A stretch of DNA of 64,000 nucleotides. It comes from an uncultured Treponema sp. (GTDB lineage: Bacteria > Spirochaetota > Spirochaetia > Treponematales > Treponemataceae). The stretch is taken from positions 62,001 through 126,000 of the forward strand of contig CAMCRZ010000004.1 of the NCBI GenBank assembly GCA_945877425.1, in the 5' to 3' direction. Below the pieces are notes generated by a model. The model ran no database searches. It had not been told where the DNA came from and was given only the letters and a program-made list of their open reading frames with translations. A program made the translations under genes and the position numbers. Below, one piece after another: positions 1-64,000 of the stretch (its first letter is position 1; each line of letters starts with the position of its first letter).

Positions 1-445
1 GAATGAATTCAAACTTTATATTTGAAAATTCAACAGGCTTTTCGCCAATGTATCTGTCAGGGAAAACGCTTTCCAGATTTACAAAAGTATCATTTTTAAT
101 TTCTTCAATAGGATTTCCGCCCCAATACATGTAGGCTACTGCAGCTGGATTTTGCAGGAAAGAAGATTCAGTTTTAGTACACCAGATCTGAGCATCAAGA
201 TTATTTTTAAGGTAAGAGTTTCCGCCGCTGTGATCAGCATGAGAATGAGTGTTTATAACTGCAATTATTTTCTTTGAAGGACAGATTTTTTCTGCACAGT
301 CGGCAATCATTTTTCCGTCCTGAGCATTTACTCCTGAGTCTATGATAAAAAGACCCTTATCCGTTTCAACAAAACCGATGTTTGTAGTGTGCCTGATTAT
401 TCCCACAGAAGTTGAAAGCTTTTTAAAATTGTCTATTGTAATCAT
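1..445 (-). CDS. metallo-beta-lactamase-fold hydrolase (partial, 3' end cut off)
   Basis: The reading frame is open from the ATG at 445 to the window edge, giving the first 148 residues. The segment THSHADHSGG (about residues 67-76) is the HxHxDH zinc-binding signature of the MBL superfamily, preceded by the usual beta-strand and DSG turn (LFIIDSGVNAQDG). The family includes beta-lactamases, glyoxalase II and many hydrolases, and the missing C-terminus prevents a substrate call. There is no Shine-Dalgarno sequence, and a promoter -10 ends six bases before the ATG, so the mRNA is probably leaderless. The fold is secure; the precise function is unknown. Confidence 0.8.
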   Translation of the reverse strand, partial: MITIDNFKKLSTSVGIIRHTTNIGFVETDKGLFIIDSGVNAQDGKMIADCAEKICPSKKIIAVINTHSHADHSGGNSYLKNNLDAQIWCTKTESSFLQNPAAVAYMYWGGNPIEEIKNDTFVNLESVFPDRYIGEKPVEFSNIKFEFI

Positions 446-451
446 AGTAAA

Positions 452-480
452 ATCTTATTCAAAAAGTGTGGTTTTTTCAA
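452..480 (-). promoter_or_regulatory. sigma70-type promoter for the MBL-fold gene
   Basis: On the minus strand TTGAAA (480-475), a 17-base spacer and TAAGAT (457-452) precede the ATG at 445 by six bases. The expected transcription start falls at or next to the start codon. Confidence 0.55.
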
Positions 481-482
481 CT

Positions 483-523
483 AAAACAAAAGCCCTGCAA
501 GCAGCGTTTTCTGTTTACAGGGC
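483..523 (-). terminator. rho-independent terminator after the TPR-GreA gene
   Basis: Reading the minus strand, GCCCTGTAAACAG pairs with CTGCTTGCAGGGC (one wobble, one mismatch) around the loop AAAACG, followed by TTTTGTTTT. It lies about 30 bases past the stop at 551. Confidence 0.8.
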
Positions 524-550
524 ATTATTTACAAAACTGACTTTATGAAA

Positions 551-3277
551 TCAGAACTTTGCAGCAACAATAGATTTTACAGTGTAATCGTTTGGTCTGC
601 CGTTAATTTCAAATTTCTTAGTTTCTCCAACTTTAATGTCAAGAAGATTGTCGCCTAAAGCTGAAAGGTAAGAAATAATTCCTTCGTCAGGGTTTGATTC
701 CCAAGGACCAAGAATAGTCTTAACTTCTTCCTGATTTGTAATGTTGTTGAAAAGCGTAACTGTTGTTCCGAATGAAACGTAAGAAGTAGAAACTGTAGTA
801 GGATCGAAAACAACTGCCTTTGAAATTTCTTCCTTAAGTTTTCCAAGAATACTGTTCATGCGTGCCTGAGCTTCTTTTGCAGAAGTATATTCAGCATTTT
901 CCCTAAGGTCGCCTTTTGCCTTTGCTTCAGCAACTTCTTTTGCAATTTTTGGAAGTTCAACTTTTTCAAGATTTTCAGCTTCCTGTCGCTTAATGTCAAA
1001 CATTTTTGCCGTAACGAGAAGGCCTTTTGGTGCTTCCTGCTTAAGTTCAGCTTCCTGGAATTTGTAATCAGGATACTTTTTGATAATGCCGTTTCTAAGT
1101 AAAGTCTTGTACTTTGATTCAAGTTCCTTAAGGTCGTTAATCATAGTGTACATTCTTGTAATCATTTCCATGCTGTTGGAAAGCATAAAGTTAAGTACAG
1201 GAATTTCTGCTTCTGAATTTGCTGTTTTTGAGCCGAAGAGAAGGGCAGTTGCATCTTTTACAGTTTTCTTGTTGTCTACAGTGTTTACTGAATTTTTGAT
1301 TTCACGGTAACAGAGCGACATAATGTTTACGAGAGTAACAAACTGCTTTTCATCTGAAATGCCGGCGTTTTTAAACCATTCTTCGTTTCTGCATTCCTTT
1401 ACAAAGAAAGTAATTGTGTCGCGGTAGTTGCGGTAATCATTAAATGCATTCTGAACAAAACGGATAACTTTTTCTGTCTTGCCGCTGTTGTTAAGTTCAT
1501 CAATCATTTCCTTTTTGCGTGCAACCGGGAAAATGGCAAGATACTGTTCGTCCCAGTCAGGAAGTTTTCTGATGTAAGTTTCAACAAATTCTTTTTTAAG
1601 GTTTGTAGATTTTCCGTCTTTAAGGTTTACGTAAATTTCCTTAGGATTTTTAATTGCCCTGTACATTTCTTCAAATGAATACTTGATTGGGTTTTCAAGA
1701 GTAGAAATTTCATTTGTAAACTTTGTAACGAGCATATAAGCTGCAACTGTCTGTTCTGTTGCAGTAGAAGACTTAACGTAATTTGTAAAGAATTTGTACA
1801 TATCAAGGAACTGTTCGCTTGAAGGATCAAATTCGTCAAGGTTTTTGTAGCGCATGAGGATTTCAAGTTTAGGGAAGAATTCTTTTTCTGCACCGAATTC
1901 CTTTGCAAGACGATCTGTTATTTTAAGTTCCTTGTCATTTACAACGTAAATCTTAATGTCTTTCGGGTTAACGGAGAATTTTGAATCAGGACTTTTTAAG
2001 ATAGCCTGAGCCTTTGCGTGCCAGTTTGTCCATTCACCTTGAGTAAGGATAGAAGGAACAAGTTCAGCCTTAATTCTCTTGTCATCACAAGTGTTTTCAA
2101 AACTGCGGATGATTTTTTCCAGAGTCCACTGAACATCAGCCTTAACTTTTTTAGCAAGGTCTTCTTTTTTCATTGTAGCTTTAAGAACCCAGATGTGATC
2201 CCTGCTGAGGGGCTGAAGTGCACTTACAGCCATGGAAATTTTCATTACTTTATTACCGTTTTTCTTTCCAAAGTTGATTGTAAGTTCGTCGCCCTGAACT
2301 TTTGTAATTATACCTACGCCCCATGTTCTGTGGAAAACGAAATTTTTTACGTCAAAAGCAATGTGTTTTTCAAAATCATTGATTGCTTCAAAAACGTCAC
2401 GGAAACTTGTATCAAGATTAGAGCGGGAAATATATTCTTCAAGGCGAGGACGGTCTGCATACTTCTGAGAGTAACATTCAATAAGTTCTTTTCTTGCAGC
2501 AGAATCTGTCTTATCTATAGAAAGAATAAGCTTAAGGATTGAAATTGCTGTGTCCCATTTTCCCAGGTTTTTGTAGCACTGGTAAAGTTCATTCATAAGG
2601 ACAGCCGAACGGTCTTCGCTTATAGTTTTTGCAATAGTCTGCTGAACGTTAAGGAAGTAATCAAGATCATCATAACAGCGGGAAACAAGCTTGCCCCAGA
2701 TTTCGTTTATGAGAGTAGGGTTTTTTGCAGCAATGTATCTTGAAAGAGCTTTTTTATAGTAAGAAATAGCTGTATTGTCGTTGTTTTCTTCTTCAAAATG
2801 TTCGGCAAGAATTTTCGGAACTTCTGCATTGTCAAGATCTACGTTAACAATCTGCTGGTAAATGTTCCAGATTTCGTTGCTGTTAATGCTTTTGTAATAC
2901 TCGGCAAGTTTTTTCAGTACGAATTTGTTTGTAGGATAATCCTGATAAAGGTTATCAACAAGAAGATATTCAATGAGAGCTTCCTTATGATTCTTTTCAA
3001 AAATATCAAAAAGTGTAGAAAGAGGTCCAATGTCAAGATCGCCTCTGTGAATTGCAATCATTCCTGAAAGATAAAGGGAAATAATGCTGTCTTTTGTGTG
3101 AATAAGCTGTTCATCACAAATTTCCTTGATCTGTTTTTCACAATCTTCACTCTTTGCCTTTTCAAAAATTTCAGCAAGTTCAAGAAGGTTGTTTTTAGTA
3201 AAGTTACTGATTCCAGATCTTGTCCATGATTCTTTCTTAAGCATTTCCCTTACGGAATTCTCAAGCTCTTCAGACAT
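551..3277 (-). CDS. greA: TPR protein fused to transcription elongation factor GreA
   Basis: 908 residues. The C-terminal ~165 residues are a GreA/GreB cleavage factor: the coiled-coil tip reads KGDLRENAEYTSAKEAQ (from about residue 787), keeping the acidic D and E that enter the RNA polymerase secondary channel and stimulate transcript cleavage. It is followed by an FKBP-like Gre C-domain. Ordinary GreA is about 160 residues, so some 740 residues are extra. The first ~290 are TPR-like helical repeats (for example NTAISYYKKAL and WDTAISILKLIL), followed by a mixed region of unknown role. Long GreA proteins are known from Treponema. AGGAG lies eight bases before the ATG; a lone TATAAT-type -10 is at 3300-3305 and a terminator follows. 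The TPR part may tether the Gre domain to another complex (inference). Confidence 0.88.
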   Translation of the reverse strand: MSEELENSVREMLKKESWTRSGISNFTKNNLLELAEIFEKAKSEDCEKQIKEICDEQLIHTKDSIISLYLSGMIAIHRGDLDIGPLSTLFDIFEKNHKEALIEYLLVDNLYQDYPTNKFVLKKLAEYYKSINSNEIWNIYQQIVNVDLDNAEVPKILAEHFEEENNDNTAISYYKKALSRYIAAKNPTLINEIWGKLVSRCYDDLDYFLNVQQTIAKTISEDRSAVLMNELYQCYKNLGKWDTAISILKLILSIDKTDSAARKELIECYSQKYADRPRLEEYISRSNLDTSFRDVFEAINDFEKHIAFDVKNFVFHRTWGVGIITKVQGDELTINFGKKNGNKVMKISMAVSALQPLSRDHIWVLKATMKKEDLAKKVKADVQWTLEKIIRSFENTCDDKRIKAELVPSILTQGEWTNWHAKAQAILKSPDSKFSVNPKDIKIYVVNDKELKITDRLAKEFGAEKEFFPKLEILMRYKNLDEFDPSSEQFLDMYKFFTNYVKSSTATEQTVAAYMLVTKFTNEISTLENPIKYSFEEMYRAIKNPKEIYVNLKDGKSTNLKKEFVETYIRKLPDWDEQYLAIFPVARKKEMIDELNNSGKTEKVIRFVQNAFNDYRNYRDTITFFVKECRNEEWFKNAGISDEKQFVTLVNIMSLCYREIKNSVNTVDNKKTVKDATALLFGSKTANSEAEIPVLNFMLSNSMEMITRMYTMINDLKELESKYKTLLRNGIIKKYPDYKFQEAELKQEAPKGLLVTAKMFDIKRQEAENLEKVELPKIAKEVAEAKAKGDLRENAEYTSAKEAQARMNSILGKLKEEISKAVVFDPTTVSTSYVSFGTTVTLFNNITNQEEVKTILGPWESNPDEGIISYLSALGDNLLDIKVGETKKFEINGRPNDYTVKSIVAAKF

Positions 3278-3329
3278 AAATGTACTCCTAATAAAATAAA
3301 TTATAGATAATTAAAAAATCTAATCTTCG

Positions 3330-4262
3330 TTAATCCCTTACAAGCATTGAATAAATGTTTTCATCAAGAATTTTAATCTTTAGAAGAATTTCATTTATTT
3401 TGCTTATACTCTCTTTTTTAAGGACCTGGTAATCAATAAGCCAGAGGTAAAGATTTAAAAGCTGAGGCGTAAGCACAGAAGTGTTGCTGTAAGGCAGCTT
3501 TAATTCACTTTCCTTAGCATATATTTCCTGCCGTAAATGAAGCACTTCTTGTGAATGCAAATCTCTTTTTATTGAAAATGCCCCAAGAACTGCACCGTAA
3601 ACAGGAATCCATTCCTTAAGAATCTCTCCGGAATATCCTTTTTCTTTTACCTTTTCCACCAGAATTTTTATAAACGGTGAATCAAGAAAATCTAAATCAA
3701 CCTTTGAGGCGTTAATAAAAAAAGCTTCCCTGAATAAAGCCTTTGACTGCCTTGTTTCTCCGCATAAAGCATAACAGTCAGCAATTTCAGCCAGAACAGG
3801 CGCCTGGTTTGGAGCAGTTGCATTTGCCTCTTTAAGCCAGTTAAGCGCTGTTTCGTAAGAACCAAGTTTTTTGTAGCACAGCCCTTTTTTCCGGCAGATT
3901 TCAGCGGTAAATTCAACGTCTTTTTCATTCCCAGCACGATTGTATCTATCAAGAGCAAGTGAAAAAACTCCTTTTTTAAACGAATAAACAGTATGTTCCA
4001 GCGGTGCCGTTTCCCGTTCAATTATGGTAGTAAACTGCTTCCACTGAGTAATAAGAGTTTCACCTTGTTCGAAATATTCTAACTGAGGCAACGTTTCAAA
4101 GATTTTCTGCCAGAATCCGCAACACTGAATGGCGAAAACAAGATTTTGTTCGCCTAATTCATTCCTTAACGCTTCATTTAAGATTTTTGCTGCTTTATCT
4201 GTGCTGCAGGTTTCTATCAGTTTGTAAGCTTTTTTAAGGTCGTCTTCTGACTGAATATTCAT
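3330..4262 (-). CDS. TPR-repeat protein
   Basis: 310 residues if started at the ATG at 4262. The central part (about residues 90-190) contains helix pairs of TPR type such as YETALNWLKEANATAPNQ, followed by APVLAEIADCYALCGETRQS. No enzyme motif, signal peptide or membrane segment is visible, so it is probably a cytoplasmic scaffold protein. An in-frame ATG at 4286 lies upstream of the promoter -10 and is rejected. The chosen ATG has no Shine-Dalgarno sequence and sits seven bases after TATAAT, suggesting a leaderless mRNA. It is followed 53 bases later by the TPR-GreA gene on the same strand; a functional link is possible but not shown. Confidence 0.7.
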   Translation of the reverse strand: MNIQSEDDLKKAYKLIETCSTDKAAKILNEALRNELGEQNLVFAIQCCGFWQKIFETLPQLEYFEQGETLITQWKQFTTIIERETAPLEHTVYSFKKGVFSLALDRYNRAGNEKDVEFTAEICRKKGLCYKKLGSYETALNWLKEANATAPNQAPVLAEIADCYALCGETRQSKALFREAFFINASKVDLDFLDSPFIKILVEKVKEKGYSGEILKEWIPVYGAVLGAFSIKRDLHSQEVLHLRQEIYAKESELKLPYSNTSVLTPQLLNLYLWLIDYQVLKKESISKINEILLKIKILDENIYSMLVRD

Positions 4263-4269
4263 AAATTCT

Positions 4270-4297
4270 ATTATACTGAATTGCAATTTTTAGTCAA
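4270..4297 (-). promoter_or_regulatory. promoter for the TPR gene, start at the ATG
   Basis: TTGACT (4297-4292), 16 bases, TATAAT (4275-4270) on the minus strand. Seven bases separate the -10 from the ATG at 4262, so transcription should begin at the start codon. This placement decides the start over the upstream ATG at 4286. Confidence 0.7.
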
Positions 4298-4456
4298 TTA
4301 TGATTTAGCGAAAAAGGATATAGTTTATAATGGTTTTTATTCAGTTTGTCAATAATTTTTGTACATCATTTTTTAAAAAGAATTTTTAATCTTATCTTTT
4401 GCATTTTTTGCTTTACGGAAAGCTTTGCGGTTTTTTTTCAGCCGGAATTTCTATAA

Positions 4457-4485
4457 TTGTAAATTGTACGGAATTATATTATCAT
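4457..4485 (+). promoter_or_regulatory. promoter for rpe, start near the ATG
   Basis: TTGTAA (4457-4462), 17 bases, TATCAT (4480-4485), then eight bases to the ATG at 4494. No Shine-Dalgarno sequence is present, so a leaderless rpe transcript is predicted. An alternative hexamer TATAAT at 4452-4457 has no matching -35. Confidence 0.5.
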
Positions 4486-4493
4486 TTCACATT

Positions 4494-5129
4494 ATGAAAA
4501 AAAATGTATTGCTTTCACCATCACTTCTTTCTGCAGATTTTGGAAATTTAGGTGATGCCCTTAAAATGATTGAAAATGGTTCAGGTTCTTTAGTGCATAT
4601 TGACGTTATGGACGGACATTTTGTTCCTCAGGTTTCTTACGGTCAGCCTGTAATTCAGTCTGTAAGAGGCAGGTCTTCTCTTCCTTTTGACGTTCACTTA
4701 ATGATAGAAAAGCCTGAACTTTCCATTCCTTCGTACATAGAAGCAGGTGCAGATTACGTTACTTTTCATATAGAAGCAACTTCCCATGCAGATCTTTGCA
4801 TTCAGCTTATTCATAATGCAGGTAAAAAAGCTGGTATAGCACTTTGTCCCGGAACGCCTTTGTCTGCTGTAGAAGAGCTTTTGCCTTTTGTGGATTTAGT
4901 TCTTGTCATGACGGTTAATCCTGGCTGGGGCGGACAGAAACTTATTCCTTATACAGTGGAGAAAGTAAGGAAACTTGCCGATATTCAGAAGGAAAAGGGC
5001 TTTGATTTTAAGATTTCCGTTGACGGCGGAGTAAATTCGCAGACGCTTTCTTCTGTACTTGAAGCAGGAACTGACATATTTGTTTCCGGTTCAGCCTTTT
5101 TTAAGGGGACGTTAAATTGGTCAAAGTAA
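4494..5129 (+). CDS. rpe: ribulose-phosphate 3-epimerase
   Basis: 211 residues, normal length. It interconverts D-ribulose 5-phosphate and D-xylulose 5-phosphate in the non-oxidative pentose phosphate pathway, in the cytoplasm. Family motifs are all present: SPSLLSADFGNL at the N-terminus, VHIDVMDGHFVP with the metal-binding His and catalytic Asp, FDVHLMIEKP, MTVNPGWGGQ (phosphate loop) and ISVDGGVN. A longer frame starting at 4425 would add 23 residues unlike the family and would begin upstream of the promoter, so the ATG at 4494 is used. The next gene starts inside its last codons, pointing to a shared transcript. Confidence 0.96.
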   Translation: MKKNVLLSPSLLSADFGNLGDALKMIENGSGSLVHIDVMDGHFVPQVSYGQPVIQSVRGRSSLPFDVHLMIEKPELSIPSYIEAGADYVTFHIEATSHADLCIQLIHNAGKKAGIALCPGTPLSAVEELLPFVDLVLVMTVNPGWGGQKLIPYTVEKVRKLADIQKEKGFDFKISVDGGVNSQTLSSVLEAGTDIFVSGSAFFKGTLNWSK

Positions 5130-6079
5130 ACAGATTATTTTTGCAGATAATTTTTTGTTTCGCACTTGTATTTTTTTCAGGAAAGGCTAAGGCTGATGAA
5201 ATTCAGTCTATGGCACTTATTCAGGGGCTTGAAGCTTACAGAAACGGCGACTGGGAAAGTGCATCATTGTTTTTGAGAAAAGCCGTTGCTGACAGTGAAA
5301 ATTCTACGGCAGAATGCTGGTACATTCTTGTTTTAAGCCAGATGTATTCGGAAAATTATGCTCAGGCAGTAAACGATGCAAATACTTTTATAAGGGATTT
5401 TTCCGACAGCGAACTTTTGCCTTACGTTGAATATCAGAAAGGAAGGGCTCTTCATTATCTTGGACAAAACGATTCCGCTGCACTTATTTTAAGCGACTTC
5501 TGCCATCAGAATCCGGAAGATGCAATGTATCCTTCAGGGTTGTACTGGCTGGCTGAATGTTTTTACGACGACTACAATTTTGAAACAGCCCGCTCTCTTT
5601 ACGAAAAGATTACTGCTGATTTTCCCGGAAGCGTAAAGGCTCAGGATGCACAGTTTAAGCTTGATTTAATTGCCCAGCGTGAAAGGGAACAGAAGCTTCT
5701 TTACCTTCTTAAAATGACCGGCGAAGAATATTTAAATTCACGGGAACACTACGAAAAGCAGCTTAGGGAATATCAGGCAGGAGATTTAGTTTCACTTAGA
5801 AAACAGCTGAATGCAGCAAATGCGCGTATTGCCGAACTTGAAAAGGAAAACGAAGGAAATATTGCTGAATTAAATTCAATTATAAAGGAACAGCAGGCTC
5901 AACTTATGGAACAGAAGTCAATCAATCAGGCTTACGAAAGTGCCCGCAGTGAAGTTCCGCAGAATGTTCAGGTTGAAGTGCATAAGAAAAACAGTTCTAT
6001 AGACGAAGAACTGGCTACTTTAAAAACAAAGGCAGCACAGATCCAGAATCTTCTTGATGAAAAGAATAACGGAAAGTAG
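5117..6079 (+). CDS. exported TPR/coiled-coil protein
   Basis: 320 residues from a TTG start that overlaps the end of rpe by 13 bases; AAGGGG lies about nine bases upstream. The N-terminus is a signal peptide (hydrophobic FLQIIFCFALVFF, likely cut after AKA near residue 26). Residues ~30-190 hold TPR units (EAYRNGDWESASLFLRKAV and YNFETARSLYEKITADFPG). Residues ~205-260 are a charged coiled coil. The order signal peptide, TPR and coiled coil resembles periplasmic CpoB/YbgF proteins with the halves exchanged, but there is no tol/pal context. Two more genes with TPR or lipoprotein features follow closely, so an envelope assembly is plausible (inference). Confidence 0.72.
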   Translation: MVKVNRLFLQIIFCFALVFFSGKAKADEIQSMALIQGLEAYRNGDWESASLFLRKAVADSENSTAECWYILVLSQMYSENYAQAVNDANTFIRDFSDSELLPYVEYQKGRALHYLGQNDSAALILSDFCHQNPEDAMYPSGLYWLAECFYDDYNFETARSLYEKITADFPGSVKAQDAQFKLDLIAQREREQKLLYLLKMTGEEYLNSREHYEKQLREYQAGDLVSLRKQLNAANARIAELEKENEGNIAELNSIIKEQQAQLMEQKSINQAYESARSEVPQNVQVEVHKKNSSIDEELATLKTKAAQIQNLLDEKNNGK

Positions 6080-6094
6080 GAAAAGGGAGTTTGT

Positions 6095-7450
6095 ATGAAT
6101 AAAGCTAAAGTAATTTTTTCAGTTGCAGTGCTGTTTACGGCTGCATCATTATTTTCCTGTGCAAGTTCAAAAAAAACAGATGACCCTAAGTCTAATGCAG
6201 AAGAAAAAGCTCCTGCTAAAAAAAAGCTCACTAAAGAAGAAAAGGCAGCTTTAAAGGAACGTGAAAGGCAGAAGAAAGATTCCTACACCGGCTGGGTTTA
6301 CATTCCTGAAAAAGATTTTGCCATAACAAAAGATGATATAAAAATCGTAATGAACGGAAAAACAGGAGCCTTTGGCCTTTACGCAATTCCTGAAAAAGGA
6401 AATCCCGTTCCGCTTATTTCAAATTTTGATGATTACTCTTCAACTTTCTTTTCCGTAATGGTTGGAAAAAAAGAATACCGTTTAAACAGGGAAAACGGCG
6501 TAAAAAGTGAAGCAAGACGAACTCCTTACGGTGCCCAGATGGCTTACACAATATCAAATCAGGCTCAGATAGTAGTAGATTTCAGCTTCTTGCCTTCCAT
6601 TGCAACTTCTACACGTGTTGATATGCTTCGTGTTACTGTCTACACAATCAATCTTGGAAAAAAAACTGAATCTTTTGCATTGAAAGCTGTTTTTGATACG
6701 GTTTTAGGCGAAAATACAACTACTCACTTTTCTACTGCAGCCCACAGCAGGATAAATTCAGAAATGCAGTTTCTTTCCATGGACGATGAACTGTGGATAC
6801 GCTCTTCAAATGAATTTGCTGCAATTCAGTTTCTGTTTAACGGAAAAGGCATAACTTCTCCAAATTACGTAACTTTAGCAAACAAAGACACTCTTGCCTT
6901 GCCAAACTGGATTCCTTATGCACAGGAAAACAAAAGCTTCAGTTCAGTTATTTCATATAACAATTCAGCTTTAGGCGTTAACTGGAAAAGCGTTTACCTT
7001 GACCCTATGAAAACTGACGTAACTACTTTCTACATTTCAGTTGCAATTGATTCAAATGAACCTGCAGGCAGAAAGTTTATACAGGCTCTTGCTGAAGGAA
7101 AAACAGCCCTTTCACCACGATTGCCTGAACAGAAAGTTACTACAACAGTTCCTCCTGAACCTTCTCAAGTTGATCCTTCTTCCCTTGATACGCCTTACCG
7201 CACAAATATGCCTGTAGTTCCTGAAGAAAGTGATGTGCCTCAGTCTTCTTATGTTCCAGAAAAAATTCCTTCTCAAATAGAAACACCTGTTCCTGTAACG
7301 CCAGAGCAGCTTGACATGAAGTACATTCAGCGTCTTCTTGACCATATTGCCGAACTTGAAAATAATGAAGACAATGTAAATCGGGAAGAAGTCAGGGCTT
7401 TAAATGCTGAACTTGATTCAATCCTTATGATTTTAAGCACAATGGAATAA
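6095..7450 (+). CDS. large lipoprotein, unknown function
   Basis: 451 residues, with AGGGAG ahead of the ATG. A lipoprotein signal ends in LFSC with Cys22 as the lipidation site. A Lys/Glu-rich linker follows (about residues 27-62, including KKKLTKEEKAALKERERQKK). The middle (~65-340) appears beta-rich, with a GWVYIPEKDFAI start, and matches no domain I can name. A Pro-rich stretch (~345-400) separates it from a C-terminal helix (~405-451, IQRLLDHIAELENNEDNV). It lies between two TPR proteins with gaps of 15 and 3 bases, so co-expression is likely. It is probably anchored on a periplasm-facing membrane surface. Confidence 0.68.
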   Translation: MNKAKVIFSVAVLFTAASLFSCASSKKTDDPKSNAEEKAPAKKKLTKEEKAALKERERQKKDSYTGWVYIPEKDFAITKDDIKIVMNGKTGAFGLYAIPEKGNPVPLISNFDDYSSTFFSVMVGKKEYRLNRENGVKSEARRTPYGAQMAYTISNQAQIVVDFSFLPSIATSTRVDMLRVTVYTINLGKKTESFALKAVFDTVLGENTTTHFSTAAHSRINSEMQFLSMDDELWIRSSNEFAAIQFLFNGKGITSPNYVTLANKDTLALPNWIPYAQENKSFSSVISYNNSALGVNWKSVYLDPMKTDVTTFYISVAIDSNEPAGRKFIQALAEGKTALSPRLPEQKVTTTVPPEPSQVDPSSLDTPYRTNMPVVPEESDVPQSSYVPEKIPSQIETPVPVTPEQLDMKYIQRLLDHIAELENNEDNVNREEVRALNAELDSILMILSTME

Positions 7451-7453
7451 AAA

Positions 7454-8572
7454 ATGGCGCGTTCTGTCCTTGAACAGGGAAAGTATCTCCTTAGTAAAAG
7501 AAAATTTTCTCTTGCAATAAAAGTTTTAGAGTCTAAGCCTGAACTTTACGAAGGAGTTTTTGACTGGTACCTTACTTTAGGAACAGCCTGCCTTTATGTT
7601 GGTGATTTTGGCGGTGCTGCAACTCATTTCCAGAAAGCCAGAACTATTCAGATAAACAACACAAACCTTCTTCTTGGTCAGGCAGCAATTTTTCTCAGAA
7701 GAGGCGACACGGACAGGGCAATTCAGTATTACCTTGACATTCTTGACCTTGAGCCTAACAATCCTCAGGCAAAAAGTGCACTTTCCTTTATACGTGAAAA
7801 AGGTGATTACGAAACTATCTGCAAATGGGTTGATAACGGAAAAATAGAGCGTTTTTATCCGCCTTTAGGTGTAAATCCTGCAATCGTAAGAAACTGTGTC
7901 TTTGCAGGAATTTTTCTTGGATTACTCATAGCTGTCTTTACTGCATTAGTTCCGGAAAAAATCCAGACTGTAAACGGAAAGCGTGGAAATCTTGAACAGA
8001 TAGCTCTTTCCCAGGAAGAAAAGAAAATGCCGGAAGCTTCAGATTTGTCTGACTCAACTGTCCGCTACATTCTTGACTCCAAAGCCATAAACCGTAGTTT
8101 TGAACAGGCCATGTACTGCTTCCAGAATTACAGGGACAATCATGCCCTAATTGAATTGAACCGCATCTTAAACAGCAATGCAAGGGTTTCCATCAGGCAG
8201 AAAGCGTTTGTCTTTATTGATATGCTTAATAAAAATCCTACCTTTAATTCCATTGATGATTCTGATGACAATGTTTCTTATGCAGAAGTTATTAAGGAAC
8301 CTGAACTTTACATAGGCTGTTTTGCTGCATGGAGCGGAAGAATTGCCAATATTCAGAACTTTGAAGGCGGTGCATGGCAGTGCGATCTTCTTGTAGGATA
8401 TGAAGATAACAAAAGCGTTGAAGGAAAAGTTACCGTTACTTTTGAAAAGCCCGTTTATCCGAAAGTTGAAGGGGACAAGCCTGTGCGTTTTCTTGGAAAA
8501 GTTGATCTGGCAGACGGAAACGTTGTATTAAGGGGAATTTCAATTTACCAGCCGCTGAAAGGAACTTTCTGA
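7454..8572 (+). CDS. TPR protein with one transmembrane segment
   Basis: 372 residues, starting three bases after the preceding stop. Residues ~5-110 are TPR repeats (LTLGTACLYVGDFGGAATHF; RRGDTDRAIQYYLDILDLEP). One membrane helix lies at about 146-166 (CVFAGIFLGLLIAVFTALV). The part beyond (~170-372) includes another helical-repeat stretch and a small beta domain ending LRGISIYQPLKGTF. Without an N-terminal signal peptide the TPR part should face the cytoplasm and the C-terminal domain the periplasm. With its two upstream neighbours it could bridge cytoplasm and envelope. I do not recognise a named family. Confidence 0.68.
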   Translation: MARSVLEQGKYLLSKRKFSLAIKVLESKPELYEGVFDWYLTLGTACLYVGDFGGAATHFQKARTIQINNTNLLLGQAAIFLRRGDTDRAIQYYLDILDLEPNNPQAKSALSFIREKGDYETICKWVDNGKIERFYPPLGVNPAIVRNCVFAGIFLGLLIAVFTALVPEKIQTVNGKRGNLEQIALSQEEKKMPEASDLSDSTVRYILDSKAINRSFEQAMYCFQNYRDNHALIELNRILNSNARVSIRQKAFVFIDMLNKNPTFNSIDDSDDNVSYAEVIKEPELYIGCFAAWSGRIANIQNFEGGAWQCDLLVGYEDNKSVEGKVTVTFEKPVYPKVEGDKPVRFLGKVDLADGNVVLRGISIYQPLKGTF

Positions 8573-8587
8573 TTTACCGTTATAATG

Positions 8588-8616
8588 TTGTCTATTGTCC
8601 TGAAATTCTGTACAAT
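8588..8616 (+). promoter_or_regulatory. distal recA promoter
   Basis: TTGTCT (8588-8593), 17 bases, TACAAT (8611-8616). A start near 8623 would give a leader of roughly 118 bases before the recA TTG. Confidence 0.5.
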
Positions 8617-8665
8617 ACAAAAAAATTGTAATTTATTTACGGAAAAAGTTGTAAAAATAAAATAA

Positions 8666-8696
8666 TTGTCACAAACTTGGTGATTTTTAAAAATCA
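8666..8696 (+). promoter_or_regulatory. proximal recA promoter candidate with a 16-base palindrome
   Basis: TTGTCA (8666-8671), 17 bases, TAAAAA (8689-8694) form a weaker promoter. The perfect palindrome TGATTTTTAAAAATCA at 8681-8696 covers its spacer end and -10, where a repressor could act. I cannot assign a protein to it. Confidence 0.4.
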
Positions 8697-8740
8697 TTTC
8701 GTATTTAAATATAGAGTATTTTATTCTGGGAGGAATTAAA

Positions 8741-10012
8741 TTGGCAAAAGCGGCAGAAAAAGAAATGCCTTCAGATGTTTCTGAAAAATTAAAGGCCCTT
8801 GAAGCATCGAGACTTCAAATTGAAAAGCAGTTCGGTACAGGTTCTCTTATGAAGCTTGGTACTAAAACAGATGCAACTGCAATAGACGTTGTTCCTTCAG
8901 GTTCAATTCTTCTTGATGAAGCGCTGGGAATAGGCGGTTATCCTAGAGGCCGTATTATTGAAATGTACGGTCCGGAAAGTTCCGGTAAGACAACACTTGC
9001 CCTTCATGCAGTTGCCGAAGCACAGAAACTTGGTGGAATTGCAGCATTTATTGATGCAGAACACGCACTTGATCCTGTTTACGCTAAAAATCTTGGCGTC
9101 AACATTGATGAACTTTGGGTTTCCCAGCCAGATACAGGAGAACAGGCTCTTGAAATTTGCGATAATCTTGTTCGTTCAGGAGCAATTGACATTATTGTAA
9201 TTGACTCTGTTGCAGCCCTTACTCCTCAAAAGGAAATTGAAGGAGAAATGGGTGATTCAGTAATGGGCGTTCAGGCTCGTCTTATGAGTCAGGCTTTGCG
9301 CAAACTTACTGCTATTGTAGGAAAAAGCAAGTGCATCGTTATTTTCATAAACCAGATTCGTATGAAAATCGGCGTTATGTTCGGCAATCCTGAAACTACA
9401 ACTGGCGGAAATGCTCTTAAGTTTTATTCTTCCATTCGTCTTGAAATCCGCAGAATTGAATCAATTGACGGAAAGGGCGAAGAAGATGCCATTGGAAACC
9501 GTGTAAGAGTTAAAATTGTAAAGAATAAAGTTGCTCCTCCGTTCCGCAAAGTTGAACTTGACATTTATTTTGGAAAAGGCGTTTCGGCTGCAGCTTCAAT
9601 TCTTGATTCAGCAGTCAAGCACGGACTTATAGACAAAAGAGGCGCCTGGTATACACGTGGTGAAGAAAAAGTAGGTCAGGGTAAGGAAAATGCAGTTAAC
9701 TATATAGAAAATAATCCTGATTACAGAATCGAACTTGAACATACTCTTCGTGAAAAAATATTCCCTGGTCAGGTTTTGCGCACTAAAGAAGGAGAAGTTG
9801 TTACTGAAGAACAGATCCGCAGCTACGAAAAAGAAATGCGTGCAAAAGGCGTAGGCGTAGGCGGAACAGGTTCTGCTGAAACAGAAGAGCCGGACTCTGC
9901 TGCAGAAAGTACGGAAATTCCTGCTGAAGCTGAAGCCAAAAAAACTTCCTCTAAAGCTTCATCTTTGGCAAAAGCTGCTGCAGAAAAACTCAGTGCAGAA
10001 GGTTTGTATTAA
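8741..10012 (+). CDS. recA: RecA recombinase
   Basis: 423 residues. It forms ATP-dependent filaments on single-stranded DNA for strand exchange and repair. It has Walker [10 protein letters not shown] (77-85), the IDAEHALDP segment, Walker B-type [10 protein letters not shown], loop L1/L2 regions ([29 protein letters not shown]) and the C-terminal domain. The start is TTG, eight bases after GGGAGG; no ATG fits better. The protein is about 70 residues longer than typical RecA because of an Ala/Glu/Lys-rich tail after residue ~355; acidic RecA tails are known to moderate DNA binding. folK begins three bases after the stop. Two promoter candidates and a palindrome lie upstream. Confidence 0.97.
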
Positions 10013-10014
10013 AA

Positions 10015-10569
10015 ATGGAAGCAGTTGTATTAGGCTTAGGTTCAAATAAAAGTTTTAACGGAAAAACTCCTTTAGAAAATTTGGCGCTTGCCTGTACAAC
10101 GCTTTCCGGCTTTATAGGAAATCTTACTGTTTCTTCCGTTTACGTAACCGGTGCAATGTATTATGAAAACCAGGATGATTTTTATAATGCAGTTGCAGCC
10201 GGCTGGTACGAAGGTTCGCCTTTATCTCTTCTTGAAAAAATTCACTTAGCAGAATCTCAGCTTGGAAGAGACAGAAGCAATGAATTCCGCAACGGTCCGC
10301 GTTCAATCGATATTGATATAGAAGTTTTTGGAAGGGAAAACATAAATTTACCTGAACTCATTGTGCCCCATGAAAGACTTTTAGAAAGAGCCTTTGTTTT
10401 GGTACCTTTTCTTGAAGTTTTAAAATTAAATGCCGATGTTAAATATAAGGGATATTCTTTTCTTGAAAGAATGCCTTTTACTGCAGATTTTTTACAGAAA
10501 AAGCTTCAGTTGTCTGGAAATCAGAAAATTGAAAGGCTTTCAGCACCATTGAATTTTTGTAAACTGTAA
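10015..10569 (+). CDS. folK: 6-hydroxymethyl-7,8-dihydropterin pyrophosphokinase
   Basis: 184 residues. It transfers pyrophosphate from ATP to 6-hydroxymethyl-dihydropterin in folate synthesis. HPPK signatures are present: VLGLGSNKS near the N-terminus, ESQLGRDRSNEFRNGPRSID with the catalytic loop and metal-binding IDIDI, and VPHERLLERAFVLVP. The C-terminal ~25 residues are extra. It starts directly after the recA stop without a clear own Shine-Dalgarno sequence, implying coupling to recA. No other folate gene is in the window, so co-expression here is positional rather than by pathway. Confidence 0.93.
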   Translation: MEAVVLGLGSNKSFNGKTPLENLALACTTLSGFIGNLTVSSVYVTGAMYYENQDDFYNAVAAGWYEGSPLSLLEKIHLAESQLGRDRSNEFRNGPRSIDIDIEVFGRENINLPELIVPHERLLERAFVLVPFLEVLKLNADVKYKGYSFLERMPFTADFLQKKLQLSGNQKIERLSAPLNFCKL

Positions 10570-10592
10570 TTTTATACATTGAGGCTATTTTT

Positions 10593-11369
10593 ATGGAAGA
10601 AACAGACGTTAAGGAAAAAACTGATTTCAGCAAAGTCAGGCGTATGTTTACGGCAGGCACTTTTGAAGGACCGCTGGACTTGCTGTGGACATTGATTCGT
10701 GAACAGAAAATCAACATTTACGACATTCCCATTGCTCAGATTACGGAACAGTTTCTTGATTACCTTGATTATGCTGTAGAACTTAACCTTCAGGATTTAA
10801 GCGATTTTTATTCAATGGCAGCAAAACTTGTCCACATAAAAAGCCTTACCCTTCTTCCAGTAGAAATCAAGTACGAAGATGACGAAAGCATGGAAGACCC
10901 TCGTGAAGAACTTGTAGAGCAGCTTATTGAATATCAGCGTTTTAAAAAGTTAAGCGTTCTTATGGAAGAACAGGAAGAACAAAGCGAATGGTGTTTCGAG
11001 CGCAAGAAAATTGAACGGCTCCTTCCATTTGAAAACGAAGATTCCATGTGGGAAAAAGTTGATTCCTGGTCACTTTTGCAGTCAATGCAGCAGGTCTTTA
11101 AAAACATTACGGATGTAACTCAGGACGAACGCATTATAAATATGAGCGAGCCTATTTCTCCAAACGAAAAAATTGCCCTTCTTCACGAACTTCTTGATAA
11201 AAAAGGAGAGTGTATGTTTACAGAATTGATTACACGGAAAGGCAATGAACTTGACGTAGTTTGTGCATTTATGGCAATCTTAGAAGCCGTAAAAGACAAG
11301 CTTGCGGATATTTTTCAGAATAAAATGTTTGGAGATATAAAAATATGCAGGAAGAAGCAGGTAGCGTAG
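10593..11369 (+). CDS. scpA: segregation and condensation protein A
   Basis: 258 residues, the kleisin subunit that links the SMC heads to ScpB in the chromosome-condensing SMC-ScpAB complex. The start of the domain (TFEGPLDLLWTLIREQKINI) and YDIPIAQITEQFLDYL match the family closely, as do the LVHIKSLTLLP region and the C-terminal winged-helix part (ELLDKKGECMFTELI). TGAGG precedes the ATG. Its last 25 bases overlap scpB, the usual scpA-scpB arrangement. Confidence in the family is high. Confidence 0.94.
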   Translation: MEETDVKEKTDFSKVRRMFTAGTFEGPLDLLWTLIREQKINIYDIPIAQITEQFLDYLDYAVELNLQDLSDFYSMAAKLVHIKSLTLLPVEIKYEDDESMEDPREELVEQLIEYQRFKKLSVLMEEQEEQSEWCFERKKIERLLPFENEDSMWEKVDSWSLLQSMQQVFKNITDVTQDERIINMSEPISPNEKIALLHELLDKKGECMFTELITRKGNELDVVCAFMAILEAVKDKLADIFQNKMFGDIKICRKKQVA

Positions 11370-12034
11370 TAAATGCTCAAATTGAAAATGCTGAATCTGA
11401 AGATTTAAAAATTCAAAATCAAAATCAAATTAACGAAGAAAACGAACTTGAACTGGAGCAGCAGGAAGAAGATTTGTCTTTCCGCCGTGCAAACATGAAC
11501 TTCGACGACGAAGCTGCTCTTCTGGAAACAGTACTTTTTCTTGAAAGCGAACCGCAGCCGGTTGAAACACTTTCCAAAATAACGCAGATGTCTGCAGATG
11601 TTGTTCTTGAATGTATAGAACATCTTAAGGACAAATATTCAGCCAGTGACAGCGGAATTGAACTTTCCCAGATTATAGGCGGATGGCAGCTTACTCCTAA
11701 AAAAGAATGTTTCGATTTTGTAAAGGAACGTTACGGAAAAAAGAATGAAGGAAGGTTAAGCAAATCGGCAGTAGAAACTCTGGCAATAATTGCCTACAGC
11801 CAGCCTATTACAAGAGCGGAAATTTTCAGCCTCCGTCACGTAAGCCCTGACAATATGATCCGTATGCTTTTAGACAGAAAATTCATAAAGGAAGTTGGAA
11901 AAAAAGACATTCCTGGAAAGCCTGTAATGTATGGAACAACAAAGGAATTCCTTGAATTCTTCCACTTGCAGAGCCTTGCAGATTTACCGAAACTGGAGCA
12001 GAAAGATGCAGAAAAGTTCGAACTTTCAAGATAA
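11345..12034 (+). CDS. scpB: segregation and condensation protein B
   Basis: 229 residues, the winged-helix dimer that regulates SMC-ScpA. Diagnostic stretches are LLETVLFLESEPQPVETL, GGWQLTPKKECFDFVKERYG and LSKSAVETLAIIAYSQPITR, followed by IRMLLDRKFIKEVGKKDIPG. The first ~50 residues are an extra acidic Gln/Glu/Asn-rich segment with no counterpart in standard ScpB. GGAG for its ATG lies inside the scpA coding sequence, nine bases upstream, so the pair is translationally coupled. Confidence 0.93.
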   Translation: MQEEAGSVVNAQIENAESEDLKIQNQNQINEENELELEQQEEDLSFRRANMNFDDEAALLETVLFLESEPQPVETLSKITQMSADVVLECIEHLKDKYSASDSGIELSQIIGGWQLTPKKECFDFVKERYGKKNEGRLSKSAVETLAIIAYSQPITRAEIFSLRHVSPDNMIRMLLDRKFIKEVGKKDIPGKPVMYGTTKEFLEFFHLQSLADLPKLEQKDAEKFELSR

Positions 12035-12794
12035 AGTTGCAGGTAGTACAGATATGGAAACAAAACAGTCAGACTCTCTTATGCGCCTTCAGCTTTTTAT
12101 GGCACGTTCTGGAGTTGCAAGCCGCAGGGGAAGTGAAGCAATTATTCTGGCAGGAAGAGTCAGCGTAAACGGAAAAGTCGTAACGGAATTAGGCACAAAA
12201 GTTTCTCCGCACGATGAAATTTTAGTTGACGGAAAGAAAATCAGTCTTGAAGAAGAAAAGCGTTACGTTCTTTTAAATAAGCCGGCAGGTTACGTGTGTT
12301 CCCTTGCAGATGAAAAAGACAGGCCTGTTGCAGCAGATTTATTGAAAGAAGCTTATGCTGAACGTCTTTACAATGTGGGTCGCCTTGATATGTTTTCCAG
12401 CGGACTTATTATTTTTACTAATGACGGTGAATTTGCAGCAAAACTTTCTCATCCTTCAGCAGAACTTGAAAAAGAATATATTGTTGATACAAGTACGGCT
12501 ATGCCTTTAAATCTTGCAAAAGATTTTATGGACGGCGTAAGGGTTGACGGCGTTTTCTACAGATGCAGGGAAGCAGTGGAACTTAATTCCCACAGAATGC
12601 GCATTGTCCTAATTGAAGGCAAAAACCGTGAAATACGCCGTGTGTTTGAATCCCGTGAAGTAGGAATAAAGCGCCTTATGCGTGTAAGAATAGGCTGTAT
12701 AGGTGTAGGAAACCTTCAGTACGGACAGTTCCGCAATCTTACTCAGGAAGAAGTAAAGTCACTTTTAAAGCTTTGCAAAAATAATGAATATTGA
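12006..12794 (+). CDS. rluB: 23S rRNA pseudouridine synthase, RluB/RsuA family
   Basis: 262 residues from the ATG at 12006. An S4 RNA-binding domain (RLQLFMARSGVASRRGSEAI) comes first, then the pseudouridine synthase domain with the catalytic aspartate in NVGRLDMFSSGLIIFTNDG, and GKNREIRRVFES at the end of the active site. The family isomerises a uridine in large-subunit rRNA (RluB: position 2605 in E. coli numbering); RsuA or RluF specificity cannot be excluded. GGAG lies seven bases before this ATG, which overlaps scpB by 29 bases. An ATG at 12054 is the alternative and would remove 16 poorly conserved residues. Confidence 0.88.
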   Translation: MQKSSNFQDKVAGSTDMETKQSDSLMRLQLFMARSGVASRRGSEAIILAGRVSVNGKVVTELGTKVSPHDEILVDGKKISLEEEKRYVLLNKPAGYVCSLADEKDRPVAADLLKEAYAERLYNVGRLDMFSSGLIIFTNDGEFAAKLSHPSAELEKEYIVDTSTAMPLNLAKDFMDGVRVDGVFYRCREAVELNSHRMRIVLIEGKNREIRRVFESREVGIKRLMRVRIGCIGVGNLQYGQFRNLTQEEVKSLLKLCKNNEY

Positions 12795-12818
12795 ATTGTA
12801 CAAACGGAGGCATAATAT

Positions 12819-15176
12819 ATGGTTGTAGCAATTGATGGTCCTGCAGGAACTGGAAAAAGTACAGTAGCACATAAAGTTGCAGAAGATTTAGGGCTTGTGT
12901 TTTTAAATAGCGGAAGTTTTTACAGGGCACTTACTCTGGCACTTCTTGAAAACAACATCAGCCTTGATGACGAAAAAGCTGTAGTTGAATTTGCAAAAAA
13001 GCAGAAACTTGATTACGTAAATTCCCGCCTTATTTTAAACGGCAAAGACGTAGACTCTCTTCTTCATCAGGATAAAGTTGATGCCAGCGTTTCCAGAGTT
13101 TCAGCTGTAGTTGAATTGCGCCATTTTGTAAACGCAAGAATGAGGGAAATCGTAAAAAGCCTCAGCATTATCTGCGAAGGAAGGGATATGACTACAGTTG
13201 TATTTCCTAATGCTGAATTTAAGTTTTACCTTGATGCCAGCGTTGACGTTCAGGCTCAAAGGCGGTTTGATCAGGGCGTAAGCAATCTGTCTCTGGAAGA
13301 AATAAAAAAGGCAATTATTGAACGTGATGAAATGGACAAAAACAAGTCAGAAGGTGCATTAAAACGTGCAGAAGATGCAGTGTATATTGATACTTCAGAC
13401 TTGACCATAAATGATGTTTGTGCAATAATCGAAAATAAAATAAATTTAAAAGGGAATACTATGGCACAGAAGGAAGTGGATCAGAGTGTTAGTCGTGGTT
13501 CCGATGACATTCACACACAATTAGAAGCATCTTTAAACAGCATGGAACCAGTTGAAAACGGTAAAAATGTAAAGGGAACAGTTGTTCAGGTTACAGATGA
13601 TACAGTTTTTGTTGATGTAAACTGCAAGTCAGAAGGAAAGATTTCCGTAAGCGAATTTGCAGGAGAATTACCAAAAGTTGGTGATGAAATTGAAGTTTTT
13701 CTTGTTGACCAGTTCGGAAAAAACGGTCCTTTAGTATCTAAAGCAAAAGCAGACGAAAGACGCCTTTGGGAAGTTATCAAAGCAGCTTGTGATGCAAAAA
13801 CACCAGTTGATGGAACAGTTTCAAGCGTAACAAAGGGCGGATACATGGTTAACCTTGGCGGCGGAATTTCAGCATTCCTTCCAATCAGCCAGGCAGACAG
13901 CCAGAAAATCGAAGATAATAAACAGAATGAACTTGTAGGTCTTAAGGCTAAGTTCTACGTTGAGCGTCTTTTCAGCAACGGAAAGCGCAACGTTGTAGTA
14001 AATCGCCGTAAGTATCTTGAAGAACAGATAAATTCTGCACGGGACAAGTTCTTTGAAGAAAAAAATGTTGGTGATGTTGTAAAGGGAACAGTTAAATCAT
14101 TTACAAGTTTCGGTGCATTCATTGATCTTGGCGGATTTGACGGACTTCTTCACATCAACGATATGTCTTGGGGACACGTTACTCGTCCAAAAGATTTCGT
14201 AAAGAAAGGTCAGGAAATTGAACTTAAGATTATTAAGCTTGATCCTGCTGAAAAAAGAATTAACCTTTCCCTCAAGCACTTTACAGAAGATCCATGGAAC
14301 AACTTTGACAAAAAGTACCAGGTAGATCAGATTGTTGAAGGAAAAGTTACAAAGCTTACGGAATTCGGTGCATTCATTGAAATTGAAGAAGGCATTGAAG
14401 GTCTTGCTCACGTTTCTGAATTCAGCTGGACAAAGAAAATCAACAAACCTTCTGACATGGTAAAGGAAGGCGATGTTGTTAAGTGCATGATTCTTGGATA
14501 CGATGTTCAGGCTGGACGTGTTTCTCTCGGTCTTAAGCAGGTTACAGAAAATCCTTGGGACAAAATCAATGAAAACTATCCTGTTGGAACAGTTGTTCAC
14601 GGGAAAGTTGTAAAGCTTACAAACAGCGGTGCATTCATTCAGCTTGAAGAAGGCATTGACGCTTTCCTTTCTGGTGAAGATCTTTCATGGACAAAGAAAG
14701 TTAAGCATCCTGGCAGCGAAATTAAACTTGAACAGGAACTTGACGTTAAAGTTATTGAATGTGACGCTGAACAGCACAGAATTAAAGTTGGCGTAAAGCA
14801 GCTTACAGACAATCCTTGGATTGCATTTGCTGAAAATCACCAGGTTGGAACAACTCTTGAAGGAGAAGTTTCTTCTATCGTTGACTTTGGTATTTTCGTA
14901 AAAACAGAAGAAGGTATTGAAGGTCTTGTAAACAAGATGAATCTTAGCACAGACAGAGATACTCCTTTTGAAGAAGCAGTTAAAAAGTACAACGTTGGTG
15001 ACAAAATCAATGTTTACATTAGTTCTGTAGACGTTAAAAACGAAAAAGTTGGTTTCTCTGTAAAAGAATATAAGAGAGCACAGGATCGTGCAGAAATTTC
15101 ACAGTATATGTCAAGCAGCAACGACGATTCAGCTTATACTATTGGTGACAGCTTAAAAAGTCACGAAGAGAACTAA
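12819..15176 (+). CDS. cmk-rpsA: cytidylate kinase fused to ribosomal protein S1
   Basis: 785 residues, with GGAGG nine bases before the ATG. Residues 1-~212 are cytidylate kinase (CMP/dCMP to the diphosphate): P-loop AIDGPAGTGKST, FLNSGSFYRALT, CEGRDMTTVVFPNAEFKFYL. Residues ~240-770 hold six S1 RNA-binding repeats, for example VKGTVKSFTSFGAFIDLGGF and VEGKVTKLTEFGAFIEIEEG, matching the six-repeat architecture of ribosomal protein S1 that binds mRNA. Such fusions are known in Treponema. An internal ATG at 13461 (residue 215), exactly at the domain junction and six bases after AGGG, could give a separate S1 protein. The sigma54 activator follows 12 bases later. Confidence 0.95.
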   Translation: MVVAIDGPAGTGKSTVAHKVAEDLGLVFLNSGSFYRALTLALLENNISLDDEKAVVEFAKKQKLDYVNSRLILNGKDVDSLLHQDKVDASVSRVSAVVELRHFVNARMREIVKSLSIICEGRDMTTVVFPNAEFKFYLDASVDVQAQRRFDQGVSNLSLEEIKKAIIERDEMDKNKSEGALKRAEDAVYIDTSDLTINDVCAIIENKINLKGNTMAQKEVDQSVSRGSDDIHTQLEASLNSMEPVENGKNVKGTVVQVTDDTVFVDVNCKSEGKISVSEFAGELPKVGDEIEVFLVDQFGKNGPLVSKAKADERRLWEVIKAACDAKTPVDGTVSSVTKGGYMVNLGGGISAFLPISQADSQKIEDNKQNELVGLKAKFYVERLFSNGKRNVVVNRRKYLEEQINSARDKFFEEKNVGDVVKGTVKSFTSFGAFIDLGGFDGLLHINDMSWGHVTRPKDFVKKGQEIELKIIKLDPAEKRINLSLKHFTEDPWNNFDKKYQVDQIVEGKVTKLTEFGAFIEIEEGIEGLAHVSEFSWTKKINKPSDMVKEGDVVKCMILGYDVQAGRVSLGLKQVTENPWDKINENYPVGTVVHGKVVKLTNSGAFIQLEEGIDAFLSGEDLSWTKKVKHPGSEIKLEQELDVKVIECDAEQHRIKVGVKQLTDNPWIAFAENHQVGTTLEGEVSSIVDFGIFVKTEEGIEGLVNKMNLSTDRDTPFEEAVKKYNVGDKINVYISSVDVKNEKVGFSVKEYKRAQDRAEISQYMSSSNDDSAYTIGDSLKSHEEN
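13451..13463 (+). promoter_or_regulatory. possible internal ribosome binding site for free S1
   Basis: AGGG (13451-13454) with six bases to an in-frame ATG (13461-13463), placed between the kinase and S1 halves of the fused gene. It would let the ribosome make S1 without the kinase. The prediction rests on position and sequence only. Confidence 0.4.
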
Positions 15177-15188
15177 GATTTTATTTCA

Positions 15189-16736
15189 ATGAGTGAAACA
15201 GCTTCTTCTATTAGTTTAGAAAAATTTAAAGAGCTCATTGAAATAAGTACTCGTATTAATTCAAATTACGGTAACAGAGACACATTGTTGCGTTCCATTG
15301 TAGAATCAATGATGTGTCTTGTTCAATGTGAATCAGGTTCAATTTTACTTACAAATCCAAAAGACGATAACCTTCAGTTTATGTGCGTTGTAGGGCCGAA
15401 ACGCTCTGAAGTTAAGAAAATAATTGTAGGGCAGAACAGCATTGCCGGTTGGGTTGCTGCTAATAGAAAGCCCCAGATTATAAACGACGCAAACAATGAC
15501 TTTCGCTTTAATCCTAAAGTTCAGGAAATAACAAAATACAAAACAAGAAATATGATTGCTTTTCCTATGGTTGTAGGAAATGAATGTTTCGGCGTTATTG
15601 AATTGCTGAATAAGGCAGGCAATCAGGATTTTACTCAGGAAGATTTAAAGCTTCTCGTAATTCTTGGAAATCAGGCTGCAATCGCTTATAAAAATTCAGA
15701 AAAATATGCAGAAACTCAGGAACAGGTAGGACTCCTTCAGAATGCCGTAAATCAGGGTAAGGAATATCATTCTTTTATTGCCAAAAGTCAGGTTGTACTT
15801 GATTTGCTTAAAGTAATAAAAAATGTTGCCAAAACTAATTCTTCCGTTCTGATTATCGGGGAAAGCGGTGTGGGCAAGGAACTTTTTGCTGAACAGCTTC
15901 ATCTTAACAGTGAACGCCGTAATTTTCCTTTTGTAAGGGTTAGCTGTGCTGCTCTTTCGCCTTCTTTGCTGGAAAGTGAACTGTTCGGCCACGTAAAGGG
16001 TGCTTTTACAGATGCAGTTTCTGAGCAGAAGGGTCGTTTTGAAATGGCAGATAAAGGCACAATCTTCCTTGATGAAATTGGTGAACTGCCTTTAAATCTT
16101 CAGTCAAAGCTTCTCCGCGTAATTCAGGAACGTAAGTTTGAGCGTGTAGGTTCCAGCAAGACAATTTCCGTTGACGTAAGGATTATTGCTGCTACAAACC
16201 GTAATCTTGAAGAAATGGTAAGCAACGGCAGTTTTCGTGATGATTTGTACTTCAGGCTTAACGTTGTGCCTATAAACATTCCTCCTTTGAGAGAGCGCAC
16301 TGAAGACATAGAACCTTTGTGTCAGTTTTTCCTTGAAAAATTCAGTCAGGATATGAAAAAGAATTTTGCAGGCTTTTCCAGGGAAGCTCTTAAGGCAATT
16401 TATTCATACTATTGGCCGGGAAATATCCGTGAACTTGAAAATACTGTTGAAAGAGCCTGTATTCTTGGTGTGCCGCCTTTAATTCAGGTAAGTGACCTGC
16501 ATTTGCCTTCTGTAGTTTCAGAAAATAACGATGACAGTACTGTAAAAAAAATTGTTGTAGAAGCTGCAGAAAAAAAAGACAAGACTTTAAAAACTGCATT
16601 AAATGAATTCAAAAAAGAATATATCAGTCAGATTTTAAGCGAAGTAAACTGGAATCAAACTGAAGCAGCTAAAATTTTGGGCATACAGCGCACTTATGTT
16701 TCCAGACTGCTAAACGAACTTGATATAAAACGGTAA
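15189..16736 (+). CDS. GAF-domain sigma54-dependent transcriptional activator
   Basis: 515 residues. The N-terminal ~170 residues are a GAF sensor domain (SGSILLTNPKDDNLQFMCVV ... GVIELLNKAG). An AAA+ domain follows with Walker A GESGVGKE (~224-231), SELFGHVKG, Walker B TIFLDEIGELP and the arginine-finger region LRERTEDIEPL. A Fis-type helix-turn-helix ends the protein (NQTEAAKILGIQRTYVSRLL). The loop that contacts sigma54, normally GAFTGA, reads GAFTDA (residues 271-276). No receiver domain is present, so the signal is likely a small molecule on GAF rather than phosphorylation. It is 12 bases after cmk-rpsA with no good Shine-Dalgarno sequence. Targets are not visible. Confidence 0.93.
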   Translation: MSETASSISLEKFKELIEISTRINSNYGNRDTLLRSIVESMMCLVQCESGSILLTNPKDDNLQFMCVVGPKRSEVKKIIVGQNSIAGWVAANRKPQIINDANNDFRFNPKVQEITKYKTRNMIAFPMVVGNECFGVIELLNKAGNQDFTQEDLKLLVILGNQAAIAYKNSEKYAETQEQVGLLQNAVNQGKEYHSFIAKSQVVLDLLKVIKNVAKTNSSVLIIGESGVGKELFAEQLHLNSERRNFPFVRVSCAALSPSLLESELFGHVKGAFTDAVSEQKGRFEMADKGTIFLDEIGELPLNLQSKLLRVIQERKFERVGSSKTISVDVRIIAATNRNLEEMVSNGSFRDDLYFRLNVVPINIPPLRERTEDIEPLCQFFLEKFSQDMKKNFAGFSREALKAIYSYYWPGNIRELENTVERACILGVPPLIQVSDLHLPSVVSENNDDSTVKKIVVEAAEKKDKTLKTALNEFKKEYISQILSEVNWNQTEAAKILGIQRTYVSRLLNELDIKR

Positions 16737-16751
16737 TGAAATAATAAGGTT

Positions 16752-16780
16752 TTGACAAAATCATATTATTTATATATAGT
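16752..16780 (+). promoter_or_regulatory. sigma70-type promoter for the TPR membrane protein
   Basis: TTGACA (16752-16757), 17 bases, TATAGT (16775-16780). A start near 16787 leaves a short leader that contains TTTGGAG before the ATG at 16804. Confidence 0.8.
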
Positions 16781-16803
16781 AAAAAAAATATTTGGAGAAA
16801 AAA

Positions 16804-17487
16804 ATGTCGGATAATGTAATTTCACTTAAGAAAGAAAAAGAAGCTGGTGTTTCACAGAAAATGGAAAAATTTCTTTCAAAAAATCGTGTAGCAATTCTTT
16901 GTGTATTTATTGTACTTGTTCTTGGAGTTGCAGGTTTTTGTGTCTATTCAATTATAAAAGACAGCACTTTAAAAAAAGAATTAAATGCAATTTATCTTAT
17001 TGAAAAAGAATACGTTGCAAATTCAGAAGATTTATCAGAAGAAGATACTGTAAAAAAACAGGGAGCTGCTCTTGAAGCACTTCTTCCGTACGTTTCTAAA
17101 AAAGGAATTGTAGGAGCAAGATCAAATCTTCTTGCTGGTGACATTGCACTTGCCAAACAGGATTTTGCAAACGCACTTACATATTATGTTCAGGCAGCAG
17201 ATGCAGACAAAAAGTCTTACATTGCACCTTTATGCTATTACAATGCAGGCGTTGTAAGCGAAGAACTTGGCAAAAACGAAGAAGCTGCAGGTTATTATCA
17301 GGCAGCAGCAGATTATGCTGATTTTGTAAACGCTACCCACGCTTTATTTAATATTGCAAGAATTAAAGAAATTTCAGGTGACACTGCAGGTGCTAAGGAA
17401 GTTTACCAGAAAATTGTTGATTCTTATTCAGAAATAAATGATGAATGGGTTAAACTTTCCAACACAAAGCTTATTACGTTAGAGTAG
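16804..17487 (+). CDS. membrane-anchored TPR protein (YfgM-like)
   Basis: 227 residues from the ATG at 16804. A TTG at 16792 in the same frame is part of the ribosome binding site (TTTGGAG) and is rejected. A single membrane helix lies at about 32-53 (VAILCVFIVLVLGVAGFCVY), so the TPR part (~85-220) is outside the cytoplasm. Repeats include KQDFANALTYYVQAADAD and LGKNEEAAGYYQAAADYA. The layout matches the YfgM/TPR_21 type of anchored periplasmic proteins that associate with the Sec translocon in other bacteria; that link is only an analogy here. It has its own strong promoter. Confidence 0.7.
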   Translation: MSDNVISLKKEKEAGVSQKMEKFLSKNRVAILCVFIVLVLGVAGFCVYSIIKDSTLKKELNAIYLIEKEYVANSEDLSEEDTVKKQGAALEALLPYVSKKGIVGARSNLLAGDIALAKQDFANALTYYVQAADADKKSYIAPLCYYNAGVVSEELGKNEEAAGYYQAAADYADFVNATHALFNIARIKEISGDTAGAKEVYQKIVDSYSEINDEWVKLSNTKLITLE

Positions 17488-17526
17488 TCTTTTACGGTTT
17501 ATTAATTTATAACGGTTAAAATTAGT

Positions 17527-18345
17527 ATGAAAAAAGCAGCATTGATAAAGTCTTTACGTTTCGTTTTTGTTTCTTTGTCGTGCTGTTTTTTTTTGTTAGG
17601 CAGCTGCGGTCTGGAAAGCTATTATTTTCTTGAGCCGCCTTATGAAGGAAACAATGTGCCTGACGGTAACAATTCAGATAAACCTCTCATGTACTTTTCT
17701 TTTGTAACTCAGGAATCTGAAAATGCAGAATACATTAACGGTTCAGAGTTTAAGTTTAAAGGTACGGAAATTTACTACAAAATATTCAACAATTACAACG
17801 AAATGGTAAACTGGCAGAACGCTGTAGACAATCTTAATTCAGGTACAAATTATACTGCTGCCTTTGAAAAGCTTACTTCATCTTCCTACAACTATCAGAA
17901 ATTAAATTTAAGCTGCGACGTAGTTCTTGACCCTCTTATTGCTGCAACAGGTGACAACCGCTATGTGTACATAAGGCTTAACGATTACGGTACTGAAGAA
18001 AGCTTTAGAAACGGAATATGCATTGGCAATGATTCCCTTTCCGAATATGACGAAGCTTCTGCTATGAAAGTTAAGGGTGAAATTGTCTATCCAAGAAGAA
18101 CTGACGGTGCTTCCGTAAAGCATGGATTTAACTTTTGCCCTTCAGATGAAGCCGGTGACGACAATCCTGTTCCTGCTGAAAATGATATTGACGTTCAGTA
18201 TAATTCTACTCCTACAAACGAAGGAACATGGTATGTAGATATGTATGCTGTTTCAGTTGGCGTTGACAACAGCTTTAACTATTCTTACAGCAAAGTCCTT
18301 CATTTAGGTTCAATTTTTATAGAAGAATCAGATTACAAAGATTAG
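17527..18345 (+). CDS. lipoprotein, unknown function
   Basis: 272 residues. The signal sequence ends in LLGSC, with Cys27 as the predicted lipidation site, followed by GLESYYFLEPPYEGNN. The mature part is rich in Asn, Tyr and Ser and appears to be all beta; no catalytic motif is visible. It does not match a family I know. No clear Shine-Dalgarno sequence precedes the ATG, and no convincing promoter was found in the 39 bases after the preceding gene, so it may be read from that gene's promoter. A weak hairpin (AATGCA/TGCATT, 18388-18411) follows its stop. Confidence 0.65.
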   Translation: MKKAALIKSLRFVFVSLSCCFFLLGSCGLESYYFLEPPYEGNNVPDGNNSDKPLMYFSFVTQESENAEYINGSEFKFKGTEIYYKIFNNYNEMVNWQNAVDNLNSGTNYTAAFEKLTSSSYNYQKLNLSCDVVLDPLIAATGDNRYVYIRLNDYGTEESFRNGICIGNDSLSEYDEASAMKVKGEIVYPRRTDGASVKHGFNFCPSDEAGDDNPVPAENDIDVQYNSTPTNEGTWYVDMYAVSVGVDNSFNYSYSKVLHLGSIFIEESDYKD

Positions 18346-18423
18346 TTTTTTAGAAAAGTTTTAAATCCCGGTTTTAATTATCTGTTTAATGCATCCAGTG
18401 ACTTGTGCATTTTCATTACGTGG

Positions 18424-18458
18424 AAAAAAAAAGCTGACTCTTTTTAAGAATCAGCTTT
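18424..18458 (-). terminator. terminator of the tRNA-Arg gene
   Basis: On the minus strand AAGCTGATTC, loop TTAAAAA, GAGTCAGCTT form a ten-pair stem with one wobble, followed by a run of T. It starts just after the tRNA 3' end. Confidence 0.85.
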
Positions 18459-18461
18459 ACT

Positions 18462-18536
18462 TGACGCATGGCAGGCTCGAACTGCCGACCCTCTGCTTAG
18501 AAGGCAGATGCTCTAATCCAACTGAGCTAAGGCGTC
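18462..18536 (-). tRNA. tRNA-Arg (anticodon UCU)
   Basis: 75 bases. The D arm (GCTC/GAGC), anticodon arm (TCTGC/GCAGA) with loop CTTCTAA and anticodon TCT, and T arm (GGCAG TTCGAGC CTGCC) fold normally. The acceptor stem GACGCCT/ATGCGTC has six pairs and one C-T mismatch at the sixth position. The discriminator is A, and CCA is not encoded. The gene has its own promoter and terminator and reads AGA codons. Confidence 0.95.
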
Positions 18537-18548
18537 AAATATGCAATC

Positions 18549-18577
18549 ATTATATACAAATTGTTTTTTTTATTCAA
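18549..18577 (-). promoter_or_regulatory. tRNA-Arg promoter
   Basis: TTGAAT (18577-18572), 17 bases, TATAAT (18554-18549) on the minus strand. The start should lie about six bases ahead of the mature tRNA 5' end at 18536. Confidence 0.8.
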
Positions 18578-18625
18578 GTAATAAACCTGCAATTCATGTA
18601 AAAGTTTTATAAATAGTTTTATACA

Positions 18626-18654
18626 TTGAGAAACATTGTTTTTTTTATTATAAT
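18626..18654 (+). promoter_or_regulatory. promoter for rlmI, start at the ATG
   Basis: TTGAGA (18626-18631), 17 bases, TATAAT (18649-18654), then seven bases to the ATG at 18662. There is no Shine-Dalgarno sequence. The in-frame TTG at 18626 is itself the -35 element, so it cannot be the start codon of this transcript. Confidence 0.75.
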
Positions 18655-18661
18655 TCAGCCT

Positions 18662-19909
18662 ATGAATGAAATTACTCGTGTTTTTTTAAAGCCTAAAGAA
18701 GAAAAGGAAATAGCTCAGGGTTTTCCGTGGATTTTTGATAATGAAATTTCTTCCGTAAAATTTCTTGATAAAGGCGGAATTAAAACTTCATCTTTGGAAG
18801 AATGTAATGTAAAGGATGGAGAATGTGTTGAAGTTTACACTAATGCAGGCGGATTTTTAGGAAGCGGAATTATAAACAGAACTTCTAAAATTACAGTCAG
18901 AATTATCAGTCAGGAGCATGCAGACAAAATTCTTGCTGACAGAAAAAGCTTTATCGATAAACTTGTAAGGCAGGCTGTAAATATCCGCCGATTGAGTTTT
19001 GCTGAAGAAGATAGTTACCGCCTTATCTACGGAGAAGCTGATTTTTTGCCAGGTCTTATTGTTGAGCGCTTTAATGCAGAAGGAAAAGTTTATCTTGTAG
19101 TTCAGTTTCTTGCCTTGGCTTGTGAAGTGTTCAGGGAAGAAATTCTTGCTTCTTTAAAAGAAAACTGCAGGCCTTACGCCATTTATGAACGAAGTGATGC
19201 TTCTGTAAGGGAAAAGGAAGGTCTTGCTGAACGCAACGGCTGGATTGGAAAATCAGGAAGTGAAATAATTACGATTCTTGAAAACGGAATCAGGCTTGAA
19301 ATTGATATTGCCCGTGGTCAGAAAACAGGATACTTTCTTGATCAGAAATTTAACAGAAGGGAAGTTGCCAGAATCTGCAAGGGAAAGCGTGTTCTTGATG
19401 CCTTTACTCATACAGGCGCATTTGGTCTTAATGCTTTTGCCGGTGGAGCAAGGGAAGTTATAAGCGTTGATATCAGTGAAGATGCAGTTGAAATGGTAAA
19501 TAAAAACATTCAGTTAAACAATGCTGAAAATAAAGTAAAGGCTGTCTGTGCTGATGTTTTTGATCTTTTGAAAAAGTATGAATCTGAAGGGGAAAAGTTT
19601 GACGTTATAATTCTTGATCCTCCTGCGTTTACAAAAAGTGCAAAACTTATTCAAAAAGCTTACGGCGGATACAAGGAAATCAATTTAAGGGCAATGCGTC
19701 TTTTAAATGAAGGGGGACTTCTTGTTACCTGTTCATGCTCTTACTATTTTGACGAAAATACTTTCTATTCAATGATAATGCATTCGGCAGTTGACTCTCA
19801 CAAAAGAGTGCAGATTCTTCAGAAAAGAGGAGCTGGTCCTGATCATCCGGTACTTTTGGGCTATCCTAAAAGTGAATATTTAAAATGTGCAATTTGCCGT
19901 GTTCTCTAG
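18662..19909 (+). CDS. rlmI: class I SAM-dependent rRNA methyltransferase, RlmI-like
   Basis: 415 residues. An N-terminal PUA domain (~1-90) precedes an S-adenosylmethionine-binding Rossmann fold (KRVLDAFTHTGAFGLNAFAG, then SVDISEDAVEMVNKN). The catalytic motif IILDPPAFTKS follows, then TCSCSY containing the cysteine typical of m5C methyltransferases. RlmI makes m5C1962 in E. coli 23S rRNA; the homology supports this family, but the target base is inferred. The start at 18662 gives a family-like beginning (ITRVFLKPKEEKEIAQGFPW). The mRNA looks leaderless. miaA starts four bases after its stop, so both RNA-modification genes share a transcript. Confidence 0.88.
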   Translation: MNEITRVFLKPKEEKEIAQGFPWIFDNEISSVKFLDKGGIKTSSLEECNVKDGECVEVYTNAGGFLGSGIINRTSKITVRIISQEHADKILADRKSFIDKLVRQAVNIRRLSFAEEDSYRLIYGEADFLPGLIVERFNAEGKVYLVVQFLALACEVFREEILASLKENCRPYAIYERSDASVREKEGLAERNGWIGKSGSEIITILENGIRLEIDIARGQKTGYFLDQKFNRREVARICKGKRVLDAFTHTGAFGLNAFAGGAREVISVDISEDAVEMVNKNIQLNNAENKVKAVCADVFDLLKKYESEGEKFDVIILDPPAFTKSAKLIQKAYGGYKEINLRAMRLLNEGGLLVTCSCSYYFDENTFYSMIMHSAVDSHKRVQILQKRGAGPDHPVLLGYPKSEYLKCAICRVL

Positions 19910-19912
19910 AAA

Positions 19913-20899
19913 ATGGACGATAAAAAAATAAATTGCGTTGTTCTTCTTGGACCTACTGCTGCAGGAAAAACTTCTCTTGGAGTAGAAATTGCTTCTTACT
20001 TTAACTGGGACATTATTTCTGCAGACAGCCGCCAGACTTACAAAGGTCTTGATTTAGGAAGCGGCAAGGATATTGAAGAATATACGCTGAAAGTTCCTTC
20101 AGAAGACGGCAGCTTTGAAATAAGGAAAATTCCATATCACTTAATTGACGTTACGACTCTTGACAATGAATACAATGTTTTTAATTTTCAAAGTGATTTT
20201 TACAAGCTGTTCCGTAAGTTTGAAAGTGAAGGCAAAATGGCTTTTGTTGTAGGTGGCACAGGAATGTATGTGGATTCAATAGTCCGGGGCTACGATTTTG
20301 TGCCTGTTCCTGAAAATCCTTCTTTGCGTAAAGAGCTGGCAGAAAAATCTCTGGAAGAACTTGACGAAATGCTTTTAAAGTTAAAGCCTTCCCTTCACAA
20401 TAAAAGTGATTTGCTTATACGGGAGCGTGTTGTCCGTGCCATTGAAATTGAAAGCTTTATGCAAAGCCCTGAATGTGTTCAGCTGAGAAAAGAACTTCCT
20501 GAGCGTCCTGCAATTAAGCCTTTCGTTATAGGTTCAACTTTGCCAAGAGACATTTTAAGGGAAAACATAAAAAAGCGTCTTGATGAGCGTTTAAAAAAAG
20601 GCATGATAGAAGAAGTTGAAAACCTCCACAACTCCGGTGTAAGCTGGGAACGTCTGGAAAAACTTGGTCTTGAATACAGGTTTATAAGTTTGTATCTGGA
20701 AAATAAAATTGCTTCGAAAGATGAAATGACAGAACAGCTTTACCATGCAATATGTCAGTTTGCAAAAAGGCAGGAAACCTGGTTCCGCGGAATGGAAAAG
20801 AAAGGCGTTGAAATTCACTGGCTTCCGTTAAATGCAGACAGGAAAGCCAGATTTTTTCAAGTTCTGGATTTTCTGAAAGAGCAGGGAATTAAGCACTAG
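19913..20899 (+). CDS. miaA: tRNA dimethylallyltransferase
   Basis: 328 residues. It adds a dimethylallyl group to N6 of A37 in tRNAs reading UNN codons. Motifs are P-loop GPTAAGKTS, ISADSRQTYKGLDLGSGK with the catalytic Asp region, YHLIDV, VVGGTGMYVDSIV, and FAKRQETWFR near the C-terminus. Length is normal. It follows rlmI by three bases, apparently translated by coupling as no strong Shine-Dalgarno sequence is seen. Its 3' end overlaps the end of a convergent small gene by 11 bases. Confidence 0.95.
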   Translation: MDDKKINCVVLLGPTAAGKTSLGVEIASYFNWDIISADSRQTYKGLDLGSGKDIEEYTLKVPSEDGSFEIRKIPYHLIDVTTLDNEYNVFNFQSDFYKLFRKFESEGKMAFVVGGTGMYVDSIVRGYDFVPVPENPSLRKELAEKSLEELDEMLLKLKPSLHNKSDLLIRERVVRAIEIESFMQSPECVQLRKELPERPAIKPFVIGSTLPRDILRENIKKRLDERLKKGMIEEVENLHNSGVSWERLEKLGLEYRFISLYLENKIASKDEMTEQLYHAICQFAKRQETWFRGMEKKGVEIHWLPLNADRKARFFQVLDFLKEQGIKH

Positions 20900-21107
20900 C
20901 AGCAACGGCTTCAGGATTTGCAATTTTTGTAAGATATCCTGTTCTGATACATGATTCAAAAAGTGATTTTGAAATAAAATCATTTGTAATTTCGTTGTAA
21001 CCGTCTTTGTCTCTTACGATTCTAACTGCATAACCGTCTTCAGTTTCGCGAATAATTGTCATGTAATCTGTAGATTTACCTATGCTTTTTAATGTGTAGC
21101 TTTCCAT
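20889..21107 (-). CDS. small conserved-looking protein, unknown
   Basis: 72 residues, ending in ANPEAVAASA. AGGAG lies nine bases before the ATG, the composition is normal and no longer frame competes, so it is very likely real. It is soluble, with a mix of charged residues and beta-strand-like stretches (DYMTIIRETEDGYAVRIVRD), and no signal peptide or motif I recognise. Its 3' end converges with and overlaps miaA by 11 bases. It is the only minus-strand protein gene between the tRNA and secA. No convincing promoter was found in the 62 bases upstream. Confidence 0.7.
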   Translation of the reverse strand: MESYTLKSIGKSTDYMTIIRETEDGYAVRIVRDKDGYNEITNDFISKSLFESCIRTGYLTKIANPEAVAASA

Positions 21108-21169
21108 AACGCTTACTCCTTAAAATCGATATTTCTGCTGTTAACTATATTTTCGGAAGTTAAAAAAAA

Positions 21170-21952
21170 ATGTTTAGTAAAATTTGTGATGCCCATTTTC
21201 ACCTTATTCCTCTTCTTGAAAAATCTAAGGAAGAAATGAATTTCCTTAAGTCAGGGAAAATTCGTCTTTGCAGTTGTGCCCATTCAGTAAGTGAATTTCT
21301 TATGCAGGAAAAATTTTCTCTTGAAATAAATGAGGCGGAAAAAAATCCTGAAGGAAAAAAAATCATTGTGCAGGGTTTCGGTCTTCATCCGCAAATGCCT
21401 GTTTTGGAAAATGCAGTGTTTCTGGAAAAACTTCTTGCTGAAAAAAGAGTATCCTGTATTGGTGAAACTGGTTTTGATTTTTTTACGCCGGAGTTTAAGG
21501 CTGACGAAAAAAGACAGACTGAAGCTTTTGAAATTTGTCTTGAGCTGGGCAGGAAATTTAATGTTCCTTTAATAATTCATAACAGAAAGGCGCTGGACAA
21601 AATTTTTTATTTTTCAAGTGAACTTAAAAAGCTTAAGGCACTTTTGTTTCACGGATTTCCGTTCAGTTATGAAGAAGCATCTGCTGTTTTAAAAAAAGGA
21701 ATGAACGCTTACTTTTCTTTTGGAAAATCAATTTTAAGGGGAAACAAAAAAAGCATTTCCTGTGTAAAAAATCTTCCTTTGGAAAATCTTCTGCTGGAAA
21801 CTGATTCTCCTTTTATGACGCTGAAAAATCAGGAATATACTGTGCCGCTGGAAGTTGAAAATGTTTACAGTGAAGCGTTGAAACTTAGAAATGAAAATTC
21901 AGTTATGTTTGAAAAAGCAATGGAAAATAATTTTTCAAATCTATATGATTAG
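21170..21952 (+). CDS. TatD-family metal-dependent hydrolase
   Basis: 260 residues. The TatD pattern is present: metal-binding DAHFH (7-11), GFGLHPQ, ETGFDFF with the conserved Glu, LIIHNRKA with a ligand His, and LLETDSPF with the catalytic Asp. The family contains deoxyribonucleases and other phosphoesterases acting through two metal ions, and the exact substrate cannot be told. GGAAG about ten bases upstream is the only ribosome-site candidate. It is followed 12 bases later by the Hpt gene. Confidence 0.88.
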   Translation: MFSKICDAHFHLIPLLEKSKEEMNFLKSGKIRLCSCAHSVSEFLMQEKFSLEINEAEKNPEGKKIIVQGFGLHPQMPVLENAVFLEKLLAEKRVSCIGETGFDFFTPEFKADEKRQTEAFEICLELGRKFNVPLIIHNRKALDKIFYFSSELKKLKALLFHGFPFSYEEASAVLKKGMNAYFSFGKSILRGNKKSISCVKNLPLENLLLETDSPFMTLKNQEYTVPLEVENVYSEALKLRNENSVMFEKAMENNFSNLYD

Positions 21953-21964
21953 CCGGGGTGTTTT

Positions 21965-22315
21965 ATGAAAACTTTTAATGTTGAAGCTGCTTTGGAATTT
22001 ACTGGCGGTGAAAGTGATCTGCTTAATGAACTTTTGGTTTCTTTTGTTGATGACAAAAAATTTACTTTAAGTCAGCTGGAGGACGAAGAAAAAAAAGATA
22101 AGGCAGAAGCGGCAAAATTCGTTCATTACTACAAAGGCGCAGGAAGGCAGATTGCTGCAGAAAAACTTGCATTTTATGGTCAGCAGCTGGAAGATTATTT
22201 GCGGGGAAAATCTGAAGGAAACGGCAAGTGTCTTGAAGAATTAAATCAGGATTTTTTCAGGGAATATTATCTTGCTGTTGAAGCTGTTAAAAATTATCTG
22301 GCAGGTGTCAGCTGA
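21965..22315 (+). CDS. orphan histidine phosphotransfer (Hpt) protein
   Basis: 116 residues, the size of a lone Hpt domain. The phosphoacceptor site is FVHYYKGAGRQ with His54, equivalent to the HxLKG motif; the helix start NVEAALEFTGGESDLLNELL fits the four-helix bundle of the family. Hpt proteins relay phosphoryl groups between a hybrid kinase and a response regulator. No kinase or receiver gene is in this window, so its partners are elsewhere. It is co-directional with TatD, 12 bases downstream; a functional tie to TatD is not implied. Confidence 0.82.
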   Translation: MKTFNVEAALEFTGGESDLLNELLVSFVDDKKFTLSQLEDEEKKDKAEAAKFVHYYKGAGRQIAAEKLAFYGQQLEDYLRGKSEGNGKCLEELNQDFFREYYLAVEAVKNYLAGVS

Positions 22316-22336
22316 AAATCAGACTGAAATGAGACC

Positions 22337-22366
22337 TTGCGTTTAAAATATTTGTTTTGCTATAAT
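22337..22366 (+). promoter_or_regulatory. promoter for lepB
   Basis: TTGCGT (22337-22342), 18 bases, TATAAT (22361-22366). The start is expected near 22373, leaving a short leader that contains GGAG before the ATG at 22398. Confidence 0.55.
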
Positions 22367-22397
22367 TCTTTTGTATTTGATTTTAATGGAGTTATTT

Positions 22398-24251
22398 ATG
22401 GAAAAACTTTCCTGCTGTATTTTTATAAATTTAATTTTAAGCGGAATATTTACTTTGCTCAGCCTTTCCTTCAGTGCAGATATTTCTCTTGCTGCATTTC
22501 CTGTTTCACTTTGCTTTTCTGTTCTGCTTTTCTATTTTGCATTTTTCAGGCTTATTAAAAAACAGGACATTTCTAAAATTTTTACTGTAAGGCGTTTTTT
22601 TCAGTACGAACCTTTTGTTTACATAACGTCTTTTGTGCTGCAGCGTGCCGGAATTAAGGAAGTTCCTTTTGCCGTAGACGTAATCAGTGCATTAGTATGG
22701 ATTGGCGTTACGGTTATGTCTTTTGTAATACTTCATTTTTTAAGCGAAAAACGTGTGTTTGCATTCAGTCCTGCATGGAAAGAGTATCACGAAAAAAATC
22801 ATCAGGAAAAACCTTCTGGAATAAAGCGGATTTTTGTTGAAATATTTGAATGGGTTGACGCATTGATTCAGGCTGTCTTTACGATTATTCTTTTAAATAT
22901 TTTCTTTTTCCAGCTTTACGAAATTCCTTCAGAAAGCATGGTTCCGGCTTTTCTTGTAAAAGACAGGGTTGTAGTTTTTAAAACTCTGGCAGGACCGAAA
23001 TTTCCTTTAAGTCAGGCTGGAATTCCTTACATTCAGAATTACGACCGCGGCGACATTGTAGTTTTCCGCAATCCTCATTATTCAAATGACCGCAAAAGTG
23101 AAGTAAAAACCTTTATGTCCCAGTTTCTGTATATGTGCAGCCTTACTTTAATCAAGACAAACACTGATGAAAACGGCGAACTTAAAGCTGACCCTCTTGT
23201 AAAGCGCATAACCGGCGTGCCTGGAGAACAGCTTATGCTGGTAGACGGAATTCTTTATGCCCGCACAAAAGACAATCCTGAGTTTAAAAAAGTTGAAGAA
23301 GATTCACTTTGGGCTGCATGGGATTTAAATGCACTGGACTCAAAAACTAAAAGCAGGATAAGGGACTTTCCTTTTTACAAAGATGAATTCCAGAACGTGC
23401 TTGATGTAGAAGAAGCAAGGCGTTCCCTTGATTTAGTAAAGGCTTTTGAAGAATGTGAACAGCTTGCACAGAAAGTGCGTCCTTATGCTTCGGGAAAGGA
23501 TTTAAGGGAAGAAAGTTCTGTAATTCATTTTATTTACCCGGGTGATTATTATGAGTTTTCTCTTTTTAACAATGCTGAAATTTTAAAGGAAAAAATTCTC
23601 TATAATGACGGCGGTGCTCAGTGGTTTGATTCATTTATGACAAACTGGGCTTATCAGGTAGCAGCAGAAGTTTTCCCTGAAAAAGACAAGGCTTCTCTTT
23701 CCGCTCAGGATGTAAAGGATGCACTTAAAACTTTTCAGTGTAACGGCAATGCTCAGGGAAATTCACTTGTGGGAGGAAATCTTTACGACGACAGCTGTTT
23801 CCGCCTGAACGTTATGACAAAAATTGTTTTCGGAAAACTTATTTTAAGAAACATTCAGCTTGATGAAGAACAAGTTCCATTTGCTTCAAGAAATTCTGAT
23901 GAAGTACGGAAAGACTGCTATGAAGAAGCCCAGCTTCTCTGCGATTACATTCTGCGCCTTGATCAGCGTAACATGAGCATTTTTCCGCCAAATAATGAAA
24001 ATAACTGTGCCGTTTACATTCCTGAAGACAATTACTTTATGATGGGAGATAACCGCTACAACTCTCTTGATATGCGCCACAGCTACGAGCAGAAACTTAT
24101 AAAGCTTACTCCTTACGATGATTTTTCCGTAAAGTACAGTTCAAACCTTGCACCGCAATACGTTTCAAAAAAATCAATTTTAGGAAAGGCAAGTTTCCGC
24201 TTCTGGCCATTTGACAGAATAGGCTTTACTTCAAAAATTAAATCTGAATAA
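22398..24251 (+). CDS. lepB: signal peptidase I with a large insertion
   Basis: 617 residues from the ATG at 22398, chosen because GGAG precedes it by seven bases; a TTG at 22371 lies at the transcription start. It removes signal peptides outside the inner membrane. The S26 Ser/Lys dyad is clear: IPSESMVPAFL with Ser180, RGDIVVFRNP, VKRITGVPGEQ with Lys near 269, and MMGDNRYNSLDMRHS near 549. About 280 residues separate the Lys from MGDNR, against roughly 130 in E. coli LepB, so a big domain is inserted. Several hydrophobic helices lie in the first 175 residues. The insert matches nothing I know. Confidence 0.93.
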   Translation: MEKLSCCIFINLILSGIFTLLSLSFSADISLAAFPVSLCFSVLLFYFAFFRLIKKQDISKIFTVRRFFQYEPFVYITSFVLQRAGIKEVPFAVDVISALVWIGVTVMSFVILHFLSEKRVFAFSPAWKEYHEKNHQEKPSGIKRIFVEIFEWVDALIQAVFTIILLNIFFFQLYEIPSESMVPAFLVKDRVVVFKTLAGPKFPLSQAGIPYIQNYDRGDIVVFRNPHYSNDRKSEVKTFMSQFLYMCSLTLIKTNTDENGELKADPLVKRITGVPGEQLMLVDGILYARTKDNPEFKKVEEDSLWAAWDLNALDSKTKSRIRDFPFYKDEFQNVLDVEEARRSLDLVKAFEECEQLAQKVRPYASGKDLREESSVIHFIYPGDYYEFSLFNNAEILKEKILYNDGGAQWFDSFMTNWAYQVAAEVFPEKDKASLSAQDVKDALKTFQCNGNAQGNSLVGGNLYDDSCFRLNVMTKIVFGKLILRNIQLDEEQVPFASRNSDEVRKDCYEEAQLLCDYILRLDQRNMSIFPPNNENNCAVYIPEDNYFMMGDNRYNSLDMRHSYEQKLIKLTPYDDFSVKYSSNLAPQYVSKKSILGKASFRFWPFDRIGFTSKIKSE

Positions 24252-24254
24252 CAC

Positions 24255-24281
24255 TAAACTCCATATTTTAAGTTCCGATAC
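24255..24281 (+). promoter_or_regulatory. sigma28-like flagellar promoter upstream of flgB
   Basis: TAAACTCC (24255-24262), 11 bases, TCCGATAC (24274-24281) resembles the sigma28 consensus TAAAGTTT-N11-GCCGATAA (5/8 and 6/8). Seven bases separate it from the flgB ATG. The -10 lies within an inverted repeat TTTAAGT/ACTTAAA (24267-24286). No sigma70-like pair is seen in the short gap. Confidence 0.45.
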
Positions 24282-24288
24282 TTAAAGT

Positions 24289-24714
24289 ATGGGTATGAAT
24301 TCTTTTTTTAACAGTATAGATCTTCTTTCCAGGGAACTTGACGTTCAGTCTTTGCGGTATCAGGTTACGGCTAACAATATTGCCAATGCTGAAGTTCCTG
24401 GCTATAAAAGGCAGGTTGTAAATTTTGAAAGCGAATTGAAACGTGCTTTTGAAGAAAGAGATAACGCTCACAACGTTTTTCAGATGCAGACTTCAGATCC
24501 TCTTCACATAAAAAGTGCAGCTCCACGTGACTGGCATACAGTTGAACCTCGCCGTGTTACAGACTGGGCTTCTACTTCTAAGGCTAACGGAAACAATGTT
24601 GATGCAGAACAGGAAGCAATGACAATTGTTCAGATTCAGATGCAGTATAAACTTCTTACCCAGATGGAAAGTTTTGAATTTAATCAGGTTAATACGGTTA
24701 TGCGTAAAGGCTGA
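24289..24714 (+). CDS. flgB: flagellar basal-body rod protein FlgB
   Basis: 141 residues, standard length. FlgB is a proximal rod subunit exported by the flagellar type III apparatus. It shows the rod-protein N-terminal motif QVTANNIANAEVPGYKRQ and the C-terminal helix with EQEAMTIVQIQMQYKLLTQM. It opens the flagellar cluster. There is no Shine-Dalgarno sequence, and the promoter ends seven bases before the ATG, so a leaderless mRNA is likely. A second ATG two codons later (MNSFF) is an alternative start. Confidence 0.96.
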   Translation: MGMNSFFNSIDLLSRELDVQSLRYQVTANNIANAEVPGYKRQVVNFESELKRAFEERDNAHNVFQMQTSDPLHIKSAAPRDWHTVEPRRVTDWASTSKANGNNVDAEQEAMTIVQIQMQYKLLTQMESFEFNQVNTVMRKG

Positions 24715-24756
24715 TTTTTAACTGAAGTTATCTGAGTTTAGGATTGGAGGAAAAAA

Positions 24757-25218
24757 ATGGGACTTTTTACCAGTATAAATATTGCAGCTACAGGAATGAG
24801 CGTTGAACGTCTTAGAACTGATGTTATTTCGAACAATATTGCAAATGCAACTACTACAAGAACTCAGGACGGCGGCGCTTACCGCAAGCAGACAGTTATA
24901 GTTGAACCTATTGCCAAGGAAAATCCTTTGTGGCGTCTTCCTTATACTTCTGCTTCTCAGGATAACGGTCCTGGTAAAGGCGTAAGGGTAAGGGAAATCG
25001 TAAAGGATACGGAAATGGGTCGTCTTGTTTATGATCCTAATCACCCTGATGCAATAAAATCCGGTCCTCATACAGGTTATGTTGAATATCCGAATGTAAA
25101 TATCGTTAACGAAATGGTTAACATGATTAGCGCTAACCGTGCTTACGAAGCAAACAGTTCAGTCATTCAGGGAAGCAAGGAAATGTTTGCTGCTGCTTTG
25201 GAAATTGCAAGCCGTTAG
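24757..25218 (+). CDS. flgC: flagellar basal-body rod protein FlgC
   Basis: 153 residues. FlgC is a proximal rod subunit. The N-terminal motif TDVISNNIANATTTRTQDGG and C-terminal NEMVNMISANRAYEANSSV are characteristic. GGAGG precedes the ATG by six bases. It lies 42 bases after flgB in the usual order. Export is without a cleaved signal. Confidence 0.97.
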   Translation: MGLFTSINIAATGMSVERLRTDVISNNIANATTTRTQDGGAYRKQTVIVEPIAKENPLWRLPYTSASQDNGPGKGVRVREIVKDTEMGRLVYDPNHPDAIKSGPHTGYVEYPNVNIVNEMVNMISANRAYEANSSVIQGSKEMFAAALEIASR

Positions 25219-25266
25219 TTGTAATTTTTTTTCAGAGGTTATAGACTGTAACAAGGGGATAAAAAG

Positions 25267-25632
25267 ATGAACTTTTCTTTTGGAACACTGGAACTTGCAA
25301 GAACTAATGCAGCTCACATTGGCAGTCAGCCTCTTCTTAAAAACATCGGAAATTTAAATATAGACGCTGCAGGAAACCTTTCTGACAGTCCTGTTAAGCA
25401 GGCAGAACATAAGGGGCTTTTTGAGCAATATCTTATGGAAGCTGTTGAAGGGGTAAATTCTCAGCAGGTGAATGTGGCAAATCTTAGGGAAAAAGCCATT
25501 ACTGATCCGGACAGTGTTGATATTCACGACATTACTACTGCAATGGCAAAAGCTTCCATGTCTTTAAGTCTTGCAAAAACTGTAATTGACAGAGTAATTG
25601 ACGGCTGGCAGGAACTTTCTCAAAACAGATAA
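25267..25632 (+). CDS. fliE: flagellar hook-basal body protein FliE
   Basis: 121 residues. FliE connects the MS ring to the rod. The conserved C-terminal half is present: GVNSQQVNVANLREKAITDP and HDITTAMAKASMSLSLAKTV. The first ~45 residues are variable, as usual in the family. AAGGGGAT precedes the ATG by a few bases. The next flagellar gene is 234 bases on and has its own promoter. Confidence 0.93.
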   Translation: MNFSFGTLELARTNAAHIGSQPLLKNIGNLNIDAAGNLSDSPVKQAEHKGLFEQYLMEAVEGVNSQQVNVANLREKAITDPDSVDIHDITTAMAKASMSLSLAKTVIDRVIDGWQELSQNR

Positions 25633-25748
25633 ATAATATCTTTCTGAAATAATTTTTCTTACATAGCAGTAACAAGGCACACTTTCTTCCGGGAAGCCTG
25701 GATGGTTTTACCATAGTTTTCTGGAAGGTCTGGAAAATCAATTTTTAA

Positions 25749-25777
25749 TTGAAAATATTAGCCGTTTATTGTATAAT
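25749..25777 (+). promoter_or_regulatory. internal promoter ahead of fliF
   Basis: TTGAAA (25749-25754), 17 bases, TATAAT (25772-25777). It lies in the 234-base gap between fliE and fliF; the rest of that gap holds short imperfect inverted repeats (for example CTTCC/GGAAG and TGGTTTTACCA) but no gene. The leader would be about 80 bases. Confidence 0.75.
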
Positions 25778-25866
25778 TTCTAGTAAATTTCGTAAAATTT
25801 AATAATTGTAGTTGTTGTGGGACGGCTTCAGTTTTTTATATTGCATTTCGTTCTCTGGAGGGGATG

Positions 25867-27564
25867 ATGAACGAATGGTTTAAAAAAATCGTATCATCTT
25901 TAAAAGAAAAGTGGTCTAAGTGGACTGTACTGAAAAAATTGCTGGCAGTGGGCATTGCTGTTGCTGCTGTGGGTGCCGTTATCTGGCTTGTAGCAGGTTC
26001 ATCTAAAGAATCTACAATAAGACTTTTTGCCAGACCTGTAACAGATGACGCAATGCTTGCACGTATTGAAGCTCGTCTTGCTCAGGAAAACGTTCAGGTT
26101 TACATTTCTAATGACGGTTACATCAGCGTAGATAATGAAAAAATTGCAAAAAAATGGCGTGCCCAGTTGTCTGTAGAAGGACTTTTGCCTTCTGATTTTG
26201 ACGTTTATGCTATTTTCAACGATCCTTCATGGAACAGAAACGACAGGGACGATCAGGTAAAATACAAGAAATTAGTTGAAACTAAGCTTCAGGAACAGCT
26301 TTCCCAGCTTGAACACATTGACCGTGCAGTTGTAACTGTAACACTTCCGGAGGAAGCAGTTTACGCAAGTATGCAGAAGCCGGCAACCGCATCTGTAACG
26401 CTTTTTACAACCGGCAATATGGATTTGGAAAAAAATACAGTAAAAGGCATTCAGTCACTTATAGTAAAGGCAGTTGAAGGTTTAGTGCCGGAAAACGTTG
26501 TCATTTTAAACTCTACGGGAAATCAGATAAATGATTTTGAAGGAATGGCAGAAAGTGACCGTCTTTCAAATATTGAACGTACACAGAAAATCAGGCAGCG
26601 TCTTGAAGCAAAATATGCCAACGACGTAAAGGCTCAGCTTGAAACTATTTACCCTGGCCGTGTAAGTTTAGGACTTATGACTGTTGACTGGGATTTTTCT
26701 GAAGAAAAGGAAAGCGGCACCGAGCACACTGCACCTGTTATAAAACAAGATAATAAAGATACAAGTTACGACGACGGTAAAGTTGCAGAAGAAGGATTTC
26801 CAATCAGTTCTGAAACAGTAAGAAAAGAATACGTTGGCTCTTTGTATAATCCTGAAGGACCTGCAGGCGTTGACGGTCTGACTCCTCCGAATTACAGTGA
26901 TTTAAGCAATGCAATAGGCAAAACTACGGAAGAAGGAGTAAAGGTAAACAGGGTTGTAGATGTCCGCAATTATGAAAAAACCGTTACTCCAAGACCTTCC
27001 CGCATAAGTTTTTCCGTTAACATTGACGGTGTGTGGACAAAGGATTTAGACAGCAGGGGAAACATAATCTTTGAAAACAACAGGATAAAGCGCACTTACA
27101 CTCCTTTAAGTCCTGAACAGCTTAAAGCGGCTAAAGAAACTGTTGAAGGTGCATTAGGTTCCGATAAAGACAGAAACGACAATATAGTTGTAACAAACCA
27201 GATGGTTGACCATAGTGCAGAATTTGAAGCAGAAGATATGGCTGAACTTAAAAGGCAGAACCGCAACAAAGCTATTGTCCTTATACTTATAGGAATTGCA
27301 GTTGTTCTTGTTATATTTATTCTGTTCAGGATTATTACAAGAGAAATTGAAAGGCGCCGCCGTCTTAGAGAAGAAGAACTTTTGCGAAAGCAGCGTGAAG
27401 AAAGGGAGCAGGCTCTCTGGGATGCAAAGGAACAGGGCATGGAAGTTACAATGTCGGTTGAAGAGCGCAAGAGGGCAGAACTTCAGGAAAGTGCAGTTGC
27501 CATGGCAAAAGAGCATCCGGAAGATGTTGCTATGCTTATCCGTACGTGGCTTATGGAGGAATAA
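25867..27564 (+). CDS. fliF: flagellar MS-ring protein FliF
   Basis: 565 residues from the second of two adjacent ATGs; GGAGGGG ends directly before the first (25864), so 25867 has the better spacing. FliF forms the membrane ring on which the rotor and export gate assemble. Two membrane helices (~20-42 and ~465-485, VLILIGIAVVLVIFILFRII) flank the periplasmic ring domains. The C-terminal end HPEDVAMLIRTWLMEE is the FliG-binding peptide. The last codons (GGAGGA) also serve as the ribosome site of the next gene, which starts three bases after the stop. Confidence 0.97.
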   Translation: MNEWFKKIVSSLKEKWSKWTVLKKLLAVGIAVAAVGAVIWLVAGSSKESTIRLFARPVTDDAMLARIEARLAQENVQVYISNDGYISVDNEKIAKKWRAQLSVEGLLPSDFDVYAIFNDPSWNRNDRDDQVKYKKLVETKLQEQLSQLEHIDRAVVTVTLPEEAVYASMQKPATASVTLFTTGNMDLEKNTVKGIQSLIVKAVEGLVPENVVILNSTGNQINDFEGMAESDRLSNIERTQKIRQRLEAKYANDVKAQLETIYPGRVSLGLMTVDWDFSEEKESGTEHTAPVIKQDNKDTSYDDGKVAEEGFPISSETVRKEYVGSLYNPEGPAGVDGLTPPNYSDLSNAIGKTTEEGVKVNRVVDVRNYEKTVTPRPSRISFSVNIDGVWTKDLDSRGNIIFENNRIKRTYTPLSPEQLKAAKETVEGALGSDKDRNDNIVVTNQMVDHSAEFEAEDMAELKRQNRNKAIVLILIGIAVVLVIFILFRIITREIERRRRLREEELLRKQREEREQALWDAKEQGMEVTMSVEERKRAELQESAVAMAKEHPEDVAMLIRTWLMEE

Positions 27565-27567
27565 AAA

Positions 27568-27975
27568 TTGGAAAGTCAGAACAGTCAGTTTTTTACGAAA
27601 ATCTCAGGCGATATAAAAATAAACGGAAAAATAAAGGCTGCCATGCTTTTAGGGGAACTTACCAGCAGCAGTGCCGATTGCGTACTTTCATATCTTAAGC
27701 CGGAAGAAAAGCAAAAACTCAGGGACGCATTTTACAGACTTGGCACCAAAGTTGACTTTGCCCGTGAAATTGCAGTCTTGCAGCAGGCAAATAATTTTGG
27801 TGTAGCCCGTGAAATTGCGCAGCCCATTCATACAGACGAAGAAATAAAATCAATTATTGACTACGAACAGGCAAAAATAAATATTTCAACGCCAAATATG
27901 AAACCAGAACAAAAAATCAACCTTAATCCGGAAGATATTGCTAAAGTTTTAGGAACTTGGCTCAGGGAGGACTGA
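27568..27975 (+). CDS. unrecognised small flagellar protein: FliG-N-like with a FliF-like tail
   Basis: 135 residues from a TTG start, with GGAGG in the end of fliF as ribosome site. Residues 23-58 resemble the FliG N-terminal domain: 12 of 36 positions equal the neighbouring FliG, including KAA, VL and RL (KAAMLLGELTSSSADCVLSY here). The last 16 residues, NPEDIAKVLGTWLRED, match the FliF C-terminus HPEDVAMLIRTWLMEE at eight positions, and that end is the part of FliF that binds FliG. The frame is intact, sits between fliF and fliG with gaps of 3 and 1 bases, and its own end supplies the fliG ribosome site, so it is not debris. I know no named family; a role in FliF-FliG coupling is inference. 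Confidence 0.8.
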   Translation: MESQNSQFFTKISGDIKINGKIKAAMLLGELTSSSADCVLSYLKPEEKQKLRDAFYRLGTKVDFAREIAVLQQANNFGVAREIAQPIHTDEEIKSIIDYEQAKINISTPNMKPEQKINLNPEDIAKVLGTWLRED

Positions 27976-27976
27976 T

Positions 27977-29044
27977 ATGGCAGAAGAAAGTGCAGGTAAA
28001 TCAGGGAAAATTTCCGGTAAAAAGAAAGGCAGTGCTAAAGATTATAAAAGCTTGACGGGAAGACAGAAAGCTGCCATTTTTCTTGTTGCATTGGGAAGTG
28101 AAGTTTCTTCTGAAGTTTTAAAGCATTTGCGTGATGATGAAGTTGAACAGATCACTTTTGAAATTGCACGTCTTGAAACTATTGATGCAGATTTTAAAGA
28201 TCAGGTTCTGGAAGAATTCCAGGAGTTGATGCAGGCCCAGAACTTTATTACTACAGGCGGCATTGATTTCGCCCGTGAACTTCTTGAAAAATCTCTCGGT
28301 TCTCAAAAAGCAATCGACATTATCAACCGTCTTACTTCAAGTCTGCAGGTTCGTCCTTTTGACTTTATCAGGCGTACAGATCCGGCTCATTTGCTTAACT
28401 TTGTTCAGCAGGAATATCCGCAGACAATTGCACTTATTCTTGCTTACCTTGATCCTCAGAAAGCAGCCGTAATTCTGTCATCTTTGCCTACAGAAACTCA
28501 GCCTAAAGTTTCAAAGCGTCTTGCTACGATGGATCGTACTTCCCCTGATGTTTTGCGTGAAGTTGAACGTGTTCTTGAAAAAAAACTTTCTACTTTGTCC
28601 AGCGAAGACTATACTGCAGCCGGTGGTGTTGACGCCATTGTTGAAATCCTTAATAACGTTGACCGCTCTTCTGAAAAAGCAATTATTGAAACTCTTGAAG
28701 AAGAAGATCCGGAACTTGCAGAAGAAATCAAGAAGAGAATGTTCGTATTCGAAGACATTGTTATGCTTGATGACCGTGCAATCCAGAAAGTTCTCCGTGA
28801 AGTTGATACTCAGGAACTTGCAAAAGCTCTTAAGTCAGTTGATTCGGACGTTCAGGACAAGATTTTCCACAATATGTCTAAACGTGCAGCAAGTATGCTT
28901 AAAGAAGATATGGAATTTATGGGACCTGTTCGTCTTAAGGATGTTGAAGAATCTCAGCAGAAAATTGTTAGCGTAATCAGAAGACTTGAAGATTCCGGTG
29001 AAGTTGTTATTGCCCGTGGCGGTGATGAAGAAATGATTGTATAA
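27977..29044 (+). CDS. fliG: flagellar motor switch protein FliG
   Basis: 355 residues, full length. FliG joins the MS ring to the C-ring and takes torque from the stator. The N-domain (LTGRQKAAIFLVALGSEVSS), the middle domain with PQTIALILAYLDPQKAA (EHPQ-like region), and the charged C-terminal torque helix (LDDRAIQKVLREVDTQELAK) are all present. GGAGG lies six bases before the ATG within the preceding gene. About 25 extra Lys/Gly/Ser-rich residues precede the N-domain. Spirochaetes often have two FliG proteins; this is the one in the main basal-body operon. Confidence 0.97.
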   Translation: MAEESAGKSGKISGKKKGSAKDYKSLTGRQKAAIFLVALGSEVSSEVLKHLRDDEVEQITFEIARLETIDADFKDQVLEEFQELMQAQNFITTGGIDFARELLEKSLGSQKAIDIINRLTSSLQVRPFDFIRRTDPAHLLNFVQQEYPQTIALILAYLDPQKAAVILSSLPTETQPKVSKRLATMDRTSPDVLREVERVLEKKLSTLSSEDYTAAGGVDAIVEILNNVDRSSEKAIIETLEEEDPELAEEIKKRMFVFEDIVMLDDRAIQKVLREVDTQELAKALKSVDSDVQDKIFHNMSKRAASMLKEDMEFMGPVRLKDVEESQQKIVSVIRRLEDSGEVVIARGGDEEMIV

Positions 29045-29086
29045 TGCAGCTAAAAGTGCATTTTAAATTGAAGTAAAGGACGGACT

Positions 29087-30019
29087 ATGCCTCAAAGCGT
29101 TTTCAGATCAAATCAAATAAGCAATAAAGAAGGTGAAGTTTTACTAAAACTTTCCAGGGAATTCGCTGTTCCTGTTGAAGAAGAAGTGGAAGTTGTTCCT
29201 GAATATACAGGACCTACTGCCGATGATTTGCGCCGAGAAGCAGAAGAATACAAGAAAAACTGGGAAATTGAAAAGCAGAAAATGCTTGAAGAAGCTCAAT
29301 CTCAGGCAGACAAAATCGTAAAAAATGCAGAAGATACGGCTTTTGCTCAGGTAAAGAAACACACAGACCAGGCTGCCGTTATAAAAAACAATGCACAGGA
29401 AGAAGCCCAGCACATACTTGAAGAAGCAAAACTTCAGGCATCTCAGATAGTAGAAAATGCCCGTAAAGAAGAGCAGGAAATTTTTGACAAGGCAAATAAA
29501 AAAGGCATGGAGCAGGGACACGAAGCCGGCTTTGTTGAAGGAAATGCAGAAGCAAAACGTCTTGTAGAGCGTCTCCACAAAATGATTGAAGCAATTCAGG
29601 AAAAAAGGCAGGAAATTTTAGACGAAACTGAACAGCAGATTGTAAACCTTGTGCTTTTGACTACAAAAAAAGTCGTAAAAATCATGAGTGAAAATCAGAA
29701 AAGCGTTATTATTGCAAATGTTGTGCAGGCGCTTAAAAAAGTAAAGGGCAGAGGCGACGTTACGCTTAGAGTTAACCTTGCAGACGTAAAGCTTACAACT
29801 GAACACATAAATAATTTTATCCATGAAGTTGAAAATATTCAAAATATTTCCATTGTAGAAGACAGTTCTATAGAAAAAGGCGGCTGTATTGTGGAAACTG
29901 ATTTTGGCGCTATTGATGCAAGAATAAGCAGTCAGTTAAGTGAACTTGAAGCACAAATCCTTAATATTTCACCAATAAAAACCGTCAGCAAATCTGATGT
30001 TATAAATCCTGATTTGTAA
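29087..30019 (+). CDS. fliH: flagellar export regulator FliH
   Basis: 310 residues. FliH binds and restrains the FliI ATPase and docks it at the export gate. A long charged coiled coil (~50-165) runs into the glycine-repeat segment KKGMEQGHEAGFVEG, then a C-terminal V-ATPase E-subunit-like domain (~190-300, DVTLRVNLADVKL ... SSIEKGGCIVETDFG). Position between fliG and fliI supports the call. It is longer than enterobacterial FliH because of the coiled coil. AAGGA precedes the ATG. Confidence 0.93.
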   Translation: MPQSVFRSNQISNKEGEVLLKLSREFAVPVEEEVEVVPEYTGPTADDLRREAEEYKKNWEIEKQKMLEEAQSQADKIVKNAEDTAFAQVKKHTDQAAVIKNNAQEEAQHILEEAKLQASQIVENARKEEQEIFDKANKKGMEQGHEAGFVEGNAEAKRLVERLHKMIEAIQEKRQEILDETEQQIVNLVLLTTKKVVKIMSENQKSVIIANVVQALKKVKGRGDVTLRVNLADVKLTTEHINNFIHEVENIQNISIVEDSSIEKGGCIVETDFGAIDARISSQLSELEAQILNISPIKTVSKSDVINPDL

Positions 30020-30039
30020 TTTTAATTTTCAGGTGGAAA

Positions 30040-31425
30040 ATGAATTCTTTTTTTGATAAGTATATAAAAAGCATAGAACGCACTGAACCTATAAAATACA
30101 CGGGAAACGTTACAGGCGTAAAAGGCCTTATGATTGAAAGCCTTGGTCCCCGTTCTGTAGTGGGAGAAATCTGTACCATTCACATTGGAAGTTCAGGAAA
30201 AACCGTAATGGCAGAAGTTGTAGGCTTTGAAAACAAAACCGTTCATCTTATGGCTTACGATTCTACTTCCGGCATTGAAGTAGGTGATGCAGTTGTTGCA
30301 AGCGGTCATCTTCTTGAAGTTGGCGTAGGAAGTGAACTTACAGGACGTATTCTTGATGCAACAGGCAGACCTTGTGACGGCAAAGGCGACATAAACGTTG
30401 AGTGTTACTATCCGGCTATTGCAAATGCACCTGATCCTCTTAAGCGAAAGCCCATAAACAGAAGGATTACAACAGGCATCCGTTCAATCGATTCACTTAT
30501 GACAATTGGAAAAGGTCAGCGTGTGGGCATTTTTGCAGGAAGCGGCGTTGGTAAAAGTACGATTATTTCTTCAATAGCAAAACATACAGACGCAAAGTTA
30601 AGCGTTATTGCCTTGATTGGTGAGCGTGGAAGGGAAGTAAACGACTTGCTTGCTGATTTAGGTCCGGAAGGTTTAAGCCGCTCTATTTTAGTAAACGCTA
30701 CAGGAGACAAAACTCCTATTGCAAAAATCAGGGCAGCTTATGTAGCAACGGCTGTAGCAGAATATTTCCGTGACAAAGGCGAAGACGTTCTCCTTATGTT
30801 TGATACAGTTACACGTTTTGCCCATGCCCAGCGGGATGTAGGAACAAGCAACGGTGAATCACCTCAGAGACGCGGCTATCCGGCCAGCGTTTTTACTTCC
30901 ATACAGCAGCTTCTTGAAAGAACAGGCACTAACGACAAAGGCTCCATTACGGCACTTTACACTGTTCTTGTTGACGGCGGAGATTTAGACGAACCTGTTT
31001 CCGATACAGTCCGCGGTATTCTTGACGGACACATTGTTTTAAGCAGAAAACTTGCCCAGCGCCAGCATTATCCTGCAGTTGATGTAAATTCCAGTGTAAG
31101 CCGCCTTATTTCTCACGTTAACGGTCCGTGCACTTTAAAGGCAATTCAAAGAGTAAGAAGATGGATGTCTACTTACGAAGATCAGGAAGAAATGATTATG
31201 GCAGGTGTTTACCAGAAAGGTAATTCTGTGGAAGTTGACGATGCCATTGCACACCATGACGCAATAGAAGAATTTCTTTGTCAGGAAAAAGATGAATCAA
31301 GTACTGCAGCAGAAACTTTGCAGAAACTTTCTGTCTTAAGCGGAATAGAAATTCCACCGGAAGAGTATCCTGAAGAACATGCAGAAGAAGCTTCACAGGA
31401 AAACCTCCAGACTGAAAATGCTTGA
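30040..31425 (+). CDS. fliI: flagellum-specific ATPase FliI
   Basis: 461 residues. It is the hexameric ATPase of flagellar type III export, related to the F1 beta subunit. Walker A GIFAGSGVGKSTI is at about residues 165-177, followed by IGERGREVNDLLADLGPEG, Walker B-type DVLLMFDTVTRFAHAQRD and the GYPASVFTSIQQLLERTG segment. A Glu-rich ~35-residue tail is added at the C-terminus. It follows fliH by 20 bases, with a weak AGGTGG ribosome site. Confidence 0.97.
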   Translation: MNSFFDKYIKSIERTEPIKYTGNVTGVKGLMIESLGPRSVVGEICTIHIGSSGKTVMAEVVGFENKTVHLMAYDSTSGIEVGDAVVASGHLLEVGVGSELTGRILDATGRPCDGKGDINVECYYPAIANAPDPLKRKPINRRITTGIRSIDSLMTIGKGQRVGIFAGSGVGKSTIISSIAKHTDAKLSVIALIGERGREVNDLLADLGPEGLSRSILVNATGDKTPIAKIRAAYVATAVAEYFRDKGEDVLLMFDTVTRFAHAQRDVGTSNGESPQRRGYPASVFTSIQQLLERTGTNDKGSITALYTVLVDGGDLDEPVSDTVRGILDGHIVLSRKLAQRQHYPAVDVNSSVSRLISHVNGPCTLKAIQRVRRWMSTYEDQEEMIMAGVYQKGNSVEVDDAIAHHDAIEEFLCQEKDESSTAAETLQKLSVLSGIEIPPEEYPEEHAEEASQENLQTENA

Positions 31426-31443
31426 AAATAGAATGTGGTGCTT

Positions 31444-31881
31444 ATGAAAAAATTTGAATTTTCTATGGAAAAAGTTCTTGAAATGCGCCGTTTTGAACAG
31501 AAGCAGGCAGAAATTGAACTTGGAAAAGCAAATAGTGAAATAAGCCGTATTCAAAATGAATTGAAAAAAATAGCAGAAAGTCACGCTAAGGCAAATTCCG
31601 CCTGTTCTCCAGAAGCAGATATTTATTTCAGGTATAATCTTCAGAATTACGTTCTGCTCCTTGAGAAAAAAAAGGAAACTTTTCTGGAAGAATTAGTTCA
31701 GGCACAGATGGTTGCAGAAGAAAAGCGCAAAGTTGTCCAGAAAGCAATGGCAAACGTTAAAGTGCTGGAAAAACTAAGGGAAAACAAATTCATTCAGTGG
31801 AAAAAAGAAACGGAAAAATCCCAGGAAGAAGAAATAGACGACATTGTTATGAGCAAAATAAGCCTGTCCGAAAACTCTTAA
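31444..31881 (+). CDS. fliJ: flagellar export chaperone FliJ
   Basis: 145 residues from the ATG at 31444; the in-frame GTG at 31435 would add three unconserved residues. It opens KKFEFSMEKVLEMRRFEQKQ, the usual FliJ beginning, and continues as a single charged coiled coil. FliJ is the central stalk of the FliI ring. Ribosome-site match is weak. It ends the flagellar run and is followed by a possible terminator and the uridine kinase promoter. Confidence 0.88.
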   Translation: MKKFEFSMEKVLEMRRFEQKQAEIELGKANSEISRIQNELKKIAESHAKANSACSPEADIYFRYNLQNYVLLLEKKKETFLEELVQAQMVAEEKRKVVQKAMANVKVLEKLRENKFIQWKKETEKSQEEEIDDIVMSKISLSENS

Positions 31882-31898
31882 ATTTTGTTATGAGCCTT

Positions 31899-31923
31899 GA
31901 AAGCCTTAAACAAGGGCTTTTAC
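31899..31923 (+). terminator. weak terminator candidate after fliJ
   Basis: AAAGCC (31900-31905) pairs with GGCTTT (31915-31920), followed by only a short T run. It lies shortly after the fliJ stop; read-through is likely. Confidence 0.35.
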
Positions 31924-31946
31924 ATCCGGCGTCTTTTGTAAAAATT

Positions 31947-31975
31947 TTGAAATTTAAGGGAAACTGTCTTATAAT
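31947..31975 (+). promoter_or_regulatory. promoter for the uridine kinase gene
   Basis: TTGAAA (31947-31952), 17 bases, TATAAT (31970-31975). The leader of ~35 bases carries AGGAG before the ATG at 32017. Confidence 0.8.
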
Positions 31976-32016
31976 TTTACTATCATCTGCTGAAAAGCTT
32001 TTTACAGGAGTGCGCT

Positions 32017-33669
32017 ATGAGAAAAATTACCGTTACTTTTCCGGATTCAAAATCAATTCAGATTGAAAATGAAATAAGGCCTGTTACTTTATTAAATAAT
32101 TTCCCTGAAACAGACAAAAAAATAATCGCTGTAAAGGTAAACAATGAAGTATGTTCTCTGGACAGCGTTGTAGATATAGACTGTACTCTTGAGCCTGTTT
32201 ACCTTGATTCACGGGAAGGTGCTGCCATTTACAGACGGTCTTTGTGCTTTATTTTAGCGGCTGCTGCATACAGGCTTTTTCCTTCAGCCAAGCTTGTTGT
32301 AGGTCACAGTCTTGGTTACGGCTACTACTACACTTTAGACACAGGTTCTTCCCTTAAAACTGAACAGATAATTGCACTGAAAAATGAAATGGAACGCCTT
32401 GTTGAAGAAGACAAGCCTATTGAAACAAATTTCATCTCTTATTCCCAAGCCTGCACTCTTTTTCAAAACCTTAATCTTGTAGAAACAAGAAAACAGCTTA
32501 ACTACAGGTGCCCTTCCAAAGTTCAGATCAACACTCTGGACAATTTCAGTGACTTGTACTTCGGGCCTCTTGCTGCAAATACTTCCGTTATGAAAGTTTT
32601 TGATTTAATGCCTTACAGGGAAGGTTTTTTGCTAAGGTTTCCTACTCATTCCAGGCCTGATGAACTTACGCCTTTTGAAGATCAGCCTAAGCTTTTTGAA
32701 ATTTACCACCGCTACAAGGAATGGGGCAAACGGCTGAATGTTACTTCCGCCGCATCGTTGAATCAGCTTATTCATGACAGAAAAGTAAACGACTTTATAA
32801 ATATAACTGAAACTTTGCAGACAAAATGCATTTCTGACATTGCAGATCAGATTCATGAACGTGATTCTGTAAGGGTTGTACTTATTGCAGGTCCATCATC
32901 TTCGGGAAAAACTACTACAAGCAAAAAACTTGCACTTCAGCTTCAGGCGCTGGGCTACACTCCGAAAGTCATAAGCCTTGACAGTTATTACATAGGTCGT
33001 GCTGAAACTCCGAAAGACGAAAACGGCAATTACGACTATGAATGTCTTGAAGCCCTTAACATTGAAATGCTGAACAAAAACCTTATTGATATGTTTAACG
33101 GCAAGTCAGTTGAACTTCCAAGCTACGACTTTAACGAAGGTGTAAGCTATTTTAAAGGCGACACAATGACTCTTGAAAAAAATGATATTCTTGTAATGGA
33201 AGGAATTCACGGATTAAACGATAAACTTACGCCACTTGTTCCTGCTGACAAAAAGTTCAAGATATATTTAAGTGCATTAACCCAGCTTAATTTAGATGAC
33301 CACAACCGTATTCCTACAAGCGACAACCGACTTATAAGAAGAATTGTCCGGGACGCTCAGTTCAGGGGAAAAAGTGCTGCTGATACAATAGGAATGTGGG
33401 ATAACGTACAGAAAGGCGAACGGCTTCATATTTTCCCTTTCCAGAACAACGCTGATGCCATGCTGAACACTGCTTTGGATTACGAAATGTCTGTGCTTAA
33501 AGTTTATGCCGAACCTTTGCTTCATTGCGTAACTCCTATGGAAAAAGAATATTCAGAAGCAAACCGTCTCCTTAAGTTTTTAAACTGCTTTTCAACAATT
33601 CCTGCAACTCAAGTTCCGAATCAGTCTATAATAAGGGAATTTATCGGAGGCTCTGCTTTCAGATACTGA
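32017..33669 (+). CDS. udk: TGS-domain uridine kinase-like nucleoside kinase
   Basis: 550 residues. The N-terminus is a TGS domain (ITVTFPDSKSIQIENEI) followed by a module like the second additional domain of threonyl-tRNA synthetase (FPSAKLVVGHSLGYGYYY). In that module the zinc/editing HxxxH is absent: the matching stretch is RRSLCFIL. Residues ~280-550 are a P-loop kinase with GPSSSGKTTTSKKLA (~291-305), ISLDSYY, MEGIHGLND and RIVRDAQFRG, as in uridine kinase (uridine to UMP with NTP). This architecture is known from Treponema and some Firmicutes as a nucleoside kinase; the substrate is inferred. Confidence 0.88.
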   Translation: MRKITVTFPDSKSIQIENEIRPVTLLNNFPETDKKIIAVKVNNEVCSLDSVVDIDCTLEPVYLDSREGAAIYRRSLCFILAAAAYRLFPSAKLVVGHSLGYGYYYTLDTGSSLKTEQIIALKNEMERLVEEDKPIETNFISYSQACTLFQNLNLVETRKQLNYRCPSKVQINTLDNFSDLYFGPLAANTSVMKVFDLMPYREGFLLRFPTHSRPDELTPFEDQPKLFEIYHRYKEWGKRLNVTSAASLNQLIHDRKVNDFINITETLQTKCISDIADQIHERDSVRVVLIAGPSSSGKTTTSKKLALQLQALGYTPKVISLDSYYIGRAETPKDENGNYDYECLEALNIEMLNKNLIDMFNGKSVELPSYDFNEGVSYFKGDTMTLEKNDILVMEGIHGLNDKLTPLVPADKKFKIYLSALTQLNLDDHNRIPTSDNRLIRRIVRDAQFRGKSAADTIGMWDNVQKGERLHIFPFQNNADAMLNTALDYEMSVLKVYAEPLLHCVTPMEKEYSEANRLLKFLNCFSTIPATQVPNQSIIREFIGGSAFRY

Positions 33670-33702
33670 TTTTTACCTGTGCCTTTTTACCTGCCTTATA
33701 AG

Positions 33703-33731
33703 TTGAAGATTTGAAAAATTTCAGTTATAAT
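33703..33731 (+). promoter_or_regulatory. promoter for parE-parC
   Basis: TTGAAG (33703-33708), 17 bases, TATAAT (33726-33731). The start near 33738 excludes the upstream in-frame TTG at 33711 and supports the ATG at 33759. Confidence 0.75.
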
Positions 33732-33758
33732 GGGAGTCTAATTTATTGGGTGGATAAA

Positions 33759-36032
33759 ATGGCAACAAAAAAAAGTGAAACTCCAGTTAAAAAATCAACT
33801 GGGGCAGCTGCAACTGCAGCAAAAAAAACTGCATCTGTAAAAGAAAAGGCTGCAACTGCCAAAGCTAAAGCTGCTTCAGAAAAATCAACTGCAGCAAAAT
33901 CAGCAGCAGCAAAAAAAACTGCATCTGTAAAAGAAAAGTCTGCAACTGCCAAAGCTAAAGCTGCTCCGGAAAAATCAACTGCAGCAAAAACAGCTGCAGC
34001 AAAAACATCGGCAAAAGCAAAAAAGCCTGTAGCAGGAATAGATGAAGATGGAACTTTCCGTGCCTGGGACAACGCCAAAAGCAAAGACGTTCCAAAAAGT
34101 AAAGCTAAATCTGGAAAGACTCAGGACTCTCCTTCAAAATTAACTGCCGAAGAAATTGCCCGCAATCTTGAAAAAGCCAGATCTTTTGACCCTGGAAAAG
34201 ATGCTTCTGCAAAAAAGCCTGCCGCTTACGATGATGAAAAAATCCGCCATCTTGACGCACTGGAACACATACGCCTTCGCTCAGGAATGTACATTGGACG
34301 TTTAGGTGACGGCTCCAATCAGAATGACGGAATTTACGTGCTCCTTAAAGAAGTTATAGACAATTCCATAGACGAATTCATTATGGGCTTCGGCAATAAA
34401 ATCGACATTTCCATAAAAGACAATCACGTTAAAGTTCGGGACTATGGACGGGGCATTCCTCTTGGCAAAGTTGTGGAATGTGTTAGCGAAATAAATACTG
34501 GTGCCAAGTACGATAATGATGTTTTTCTTTTCAGCGTAGGAATGAACGGCGTAGGTACTAAAGCTGTAAATGCATTGTCCTCTTATTTCAGAGTCTGTTC
34601 TATCCGCAGCGGTGAATGTTGTGAAGCTGTTTTCGAAAAAGGCAAGCTTATAAAAAACAGAACAGGCAAGCTTAAGGAAAAACAGCCTGACGGTACTTTT
34701 TTTGAATTTGTTCCTGACGAAGAGATTTTCGGAAAGTACAGCTACAATATGGAGTTTGTTGAAAAGCGCATCAGAAATTACGCTTACCTTAACACAGGGC
34801 TTACACTTCACTTAAACGGAATTGAATATTCAAGTAAGGAAGGTTTGCTGGATCTTTTGCAGAACGAGCTGGAAGAAGAAGGCCTGTATCCTGTAGGAAG
34901 TTACAGAGGTGAACATTTGCAGTTTGCCTTTACACACACAAATGCTTACGGCGAAAATTATTTTTCTTTCGTTAACGGTCAGTTTACTTCAGACGGAGGA
35001 ACTCATCTTGCTGCATTCAGGGAAGGCTTTATTAAAGGCGTAAATGATTTTTTCCAGACTTCCTTTAAAAGTGAAGATATCCGTGAAGGAATTACTGCTG
35101 CCATTCTTATTAAAATAAAAAATCCTGTATTTGAAAGTCAGACTAAAAATAAATTAGGCAATACTGAAATAAGGCAGTGGGTTGCCGGAGAAGTTCAGTC
35201 CGGTTTAAATGACTGGCTGCTTAAAAATCCAAAAGCTGCAGAACGTTTAAAAGAAAAAATTGCCCATAACGAAAAAATGCGTGTGGAACTTTCAAACGTT
35301 AAAAAGCTTGTCCGTGATAATGCAAAGAAGAATTCAATCCGCATAGAAAAACTTGATGACTGCCGCTATCATCTTGAAGACGGAGAAAAAGGCAAAAATT
35401 CAATGATTTTCATTACGGAAGGACAGTCTGCTTCCGGCGTTATGACTCATTCAAGAAACTCTGATTATCAGGCAATATTTTCTTTGCGGGGTAAGCCTGA
35501 AAATATGTACGGTAAAAAACAGACAGATATATGGAAAAATGCTGAACTAGCCCAGCTTATGACTGCTTTAGGCATAGAAGATTCTGTGGACAATTTGCGC
35601 TATTCAAAAATTGTAATTGCCACTGATGCTGATAACGACGGATTTCATATCCGAAACCTTCTGCTTACATTTTTCCTTGGTTACTTTGAAGAACTTATTA
35701 CCAGCGGCAGAGTATGGATTCTGGAAACACCGCTTTTTAGAGTAAGAAATAAAAAAGAAAACATTTACTGCTACACAGAAGAAGAACGTGATGCTGCACA
35801 GAAAAAACTTGGCAAATCCTGTGAAACTTCACGATTTAAAGGTCTGGGAGAAATGAACTCCAATGAGTTTAAGCATTTTATTGCTCCGGAAACTATAAAT
35901 CTTACGCCGGTTGAAATAAGCCAGCTTAAAGTCATTCCTCAGCTTCTTGCTTTTTACATGGGAAAAAATACACCTGAGCGCAGAAAGTTTATAGAAAACA
36001 ATTTGCTTAGTAATGCAGATATTGACGTTTAA
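33759..36032 (+). CDS. parE: type IIA topoisomerase B subunit with histone H1-like N-terminal tail
   Basis: 757 residues. The first ~105 are Lys/Ala/Thr/Ser only, like histone H1 tails, containing two 30-residue repeats (KKTASVKEKAATAKAKAA and a near copy). The core starts near 165: LDALEHIRLRSGMYIG, GHKL ATPase motifs KEVIDNSIDEF, DYGRGIPLGK and GMNGVGTKAVNALSS, transducer, then Toprim TEGQSASGVMTHSRNS and DADNDGFHIRNLLLTFFL, where the usual EGDSA is EGQSA. With ParC it should decatenate or relax DNA using ATP. The sequence style (SLRGKPENMYG) resembles Bacteroidetes-type topoisomerase IV more than GyrB. The tail should be disordered and DNA-binding (inference). Confidence 0.9.
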   Translation: MATKKSETPVKKSTGAAATAAKKTASVKEKAATAKAKAASEKSTAAKSAAAKKTASVKEKSATAKAKAAPEKSTAAKTAAAKTSAKAKKPVAGIDEDGTFRAWDNAKSKDVPKSKAKSGKTQDSPSKLTAEEIARNLEKARSFDPGKDASAKKPAAYDDEKIRHLDALEHIRLRSGMYIGRLGDGSNQNDGIYVLLKEVIDNSIDEFIMGFGNKIDISIKDNHVKVRDYGRGIPLGKVVECVSEINTGAKYDNDVFLFSVGMNGVGTKAVNALSSYFRVCSIRSGECCEAVFEKGKLIKNRTGKLKEKQPDGTFFEFVPDEEIFGKYSYNMEFVEKRIRNYAYLNTGLTLHLNGIEYSSKEGLLDLLQNELEEEGLYPVGSYRGEHLQFAFTHTNAYGENYFSFVNGQFTSDGGTHLAAFREGFIKGVNDFFQTSFKSEDIREGITAAILIKIKNPVFESQTKNKLGNTEIRQWVAGEVQSGLNDWLLKNPKAAERLKEKIAHNEKMRVELSNVKKLVRDNAKKNSIRIEKLDDCRYHLEDGEKGKNSMIFITEGQSASGVMTHSRNSDYQAIFSLRGKPENMYGKKQTDIWKNAELAQLMTALGIEDSVDNLRYSKIVIATDADNDGFHIRNLLLTFFLGYFEELITSGRVWILETPLFRVRNKKENIYCYTEEERDAAQKKLGKSCETSRFKGLGEMNSNEFKHFIAPETINLTPVEISQLKVIPQLLAFYMGKNTPERRKFIENNLLSNADIDV
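33815..33994 (+). repeat. two tandem 90-base coding repeats in the ParE tail
   Basis: The stretch beginning AAAAAAAACTGCATCTGTAA recurs exactly 90 bases later (33821 and 33911), with nearly identical sequence between. It encodes two 30-residue Lys/Ala-rich repeats. Confidence 0.85.
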
Positions 36033-36057
36033 GAGTTTAAAAGTTTAAGGGAAAGTT

Positions 36058-37998
36058 ATGGCGTTTGTAAAAAATATTTTTGATAAAAATTTTATTGAAT
36101 ATGCAAGTTACGTTATCCGTGACAGGGCAATTCCAGATTTGGAAGACGGACTTAAACCTGTTCAGCGCAGAATAATGCACACGCTTTTTGAAATAAACGA
36201 CGGTCTTTTTCAGAAAGTTCAGTTTGTTGTAGGAAGAACAATGAAGTATCATCCTCATGGTGATATGTCAATTTACGGGGCTTTAGTTAATCTTGCAAAC
36301 AAGGAAATTTTCATTGATAAGCAGGGAAACTTCGGAAACAAGTACACTGGTGATCCCGCATCTGCAGGACGTTACATTGAATGTCGCCTTCATCATCTTG
36401 CAAAAGATTTTCTTGTTACAAATCCTGAAATTACGCATTACGTTCCGAATTACGACGGCAGGGATTTAGAGCCTGAAGTTTACCGTTCAAAACTGCCTGT
36501 TGTGCTTATAATCGGTGCAGAAGGCATTGCTGTTGGAATGAGTACAAAAATTCTTCCATACAATTTAAAGGAAGTTCTTGAAGCAGAAATCAAATGCCTT
36601 AGGGGAGAAGATTTTGTCCTTTACCCTGATGTTTCTACAGGCGGGCTTATTGACGTAAGCGGTTACAATGACGGTAACGGAAAAATCATTACACGTGCCA
36701 AAATGGACACTAGCGATGAAAAGCGCATCGTTATTACTGAACTTCCTGTAGACACAGACGCAAAGTCCCTCCTAAATTCAATTGATGCAGCATACAAAGC
36801 CGGAAAAATAAAAATCAGTTCTGTGGATAACTTTACTACAAATCACTGTAACATAGAAATCAAGCTTCCAAGAGGCGTTTATTCAAAAGACGTAGTTGAT
36901 TCACTTTACGCTTACACTGATTGCGAAAAAACTATTGCCTGCCAGATGCTTGTCATAAAAGACAATATGCCTGTTGTAATGACGGCTACTGAAATAATCA
37001 AGTATTACGCAAAAAAGCTTACTGCAATTATTAAGGACGAGCTGGAGTTTGAAAAGAAAAAGCTTACTGAAGAACTTTTTATCCGTACACTTGAACGCAT
37101 TTTTGTGGAAGAGCGCATTTACAAGAAAATCGAAGAGCAGAAAACTGCTGAAACTGTAGCGGCTGCCGTAAAAAAAGGCTTTATTCCTTTTAAAGACGAA
37201 CTTTTGCGTGAAGTTACTGATGATGACGTTGAACACCTGCTGCAAATTCCAATCAGAAGAATTTCTCTTTTTGACATTAGCAAAAATAAAGAACAGGTTG
37301 CTGCCATTACAGGCAGAATCAAGGAAATAACGCGCCGTCTCAAGCACCTTACAGACTGTGCAGTTGAATATCTTCAGGAAATGATCGGCAAGTTTGAAAA
37401 AATGGCTGCAGAGGCAAAAGCTGATGAAAAAGATTTTTCTCTTGAACGAAAAACTACAATTACAAGTTTCAGCGTAGTTGATGTAAAGGAAGTTGCCAAA
37501 AGAGACATTCCTCTCCGTTATGATGATAAAGGATATCTTGGAATTGGAGTAAGTGGCGGACGTGAACTTTTCAAAGTTACGCCTTTTGACAGAGTTTTCA
37601 TTGTAAGAAAAAGCGGTATGTGGTCAGTCTGGGACGTAACTCAAAAAATGTTTGTTGACACAGGATTGTGGTATTGCAATTATGCTGAAAAGGAAATAAT
37701 CAACAAGGTTTTGTTTACAATCATTTACAGAGACCCTGTAACAAAATATGCTTACATAAAGCGCTGCCGTGTTTCAGGCTGGATTTTAAAGCGTGAGTAT
37801 AATTTTGCTCCAGAAGGCATGGAAGTTCTTCATATTGATACAAGGGAAAAGTTCAGCTTTACATTAAACTATGCGCCAAAGCCTAGAGTAAAAACTCTTA
37901 AAGGTGAATTTAAAGCTCAAAGTTATGAAGAAAAGGGATTAAAAGCTAACGGTGTGCGGCTTGAAAATCGGGAAGCAGTTGATATAGTTGTGGAATGA
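36058..37998 (+). CDS. parC: type IIA topoisomerase A subunit (ParC-like)
   Basis: 646 residues, shorter than the ~750-880 of typical ParC/GyrA because of a small C-terminal domain. Motifs are YASYVIRDRAIPDLEDGLKP, the winged-helix KYHPHGDMSIYGALV, and the catalytic tyrosine in ASAGRYIECRL. The breakage-reunion core is followed by a coiled-coil gate and a reduced beta-pinwheel part (~470-646). It cuts and reseals the DNA gate with ParE. AAGGGA lies before the ATG, 25 bases after parE. Confidence 0.93.
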   Translation: MAFVKNIFDKNFIEYASYVIRDRAIPDLEDGLKPVQRRIMHTLFEINDGLFQKVQFVVGRTMKYHPHGDMSIYGALVNLANKEIFIDKQGNFGNKYTGDPASAGRYIECRLHHLAKDFLVTNPEITHYVPNYDGRDLEPEVYRSKLPVVLIIGAEGIAVGMSTKILPYNLKEVLEAEIKCLRGEDFVLYPDVSTGGLIDVSGYNDGNGKIITRAKMDTSDEKRIVITELPVDTDAKSLLNSIDAAYKAGKIKISSVDNFTTNHCNIEIKLPRGVYSKDVVDSLYAYTDCEKTIACQMLVIKDNMPVVMTATEIIKYYAKKLTAIIKDELEFEKKKLTEELFIRTLERIFVEERIYKKIEEQKTAETVAAAVKKGFIPFKDELLREVTDDDVEHLLQIPIRRISLFDISKNKEQVAAITGRIKEITRRLKHLTDCAVEYLQEMIGKFEKMAAEAKADEKDFSLERKTTITSFSVVDVKEVAKRDIPLRYDDKGYLGIGVSGGRELFKVTPFDRVFIVRKSGMWSVWDVTQKMFVDTGLWYCNYAEKEIINKVLFTIIYRDPVTKYAYIKRCRVSGWILKREYNFAPEGMEVLHIDTREKFSFTLNYAPKPRVKTLKGEFKAQSYEEKGLKANGVRLENREAVDIVVE

Positions 37999-38051
37999 TT
38001 TATCTGTGAAAGTTAAAGTTTTTTTGCGGATGCAGTTTTAGGAAGATTAAA

Positions 38052-39035
38052 ATGAACGGAAAATGCTCTTTTAGTAAAAATCCTGAAATTTCCAGGATGA
38101 AACAGATTTTGTTTGGTGTAGTTTCAAGAAACTTAATTACAAATTTCCTTGCAGTGATTTTGTGCAATGCGTCTATGGTTTTAGTTATGTTTTTTGTAAT
38201 TCAGCCTCTTTTAAAGATTTTAAATGGAAGCAGTGGCGGAAACTTTTTTGCAACTTTGGCATTGATTTTTTCAGTAAACATTGTTTTTGAAATTTTAAAT
38301 GCAGGGCTTATAAAATTTTCTACAGAAAGCGTTTTAGGAAAAAATCCTTCTTTGTTTACAGTTTTTTCAGGCTTCGAAAATCCAAAGATATTTTTTACTT
38401 CAATATTTTTTACCGTAATATACCTGGTTTCAGCTTTTGGTTCAGGTTTAATTCTTAAGGCTTCAGGTTCAGTTTCTCTTCTTTCAAATTTTAATTTTAA
38501 TGATTTTGAGTCAATAGATTACAATGCTTTGGGAAAAGTGTTTTCCATTTTTGCAGTTTCATTCACTTTAATATACTTTATTTTAAAGCTTCCATTTTTG
38601 TTTGTGCTGAACGTAATTTTTCAAAATCCGGAAAAGAAGTTTTTTTCTGCTGTTGCTGAAAGCGTGAGAATTCTTTTTCCTGTAAAAATGTTTCACTGGA
38701 CGTTTTTTTTGATTAGGTCTGTAGTAAAGAATTTTTTGTTTATAATTTTAATTTTAGTCTTTTCAGTTTTTGTAAAAATGCCTTTAGTTGCTTTGTTTCT
38801 GGAGTTTTTTACTTTTGTGCAAATTCTTACTGTTTTGTTAAAATATAATTTTTCTATTCCTGTATATTACTATTCATGCCTTGCCGTAAACGGTCTTGTT
38901 GAAAATGAAAGTGAAGGGGAAAATCTTTCTGTTCAGCTGAATGAACCGAATAATGAATCAGAAGCAGCAGAACAAGCTGATGAGTCTGAGTCGGAAGAAC
39001 AGGCAGAACAAGCTGAAAGAGACGTCGAAAAATGA
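38052..39035 (+). CDS. polytopic membrane protein with acidic tail
   Basis: 327 residues. About six hydrophobic helices (for example LAVILCNASMVLVMFFVI, FFATLALIFSVNIVFEIL, FFTSIFFTVIYLVSAFGSG, FLFIILILVFSVFV) span residues 30-270. The last ~45 residues are Glu/Ser/Ala-rich with repeated EQA units. AGGAAG precedes the ATG. It overlaps the next gene by four bases (ATGA), so both are co-translated. I do not recognise the family. Confidence 0.7.
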   Translation: MNGKCSFSKNPEISRMKQILFGVVSRNLITNFLAVILCNASMVLVMFFVIQPLLKILNGSSGGNFFATLALIFSVNIVFEILNAGLIKFSTESVLGKNPSLFTVFSGFENPKIFFTSIFFTVIYLVSAFGSGLILKASGSVSLLSNFNFNDFESIDYNALGKVFSIFAVSFTLIYFILKLPFLFVLNVIFQNPEKKFFSAVAESVRILFPVKMFHWTFFLIRSVVKNFLFIILILVFSVFVKMPLVALFLEFFTFVQILTVLLKYNFSIPVYYYSCLAVNGLVENESEGENLSVQLNEPNNESEAAEQADESESEEQAEQAERDVEK

Positions 39036-39634
39036 ATGTTTTGCTTGAAAATGCCAGTGCATCTCTTGTAATAAAAAATTCCCGTTTTATAGCAGAAGTT
39101 TTTCCTGTGGCAAATCAAAGTGAAGCAAGGGAAATGCTTGGCAGGCAGAAACAGCGCTACTTTGATGCAACTCATGTTGTACACGCTTTCATTACAGGCT
39201 TAAGCGGCGAAGTTAACGGCATGAGCGATGACGGCGAACCTTCCGGAACTGCAGGAAGACCTGTACTTGACGTGCTGAAGGGAAGCGGCATTACAAACAT
39301 TCTTCTTACTGTAACACGTTACTTTGGCGGAATCTTACTTGGAACAGGCGGACTTGTTCATGCTTACAGCGACAGTGCAAAAGCCGTACTTGCTGCGTGC
39401 AAAAGTGAACCTTACGTAGAAAAATCAATTTTCAGCTTTACCTGCGGATACGAACTTTACGAAGGAATAAAACGTGCCCTAAGTAAATTTAATCTAAGCG
39501 AAGTAGAAGAATCTTTTGCAGACAGCGTAATGGTTAAGGGAAAAATTTTTTCTGCCCAGGCGGAAGAATGTTCTGCTTTAGTAAAAAATTTGAGCAAGGG
39601 AAAAGTTATATTTTCCACAGAAAAAATTGTGTGA
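39032..39634 (+). CDS. IMPACT/YigZ-family protein
   Basis: 200 residues. The UPF0029 signature is clear: SDDGEPSGTAGRPVLDVLKG followed by LTVTRYFGGILLGTGGL, with KNSRFIAEVFPV at the start. The C-terminal half is the ribosomal-S5-fold-like second domain. In eukaryotes IMPACT regulates translation through GCN1; the bacterial role is not settled. It shares an ATGA overlap with the upstream membrane protein. Confidence 0.9.
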   Translation: MNVLLENASASLVIKNSRFIAEVFPVANQSEAREMLGRQKQRYFDATHVVHAFITGLSGEVNGMSDDGEPSGTAGRPVLDVLKGSGITNILLTVTRYFGGILLGTGGLVHAYSDSAKAVLAACKSEPYVEKSIFSFTCGYELYEGIKRALSKFNLSEVEESFADSVMVKGKIFSAQAEECSALVKNLSKGKVIFSTEKIV

Positions 39635-39652
39635 AAGATTTTTGGAGGAACA

Positions 39653-40432
39653 ATGCATCTTATTTTTATACGCCACGGCGACCCTGATTATGCAAACAAC
39701 ACTGTAACTGAAAAAGGTAGGAAAGAAGCAGAACTTCTTGCAAAGCGCATTGCAAAATGGAATGTCACAGATTTTTACGTTTCACCTTATGGAAGGGCAG
39801 CAGACACTCTGGAACCTGCATTGAAACTTACAGGACGGACAGCTCAGACAATGGACTGGCTCAGGGAGTTTGACGTAAACGTAATTGATCCTGTTTCAAA
39901 AAACAAAAAGTCAGTTTTCTGGGACATTCTTCCAAAAGATTATTACGGCGAAAAAAAATATTCTCGCATAGACAGCTGGCTTAAAACAAAAATGGCAAAG
40001 TCAGGTAAAGTAAAGGAGCGTTACAGGCAGCTTTGCAGCGGTTTAGATCAGGTTCTCTGTTCCTATGATTATACGCGGAAAGAAAAAGACATTCCTCTTT
40101 ACAACTGCTATCCTCATCTTACAAAAGAAGAAGCCCTTACAGACACTCACTTAAATCCGTTTCAAAAAAATCTTGATGAAAAAAATATTGTATTTGTGTG
40201 CCATTTAGGTTCTATGTTTGCCTGCATAAGTCATTTAACGGGAATAAGCCCTGTACAGTTGTGGCAGTCATTTTTTGTAGCACCGTCTTCCGTAACAGTT
40301 CTTGGAGCACAGGAGCGTATACCGGGAGAAGTAAATTTCAGAATTCAGCAGCTTGGTGATGTGAGCCATTTAACTGAAAATAACGAAAGCCCTTCTGCCA
40401 GCGGATTTTTCGGAAACGTAATTAATTTGTAA
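39653..40432 (+). CDS. histidine phosphatase superfamily protein
   Basis: 259 residues, with GGAGG close before the ATG. The phosphoacceptor motif is IRHGDPDY (Arg7-His8-Gly9), followed by VSPYGRAADTLEPAL and a C-terminal FVCHLGSMFACISHL carrying the second catalytic His. The family includes phosphoglycerate mutases, alpha-ribazole phosphatases and many small-molecule phosphatases; no specific substrate is indicated. A two-way terminator follows. It is soluble. Confidence 0.87.
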   Translation: MHLIFIRHGDPDYANNTVTEKGRKEAELLAKRIAKWNVTDFYVSPYGRAADTLEPALKLTGRTAQTMDWLREFDVNVIDPVSKNKKSVFWDILPKDYYGEKKYSRIDSWLKTKMAKSGKVKERYRQLCSGLDQVLCSYDYTRKEKDIPLYNCYPHLTKEEALTDTHLNPFQKNLDEKNIVFVCHLGSMFACISHLTGISPVQLWQSFFVAPSSVTVLGAQERIPGEVNFRIQQLGDVSHLTENNESPSASGFFGNVINL

Positions 40433-40451
40433 GCAGTTTAAAACTAAAACT

Positions 40452-40507
40452 CCAAAAAAAATGCCTGCGCTTTAAATTAAAAACTTAAAGCAGCAGACTT
40501 TTTTTTA
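40452..40507. terminator. bidirectional terminator between the histidine phosphatase and secA
   Basis: CTGCGCTTTAA pairs with TTAAAGCAGCAG (one bulge) around an A/T loop. A run of T lies on the plus-strand side and a run of A on the other, so it can end transcripts from both converging genes. Confidence 0.8.
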
Positions 40508-40523
40508 AGCATTGTTTTTTATG

Positions 40524-43313
40524 CTAAGCGTTTCTTCCATGGCAAAGCTTGTACTTTTTGCCGCTTCCGCAAGGACAAGGTTCGTTTCTGCCTACTTTTG
40601 GAATAGTGCGCATTACAGTAACGCTCTGACCCTGACGTCCACTTTTCATTGCAGAATTTACAGCTGCCTGTTTTGCTTCCCTTGCATTAAACGGATTGCC
40701 TGAAGAAGAAATAGACGACTGTGCTTCCTGATGCTGGGCGTTCATTTGCATCTGGCGGTGGCTGGAATGGCGCTCTTGCGGATCCTGAATCTGAATCTTA
40801 ACCTTAAATACTCTGCTTACAACGCTGTCCTTAATGTTAAGAAGCATTTCATCAAACTGGTTAAAGCCGTCAATTTTATATTCAGTAAGAGGATTTTTGC
40901 TTCCGTAAGAACGTAAGTGAACGGCTTCACGCAAACCGTCAAGGAACTCCAGCTGATCAAGCCACTTTTTGTCAATCATCTGAATGTACTGATAGCGGAT
41001 AAACATATTGAAGTTCTGCTTTGAAACAAGCATTTCTTTCTGAGTAATGTCGTTTTGAAGAAGTGCCTTAATGCTTTCTTCGTCAAACTGATTCTGCTCA
41101 AGTGTAAATCCGAAAGCATTTTTGATTTGTTCAGAAAGAATATTCTGTGCACTGTTATCCTTTGAATGATGACTTGCGTTTTTATATTCTTCAATAAACT
41201 CATCTGCTTTTTCAAAAGCATTTTCAAGAACTCTTCTGCTTAAATCTTCGTCTGCAAGAATTTCATCACGCTGTTCGTAAATGAATTTTCTCTGCTGATT
41301 TAAAACATCATCGTAATCAAGAAGGTTTTTACGGATTTCAAAGTTACGCTCTTCAACTTTATGCTGAGCCTTTTCAATAGACTTGTTAAGCCAAGGATGG
41401 TTTATAGGTTCACCTGGTTCCATACCTACAGACTTCATTATTTTCTTCATACGTTCTCCGCCAAAGAGACGCATCAAATCATCGTCCATAGAAATGTAGA
41501 ACTTGCTTCTTCCAGGATCACCCTGACGTCCTGAACGTCCTCTAAGCTGGTTGTCTATACGGCGTGACTCGTGGCGCTCTGAACCAATAACGTACAATCC
41601 TCCAAGATTTTTAACTTCTTCATAGTCAGCAAGCCACTTTTCTTTTTCAACAGCAAGTGCCTTGTCAAATTCTTCCTGAGAAGCTTCTGTTCCTACTCTT
41701 TTTCTTGCACGCATTTCAGGGCTTCCGCCAAGCTTAATGTCTGTACCGCGTCCTGCCATGTTAGTTGCAACTGTAACTGCACCTTTAGCGCCTGCTTCTG
41801 CAATAATTACTGCTTCACGGGCATGATTCTTTGCATTTAAAACTTCATGACGGATTCCGTGCTTTGTAAAAAGGGCTGAAAGAAGTTCAGACTTTTCAAC
41901 TGAAACCGTACCAACCAAAACAGGCTGACCTTTGCTGTGGGCAGCTTCTACTTCCTTAACGATTGCATTCCATTTGTCTTTTTCGTCAAGGTAAACTTCA
42001 TCGTTTTCGTCTATGCGTGCAACCGGTTTGTTTGTAGGAATTGCAACTACATCAAGGTCGTAAATCTTGCTGAATTCTACGGCTTCTGTTGCAGCAGTTC
42101 CAGTCATGCCGGAAAGCTTTTCGTACATGCGGAAAAAGTTCTGGAAAGTAATGGTTGCAAGTGTTCTGTTTCGCTGTGCAATCTTCAAATGCTCTTTTGC
42201 TTCAATAGCCTGATGAAGACCATCGCCGTAACGCCTTCCTTCAAGAATACGTCCCGTAAATTCATCAACAATCTGAACCTGACCGTCACGAACAACGTAA
42301 TCAACATCCTGATGATAAAGTACGTGTGCCCGCAATGCCTGCGTAAAGTAGTGAACGTATTCAAAGTTCTGCTCGTCAAAAACAGTTGAATCATCAGAAA
42401 TAAGTTTGTGCTGATGAAGAATGTCATTGATTTTGTTCATTCCTTTGTCTGTAAAGGAAATGCGCTTGCTTTTTTCATCAACTTTATAATCACCCTGAAG
42501 TGCTGCTCTCTGTTCAGGAAGCATTTCAACTTCATCAGGATAATCGTTTGTTTTAGGATCTTTTTCAACTTCCGTAAACTGACTTACGTATTTGTCTGCT
42601 TCATGGAATTTGTAAGTATCATCTTCTCCCTGACCTGAAATAATGAGAGGAGTTCTTGCTTCATCAATAAGGATAGAGTCAATTTCGTCTACAATACAGA
42701 AATAAAATCCCCGCTGAACTTTACGCTTTGGATCAATCTGCATATTGTCACGAAGATAGTCGAAGCCGAATTCGTTGTTTGTACCGTAAGTAAGGTCGCA
42801 GTTGTAGGCATTGCGTCTTGCATCGTTGTCCATATTGCTTAAAATGCATCCTACAGTCTGTCCAAGGAAACGGTAAACTCTTCCCATCCAGTTGCTGTCA
42901 CGTTCTGCAAGATAGTCGTTTACTGTAACAATGTGAACGCCTTTTCCGGTAAGTGAATTAAGGTAAGCCGCACAAACGCACATCAACGTCTTTCCTTCAC
43001 CGGTTTTCATTTCTGTAATGCGACCTGAGTTAAGAACAAGAGAACCCATAAGCTGGCATGGGTAAGCCCTTTCTCCCAAAACTCTTACTGCAGCTTCTCT
43101 GGCTAAAGCAAATGCTTCCGGAAGAATATCGTCAAGAGTTTCGCCTTTTGCAAGCCTGTCTTTTAAAATCTGGGTTTGCTGAGGAAACTGTTCATCTGTA
43201 AAAGATTTTGCCCATTCTTCTTTTGCTTCAATCTGGGCTACAACAGGCTTAAGTGCCTTTACATCGCGATCATTTTTAGATCCGAAAATGAGTGTTAAAA
43301 CTTTATCAAACAT
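40524..43313 (-). CDS. secA: preprotein translocase ATPase SecA
   Basis: 929 residues. SecA drives protein export through SecYEG by ATP hydrolysis. Motifs are Walker [21 protein letters not shown], Walker [46 protein letters not shown] and the C-terminal zinc-binding [17 protein letters not shown] that binds SecB or ribosomes. Length is normal. No Shine-Dalgarno sequence is present, and the -10 (TATATT) ends seven bases before the ATG, so the mRNA is probably leaderless. It is divergent from a lipoprotein gene with which it shares the -35 region. Confidence 0.98.
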
Positions 43314-43320
43314 AGTGTAA

Positions 43321-43349
43321 AATATATATTATTTTAACTGAATTGACAA
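43321..43349 (-). promoter_or_regulatory. secA promoter, start at the ATG
   Basis: TTGTCA (43349-43344), 17 bases, TATATT (43326-43321) on the minus strand, seven bases before the ATG at 43313. Its -35 overlaps the opposite-strand -35 at 43343-43348. Confidence 0.7.
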
Positions 43350-43371
43350 TATAAACTATATTCTTTATTCT
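43343..43371 (+). promoter_or_regulatory. divergent lipoprotein promoter, start near the ATG
   Basis: TTGACA (43343-43348), 17 bases, TATTCT (43366-43371), six bases before the ATG at 43378. It is back to back with the secA promoter. Confidence 0.6.
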
Positions 43372-43377
43372 TATTAT

Positions 43378-44640
43378 ATGTATTGCAGTTTCGTTGACTC
43401 TCTTAAAAAAAATAGATTTTATTTTCATATAATATATAGAATTGCTGTTGCCATACTTTTTATTTTACTGTTTAATTCCTGCAAAAAAAATACGATTGTA
43501 TCTGCTGTAGAAACAAGTACGCTTTTTACCCTTGAGCACGGCAGTTTTGAAGACGAGCTTAACGTTTTTGACTTGGCTTCTGTAGGCGACATAAACACTT
43601 CACTTTGCATGACTGACGGTTTTGTTTACATTGCAAACGGTGAATCTAAAAAAATAATGGAAATGAACAGTTACGGCGAACTTCTTGCGCTTTATTACAA
43701 CGAAGGTACTAACCCTAAGCCTTCATTTGCTTCAGAGTCAAAATCTGCTGTTTCTACACGGCGCTCGATTTCTTATCCGTTTAATAAAATTTCTTCTATT
43801 GCAGTTGATTCGAACAAGGCACTTTACGTTGTAGACAAGCTTCCTCTCGAAAGGCAGGAAACTGATGATGAATACGGAAATGTGCTGCTTACACAAATTG
43901 TTCTGCGTTTTGACAGTGACGGCAACTACATTGATTATCTTGGTCAGGAAGGCAGAGGCGGTACACCTTTTCCTTACGTAAATGACATTTACATTACAGA
44001 CGACAACAACCTTATTGTTTTAAGTACTATTTCAACGGGAAAAGTCATTTACTGGTTTTCCGAAGAAGGCAAGCCGCTTTTCAGAATCAATTTTGAAAAT
44101 GATGTTATTCCAAATCCCTATACAGTTGAGGACAAAGATGCAATCTGTTCTGTAGAAAACATCATTCCTGATTTAAATAGAAAAATTCTTTACGTAAAGG
44201 CTGATTATTATTCTTCCTTCATTGATGATGCAATCAGGGTTCAGGCAGGAATGGATTACAGGGCAACTTTAGTTTATCCTTTTAATCTTGAAACCGGAGA
44301 GTTTGAGCAGCCTCTTGAAATTCCACCTTACAGCGAAGAAGTTTCGGAAGGGCTTTTCAGCGAAAGTTTTTCCATTCCTTATGATTTTATCGGAACTACA
44401 AGCAACGGTTGGCTCTTTTTTGCAGTCAGTACGGCTGAAGGGCTGAATGTTCAGATGGTTCAGTCAGACGGTCAGAAAATCCTTAAGCGCAACCTTAACA
44501 TAAACAGGAAGGACTGTCTTTTTTACGATATCAGTTTAAGCAATACAGGTAAAATTTCGGCACTTATTGTTCAGCAGGAAAAAACTCTCATAAACCAGTG
44601 GCGCACTGATTCACTTATTCAGGCAGTTATAAGCAATTAG
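43378..44640 (+). CDS. lipoprotein with probable beta-propeller
   Basis: 420 residues. The signal ends in LLFNSC with Cys35 lipidated. The mature part has repeated strand patterns with Asp-rich turns, such as ISSIAVDSNKALYVVDKLP, IVLRFDSDGNYIDYLGQEG and VNDIYITDDNNLIVLST, typical of NHL/SMP-30-like propellers. No catalytic motif is seen; binding or scaffold roles are likely. The start lacks a Shine-Dalgarno sequence and sits six bases past a -10. A 191-residue membrane protein follows seven bases after its stop. Confidence 0.72.
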   Translation: MYCSFVDSLKKNRFYFHIIYRIAVAILFILLFNSCKKNTIVSAVETSTLFTLEHGSFEDELNVFDLASVGDINTSLCMTDGFVYIANGESKKIMEMNSYGELLALYYNEGTNPKPSFASESKSAVSTRRSISYPFNKISSIAVDSNKALYVVDKLPLERQETDDEYGNVLLTQIVLRFDSDGNYIDYLGQEGRGGTPFPYVNDIYITDDNNLIVLSTISTGKVIYWFSEEGKPLFRINFENDVIPNPYTVEDKDAICSVENIIPDLNRKILYVKADYYSSFIDDAIRVQAGMDYRATLVYPFNLETGEFEQPLEIPPYSEEVSEGLFSESFSIPYDFIGTTSNGWLFFAVSTAEGLNVQMVQSDGQKILKRNLNINRKDCLFYDISLSNTGKISALIVQQEKTLINQWRTDSLIQAVISN

Positions 44641-44646
44641 AATATT

Positions 44647-45222
44647 ATGGATAAAATTGACGGTTACGAAGAAGGAAGTGAACCTTTAGTTTTTCATTAT
44701 GAAAAGGGTTCTTTCAGGAAAAGAGAAACTGAAACTGTAAGGGATATGGCTACCGGGAAAAAAAATCTTAAGCCTGGAATCTTTAAAATTTTAGTTTCTA
44801 CAAGAGCCAACAGAATGATGCTTCTTTCCATGCTTATGTGCGTAGCCGTAACGGTTATTGTTTTAGTCCTGCGCTTCAGGGAAAATACCGGTTCTGTGTG
44901 CGGCTTTAATTTAAAGGAAAGTGCTTTTTCTTTTGAAGAAAACATTTACGTCAGCGTTGAGTTTACGCCTTCTTCTTCAGCAAAAACTGAAACAGGAGAA
45001 TTTGTCCTTGTTTTTACGGCATACGATTGTGAAAGTTTTCCTTCCGAAGAAAAAAGCATTACTTTTGCCTACGATTTTGGCGGTGAAAAAAAACAGTTTG
45101 CCAGAGCCAGCTTTACGGACTTTAACGTTAAGACAGTAAAATGTTCCGTTAAGCCTTTTGGCAGCAGCGAAAGTGAAGGAAGCAGGGAAATACTTTTGTC
45201 CGCTGATGTTGCTGTAAGGTAA
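44647..45222 (+). CDS. single-pass membrane protein, unknown
   Basis: 191 residues. A charged cytoplasmic N-terminus (~1-55) is followed by one membrane helix (~58-77, MMLLSMLMCVAVTVIVLVLR) and a ~110-residue outer domain that looks beta-rich (SVEFTPSSSAKTETGEFVLV). It starts six bases after the upstream lipoprotein's stop and without its own clear ribosome site, so it is probably coupled. I recognise no family. The two may form an envelope pair. Confidence 0.62.
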   Translation: MDKIDGYEEGSEPLVFHYEKGSFRKRETETVRDMATGKKNLKPGIFKILVSTRANRMMLLSMLMCVAVTVIVLVLRFRENTGSVCGFNLKESAFSFEENIYVSVEFTPSSSAKTETGEFVLVFTAYDCESFPSEEKSITFAYDFGGEKKQFARASFTDFNVKTVKCSVKPFGSSESEGSREILLSADVAVR

Positions 45223-45243
45223 AATGAATTTGTGTTTTAAAAC

Positions 45244-45272
45244 TTGTGTATAAGCTGAAAGTTTTGTAATAT
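45244..45272 (+). promoter_or_regulatory. weak promoter candidate
   Basis: TTGTGT (45244-45249), 17 bases, TAATAT (45267-45272), ahead of the four-helix membrane protein at 45315. Confidence 0.4.
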
Positions 45273-45314
45273 AAAGTAATCTTTTGAAAAGTGAAATTTT
45301 AAGGAAGGTGAGTT

Positions 45315-45809
45315 ATGGTTCAGTTTTATTTTTTATCAATAATTTTTAATGTACTTGCAGGTTTGATTTTTTTGTACGGAAAAAAATTAACTCAGGAGTC
45401 CGGGGCTTCTGCAGAAATTTCTCTTGAAAATTCTGAAACTTCTGAAAGCGAAAATGCTTTGGAAAACAGCAGTGAAGTAAAGAATAATTTTTTAGGTCAG
45501 CTTACGGGGCTTGACAATATAACTTTCCGTCTTGTCTGCGGAATTCTCTGTCTTTTTGTTGGAGTGCTGAAATTCATTTCTGTGTACAGCGGTGATGTTG
45601 CTGTTGTAGGTGATTTGTTTCCTGCACTTACTTTATTAGTTGCCGGCTTTTCTCTTTTAATTGAATACTACATTGTAACGCTTGACGGCGAAGATTCCAT
45701 TCCTCTAGGGGTAAAGGATTTTTTCATTGAATACAGAAAGCTTTTCGGTACTTTGTGTCTTGCTTCTGGAGTGCTTCATTTTATTCTGCCGCAAGTTATG
45801 TTCCTCTAG
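45315..45809 (+). CDS. small membrane protein, four helices
   Basis: 164 residues, with AAGGAAGGTGAG ahead of the ATG. Hydrophobic helices lie at ~3-21, ~68-90, ~98-117 and ~145-163. The loop between the first two (~28-58) is Glu/Ser/Asn-rich (LENSETSESENALENSSE). No motif is recognised. The NUDIX gene starts 12 bases after its stop. Confidence 0.62.
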   Translation: MVQFYFLSIIFNVLAGLIFLYGKKLTQESGASAEISLENSETSESENALENSSEVKNNFLGQLTGLDNITFRLVCGILCLFVGVLKFISVYSGDVAVVGDLFPALTLLVAGFSLLIEYYIVTLDGEDSIPLGVKDFFIEYRKLFGTLCLASGVLHFILPQVMFL

Positions 45810-45821
45810 GAGAAAAATCTG

Positions 45822-46241
45822 ATGGATAATATTTCTGTTGCCTGCATTGTAGTTTTAAATAATAAAATTCTTATTGCTCATAGAAATCCTGTAGGGCAGA
45901 TGGGCGGACGCTGGGAATTTCCCGGTGGAAAAGTTGAATGTAACGAAGACCCTGAACTAACTGTAAAACGTGAATTCAGCGAAGAGTTCGGCGTAAATGC
46001 AAAGCCCCTTTGCCTTATTACAGAAAATTCTTTTTTGCATAACGGAAAAAATGTTCTTTTAAAAGCCTATCTTGTAGAAGTGGATTCTGACGGAATAAAA
46101 AATCCTTACGTTCTTACAGAACATTCTGAATACAAGTGGGTGAGCATAGACGAAATTCCTGTTGAAAATTTTGTTGACAGCGATTTGAAAATTTATCCTG
46201 AAGTAAAAAACTTTGTAAAAAATCAGTTGAAAGCGGAGTAA
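45822..46241 (+). CDS. NUDIX hydrolase, MutT-like
   Basis: 139 residues. The NUDIX box is complete: GGKVECNEDPELTVKREF followed by SEEFGV fits Gx5Ex7REUxEExGU, and GGRWEFPGGK precedes it. The opening ISVACIVVLNNKILIAHR is like MutT, which hydrolyses 8-oxo-dGTP; other nucleoside-diphosphate derivatives are possible substrates. TAGGAG lies before the ATG. Length is normal. Confidence 0.9.
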   Translation: MDNISVACIVVLNNKILIAHRNPVGQMGGRWEFPGGKVECNEDPELTVKREFSEEFGVNAKPLCLITENSFLHNGKNVLLKAYLVEVDSDGIKNPYVLTEHSEYKWVSIDEIPVENFVDSDLKIYPEVKNFVKNQLKAE

Positions 46242-46245
46242 TAAG

Positions 46246-46644
46246 TTGAATCTTCTTTTTAAAAGTCTTGCCTTTATTTTTTCAGCCTGGATACTGCTGC
46301 TGAACGTTTCCTGCAAAAAGTCAAACTACAATGAAATCAAAATTGAAGATAACGTTATTACAAGTGCTGATGAAAAGTGGGCTGTAATAGTTGAACCTTA
46401 CGCTGCTTTTAGAAGTGAATGTAATTTTGACAGCACAGTTGAAAATCACGGACGAAAAGGTGAAGTTCTGCCTGTTAAAGGCAATGCCCTTGTAAAAGAA
46501 GAGCATAACGAAAAATTAGGAATTTCTTCCTATAAGAAATGGTATTATTTTGAAAAAGGCTGGCTTCCTGAAGAAACAGTCCGCATTTACGACAACAAAT
46601 TCCGCTGCGAAAGTGCATCTGCCAGACTCCTTGAAAATAATTAA
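46246..46644 (+). CDS. small lipoprotein with SH3-like domain
   Basis: 132 residues from a TTG start; GGAG at the end of the NUDIX gene lies seven bases upstream. The signal ends in LNVSC with Cys23 lipidated. The mature part contains KWYYFEKGWLPEETVRIY, the closing strands of a bacterial SH3-like fold (W-Y ... GWL), often used for peptidoglycan or protein binding. The domain call is moderate. The gene is tight against the NUDIX gene and is followed by a 133-base gap in which I found no clear promoter for the next gene. Confidence 0.65.
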   Translation: MNLLFKSLAFIFSAWILLLNVSCKKSNYNEIKIEDNVITSADEKWAVIVEPYAAFRSECNFDSTVENHGRKGEVLPVKGNALVKEEHNEKLGISSYKKWYYFEKGWLPEETVRIYDNKFRCESASARLLENN

Positions 46645-46777
46645 AAATTGCTATAACAGTTGAGAGAATTTTAGTAAAGTGATACTTTAATTTTGTTCTG
46701 CTGATTTTATGCGAACAGATGTTTTATTTTAAATTCAAATCATATTTAAAAATTGATTTACTGAGGTTATGTAAAAA

Positions 46778-47896
46778 ATGACTATCGTTCTTGTAATTGA
46801 TCAATACGACGCTTTAAACAACGGTACTACAGCCAGCGCCAGACGATTTGTAGAAAACTTAAGAAAACTTGGACACACTGTACGAATTTTAACTTCCGGA
46901 GAACCTGGTCCTGATAAATTCATACTTCCTATGTGGAACATTCCTCTTGTTTCATGGATTAGTGCCAAGCAGGGAATTTATTTTTCCAAGCCGGATGAAG
47001 CTGTTATAAGAAAAGCTTTTGAAGGTGCAGACATTGTTCATTTTTACCTTCCGTTTCCTATGGGAAGAACTGCACAGAAAATTGCCCGTGAAATGAACAT
47101 TCCATGTCTTGCGGCTTTTCATGTTCAGGCAGAAAACATTACTTACAACATTGGTTTGGGAAAAGTGGGCATTGCAGCAAAATTCTTCTATAAATTTTTA
47201 AAGAGCTTCTTTTACAAACGCTTTGATCACATTCACTGTCCGTCACAGTTTATTGCAAACGAATTAAAGGCTAACGGATACAAGGCAAAGCTTCACGTAA
47301 TAAGCAACGGTGTAGACGAAGTGTTTGTTCCTAAAGATCCTGTTTCCCACGAAGGTTATAATCTTTTGATGATTGGCCGATTAAGTCCGGAAAAAAGGCA
47401 GGATCTTATAATAAAGGCAGTGGCTCTTTCCAAATACAAGGATAAGATTCACGTTAACTTTGCAGGTCAGGGGCCTTGTTTAAAGAAGTACGTTAAACTT
47501 GCAGAAAAGTACGGCGTAAGTGCTGACTTTAATTTTTACAATACGGAAAATATCATAGAGCTTATGAGAAAAACTGATTTATACATTCATGCTTCTGATG
47601 TTGAAATTGAAGCCATTGCCTGTATGGAAGCTTTCAGCAGCGGACTTGTTCCTGTTATAGCAGATGCAAAAAAAAGTGCTACAGTTCAGTTTGCATTGGA
47701 CGAAAAATCTTTGTTTAAGGCAGGAAGTGCAAAAAGCCTGGCTCAGCGCATTGACTGGTGGCTCGAACATCCGGAAGAAAAAGCTGAACTTGCAAAAAAA
47801 TATATTAAAGAAGGTGAAGAATATCGTGTAAGCAAATCCGTTAAAAAAATGGAAGAAGTTTACAAAGAATTATTGGAGAGAAAAAATGTTCAGTAA
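46778..47896 (+). CDS. GT4-type glycosyltransferase
   Basis: 372 residues. The N-terminal Rossmann domain starts IVLVIDQYDALNNGTTASAR and contains VHFYLPFPMGRTAQ; the C-terminal domain has LLMIGRLSPEKRQDLIIKA and the donor-binding EIEAIACMEAFSSGLVPVI with the two conserved Glu. The nearest functional type is diacylglycerol glucosyltransferase, which makes membrane glycolipid, but other acceptors are possible. It is peripheral to the inner membrane (Lys-rich surface FFYKFLKSFFYKRF). Its last 11 bases overlap the next gene. Confidence 0.88.
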   Translation: MTIVLVIDQYDALNNGTTASARRFVENLRKLGHTVRILTSGEPGPDKFILPMWNIPLVSWISAKQGIYFSKPDEAVIRKAFEGADIVHFYLPFPMGRTAQKIAREMNIPCLAAFHVQAENITYNIGLGKVGIAAKFFYKFLKSFFYKRFDHIHCPSQFIANELKANGYKAKLHVISNGVDEVFVPKDPVSHEGYNLLMIGRLSPEKRQDLIIKAVALSKYKDKIHVNFAGQGPCLKKYVKLAEKYGVSADFNFYNTENIIELMRKTDLYIHASDVEIEAIACMEAFSSGLVPVIADAKKSATVQFALDEKSLFKAGSAKSLAQRIDWWLEHPEEKAELAKKYIKEGEEYRVSKSVKKMEEVYKELLERKNVQ

Positions 47897-48953
47897 GAAA
47901 AGTTTATCAGCAGTTTTAGTTTTGATGATTGCAGTTGCAGGAGTTTTTGCTCAGGAAGAAATTCTTTCTGTTAAGTTTAAACATCAGCAGGAAAGTGCAC
48001 TTATCAACAATGAAGAAAAAACTATTTTTGTAAAAGTGCCTTATTCTGCAGGCGGAAAGCTTTATCCTTTAAGCAAGGCTGTTCTGGAAAATATTGAGTT
48101 TAGCGGAAACTTTACCCACAATCTTCCTGAAACAGTTGATTTACGAAAGGATTTTTCTTTTACAGTTTCAGATTCAAAAGGAAAAAAGACTGAATGGAAA
48201 ATCAAGGGCGGATATCAGCTTCCAGACAGTGATTTTGGAACGTGGCATACAGAAAAAATTACAGGCTTTCTGACTATCGGTTCTACAAAGTGTGATGATA
48301 TGCCTGGTCCTGCCTTTAACGTATGGGACAACGGAAATCCTGCTTTCAGTGCAAGCGGAAGTAAAAACTGGCCTACTAAAAAAATTGTTTTGAAAGACGG
48401 TTCTGTTGCAGCTGAACTTACTACAAGAAAAGTTGTAGGAACTATTGCCAGCGGAAATCTTTTTACAGGTTATGCTGTTCGTGACATGAGCTTAAAGCAG
48501 CTTCTGGGATTTACAGACAAAGACGGAAAGGCTCTTATAACCTGGGGAGTTCCTTTTGAAGGCAGACCGAAAGGCTTTAAAGTCAAATTCTTCTACGACG
48601 GCAAAGGCGATGAATGTTCTTTAGTTGCAACTCTTGAAAACAGAAACGGAAGCAAACGGCGCTTCGTTGCAAATGCATGTTACATTGGAAAAACAGACAG
48701 CAGAAACAGCTGCAGCTGCCCTACACAGATTTCTGCGGCAGATTCAAACGGGCTTAAAACTTTAACAGTTGATTTTCTCTACGGCACTTATCCAGTCGGC
48801 GCAAATCCTATTCCTGAAGGAGTTGTACAGGGCAGCGGTGATGAAGACGTAAATATGGTAAACGTTGTTTTTGCAAGCAGTGCTCACGGTGATTATTTTG
48901 AAGGAAAAAAGAACGCAAGGCTTATTGTAAAAGATTTTGAATTTATTTATTGA
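47886..48953 (+). CDS. secreted PCMD-domain protein
   Basis: 355 residues, with GGAGAG ahead of the ATG. A signal peptide ends near residue 22 (AVAGVFA). The first ~110 mature residues are an Ig-like region. The rest matches the putative carbohydrate metabolism (PCMD) domain: FNVWDNGNPAF, an ELTTRKV strand and ASGNLFTGYA. PCMD proteins are cell-surface proteins with glycoside-hydrolase-like beta folds, and no enzyme activity is assured. It is translationally coupled to the glycosyltransferase. A strong terminator follows. Confidence 0.75.
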   Translation: MFSKKSLSAVLVLMIAVAGVFAQEEILSVKFKHQQESALINNEEKTIFVKVPYSAGGKLYPLSKAVLENIEFSGNFTHNLPETVDLRKDFSFTVSDSKGKKTEWKIKGGYQLPDSDFGTWHTEKITGFLTIGSTKCDDMPGPAFNVWDNGNPAFSASGSKNWPTKKIVLKDGSVAAELTTRKVVGTIASGNLFTGYAVRDMSLKQLLGFTDKDGKALITWGVPFEGRPKGFKVKFFYDGKGDECSLVATLENRNGSKRRFVANACYIGKTDSRNSCSCPTQISAADSNGLKTLTVDFLYGTYPVGANPIPEGVVQGSGDEDVNMVNVVFASSAHGDYFEGKKNARLIVKDFEFIY

Positions 48954-48994
48954 TTTGAAATTCTAAGTTTTAAATTCTGACTTTTTAAATTTCA

Positions 48995-49052
48995 TAAAAA
49001 AAATCCTGCCGGCTAAGAAAGAGTTTTTCTAAACCAGCAGGACTTTTTTTTG
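48995..49052. terminator. bidirectional terminator between the PCMD gene and hisS
   Basis: TCCTGC and GCAGGA close a long imperfect stem (inner GG-CTAAGAAA with TTTTCTAAACC), flanked by AAAAAAAA and TTTTTTTT. It serves both converging genes. Confidence 0.85.
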
Positions 49053-49070
49053 CAGCTTTATAAAACAAAA

Positions 49071-50372
49071 CTACTGCATTATTATTTTTACTGCATCTTC
49101 AACTGTAATGTCTGCAAACTGTTCACGGGTTTTTAGATTTTTAAGAGTAAGCACTTCTTTTTCTGCCTGTTCTTTTGAAATCAAAATGCCCCAGTTCATG
49201 CCTTTCTTTTCCGTAACATTGTACTGTTTGTTCATCTTAACGCAGTCAGGGAAAACTTCAACGGCAATGCCTTTTTCCCTAAGTTCGCCTGCAACTTTCT
49301 GATAGTAAATTGCATTGCTTTCGTCAGTGTTGAAAATTTCTGCATCAAGATATGAGCCTTTAACGTTTGCAAGCCCCAGCTGATTAAGACCGGCAATAAG
49401 TCTGTCAAGACCAATGGAAGCGCCTACGCCCGGAACTTTGTCTTTCATGTAAAGTCCTGCAAGATTGTCGTAACGTCCTCCAGAGCATACAGAACCGATT
49501 GACGGAAGCTTGTTAAGGAATGTTTCGTAAACAACTCCAGTGTAGTAGTCAAGTCCTCTTGTAATGCTTGGATCAAGAACATAAGTTTCCTGGATTTTTG
49601 CAGCTTTCATCATCTGGTAAATATCTTTCATGCGCTTAGTGTCACTGTCTTCACCGCCGGCAAGTTCTTCTATATGAGAAAGAGTTTCTTCCCAAGTTGA
49701 TTTTGGCTGAATGTAGTCGATTATTTTTTCTGCAGTTTCAGCACTTCCCGTAACTTCAGTTAATTCTTCTGTAACTTCCTGAGCACCGACTTTTGCAATT
49801 TTATCTACAATGCGGAGAATGTCTTCTGACTTTTCTGCTGCTCCCACCTTTGCAAGAAAACGGTTGAATATTCCACGGTGATTTACGTGAATTGTAATTT
49901 CTTCTACGCCGATTTCCTTTAAAGCTGCTTTCATAAGTGCAAGCGTTTCAAAATCAGCAGTTGCACTGTCCGAACCGACTGTGTCAAAATCACACTGAAC
50001 GAATTCCCTGTAGCGTCCTGCCTGAGGCTTTTCTCCGCGCCATACTTTTGCAATATGATATCTTTTAAACGGAAAGTAAAGTTCTTCTTTGTGTTCAGCT
50101 GTAAAACGGGCAAATGGAACTGTCAGGTCAAAACGCATTGCAACATCACGGCCGCCGTTATCTTCAAAACGGAAAACCTGCTTTTCTGTTTCGCCGTTAC
50201 TTTTTCTCAAAAGAATTTCCGTGTATTCAAGAACAGGCGTATCAATAGGAACAAATCCGTATGCTCTGTAAGTGCGTGTTAATTTTTCCTGCAAATCTGC
50301 ACGTAAAATTTCATCCTGGGGAAGAAAATCCCTGAAACCTTTTAAAACTTTTGGTTGAATTAAATCTGACAT
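49071..50372 (-). CDS. hisS: histidyl-tRNA synthetase
   Basis: 433 residues. It charges tRNA-His. The class II core is intact: GFVPIDTPVLEYTE (motif 1 region), AGRYREFVQCDFDTVGSDSA (motif 2), DPSITRGLDYYTGVVYE and the histidine-specific ASIGLDRLIAG (motif 3), then an anticodon-binding domain (~335-433). There is no Shine-Dalgarno sequence; the promoter -10 ends eight bases ahead of the ATG, so a leaderless mRNA is likely. Divergent from coaX. Confidence 0.97.
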   Translation of the reverse strand: MSDLIQPKVLKGFRDFLPQDEILRADLQEKLTRTYRAYGFVPIDTPVLEYTEILLRKSNGETEKQVFRFEDNGGRDVAMRFDLTVPFARFTAEHKEELYFPFKRYHIAKVWRGEKPQAGRYREFVQCDFDTVGSDSATADFETLALMKAALKEIGVEEITIHVNHRGIFNRFLAKVGAAEKSEDILRIVDKIAKVGAQEVTEELTEVTGSAETAEKIIDYIQPKSTWEETLSHIEELAGGEDSDTKRMKDIYQMMKAAKIQETYVLDPSITRGLDYYTGVVYETFLNKLPSIGSVCSGGRYDNLAGLYMKDKVPGVGASIGLDRLIAGLNQLGLANVKGSYLDAEIFNTDESNAIYYQKVAGELREKGIAVEVFPDCVKMNKQYNVTEKKGMNWGILISKEQAEKEVLTLKNLKTREQFADITVEDAVKIIMQ

Positions 50373-50380
50373 AATGGCTT

Positions 50381-50409
50381 ATTTTATTGATTATTAACTG
50401 ATTGTTCAA
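50381..50409 (-). promoter_or_regulatory. hisS promoter, start near the ATG
   Basis: TTGAAC (50409-50404), 17 bases, TAAAAT (50386-50381) on the minus strand, eight bases before the ATG at 50372. Confidence 0.65.
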
Positions 50410-50422
50410 TAAATAAATTCCG

Positions 50423-50451
50423 TTGAAAATATTTATTCAATTTCATAAAAT
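50423..50451 (+). promoter_or_regulatory. coaX promoter
   Basis: TTGAAA (50423-50428), 17 bases, TAAAAT (50446-50451). Unlike the divergent hisS, the leader is about 50 bases and carries GGAG before the ATG at 50511. Confidence 0.65.
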
Positions 50452-50510
50452 TGTGCTGCATGTGATTTTAGATTACGGAAAAATTGCTGTGTAAAAATCT
50501 GGAGAACAAA

Positions 50511-51317
50511 ATGCTTTTTGCAGTTGATATTGGAAATACAAATGTTGTGGCTGTTATTTTTAACGAAGACAAAATTCTCTGCCAGTGGCGCATTGCAACT
50601 GACACAAGACGTACAGGAGATGAATATTCTTCCATTATTCTGAGCCTTGCACGAGATGCACAAATTGATTTAAGCTGCGTAAAAAGGGCAATCATTTCCA
50701 GCGTAGTTCCTGCTCTTATAGGACCTTTCGTTGTAGTGTGCCAGCATATATGCAAGGTTCAGCCTTACGTAATATCTTCTTCTCTGGCAATGTCAGATAA
50801 GCTTTGCGTTCACTTGAAAAAAAAATCAACCAGGGAACTGGGCTCTGATCTTTTGTGCAATGCTGTTGCAGCATGGAAACTTAGCGGCGGAAAACCGAAT
50901 ATTGTAGTTGATTTCGGAACGGCTTTAACTTTAACTGCAACTTCCAGCGACGGCACTATTCTTGGAGGAACAATTTCTCCCGGCTTGGGAACTGCCATAA
51001 AAGCACTTGCAACGAATGCGGCTCAGCTTCCGTTTGTTCCCCTTGAAGCTCCTGAAAAAGTAATTGGTGAAACAACTCGTGAAGCAATTCAGTCTGGCGT
51101 AGTTTTCGGCTACAAAGGTTTAGTTGAATATTTAGTTCTGCAGGTAAAGAAAGAAGTTGCTTCTGTTTCAAATACAAGCACAGATGAAGTTAAAGTCATT
51201 GCAACCGGTGGATTAAATTCAGTTTTAAAACCAATAGTCGACTGCTTCAGTGTTGTAGACAAAGACCTTACTGTTAAGGGTTTGAAATTTATAAGCGATA
51301 TGGTTTCAGGCGTTTAA
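50511..51317 (+). CDS. coaX: type III pantothenate kinase
   Basis: 268 residues from the ATG at 50511 (GGAG six bases upstream; the TTG at 50484 has no ribosome site). It phosphorylates pantothenate in the first step of coenzyme A synthesis. The acetate/sugar kinase-fold motifs are DIGNTNVVAVIF (phosphate 1), WRIATDTRRTGDEY, GSDLLCNAVAAW, VVDFGTALTLTATSSDGT with GGTISPG, and VIATGGL near the end. Length and motifs are normal. It converges with the NeuB-like gene, leaving only three bases between stops. Confidence 0.96.
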   Translation: MLFAVDIGNTNVVAVIFNEDKILCQWRIATDTRRTGDEYSSIILSLARDAQIDLSCVKRAIISSVVPALIGPFVVVCQHICKVQPYVISSSLAMSDKLCVHLKKKSTRELGSDLLCNAVAAWKLSGGKPNIVVDFGTALTLTATSSDGTILGGTISPGLGTAIKALATNAAQLPFVPLEAPEKVIGETTREAIQSGVVFGYKGLVEYLVLQVKKEVASVSNTSTDEVKVIATGGLNSVLKPIVDCFSVVDKDLTVKGLKFISDMVSGV

Positions 51318-51320
51318 GGT

Positions 51321-52556
51321 TTAAATTTTTTCCCTGCTTAAAAAATGTTCAAAAGTAACGCCTTCTCCAGAAACTGCATCTTTTGTCAAAACGCATCCTG
51401 TTACAGTTTCCAGAAAGTCACTTTCAATTCCCGGTGATAAAATTTTTTCTGTACGCAAAATGCCTATGTCTTCTTTTTTTACAACGTCGCCTTTTTTCAT
51501 TGAATGTATGAAATGAAGTGAACGGTTTGTCCTTCCGTAGTTTGCATTTTCACTCGGGCTTAGTTTTTTAATTCCACTTCCAATGCATTTGTTGATTTTT
51601 TCAAGAGAGTAAGACTGAGCAAGCTGATTTTTTGTGTAAGACAAAACTTCGTCGAAAATTTTTTCCTTGTCTAATTTTGCGGTGTCATAATTTACAAGGG
51701 CGAGCTTTTCTTTTTTAATATGATCTATTACCGCCTGAGTCTGATGAACTGTGTGAACCATCATTGCAAATTTTTGGGGCGTCAATGCAACTGCATCGTC
51801 AAGTCCGTCAGTTTCGTTACTTAAAGTAATGTGCTTTTCTATAAATGTTCCGCCCATTGCAGCAGATAAAACAGGAACTAAAACAGGATCAAGGGAATGA
51901 TCGCTTATGCCTGAAGGTAAGCCTGTAATTTCAGATAAAGTTTTTACAAGCTTTACATTGTATTCTTCTTCCGGAGTGGGATAAAAAGTAGAGCAGTGGA
52001 GGAGCGTTAAGGGCGGAATGTCTGAGTTTAAGTTTTTATCCTTTTCTTTTACATTCTGATTTTCTGAATCCTGTGAATTCCCTGCCGTTAAGATTTCTAT
52101 CGCCCTTTCAATATCCTTTAATTTAGAAACGCCGCTGCTTATAACGAGAGGAATTTTTCCGTAATACTTTGCACATTCTTTTAAAAGAGGAATGTGGTTT
52201 AATTCAGGAGAAGCTATTTTAATTGCATCAGGTTTAAGGGCTGCAAGTTCATTTAAACTTTTTATTCCAAAAGGCGAACACATAAATTTTAAATTCAAAC
52301 TGCGGGCATATTCCATACATTCTTTGAAAAACAAAGGCGGCACTTCAAGACTTTTAAATCGGCTGTAAAGCGGAATTGTTCCTCCGGGAAGCTTTACGTT
52401 TCCTGTATCAGGGTGGAGAATTTCATCAGCATAAACCCATTGAAACTTTACGTAATCAGCACCACATTCTTTGCAGCATGAAATCAATTCTTTTGCCTTG
52501 TCTAAATCTCCGTTATGAGCTGTTCCTATTTCAGCAGCAATTTTTACGTTATACAT
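51321..52556 (-). CDS. NeuB/SpsE-family sialic acid synthase-like protein
   Basis: 411 residues, with TGGAGG ahead of the ATG. It condenses a hexose derivative with phosphoenolpyruvate to make a nonulosonic acid. The TIM-barrel motifs are IAAEIGTAHNGDLDKAKELI, VKFQW, MCSPFGIKSL, PLVISSGVSKLKDIERAI and SDHSLDP with IEKHITL. A C-terminal antifreeze-like SAF domain follows (~345-411, NRSLHFIHSMKKGDVVKKED). An Asn/Lys-rich insert lies at ~158-180. Whether it makes sialic, pseudaminic or legionaminic acid is undetermined. Flagellin glycans containing a nonulosonic acid are known in T. denticola, so flagellin may be the destination (inference). Confidence 0.85.
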   Translation of the reverse strand: MYNVKIAAEIGTAHNGDLDKAKELISCCKECGADYVKFQWVYADEILHPDTGNVKLPGGTIPLYSRFKSLEVPPLFFKECMEYARSLNLKFMCSPFGIKSLNELAALKPDAIKIASPELNHIPLLKECAKYYGKIPLVISSGVSKLKDIERAIEILTAGNSQDSENQNVKEKDKNLNSDIPPLTLLHCSTFYPTPEEEYNVKLVKTLSEITGLPSGISDHSLDPVLVPVLSAAMGGTFIEKHITLSNETDGLDDAVALTPQKFAMMVHTVHQTQAVIDHIKKEKLALVNYDTAKLDKEKIFDEVLSYTKNQLAQSYSLEKINKCIGSGIKKLSPSENANYGRTNRSLHFIHSMKKGDVVKKEDIGILRTEKILSPGIESDFLETVTGCVLTKDAVSGEGVTFEHFLSREKI

Positions 52557-52593
52557 TTTTCCTCCATCATAAATTCATAAAATAAAACTTAAA

Positions 52594-53532
52594 CTAAAAA
52601 AGTGAAAGCTGTGGCGGCGGATCTACAAGAAAACTTTTTTGCCGGGCTTCATTTATTTTTTCTAAAGGAGAAACATTTCCTAAAAGAACTGGAGAAAGTG
52701 GATTGTGGGTTTTGTAGTTTTCAAGAGCAGTTTCAGCAGTATCATTTGCGTAACAGTATCTGCATCCTCCGGGACATGAATTGTAAGCGCCAATATCGTT
52801 GCTGTGAATGCAGTGACAGTTTTTCCGCATGCCTGAATGGTTTAACGGTTTAAACGAAACGTCATTTGCCCTGCCGATTGAATTAAGAGTAATGCAGCCT
52901 GACTTCCCGATTCCAAATTTTGAAAAATCATTTTTTTCAGCACAGGTTTTAATTTTAATTTTATAACGGTTTGCAATTTTTCCAAAACCTTCTGCAAGAA
53001 CATTCATCTGGTCGGTATCAGGCAAAATCAATTCAGGAAAATTATTTTCCAGCTTTTTGTAGAAATCAACAAAACTGAAAATGCAGCAGTCAACGTGACC
53101 GCTAAGCCTTGCAGCCATGTGTCCGAAAGTAATAAGGTGCTGCTGAACAGTATATTTTTTTGTAAGAAAAACAGGATCGTATCTCCATACAATGCGCTGT
53201 CTGCCTGTAATTTTTTCCAGCTTAAGCAAAGTGTCAATGCTCGTATCAATGTCCGGAATGTCAGGTTCAATATCTTTTCCATAAGCTGTAATTGTATAAA
53301 AAAAGTAAGTGTTGAATTTGTCAGTTATTTCATTCAGCCTTTTTAAAACAGGTTCATAATTTTTTGAACAGAATACAACGCAATCTACAACTTCAGGAGT
53401 AAGGTAATACTTTGTAATTTTTTCAGGAAACATTGGATTTCTTACGTAAACAAATCCTTCCTTAAAACGCTGAAGTAACCATTGGGAATAATAATGTACA
53501 GTGTCAGTTCGTCCGCCTGTGTTGATAATCAT
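52594..53532 (-). CDS. DUF1848 protein
   Basis: 312 residues. It matches DUF1848: an opening INTGGRTDTVHYYSQWLLQR, WRYDPVFLTKKY, SFVDFYKKLE, and the C-terminal cysteine set CHCIHSNDIGAYNSCPGG followed by CRYCYAN, which could hold an iron-sulfur cluster and recalls radical-SAM relatives. Its function is unknown. The start has no Shine-Dalgarno sequence, and a -10 ends six bases before the ATG. The NeuB-like gene follows on the same strand after 37 bases. It is divergent from TIGR03546. Confidence 0.8.
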   Translation of the reverse strand: MIINTGGRTDTVHYYSQWLLQRFKEGFVYVRNPMFPEKITKYYLTPEVVDCVVFCSKNYEPVLKRLNEITDKFNTYFFYTITAYGKDIEPDIPDIDTSIDTLLKLEKITGRQRIVWRYDPVFLTKKYTVQQHLITFGHMAARLSGHVDCCIFSFVDFYKKLENNFPELILPDTDQMNVLAEGFGKIANRYKIKIKTCAEKNDFSKFGIGKSGCITLNSIGRANDVSFKPLNHSGMRKNCHCIHSNDIGAYNSCPGGCRYCYANDTAETALENYKTHNPLSPVLLGNVSPLEKINEARQKSFLVDPPPQLSLF

Positions 53533-53538
53533 TCTGCT

Positions 53539-53567
53539 AGAATATCATTTTTTTTTATAAGTGGAAA
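53539..53567 (-). promoter_or_regulatory. DUF1848 promoter, start near the ATG
   Basis: TTTCCA (53567-53562), 17 bases, TATTCT (53544-53539) on the minus strand, six bases before the ATG. The same hexamer read on the plus strand (TGGAAA) is the -35 position of the opposite gene. Confidence 0.45.
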
Positions 53568-53590
53568 TATTGTTTTTATGATGATATAAT
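53562..53590 (+). promoter_or_regulatory. TIGR03546 promoter, extended -10
   Basis: TGGAAA (53562-53567), 17 bases, TATAAT (53585-53590) preceded by TGA, an extended -10. Six bases follow before the ATT at 53597. Confidence 0.55.
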
Positions 53591-53596
53591 CAGACT

Positions 53597-54112
53597 ATTA
53601 AGTTAAAACCTTTAATAACTTTAATTAATGCACTAAGTTCAAACACTCATCCCGGTGCAATTGCTCATGCTTTTGCCTGCGGAATGCTGCTTGGTTTTAT
53701 GCCGAAAGGAAATCTTTTGTGGATAATACTTTTTGTATTTATTTTATTTATGCGGATTCAAAGGGCAACTTACACTCTTTCACTGATTGTTGGAGCACTT
53801 CTTGCAGCACTTCTGGATCCGTTCTTTCATACTGTGGGCTGCTGGATTTTATCACTTGATTCAATGAAAGATTTTTACGCATATCTTCTGGACATTCCTT
53901 TTGTTGCATTTACAAAGTTTAACAATTCTGTAGTTATGGGAAGCCTTGTCTGCGGAATAATTGCATACATTCCGTTTTATCTTTTCGGCAGGCTTTTTGT
54001 GTGGCTCTGGAGAAAATATCTGGCAGAAGGTGTGCGCCGTCTTAAAGTTGTAAGGGTAATAAAACAAATTCCTCTTATCCAGAAACTTTCTTCGCTTACA
54101 GGAGACAAATAA
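53597..54112 (+). CDS. TIGR03546-family membrane protein, probable ATT start
   Basis: 171 residues if read from ATT at 53597. The first in-frame ATG is at 53684, but the 29 codons before it (KLKPLITLINALSSNTHPGA, then IAHAFACG) match the family's conserved beginning and join MLLGFMPKGNLLW, so the ATG cannot be the true start. No ATG, GTG or TTG exists in frame between the stop at 53582 and 53684. The ATT lies six bases past the -10, in line with leaderless genes here. Three or four membrane helices follow. The family is paired with TIGR03545 in outer-membrane bacteria; function unknown. Confidence 0.75.
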   Translation: MKLKPLITLINALSSNTHPGAIAHAFACGMLLGFMPKGNLLWIILFVFILFMRIQRATYTLSLIVGALLAALLDPFFHTVGCWILSLDSMKDFYAYLLDIPFVAFTKFNNSVVMGSLVCGIIAYIPFYLFGRLFVWLWRKYLAEGVRRLKVVRVIKQIPLIQKLSSLTGDK

Positions 54113-54114
54113 TT

Positions 54115-56334
54115 ATGGCTGATAAAAAACTTCCTGCAGAAAATAAGAAAGATAAAAAAAACAAGCGCAGTTTAACAGTAAAGAAGCTGCCTGGAATTTT
54201 TAAAAAATCTTATACAGAAAAAAACTTTGAAAAGAAACTTCTTAAGAAAATTTACATTCATGCTGACAAATCAAAAATAGAAAAGCTCTTTCAAAAAGGC
54301 GGTAACCCTTTAAAAGCAGAACTTCTTGCTGTTCCCCGTGATGCGCTTTTTACGAAAGATGAAATAAAAGAGTACGCACTTCTTGCAAAAGAAATTAAAG
54401 GTCAGAAGGGAAGGTTTGCGCTTCTTCCGTTTGTTGCTGCAGTTTCTGCAGTTGCACTTATTGGAATTACAGTTACAACTTTTAAAAATGTTATTGCCAA
54501 AAAAATGATTGTTTCAGCCTGTCAGGGAATTTTCGGTGCAAAGACAGATGTGGAAAAAGTTCAGGTAGAAATTTTCGGTGCATCTATAAAAATTTCAAAC
54601 ATTGCAATCGGAAATAAAAATTCTGTAATGAAAAATATTTTTGAAGCAGAAACTATTACAATTGATTTTAACTTAACCCAGGCTTTACGTGGAAAATTCG
54701 TTGCAGAAAACCTTAATTGTCTTGGAATGCTTTTTGACACAGACAGAAAAGTAAGCTGCCAGCTTCCTGTGAAAGAGAAAAAATCTGAAAAAGAAGAAAG
54801 TGCTTTTTCTAAGGAACTTAAACTCCGCTCGCAAAAGGCTATTGAAGATTTAAAGGCTCAGGCTGCAGAACTTGTAGGCGGCACAGATCCGGAAAGCATT
54901 GTGGAAAATTTCAAGGCAGAACTTAAAACTCCGGATGCTGCAGATGATGCAAAAAATACTGCTGAAAAATTAATTCAGGAATGGAAAGAAAAGCCGGCAG
55001 AACTTAAAGTTCAGATTGATGCCCTTACAAAATCGGTTAACTCACTTTCTTCAATAAAGATGAATGACATTAAGGATTATCAGACTGTCTTAAAGGATAT
55101 TGAGCTTGCCAGGGAAGTTCTGGAAAATGCACAGAAACTGCAGACTGAAGGCAAAAACTTAGGAAACAAAATTAAAAACGATGCAAAGACTGTTGAAAAA
55201 ACTGCACTTGCACTTGAGCAGGCTGTAAAGGACGACAAAAATCTTATTCAGGAAAGAATAGACACAATAGTTGAAGCCGTAACGAATCCTCAGGAACTTC
55301 TTAACACAGCACTGGACACTGTAGGCTACGATATGCTTGGAAAATATTATCCTTATGCAGTTCAGCTTGTTGATTATGCTGTGGAACTTAAAAAGAACAG
55401 CGACAAAAATCCTAAAGAAGAGTCAGAGAAAAAAGAGGAAAGCAGAAGACTTGAAGGAACAACTTTCTGGTACTCTCAGGAATATCCGGCATTTCTCATA
55501 AAAGACATAAGGGCTTCAGGCGAAAGATTTGACGGTCAGATTACAAATATTTCAAGCAATCAGGATTTAACGGGACAGCCTGTTGTTGCAAAACTTTCAA
55601 TTTCTGCAGGCAAGACAGAGCATTACGGAACAATTGTAGTTGATGCACGTAAGAATTCAAATGCTTCTTTAGTTCAGGCACATTATGACGGCAGCGGATT
55701 TACTGCATCAATAGACGGAAGTAAAATTGCAAAAGCTTCAGGCGTACCTTCAATAGAAGGGCTTGCTGCTATTAGTTTTGATGCTGATGCTGACGGAAGC
55801 GGATTTTCTCTTTCGGGCAATGTTGACCTGAACCCAGTAAGGCTTTCTTCAGACGGATTTGAAAATGAACTTGCAACTAAATACTATCAGACTGCATTAA
55901 GTGCTGTAGATAATTTAAAGTTCGGCTGTACTGCAGGATATAAATCTTCTACAGGAATGATTTTTGATCTTACGGGAAATTTCGGCCAGCAGTTTTCAAA
56001 AGCTTTAAAGGCAGCCTTAGGAGAAATAAGTGCTGATGCAAAGGAACAAATCCGTACAAGTTTAAATAAATTCATTAACGAATCAAACAATGCAGCTGTT
56101 GTAAAGACAAAAGAATTTCTTGGCATAAAAGAAGAAATTGATGTTCAGAACGAATCGATTGACACTTTAAAAGCAAGGGTTGAAGCAAAAATTACTGAGC
56201 TTGAAAAGAAGGCAGCAACTTTTGTAGGAAACAAAACAACTTCTGCTTTGGAAAAAGCAGGATTGCCGTCTGACGTAGCAGAAAAAGCAGCTTCAAAAGT
56301 AACGGACAGTTTAAGCAATCTTCTTAAAAAGTAA
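54115..56334 (+). CDS. TIGR03545-family protein
   Basis: 739 residues. A Lys-rich cytoplasmic start (~1-100) leads to one membrane helix (~103-125, LLPFVAAVSAVALIGITVTT), then a large periplasmic part. The first periplasmic stretch (VEKVQVEIFGASIKISNIAI, TITIDFNLTQALRGKFVAEN) resembles AsmA-type lipid-transfer proteins. Long helical regions (~250-450 and ~660-739) and a beta-rich middle (~470-620) follow. It starts three bases after the TIGR03546 stop; the two families occur as a gene pair. A role in envelope lipid handling is inference. Confidence 0.82.
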   Translation: MADKKLPAENKKDKKNKRSLTVKKLPGIFKKSYTEKNFEKKLLKKIYIHADKSKIEKLFQKGGNPLKAELLAVPRDALFTKDEIKEYALLAKEIKGQKGRFALLPFVAAVSAVALIGITVTTFKNVIAKKMIVSACQGIFGAKTDVEKVQVEIFGASIKISNIAIGNKNSVMKNIFEAETITIDFNLTQALRGKFVAENLNCLGMLFDTDRKVSCQLPVKEKKSEKEESAFSKELKLRSQKAIEDLKAQAAELVGGTDPESIVENFKAELKTPDAADDAKNTAEKLIQEWKEKPAELKVQIDALTKSVNSLSSIKMNDIKDYQTVLKDIELAREVLENAQKLQTEGKNLGNKIKNDAKTVEKTALALEQAVKDDKNLIQERIDTIVEAVTNPQELLNTALDTVGYDMLGKYYPYAVQLVDYAVELKKNSDKNPKEESEKKEESRRLEGTTFWYSQEYPAFLIKDIRASGERFDGQITNISSNQDLTGQPVVAKLSISAGKTEHYGTIVVDARKNSNASLVQAHYDGSGFTASIDGSKIAKASGVPSIEGLAAISFDADADGSGFSLSGNVDLNPVRLSSDGFENELATKYYQTALSAVDNLKFGCTAGYKSSTGMIFDLTGNFGQQFSKALKAALGEISADAKEQIRTSLNKFINESNNAAVVKTKEFLGIKEEIDVQNESIDTLKARVEAKITELEKKAATFVGNKTTSALEKAGLPSDVAEKAASKVTDSLSNLLKK

Positions 56335-56375
56335 ATGGATTTTTCCATGAAGATTTTTCACCGAAAGATGTATTG

Positions 56376-56405
56376 TTGACAACTGTTGTAAATTTGTGAT
56401 AGATT
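56376..56405 (+). promoter_or_regulatory. yebC promoter
   Basis: TTGACA (56376-56381), 18 bases, TAGATT (56400-56405). The leader carries AGGAG before the ATG at 56444. Confidence 0.6.
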
Positions 56406-56443
56406 TTATAAAATTATCTGTATTTTATTAGAGGAGTTCCAGT

Positions 56444-57190
56444 ATGTCAGGACATAGTAAATGGGCAACTATTAAACACGCAAAAGGTATTGCTGATGCT
56501 AAGCGCGGTAAGTTGTTTACAAAATTCATTAAGGAAATTTCTATTGCTGCAAAAATGGGTGGCGGTGATCCAGATGCTAACCCAAGACTTCGTACAGCAA
56601 TTTTAAAGGCACGTGGCGCAAACATGCCTAAAGATAATATCGAAAGAGCAATCAAAAAAGGTACTGGTGAAGACGGTGCTACAAACTACGAAGAACTTGT
56701 TTACGAAGGATACGCTGCAGCTGGTGTTGCAGTTCTCGTTGAAGTTCTTACAGATAACCATAACCGTGCAGCTGCTGATGTTCGCAATATCTTTACAAAG
56801 AACGGTGGTAACCTCGGAACTTCTGGTTCTGTAAGCCGTATGTTTGACCGCAAAGGTGTTATTGAACTTGATGCAGAAAAAGTTTCTGAAGATGAAGTTA
56901 TGGAAGTTGCTCTTGAAGCTGGTGCAGAAGATGTTGTAAACGAAGACGGTGTAATTACTGTTACAACTGATCCTGGTGCATTTAACTCTGTTGCAGAAGC
57001 AATTCAGGCAAAGGAATGGGAAACACTTTCAGCTGAAGTTTCAATGGTTCCGCAAATGTACACAGCTGTTGATGAAGAATCTGCAAAGAAAGTTGCAAAG
57101 CTTCTTAACCGCCTTGAAGATAATGACGATGTTCAGAACGTTTGGTCTACAGTTGAATATCCGGAAGGATTTGATCCTGATGCCGAATAA
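56444..57190 (+). CDS. yebC: YebC/PmpR-family regulator
   Basis: 248 residues. It starts [20 protein letters not shown], the family hallmark, with [20 protein letters not shown] and [17 protein letters not shown] next. The three-domain protein is known as a transcription regulator in some bacteria and, more recently, as a factor for translating proline-rich stretches. Codon use here is cleaner than in neighbours, suggesting high expression. AGGAG precedes the ATG and a terminator follows, so it forms its own unit. Confidence 0.96.
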
Positions 57191-57222
57191 TTAACTTCTT
57201 GAAAAAGCAACGTTAATTTTAC

Positions 57223-57254
57223 AATCCTGCCTGGTTTTCAGACAGGATTTTTTT
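57223..57254 (+). terminator. yebC terminator
   Basis: AATCCTGCCTG, loop GTTTT, CAGACAGGATT with one mismatch, then a T run. It lies 33 bases after the yebC stop. Confidence 0.85.
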
Positions 57255-57283
57255 ATTGGAATAAAACACTTTTTGGAGTAACT

Positions 57284-57757
57284 TTGAAAGTTTTAGGAAT
57301 TGACCCGGGCCTTGCAAACACAGGATTCGGAATAGTAGAGTCAGTAAAGGGAAACCTGCATCTTATAAGTTATGGCGTTATAGAAACATCATCAGAAGAA
57401 AGCCACGAAATACGCCTTCTTGCCATTTACAACCGCTTAAGCGCCGTAATAGAAGAATTCAAGCCTGACGTTGCAGAAATGGAAACTTTATTTTTTGCAC
57501 GGAATACTACAAGTGCCCTTGCTGTTGCAGAAGCTAAAGGCGTAATTTCTCTTTGTGCAGCCCAGAACGCAATTCCTATTTTTAACTACACTCCGAATCA
57601 AATAAAATATTCTGTTTGCGGCACACGTAATGCAGACAAGGAAACTGTTCAGAACTGCGTAAAGATTTTGCTTAAACTTAAAAATCCACCTTCTCCGGAT
57701 CATGCGGCAGATGCTCTGGCTGGTGCAATCACTCATATCAACAGTATTGGTTTGTAA
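57284..57757 (+). CDS. ruvC: Holliday junction resolvase RuvC
   Basis: 157 residues from a TTG start; TTTGGAG lies six bases upstream. It cuts Holliday junctions symmetrically. The acidic catalytic residues are visible: Asp7 in GIDPGLANTGFG, Glu in VAEMETLFFARNT, and the DHAADALAGA pair near the C-terminus. It is followed by ruvA and ruvB on the same strand, though ruvA has its own promoter overlapping the end of this gene. Confidence 0.96.
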   Translation: MKVLGIDPGLANTGFGIVESVKGNLHLISYGVIETSSEESHEIRLLAIYNRLSAVIEEFKPDVAEMETLFFARNTTSALAVAEAKGVISLCAAQNAIPIFNYTPNQIKYSVCGTRNADKETVQNCVKILLKLKNPPSPDHAADALAGAITHINSIGL

Positions 57758-57780
57758 AAGCATTTTATTTTTGCTATAAT
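57752..57780 (+). promoter_or_regulatory. ruvA promoter, start at the ATG
   Basis: TTGTAA (57752-57757), 17 bases, TATAAT (57775-57780), seven bases before the ATG at 57788. The -35 includes the ruvC stop codon. Confidence 0.75.
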
Positions 57781-57787
57781 CATTTTT

Positions 57788-58405
57788 ATGTTTAATAGTT
57801 TAACGGGTATTGTTACTGGAAAAGGTGCGCAGAAGTTATTTCTTGAAACTAACGGAATTGAATGGGACATAACTGTTCCTGAAAGTTCACTGGAAGCACT
57901 TCCTCCTGTCGGCGAAAAAGCAAAAGTTTACGTATGGCTTCAGCACACTGATGTTCTCATGACGCTTTTCGGTTTTGCTTCAAATAGTGACAGGGAACTT
58001 TTTTTTGCACTTTTAAAAGTTGACGGCATAGGTCCGAAAGGTGCTGTAAAAATCATGGCGAATATTACGACAACAGAACTTGAGCATATACTTGATTCAG
58101 GCGACATTGAAAGCCTTCAGAAAGTTCCGGGTGTAGGCAAAAAAACTGCTGCCAAAATGCTTCTTCAGTTAAAGGGCAAACTTTCTTTAGACGAGTCGTC
58201 ATCTTCTTTTGGAAACAAAGAGTCTCTTCCTTTCAGTGATGTTATTGCGGCCCTTGTTGATATGGGTTATGAAAGAAAAAATGCAGAAAGTGCTGTAGAA
58301 AAAATTGTCCATGAATCACAGAAAAGCGGTACTTTTGAAAATATGAATCCAAGCGAAAAAGAAGATTTTATTTTCCGTAGTGCAATTATGGAGATGGCTA
58401 AATGA
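57788..58405 (+). CDS. ruvA: Holliday junction DNA helicase subunit RuvA
   Basis: 205 residues. RuvA binds the four-way junction and loads RuvB. The OB fold ([20 protein letters not shown]) is followed by two helix-hairpin-helix motifs ([31 protein letters not shown]) and the C-terminal RuvB-binding domain ([20 protein letters not shown]). No Shine-Dalgarno sequence is present; the -10 ends seven bases before the ATG, so the mRNA is probably leaderless. It overlaps ruvB by four bases (ATGA). Confidence 0.96.
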
Positions 58406-59610
58406 ATAAAAGCGTAAACCACAAAAGTCAGTATCCGAAAAGCAAATCTTCACAGGAAGGAATAAACGACGATATGAACATTGTAAGTCAGCTTGCATCT
58501 CAGGCAGCAAAAAATGTTGCAGCAGAAAGTGCAGGTAAAACTACTATTGTCCGCTCTCAGGATTTACAGCAGGATTCTTCTTTTACGCATATTGTCCGTT
58601 CTGATTTTTTTATGGAAGATGATGCTCAGGAAAATAATCTTCGTCCTAAACTTTTAAATGATTTTTTAGGTCAAAAAGAAATAAAGTCAAATTTAAATAT
58701 TTTTATAAATGCAGCAAAGGAAAGAAAAGAAGCTCTTGATCATCTTTTTTTAATAGGTCCGCCTGGTCTTGGAAAAACAACTCTTGCACAAATTACCGCC
58801 AATGAACTTGGTGCTGACTTTAAAGTTACAAGTGCTCCTGCTTTGGAAAAACCAAAAGACCTTGCTGGAATTCTTTCTACCATTACAAGCGGCACTGTTT
58901 TTTTTATTGATGAAATCCACCGCCTTAAGCCTGCAATCGAAGAAATGCTTTACATTGCAATGGAAGATTTTGAACTTGACTGGGTTATAGGTCAGGGTGC
59001 TGCAGCAAGAACTGTCCGTATTCCTATTCCTCATTTTACCCTTGTGGGTGCTACAACTAAAGCCGGCATGGTAAGCAAGCCTTTGCAGACAAGATTTGGA
59101 ATTATTCAGCGGCTAAGGTTTTATACACCTGATGAACTGTCACTTATTATAAAGCGCTCTGCAGAAATTCTTAATGTTAAAGTGGAAGAAGATGCTGCTC
59201 TTCTTATGGCACAATGTTCCAGAGGAACTCCCCGTGTTACAAACAGAATTCTGCGCAGAATGAGGGACTTTGCTCAGGTAAGCGGCAACGGAATCATCAC
59301 TGTGGAAATTGTAAAGGCCGGTCTTAAAAAACTTGGCATTGACAGTCTTGGGCTTGAACATTACGACAGGGAAATCCTTCTTTCTGTAATGAACAATTTT
59401 GCAGGCGGACCTGTTGGTGCTGAAACTCTGGCACTTTCAATAGGCGAAACTACTGACACTCTGGAAGATTATTACGAACCTTATTTAATACAATGCGGAC
59501 TTTTGCAGAGAACGCCTCGCGGAAGAATTGTTACTGAAAAAGCATATCAGCATTTAGGTTTGGAATATTCAAAACCATCTTCTGCACAAATTGATTTATT
59601 TGGAGTATAA
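58402..59610 (+). CDS. ruvB: Holliday junction DNA helicase motor RuvB
   Basis: 402 residues. This AAA+ motor drives branch migration with RuvA. It shows Walker [16 protein letters not shown], Walker [11 protein letters not shown], sensor 1 [10 protein letters not shown], the arginine finger region [11 protein letters not shown] and the C-terminal winged helix ([20 protein letters not shown]). About 65 residues precede the normal RuvB start ([15 protein letters not shown]), Ser/Gln/Asn-rich and probably disordered; an in-frame ATG at 58474 would shorten this but has no better ribosome site. The ATGA overlap with ruvA favours the longer form. Confidence 0.95.
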
Positions 59611-59611
59611 A

Positions 59612-60652
59612 GTGAAACTTACTGATTTTAATTTTGAACTTCCTCAGGAACTTATTGCACAAAAGCCTTCAGGAATTCGTGGTCAGGATAAACTGATGAT
59701 GCTTGGAAAAAACGACGGTTCAGTTAAGCATTTTCAAATGGAAAACTTACCTGATCTTGTAGAAAGCGGCACTCTTATGATTTTCAACAACAGCAAGGTA
59801 AGAAGAAGCAGGTGTTACGGAATTAAAACTACATCCGGTCGTGAGCAGGAATTTATGTTTTTAAATAACATGGGCGCTGAATGTAACGTCTGGAACACAA
59901 TGGTTAAGGGTGCAAAAAAAGTCAAGGCTGGAAATGTCTACAAGTTTCCTGATGGAAGTGAAGGTACTATTATAGAAAATCCCGCTGATGAAGGCACTGA
60001 GTTTAGGACTATAAAATTTCCTTTTCCACTTACAGAACAATGGTTTGAACACAACGGACACATTCCTCTTCCTCCATACATTCGCCGTGAAGATGATGAT
60101 ACTGACAGCGAACGGTATCAGACAATTTATGCTAAGGAAACGGGAAGTGCAGCCTGTCCTACTGCAGGGCTTCATTTTACTCAGGACATTCTTGAAAAGC
60201 TTAAATCTAAAGGCATAGATTTGGAATGGATTACGCTGCACGTTGGTCTTGGAACTTTTCTTCCTGTACGCACTGAAAATATTGAAGAACACAAAATGCA
60301 CGAAGAAGTTTATTCTGTTCCTTATGATGTTGCGGAAAAAATCAACAATGCTAAAAAAGAAGGCAGGCCTGTTCTTGCAGTGGGAACTACAAGCGTAAGG
60401 ACTTTGGAAAGTGCCTGTGATGAAAACGGCATTGTAAAGGGCGGACCGGGAAGTACTCACATTTTTATGTATCCCGGATATAAGTTTAAAGTTGTAGATC
60501 AAATGTTTACGAATTTCCACACTCCTGAAAGTACGCTTCTTATGCTTGTAAGTGCTTTTGCAGGAAGGGAAAATATTTTAAATGCCTACAGTGAAGCCGT
60601 AAAACAGAAGTATCACTTTTTTTCTTACGGTGACTGTATGCTTATAAAATAA
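59612..60652 (+). CDS. queA: S-adenosylmethionine:tRNA ribosyltransferase-isomerase
   Basis: 346 residues from a GTG start at 59612; TTTGGAG six bases upstream decides against the TTG at 59591. QueA forms epoxyqueuosine in queuosine tRNA modification. Motifs are FELPQELIAQKPSGIRGQDK, FNNSKV, a TAGLHFTQDILEKL segment, WITLHVGLGTFLPV, TTSVRTLES and NFHTPESTLLMLVSAFAG. Its start lies one base after the ruvB stop, so it is part of that transcript, as in several other bacteria. Confidence 0.96.
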   Translation: MKLTDFNFELPQELIAQKPSGIRGQDKLMMLGKNDGSVKHFQMENLPDLVESGTLMIFNNSKVRRSRCYGIKTTSGREQEFMFLNNMGAECNVWNTMVKGAKKVKAGNVYKFPDGSEGTIIENPADEGTEFRTIKFPFPLTEQWFEHNGHIPLPPYIRREDDDTDSERYQTIYAKETGSAACPTAGLHFTQDILEKLKSKGIDLEWITLHVGLGTFLPVRTENIEEHKMHEEVYSVPYDVAEKINNAKKEGRPVLAVGTTSVRTLESACDENGIVKGGPGSTHIFMYPGYKFKVVDQMFTNFHTPESTLLMLVSAFAGRENILNAYSEAVKQKYHFFSYGDCMLIK

Positions 60653-60663
60653 AAACTACCACA

Positions 60664-61470
60664 TTACGTTAACTGTTCAAGGGAATAGCGCAGTAAGTTT
60701 AAAAACTGATCTTTAAAAATCGGAAGTACGTCTTTTCCGGAAAATTCTTCCTGAGAAAGTTTTTCTGCTTCTTCAAGAATCAGGGAAATGTAGTGCTGGC
60801 TTAAAGGAAGTTTTGCACCGATTATTTTATTTTCCAGTTCCCTTGAGCGGAATACGACTGTTCCTGCAAATGCAATTTTTACGTTTGCAACTATGTCTTT
60901 TTGAGTCTGGGCTAAAAAAACAAAGCCTGCACTTAAAGGCGTAATTGAATTTGAAGGACCTAACCGTTTGAAAATTTCAACTTCATATTCATCGTAAGGA
61001 ACACGTATTTTTGTAAGTACAAATCCTTTTGGAATTTCCTTAAAGTTCGACATAAAGATGTATTGCGTTTCCCCTGAATTTTTAAATTCAAGTCTTGCGT
61101 CAAGAGCAAGCAGCGGTGCCCAGAGTGTATGCTTCTGTCCCAATGCACAGATGTTTCCGCCTAAAGTTGCAATGTTTCTTGTAGCAAAATTTCCTACAGT
61201 GTTTATTGCATCGTAAAGTACGTGGCTCATGTTGGAGCGTCCTGTCTGTGCCATTTTTGCAAGAGTAATTCCAGGGCCGTAATCAATGTACCGTTCCTTT
61301 TTTTCAAGAGAGCAAAGTTCTGGAATAGAGCGTATTGTAATTGTTTTTTCTGCCAGTTCCTTTACCTGAGTGCATCCGCCTAAAATCTGCAGGTCGTTTA
61401 CGGACTTAACTTGATAAAGTACATCGGAAAGTGTGTTTGTAATTAAAACTGATGTATTACTTTTTGCCAT
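60664..61470 (-). CDS. molybdenum hydroxylase FAD-binding subunit
   Basis: 268 residues from the ATG at 61470, nine bases after GGAGG; a longer frame to 61557 would overlap the iron-sulfur gene heavily. It matches the FAD-binding medium subunit of xanthine dehydrogenase/CO dehydrogenase: LYQVKSVNDLQILGGCTQVK, GPGITLAKMAQ, and the FAD motif NFATRNIATLGGNICA, followed by a C-terminal flavoprotein domain (~165-268). It overlaps the 2Fe-2S gene by 14 bases. It would pass electrons between iron-sulfur clusters and NAD or another acceptor. It converges with queA. Confidence 0.85.
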   Translation of the reverse strand: MAKSNTSVLITNTLSDVLYQVKSVNDLQILGGCTQVKELAEKTITIRSIPELCSLEKKERYIDYGPGITLAKMAQTGRSNMSHVLYDAINTVGNFATRNIATLGGNICALGQKHTLWAPLLALDARLEFKNSGETQYIFMSNFKEIPKGFVLTKIRVPYDEYEVEIFKRLGPSNSITPLSAGFVFLAQTQKDIVANVKIAFAGTVVFRSRELENKIIGAKLPLSQHYISLILEEAEKLSQEEFSGKDVLPIFKDQFLNLLRYSLEQLT

Positions 61471-61945
61471 TAAGCTTTGCCTCCCTGGAATGTTTGTTTG
61501 AAACAGCGTAAAGAATTCCGTTAGTGAAAGTGTCTCTGTCTGTGCAGCATGTTCCAAGATTTTTTATGGCAGAAAAAATTTCTTCAATTGAAGGATGCTG
61601 ATACTTTACGAGAAGTTCATAAGCCGTAAAAATTTTTCCTGCATCGCAATAACCGCACAAATGCATTCCTGCCTGAGAAAATCCGTTTATGATATCAGTG
61701 TAAATGGGATTTGTTTTAAAACTTTCAAGAGTTTCAATCTGGCAGTTGCGTATGCTTCCTGTAGTTACAGTGCAGGAACACATTGGCTTTGAATCAACAA
61801 GAATCATGCAGTTGCCGCAAAAACCGTTTTCACAGCCGCATTTTACGCTGTAAAGATTCAGCCGCCGCAAAACAGTAAGAAGTTTTTCCTGAGGTTCAGC
61901 ATCAAGGATAGTTTTTTTATTGTTCAGTATTACCGGAATTTTCAT
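61457..61945 (-). CDS. molybdenum hydroxylase 2Fe-2S subunit
   Basis: 162 residues from the ATG at 61945 (GGAGG nine bases upstream; the ATG at 61972 lies in the upstream gene). The ferredoxin-like first cluster motif is complete: VKCGCENGFCGNC plus a later Cys (MCSC). The second cluster begins normally (LCGYCDAGKIFTAYE), but the final pair, usually CxC in CRCTGY, reads GTCCTDRD with adjacent cysteines. It is still likely to hold two clusters, with changed geometry. Genes for the large and FAD subunits overlap it on both sides. Confidence 0.87.
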   Translation of the reverse strand: MKIPVILNNKKTILDAEPQEKLLTVLRRLNLYSVKCGCENGFCGNCMILVDSKPMCSCTVTTGSIRNCQIETLESFKTNPIYTDIINGFSQAGMHLCGYCDAGKIFTAYELLVKYQHPSIEEIFSAIKNLGTCCTDRDTFTNGILYAVSNKHSREAKLNGKK

Positions 61946-64000
61946 CTTTGCTTTCCTCCGTTTCTTGCTCAAGTTTTATTTCTTTCTGGGAAGCTTCCAC
62001 CAAAGTGTTGTAAATGGAATCAGTTGAAAGAGGCAGACTTGTAAGCGAACAGTTTATTGCCTGTGAAATGGCCTGTGCATAAGCAGAAGGTATTACCTGA
62101 TAAACAAGCTCACCAATCTGGCTTGGATTTTCATTTGACTGAATAAACGAAATCTTTATGTCTTTGGCATCAAGTGTTTCGTGGTGAACAAGTGATTTCA
62201 AAACTTTCTGAATGCCAAGTTTGATAGTACTTGTAACAGCCTGAGTGTTCATAAGTTTTCCGCCGCTTATAGCAATGCTGATGTTTCTGATTGTTTCCCT
62301 GTAAGTTGCCATGTCCATTTCTACTTCAACTGTTGCTGCAATAAATGATGTGTTGTAAAAAGGCTGGCCTTTAAACTCTTTGCTGTTCCATACTTTTTTT
62401 TGGGCAGGAGTAATTTTTTTTACAACAGAATAGGGAAGTGCAGCAGAAGATTTTCGCTTCTTGATTCCCCTGCAGCATTTTTGCAGAAGTTCCGTCATTA
62501 CGCTTATGTTTGAATAAACACTTTCCGGCAGCAGCGGTTCTTTGTCTGCAAGAAAATTTGAATTGAATTTTACGTTTGCAGGCGAAATTTCAAGAATTTC
62601 TCCTGCAAGTTTTGACCATATATCCTGAATGGAAGATGATACAGGAGAAGTGTGAATTGTTACAGTTTCATCTTCTTCCAAAGTAACTTCAAGACTCTGA
62701 TCGTTTCCGTAAGCCTGAGAGCCAAAATAGCATGAACCTTCGTAAGCACAGGCAAATCCAATCCCACGTAAAGGTGAAGTGTAAGTAGTCAGCATTCCCT
62801 TTCTAAAGTTTTCATGATTTCTCAAAGACGCTTCCTGCTGATAGCAGAAATATTTTCTTTTAAAATCACTTAAAGAAGCAGCACACTCTAAAACTTCAAG
62901 AGGCTTTTCAAATTTAAAAGTAAAAAGTGATTTTTGCTGTTCTGTTTTTTTGTTGCCTGGAGGAAGGATGAAATTTTTTTCCCTAAGTTCCAGCGGCGAA
63001 ACAGAACATTTTTTACTTAGCAGCGTAATCTGATTTTCAATGGCAAAAAATGCGGCAGAATCAATTAAAGACAAATCAATGGAAGAAGGTGGATTAAACG
63101 AACGTTCTGCCACAGCTGTTACCTGAATGTTTTCTATAGAATAACATCCGCAGCTTGCAATAATGAGCCTGTCAATTATTTCCTGAGAAAAAGGATTTAT
63201 AAAACCAGCGTCAACTTTAATATCAGCTTTAAGGGCAGTGATTTTTCCTTCCTTAGTGCATGATGTTTTGTAGTTTAAAACAATAGGCTGCATTGTATCC
63301 ATAAAAAGATTCTGCTCTTTTCTTGAATAAACTATTTTTACAGGATGACCTGTTTTTAAACTTGCAATTGCTGCCTGACAAGTAATGATGGAATTAAACC
63401 AAATGCTGTTTGTGCCGTGGTTAAAGCACCGTGTTTTTTTTACAATAATATTTTCTGATTTTATTTTTAAGGCTTCACTTAAAATCTGACGCAGGCTTCT
63501 GAGCCATTGAGTTGGTGTAAAAACAGTTAAAACATTTTCTTTGAAAGAACAAAGTGCGCCGTTAGTTTCTCCAAAGTTAGGAACAGAAAGTGAATATTTC
63601 CATGAGCCTTCTGCACAAAAATCAGATTCTTCAAAAATAGAATTTATATTTTCGAAGTCGCCCCATTTAATGCTTCGGCTTGCAATTTCGCTTGAAAAAA
63701 GTTTTTCCAGTTCAGTGTCTTCTTGAGGAGTTTCATTTTTTGCTGAAGTTTTTTCTGAAGATTTCTCTGAATCTTTTTCTTCCGGAAAATCATTTTTTAC
63801 ATCATCAATTTTAAAATAGTAATCAATGGAATTTCTGTCGTAAACAATTTCAACTTCTTCAAGAAGTTCGTTTAAAACTTTTTCGTCAGGACCTGTTAAA
63901 ATTCCTATAGGTTCTCCAAAATAAGAAACGTTTCCTTCGCTGAAGACAGGAACTTTTCCGTGAGGCGTATCAATTAAATTTCTTCCCGGAACATCTTTTG
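61917..64000 (-). CDS. molybdenum hydroxylase large subunit, diverged (partial, 5' end cut off)
   Basis: The frame is open from the window edge for ~694 residues, so the ATG at 63302 is internal. It aligns with xanthine dehydrogenase-type large subunits: KDVPGRNLIDTPHGKVPVFS, YFGEPIGILTG, then TPTQWLRSLRQILSEALKI, LKTGHPVKIVYSRKEQNLF and PSQIGELVYQVIPSAYAQAI with the catalytic-type Glu. Two cofactor-binding signatures are degenerate: GGGFGGK is replaced by CFNHGTNSI, and the GQG motif by TSPVSSS. A Lys/Glu/Ser linker is inserted after FKIDDV. Binding of molybdopterin is therefore doubtful. Confidence 0.8.
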   Translation of the reverse strand, partial: KDVPGRNLIDTPHGKVPVFSEGNVSYFGEPIGILTGPDEKVLNELLEEVEIVYDRNSIDYYFKIDDVKNDFPEEKDSEKSSEKTSAKNETPQEDTELEKLFSSEIASRSIKWGDFENINSIFEESDFCAEGSWKYSLSVPNFGETNGALCSFKENVLTVFTPTQWLRSLRQILSEALKIKSENIIVKKTRCFNHGTNSIWFNSIITCQAAIASLKTGHPVKIVYSRKEQNLFMDTMQPIVLNYKTSCTKEGKITALKADIKVDAGFINPFSQEIIDRLIIASCGCYSIENIQVTAVAERSFNPPSSIDLSLIDSAAFFAIENQITLLSKKCSVSPLELREKNFILPPGNKKTEQQKSLFTFKFEKPLEVLECAASLSDFKRKYFCYQQEASLRNHENFRKGMLTTYTSPLRGIGFACAYEGSCYFGSQAYGNDQSLEVTLEEDETVTIHTSPVSSSIQDIWSKLAGEILEISPANVKFNSNFLADKEPLLPESVYSNISVMTELLQKCCRGIKKRKSSAALPYSVVKKITPAQKKVWNSKEFKGQPFYNTSFIAATVEVEMDMATYRETIRNISIAISGGKLMNTQAVTSTIKLGIQKVLKSLVHHETLDAKDIKISFIQSNENPSQIGELVYQVIPSAYAQAISQAINCSLTSLPLSTDSIYNTLVEASQKEIKLEQETEESKDENSGNTEQ

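Follow-up and report, generated by a model that had tools for sequence, protein, structure and literature searches.

Through the joint between FliF and FliG, which is described as a contact of two proteins, the switch ring passes its torque on to the rod of the flagellum. The C-terminal tail of FliF is a peptide that co-folds with the D1 part of the FliG head, and one FliG completes the head of the next with its D2 hairpin. The spirochaete paralogues FliG1 and FliG2 keep the other domains of FliG. The D1 part of the FliG N-terminal domain (PF14842) is found in FliF-FliG complexes (PDB 5TDY and 5WUJ), and the domain is also present in Salmonella C-rings (e.g. PDB 8UMD and 8VIB). In engineered FliF-FliG fusions from Salmonella and Vibrio, a single chain holds the two halves of the split domain; according to published excerpts, FliF comes first, as in PDB 8Z4D, a chain of 945 residues named as both proteins.

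The window analysed here is a stretch of 64,000 nucleotides from the genome of an uncultured Treponema sp. Between its fliF and fliG, both full length by NCBIfam, lies a small gene whose product combines a head like FliG D1 with an end like the FliF tail, conserves both and has no D2 hairpin (Table 1). It starts 3 bases past fliF and ends 1 base ahead of fliG. As the original prediction had stated, its frame is intact (135 codons and TGA) and the ribosome sites overlap the gene ends, one lying across the end of fliF and the other within the end of the small gene. No Pfam or NCBIfam family names the protein. In the open-access literature, covered by titles and the starts of abstracts, no description of such a protein was found. 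Among 59 proteins of the family in a large collection most are nameless, and the names given are hypothetical protein, FliG once and FliF once.

Table 1. Features at the fliF-fliG junction of the window
Feature	Position	Strand	Remarks
Small gene, 135-aa FliG-head/FliF-tail protein	27568..27975	+	TTG start, TGA stop
fliF	25864..27564	+	TIGR00206, E 1.3e-83; stop 27562-27564
fliG	27977..29044	+	TIGR00207, E 1.8e-148; Pfam matches
Ribosome binding site GGAGGA of the small gene	27555..27560	+	Overlaps the fliF end; TTG 7 bases further
Ribosome binding site GGGAGGA of fliG	27965..27971	+	Within the end of the small gene; fliG ATG at 27977
FliG D1-like head	27613..27816	+	Residues 16-83; predicted helices 20-30, 33-40, 45-58 and 64-80
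Variable linker	27817..27924	+	Residues 84-119; low conservation, predicted helix 90-106
FliF-tail-like end NPEDIAKVLGTWLRED of the small protein	27925..27972	+	Residues 120-135; W131 present in 99 of 100 aligned members
C-terminal tail of FliF HPEDVAMLIRTWLMEE	27514..27561	+	Resembled by the end of the small protein

The closest known relative of the head is the D1 part of the FliG N-terminal domain. In contrast to FliG, the small protein lacks the D2 hairpin and the M and C domains, as judged by Pfam and by structural alignment; its linker stands where FliG has the D2 hairpin, and it ends in a FliF-like tail. At its very C-terminus it carries the motif xPxDIAxxLxxWL of the FliF tail, which reads SPSDIAEIVRLWFFE in T. 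maritima FliF (5tdy_A). Unlike FliF, it is without MS-ring domains, since no match to the ring-building YscJ/FliF domains was found in Pfam or NCBIfam, and its tail is borne by a soluble FliG-like head. Like the engineered fusions it unites the two halves of the split domain in a single chain, but it occurs in nature, is tiny and has the order reversed, with the FliG head leading and the FliF tail closing the chain. Each part is already known, and what is new is their union, in this order, in one small protein. Like FliG1 and FliG2 it is an extra FliG-derived protein besides the main FliG, whereas it keeps only D1 and adds the tail of the partner. In the genome of the window, FliG_N is matched a second time by a frame of 443 residues outside the flagellar operon (G000:C1:12440-13072; L243, L245), perhaps a spirochaete FliG1.

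Several searches support the resemblance of the head to FliG. The original prediction counted 12 identities to the adjacent FliG in the 36 positions of residues 23-58, and recomputation gave the same number. The best Pfam match of the window protein is FliG_N (residues 18-60, E 9e-4), at 20.2 bits against a cut-off of 25 bits, followed by two unrelated families at E 0.013 and 0.14; across the family, 99 of 100 aligned members match FliG_N at E <= 0.01. Two profiles, one of the head and one of 23 tail columns, both made with the row of the window excluded, were run on the 592 frames of at least 40 aa in the window. With the head profile, the best frame besides the small gene is FliG (E 7e-16, against 0.14 for the next one). 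The profile of the whole family has as its top PDB sequence 5tdy_B, the FliG of the T. maritima FliF-FliG complex (E 2e-9). Structure prediction bears out the proposed FliG-like fold: by structural alignment, the predicted model has the D1 fold of FliG residues 1-67, and alignments to FliG N-domains end at FliG residue 67-84.

The end of the small protein was likewise said to match FliF in eight of 16 residues, which is correct, and it agrees with the C-terminal FliG-binding tail motif of FliF both in sequence and in profile searches of genomes. With the tail profile, the last residues of FliF come directly after the gene itself among the frames of the window (E 1.6e-4; next 0.39). Against PDB the tail profile alone gives no significant match, FliF ranking 7th at E 0.58, and the profile of the whole family matches the FliF C-terminus weakly (6scn_A, residues 491-558, E 0.16). 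For the cleanest test, nine well-assembled genomes without the gene were chosen (94-99% complete, 1 to 4 contigs, three genera) and searched with the family profile at E <= 10. All nine gave two hits: a frame of FliG length, at E 3e-11 to 5e-8, and, adjoining it, the end of a frame of 570-586 residues (E 0.006-0.03), which by place and length is FliF; the only further match was one FliG-like frame in one genome. The two-part resemblance is confirmed and, in terms of sequence, exceeds chance. In the model of the single protein the tail is poorly placed, with pLDDT 49-65.

The family was first assembled from 59 related genomes, including that of the window, 25 of which gave any match at E <= 10. 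This yielded 16 further homologues of similar length (L002-L017), so the relatives on which the original prediction depended do exist. Alignments of 17 rows and then of 100 rows were made. In the latter, K23, A25, L27, E30 and E67 are invariant, some of which (e.g. E30 and E67) set the small protein apart from FliG, and G20, L31, G32, L58, V70, L71, G78, A125 and W131 are kept in at least 90% of rows. For the named loci, dN/dS was calculated in 18 close pairs (dS under 0.8; pairs not independent), with 13 values at 0.03-0.15, two of 0 and three at 0.17-0.29. The 60 pairs with dS 0.05-1.2 together have a median of 0.13 and a maximum of 0.95, the high values stemming from distant pairs.

In the genomes searched, the gene is restricted to part of the Treponemataceae. 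Within the genus of the window, 99 of 200 genomes carry it (places at E <= 2.4e-17); the other matches, at about 1e-6 to 1e-9, were taken as FliG by frame length and match range. Within the family there are 113 carriers among 274 genomes, in four of 20 genera, and each has a single copy at E <= 1e-13 save one genome with two (G192:C70:3768-4166 and G192:C10:64926-65321), which, with 6% contamination, may be a mixture of genomes. Among 247 genomes drawn across the phylum, 14 carry the gene, every one of them from the Treponemataceae (three of 125 genera), and matches at E <= 1e-10 beyond the family are FliG-length frames. Among sister genera the gene is absent from a single-contig genome of 1.1 Mb and from two single-contig genomes of 2.8 Mb, and some absences may reflect incomplete assemblies. 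Carriers with names include T. berlinense, T. socranskii, Treponema sp. JC4 and C6A8 and an assembly from a metagenome under the name T. bryantii; with many uncultured Treponema genomes they make up the 54 loci of the named collection.

Two genomic settings were identified. The order fliF, small gene, fliG occurs in 19 of the 54 named loci and in 37 of 96 carrier genomes examined among the 99 of the genus, the gene lying elsewhere in the other 59; a sister genus also has this order (L237). Of the 19 named loci with this order, 16 have a full GGAGGA ahead of the small gene. Since only 37 of 96 carriers have the gene in this place and about half of the genus is without it, it is an accessory rather than a regular component of the joint. 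Where the gene lies elsewhere, fliF and fliG are separated by 3-4 bases in 20 of 20 genomes, and the gap is 0-4 bases in 19 of 20 genomes without the gene; in the twentieth (L224) the fliG frame starts directly behind fliF and is broken after about 150 codons, through either an assembly error or a true break. On a quick tree of FliF and FliG from 77 genomes the sandwiched state needs nine changes, six of them forced by well-supported branches, and the gene has therefore moved, been lost or been re-inserted several times. A shared partner gene at the 35 named loci away from fliF-fliG was considered and rejected, because neighbours are clade-specific and the commonest neighbour family occurs at only nine of them. 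A natural fusion of FliF and the small protein, suggested by a frame of 722 residues in one genome, was also rejected, as a TAG stands between both genes in the DNA.

The pairing of the parts was modelled by AlphaFold2 in a tandem fold of locus L081, where fliF, the small gene and fliG share one reading frame. A single chain made up of the 37 C-terminal FliF residues, the small protein and the N-domain of FliG was folded, the two stops being read as glycine, from an alignment of 38 rows of which 11 include a FliF or FliG part. The confidence is modest (pLDDT 68.9, pTM 0.47), with pLDDT 90-91 for FliF tail residues 11-30, 72-89 for the small head, 62-74 for the small tail and 71-82 for the FliG head. 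In terms of aligned ranges, not coordinates, single FliG M or C domains fit tandem residues 145-262, that is the small tail and the FliG head, and two-domain FliG chains fit from the FliF tail onward at an rmsd of 8.8 A or more. Because the complex of FliF tail and FliG_N resembles FliG_M, according to an excerpt of PMC6079021, these ranges suggest that the FliF tail sits on the small head and the small tail on FliG. We count this as a hint, since the chain order favours exactly that pairing and the nearest head of each tail in the single chain is the one it was given. The FliF-FliG chain 8z4d is absent among the matches listed in structure searches with the tandem model.

Conservation of the partners bears on how often such a pairing would occur. 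The mean identity of FliF tails to the consensus is 0.95 in sandwiched genomes (n=37), 0.975 where the gene lies elsewhere (n=20) and 0.969 in genomes without it (n=20). For FliG heads the values are 0.91 (n=36), 0.94 (n=20) and 0.93 (n=19), one row each having been dropped from the sandwiched and gene-less sets as the motif was not found. At least four columns differ (e.g. D or E at one place), and these four differences are clade-like. Because the presence of the gene makes little difference to FliF tails and FliG heads, a permanent link at every position of the joint was set aside as the main reading. As they are equally conserved, direct contact between FliF and FliG likely persists, which favours an accessory subunit at some positions over an obligatory layer.

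With tentative confidence, at a little under an even chance, we regard the small protein as an accessory, double-ended subunit at the joint of FliF and FliG. The prediction is that its head holds a FliF tail and its own tail enters a FliG head, while most FliF-FliG pairs would still meet directly, the small protein serving only some positions. It might be used where FliF and FliG are unequal in number, or where the inner ring has to stop; without D2, it would end the inner FliG ring and not continue it. A soluble competitor or assembly brake, whose head caps FliF tails or whose tail plugs FliG heads until it is displaced at assembly, would accord with a protein that has both binding halves but no FliG_M, FliG_C or D2, and the gene is so placed behind fliF and before fliG that it would be made with both. 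The patchy presence and loose location of the gene fit a regulator, and the unchanged FliF tails and FliG heads fit a transient partner. However, a pure plug needs one half only, yet both are kept (the tail Trp in 99 of 100 aligned members and the FliG_N match in as many), and we consider such a brake rather unlikely.

The tail could instead fold onto its own head, giving a ready-made composite of FliF tail and FliG D1 that takes up the D2 hairpin of a FliG and thereby terminates or seals the inner ring. The linker looks long enough for this, the head residues common to D1 are conserved, and D1 receives the D2 of the neighbouring FliG in published structures (excerpt of PMC11087270). But the tail is not confidently placed in the single-protein model, and the tandem model, with its chain-order bias, pairs it with the FliG head instead; a self-closed cap seems improbable to us. 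Least of all do we expect the fold to have been reused in a protein outside the flagellum, or the gene to be the decaying remnant of a duplicated joint, readings that we regard as very improbable. Many genomes do have unrelated neighbours, such as DUF5718, cytidylate-kinase-like and capsule-synthesis-like genes. Against this stand the low dN/dS of the close pairs, the retained tail Trp and the insertion exactly between fliF and fliG in 37 genomes. Moreover, the gene is absent from all 12 genomes of the genus that are at least 75% complete and without a FliG-type match. Overall, four of 22 genomes without such a match carry it, all four being at most 74% complete, against 95 of 178 with a match (Fisher p 0.0015; counts taken directly from the search output, kinship ignored).

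Returning to the double-ended subunit, the original prediction held that the protein could cap, compete at or extend the MS-ring/C-ring joint, a putative role for which the tandem model is the one complex-like indication. A more specific version, in which treponemes evolved this natural adaptor out of the two halves of the split domain and it forms an extra link between MS-ring and C-ring, joining rings of unequal subunit number or tuning ring size and coupling, is possible but doubtful. FliF:FliG numbers are debated: in the excerpts cited here, they are 33:34 in one Salmonella study and 34:34 in others (PMC11087270, PMC10128058), and match at 34 in one study of E. coli (PMC10128058). Spirochaete C-rings are large, 46-fold in Borrelia (excerpt of PMC6663468), for which a 46-fold MS-ring has been modelled (excerpt of PMC11750108). 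A mismatch is not established, because of the 34:34 reported in E. coli and the MS-ring modelled in Borrelia. If the adaptor reading is true, this would be the first known dedicated protein at the FliF-FliG joint. The small protein, being conserved and uniting the two halves of this contact, gives direct access to the capping, counting and extension of the joint and is a candidate for density at that site in treponeme motors. It also illustrates a simple route from a protein-protein interface to a new gene.

Some further observations concern the surroundings of the gene and its partners. PDB entries 12dr, 12ds, 12dt, 12du, 12dw and 12eq (269 chains in total) contain a FliF of 569 residues close to that of the window (E 2e-89); they possibly represent a spirochaete MS-ring, and its subunit number would bear on the idea of a mismatch. 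The sole Rfam match in the window at gathering thresholds is a tRNA at 18462-18536 on the minus strand. Stand-alone copies in L101, L121 and L124 lie beside or near a chemoreceptor (MCP) gene family, and in L121 a GGDEF gene directly adjoins the small gene. In the close relatives L099 and L102, the stand-alone small gene is closely followed, on its own strand, by a stand-alone gene for a C-terminal domain of FliG (PF01706; E 2e-26 in L099), at L099:6498-6974 and L102:6358-6954, both on the plus strand.
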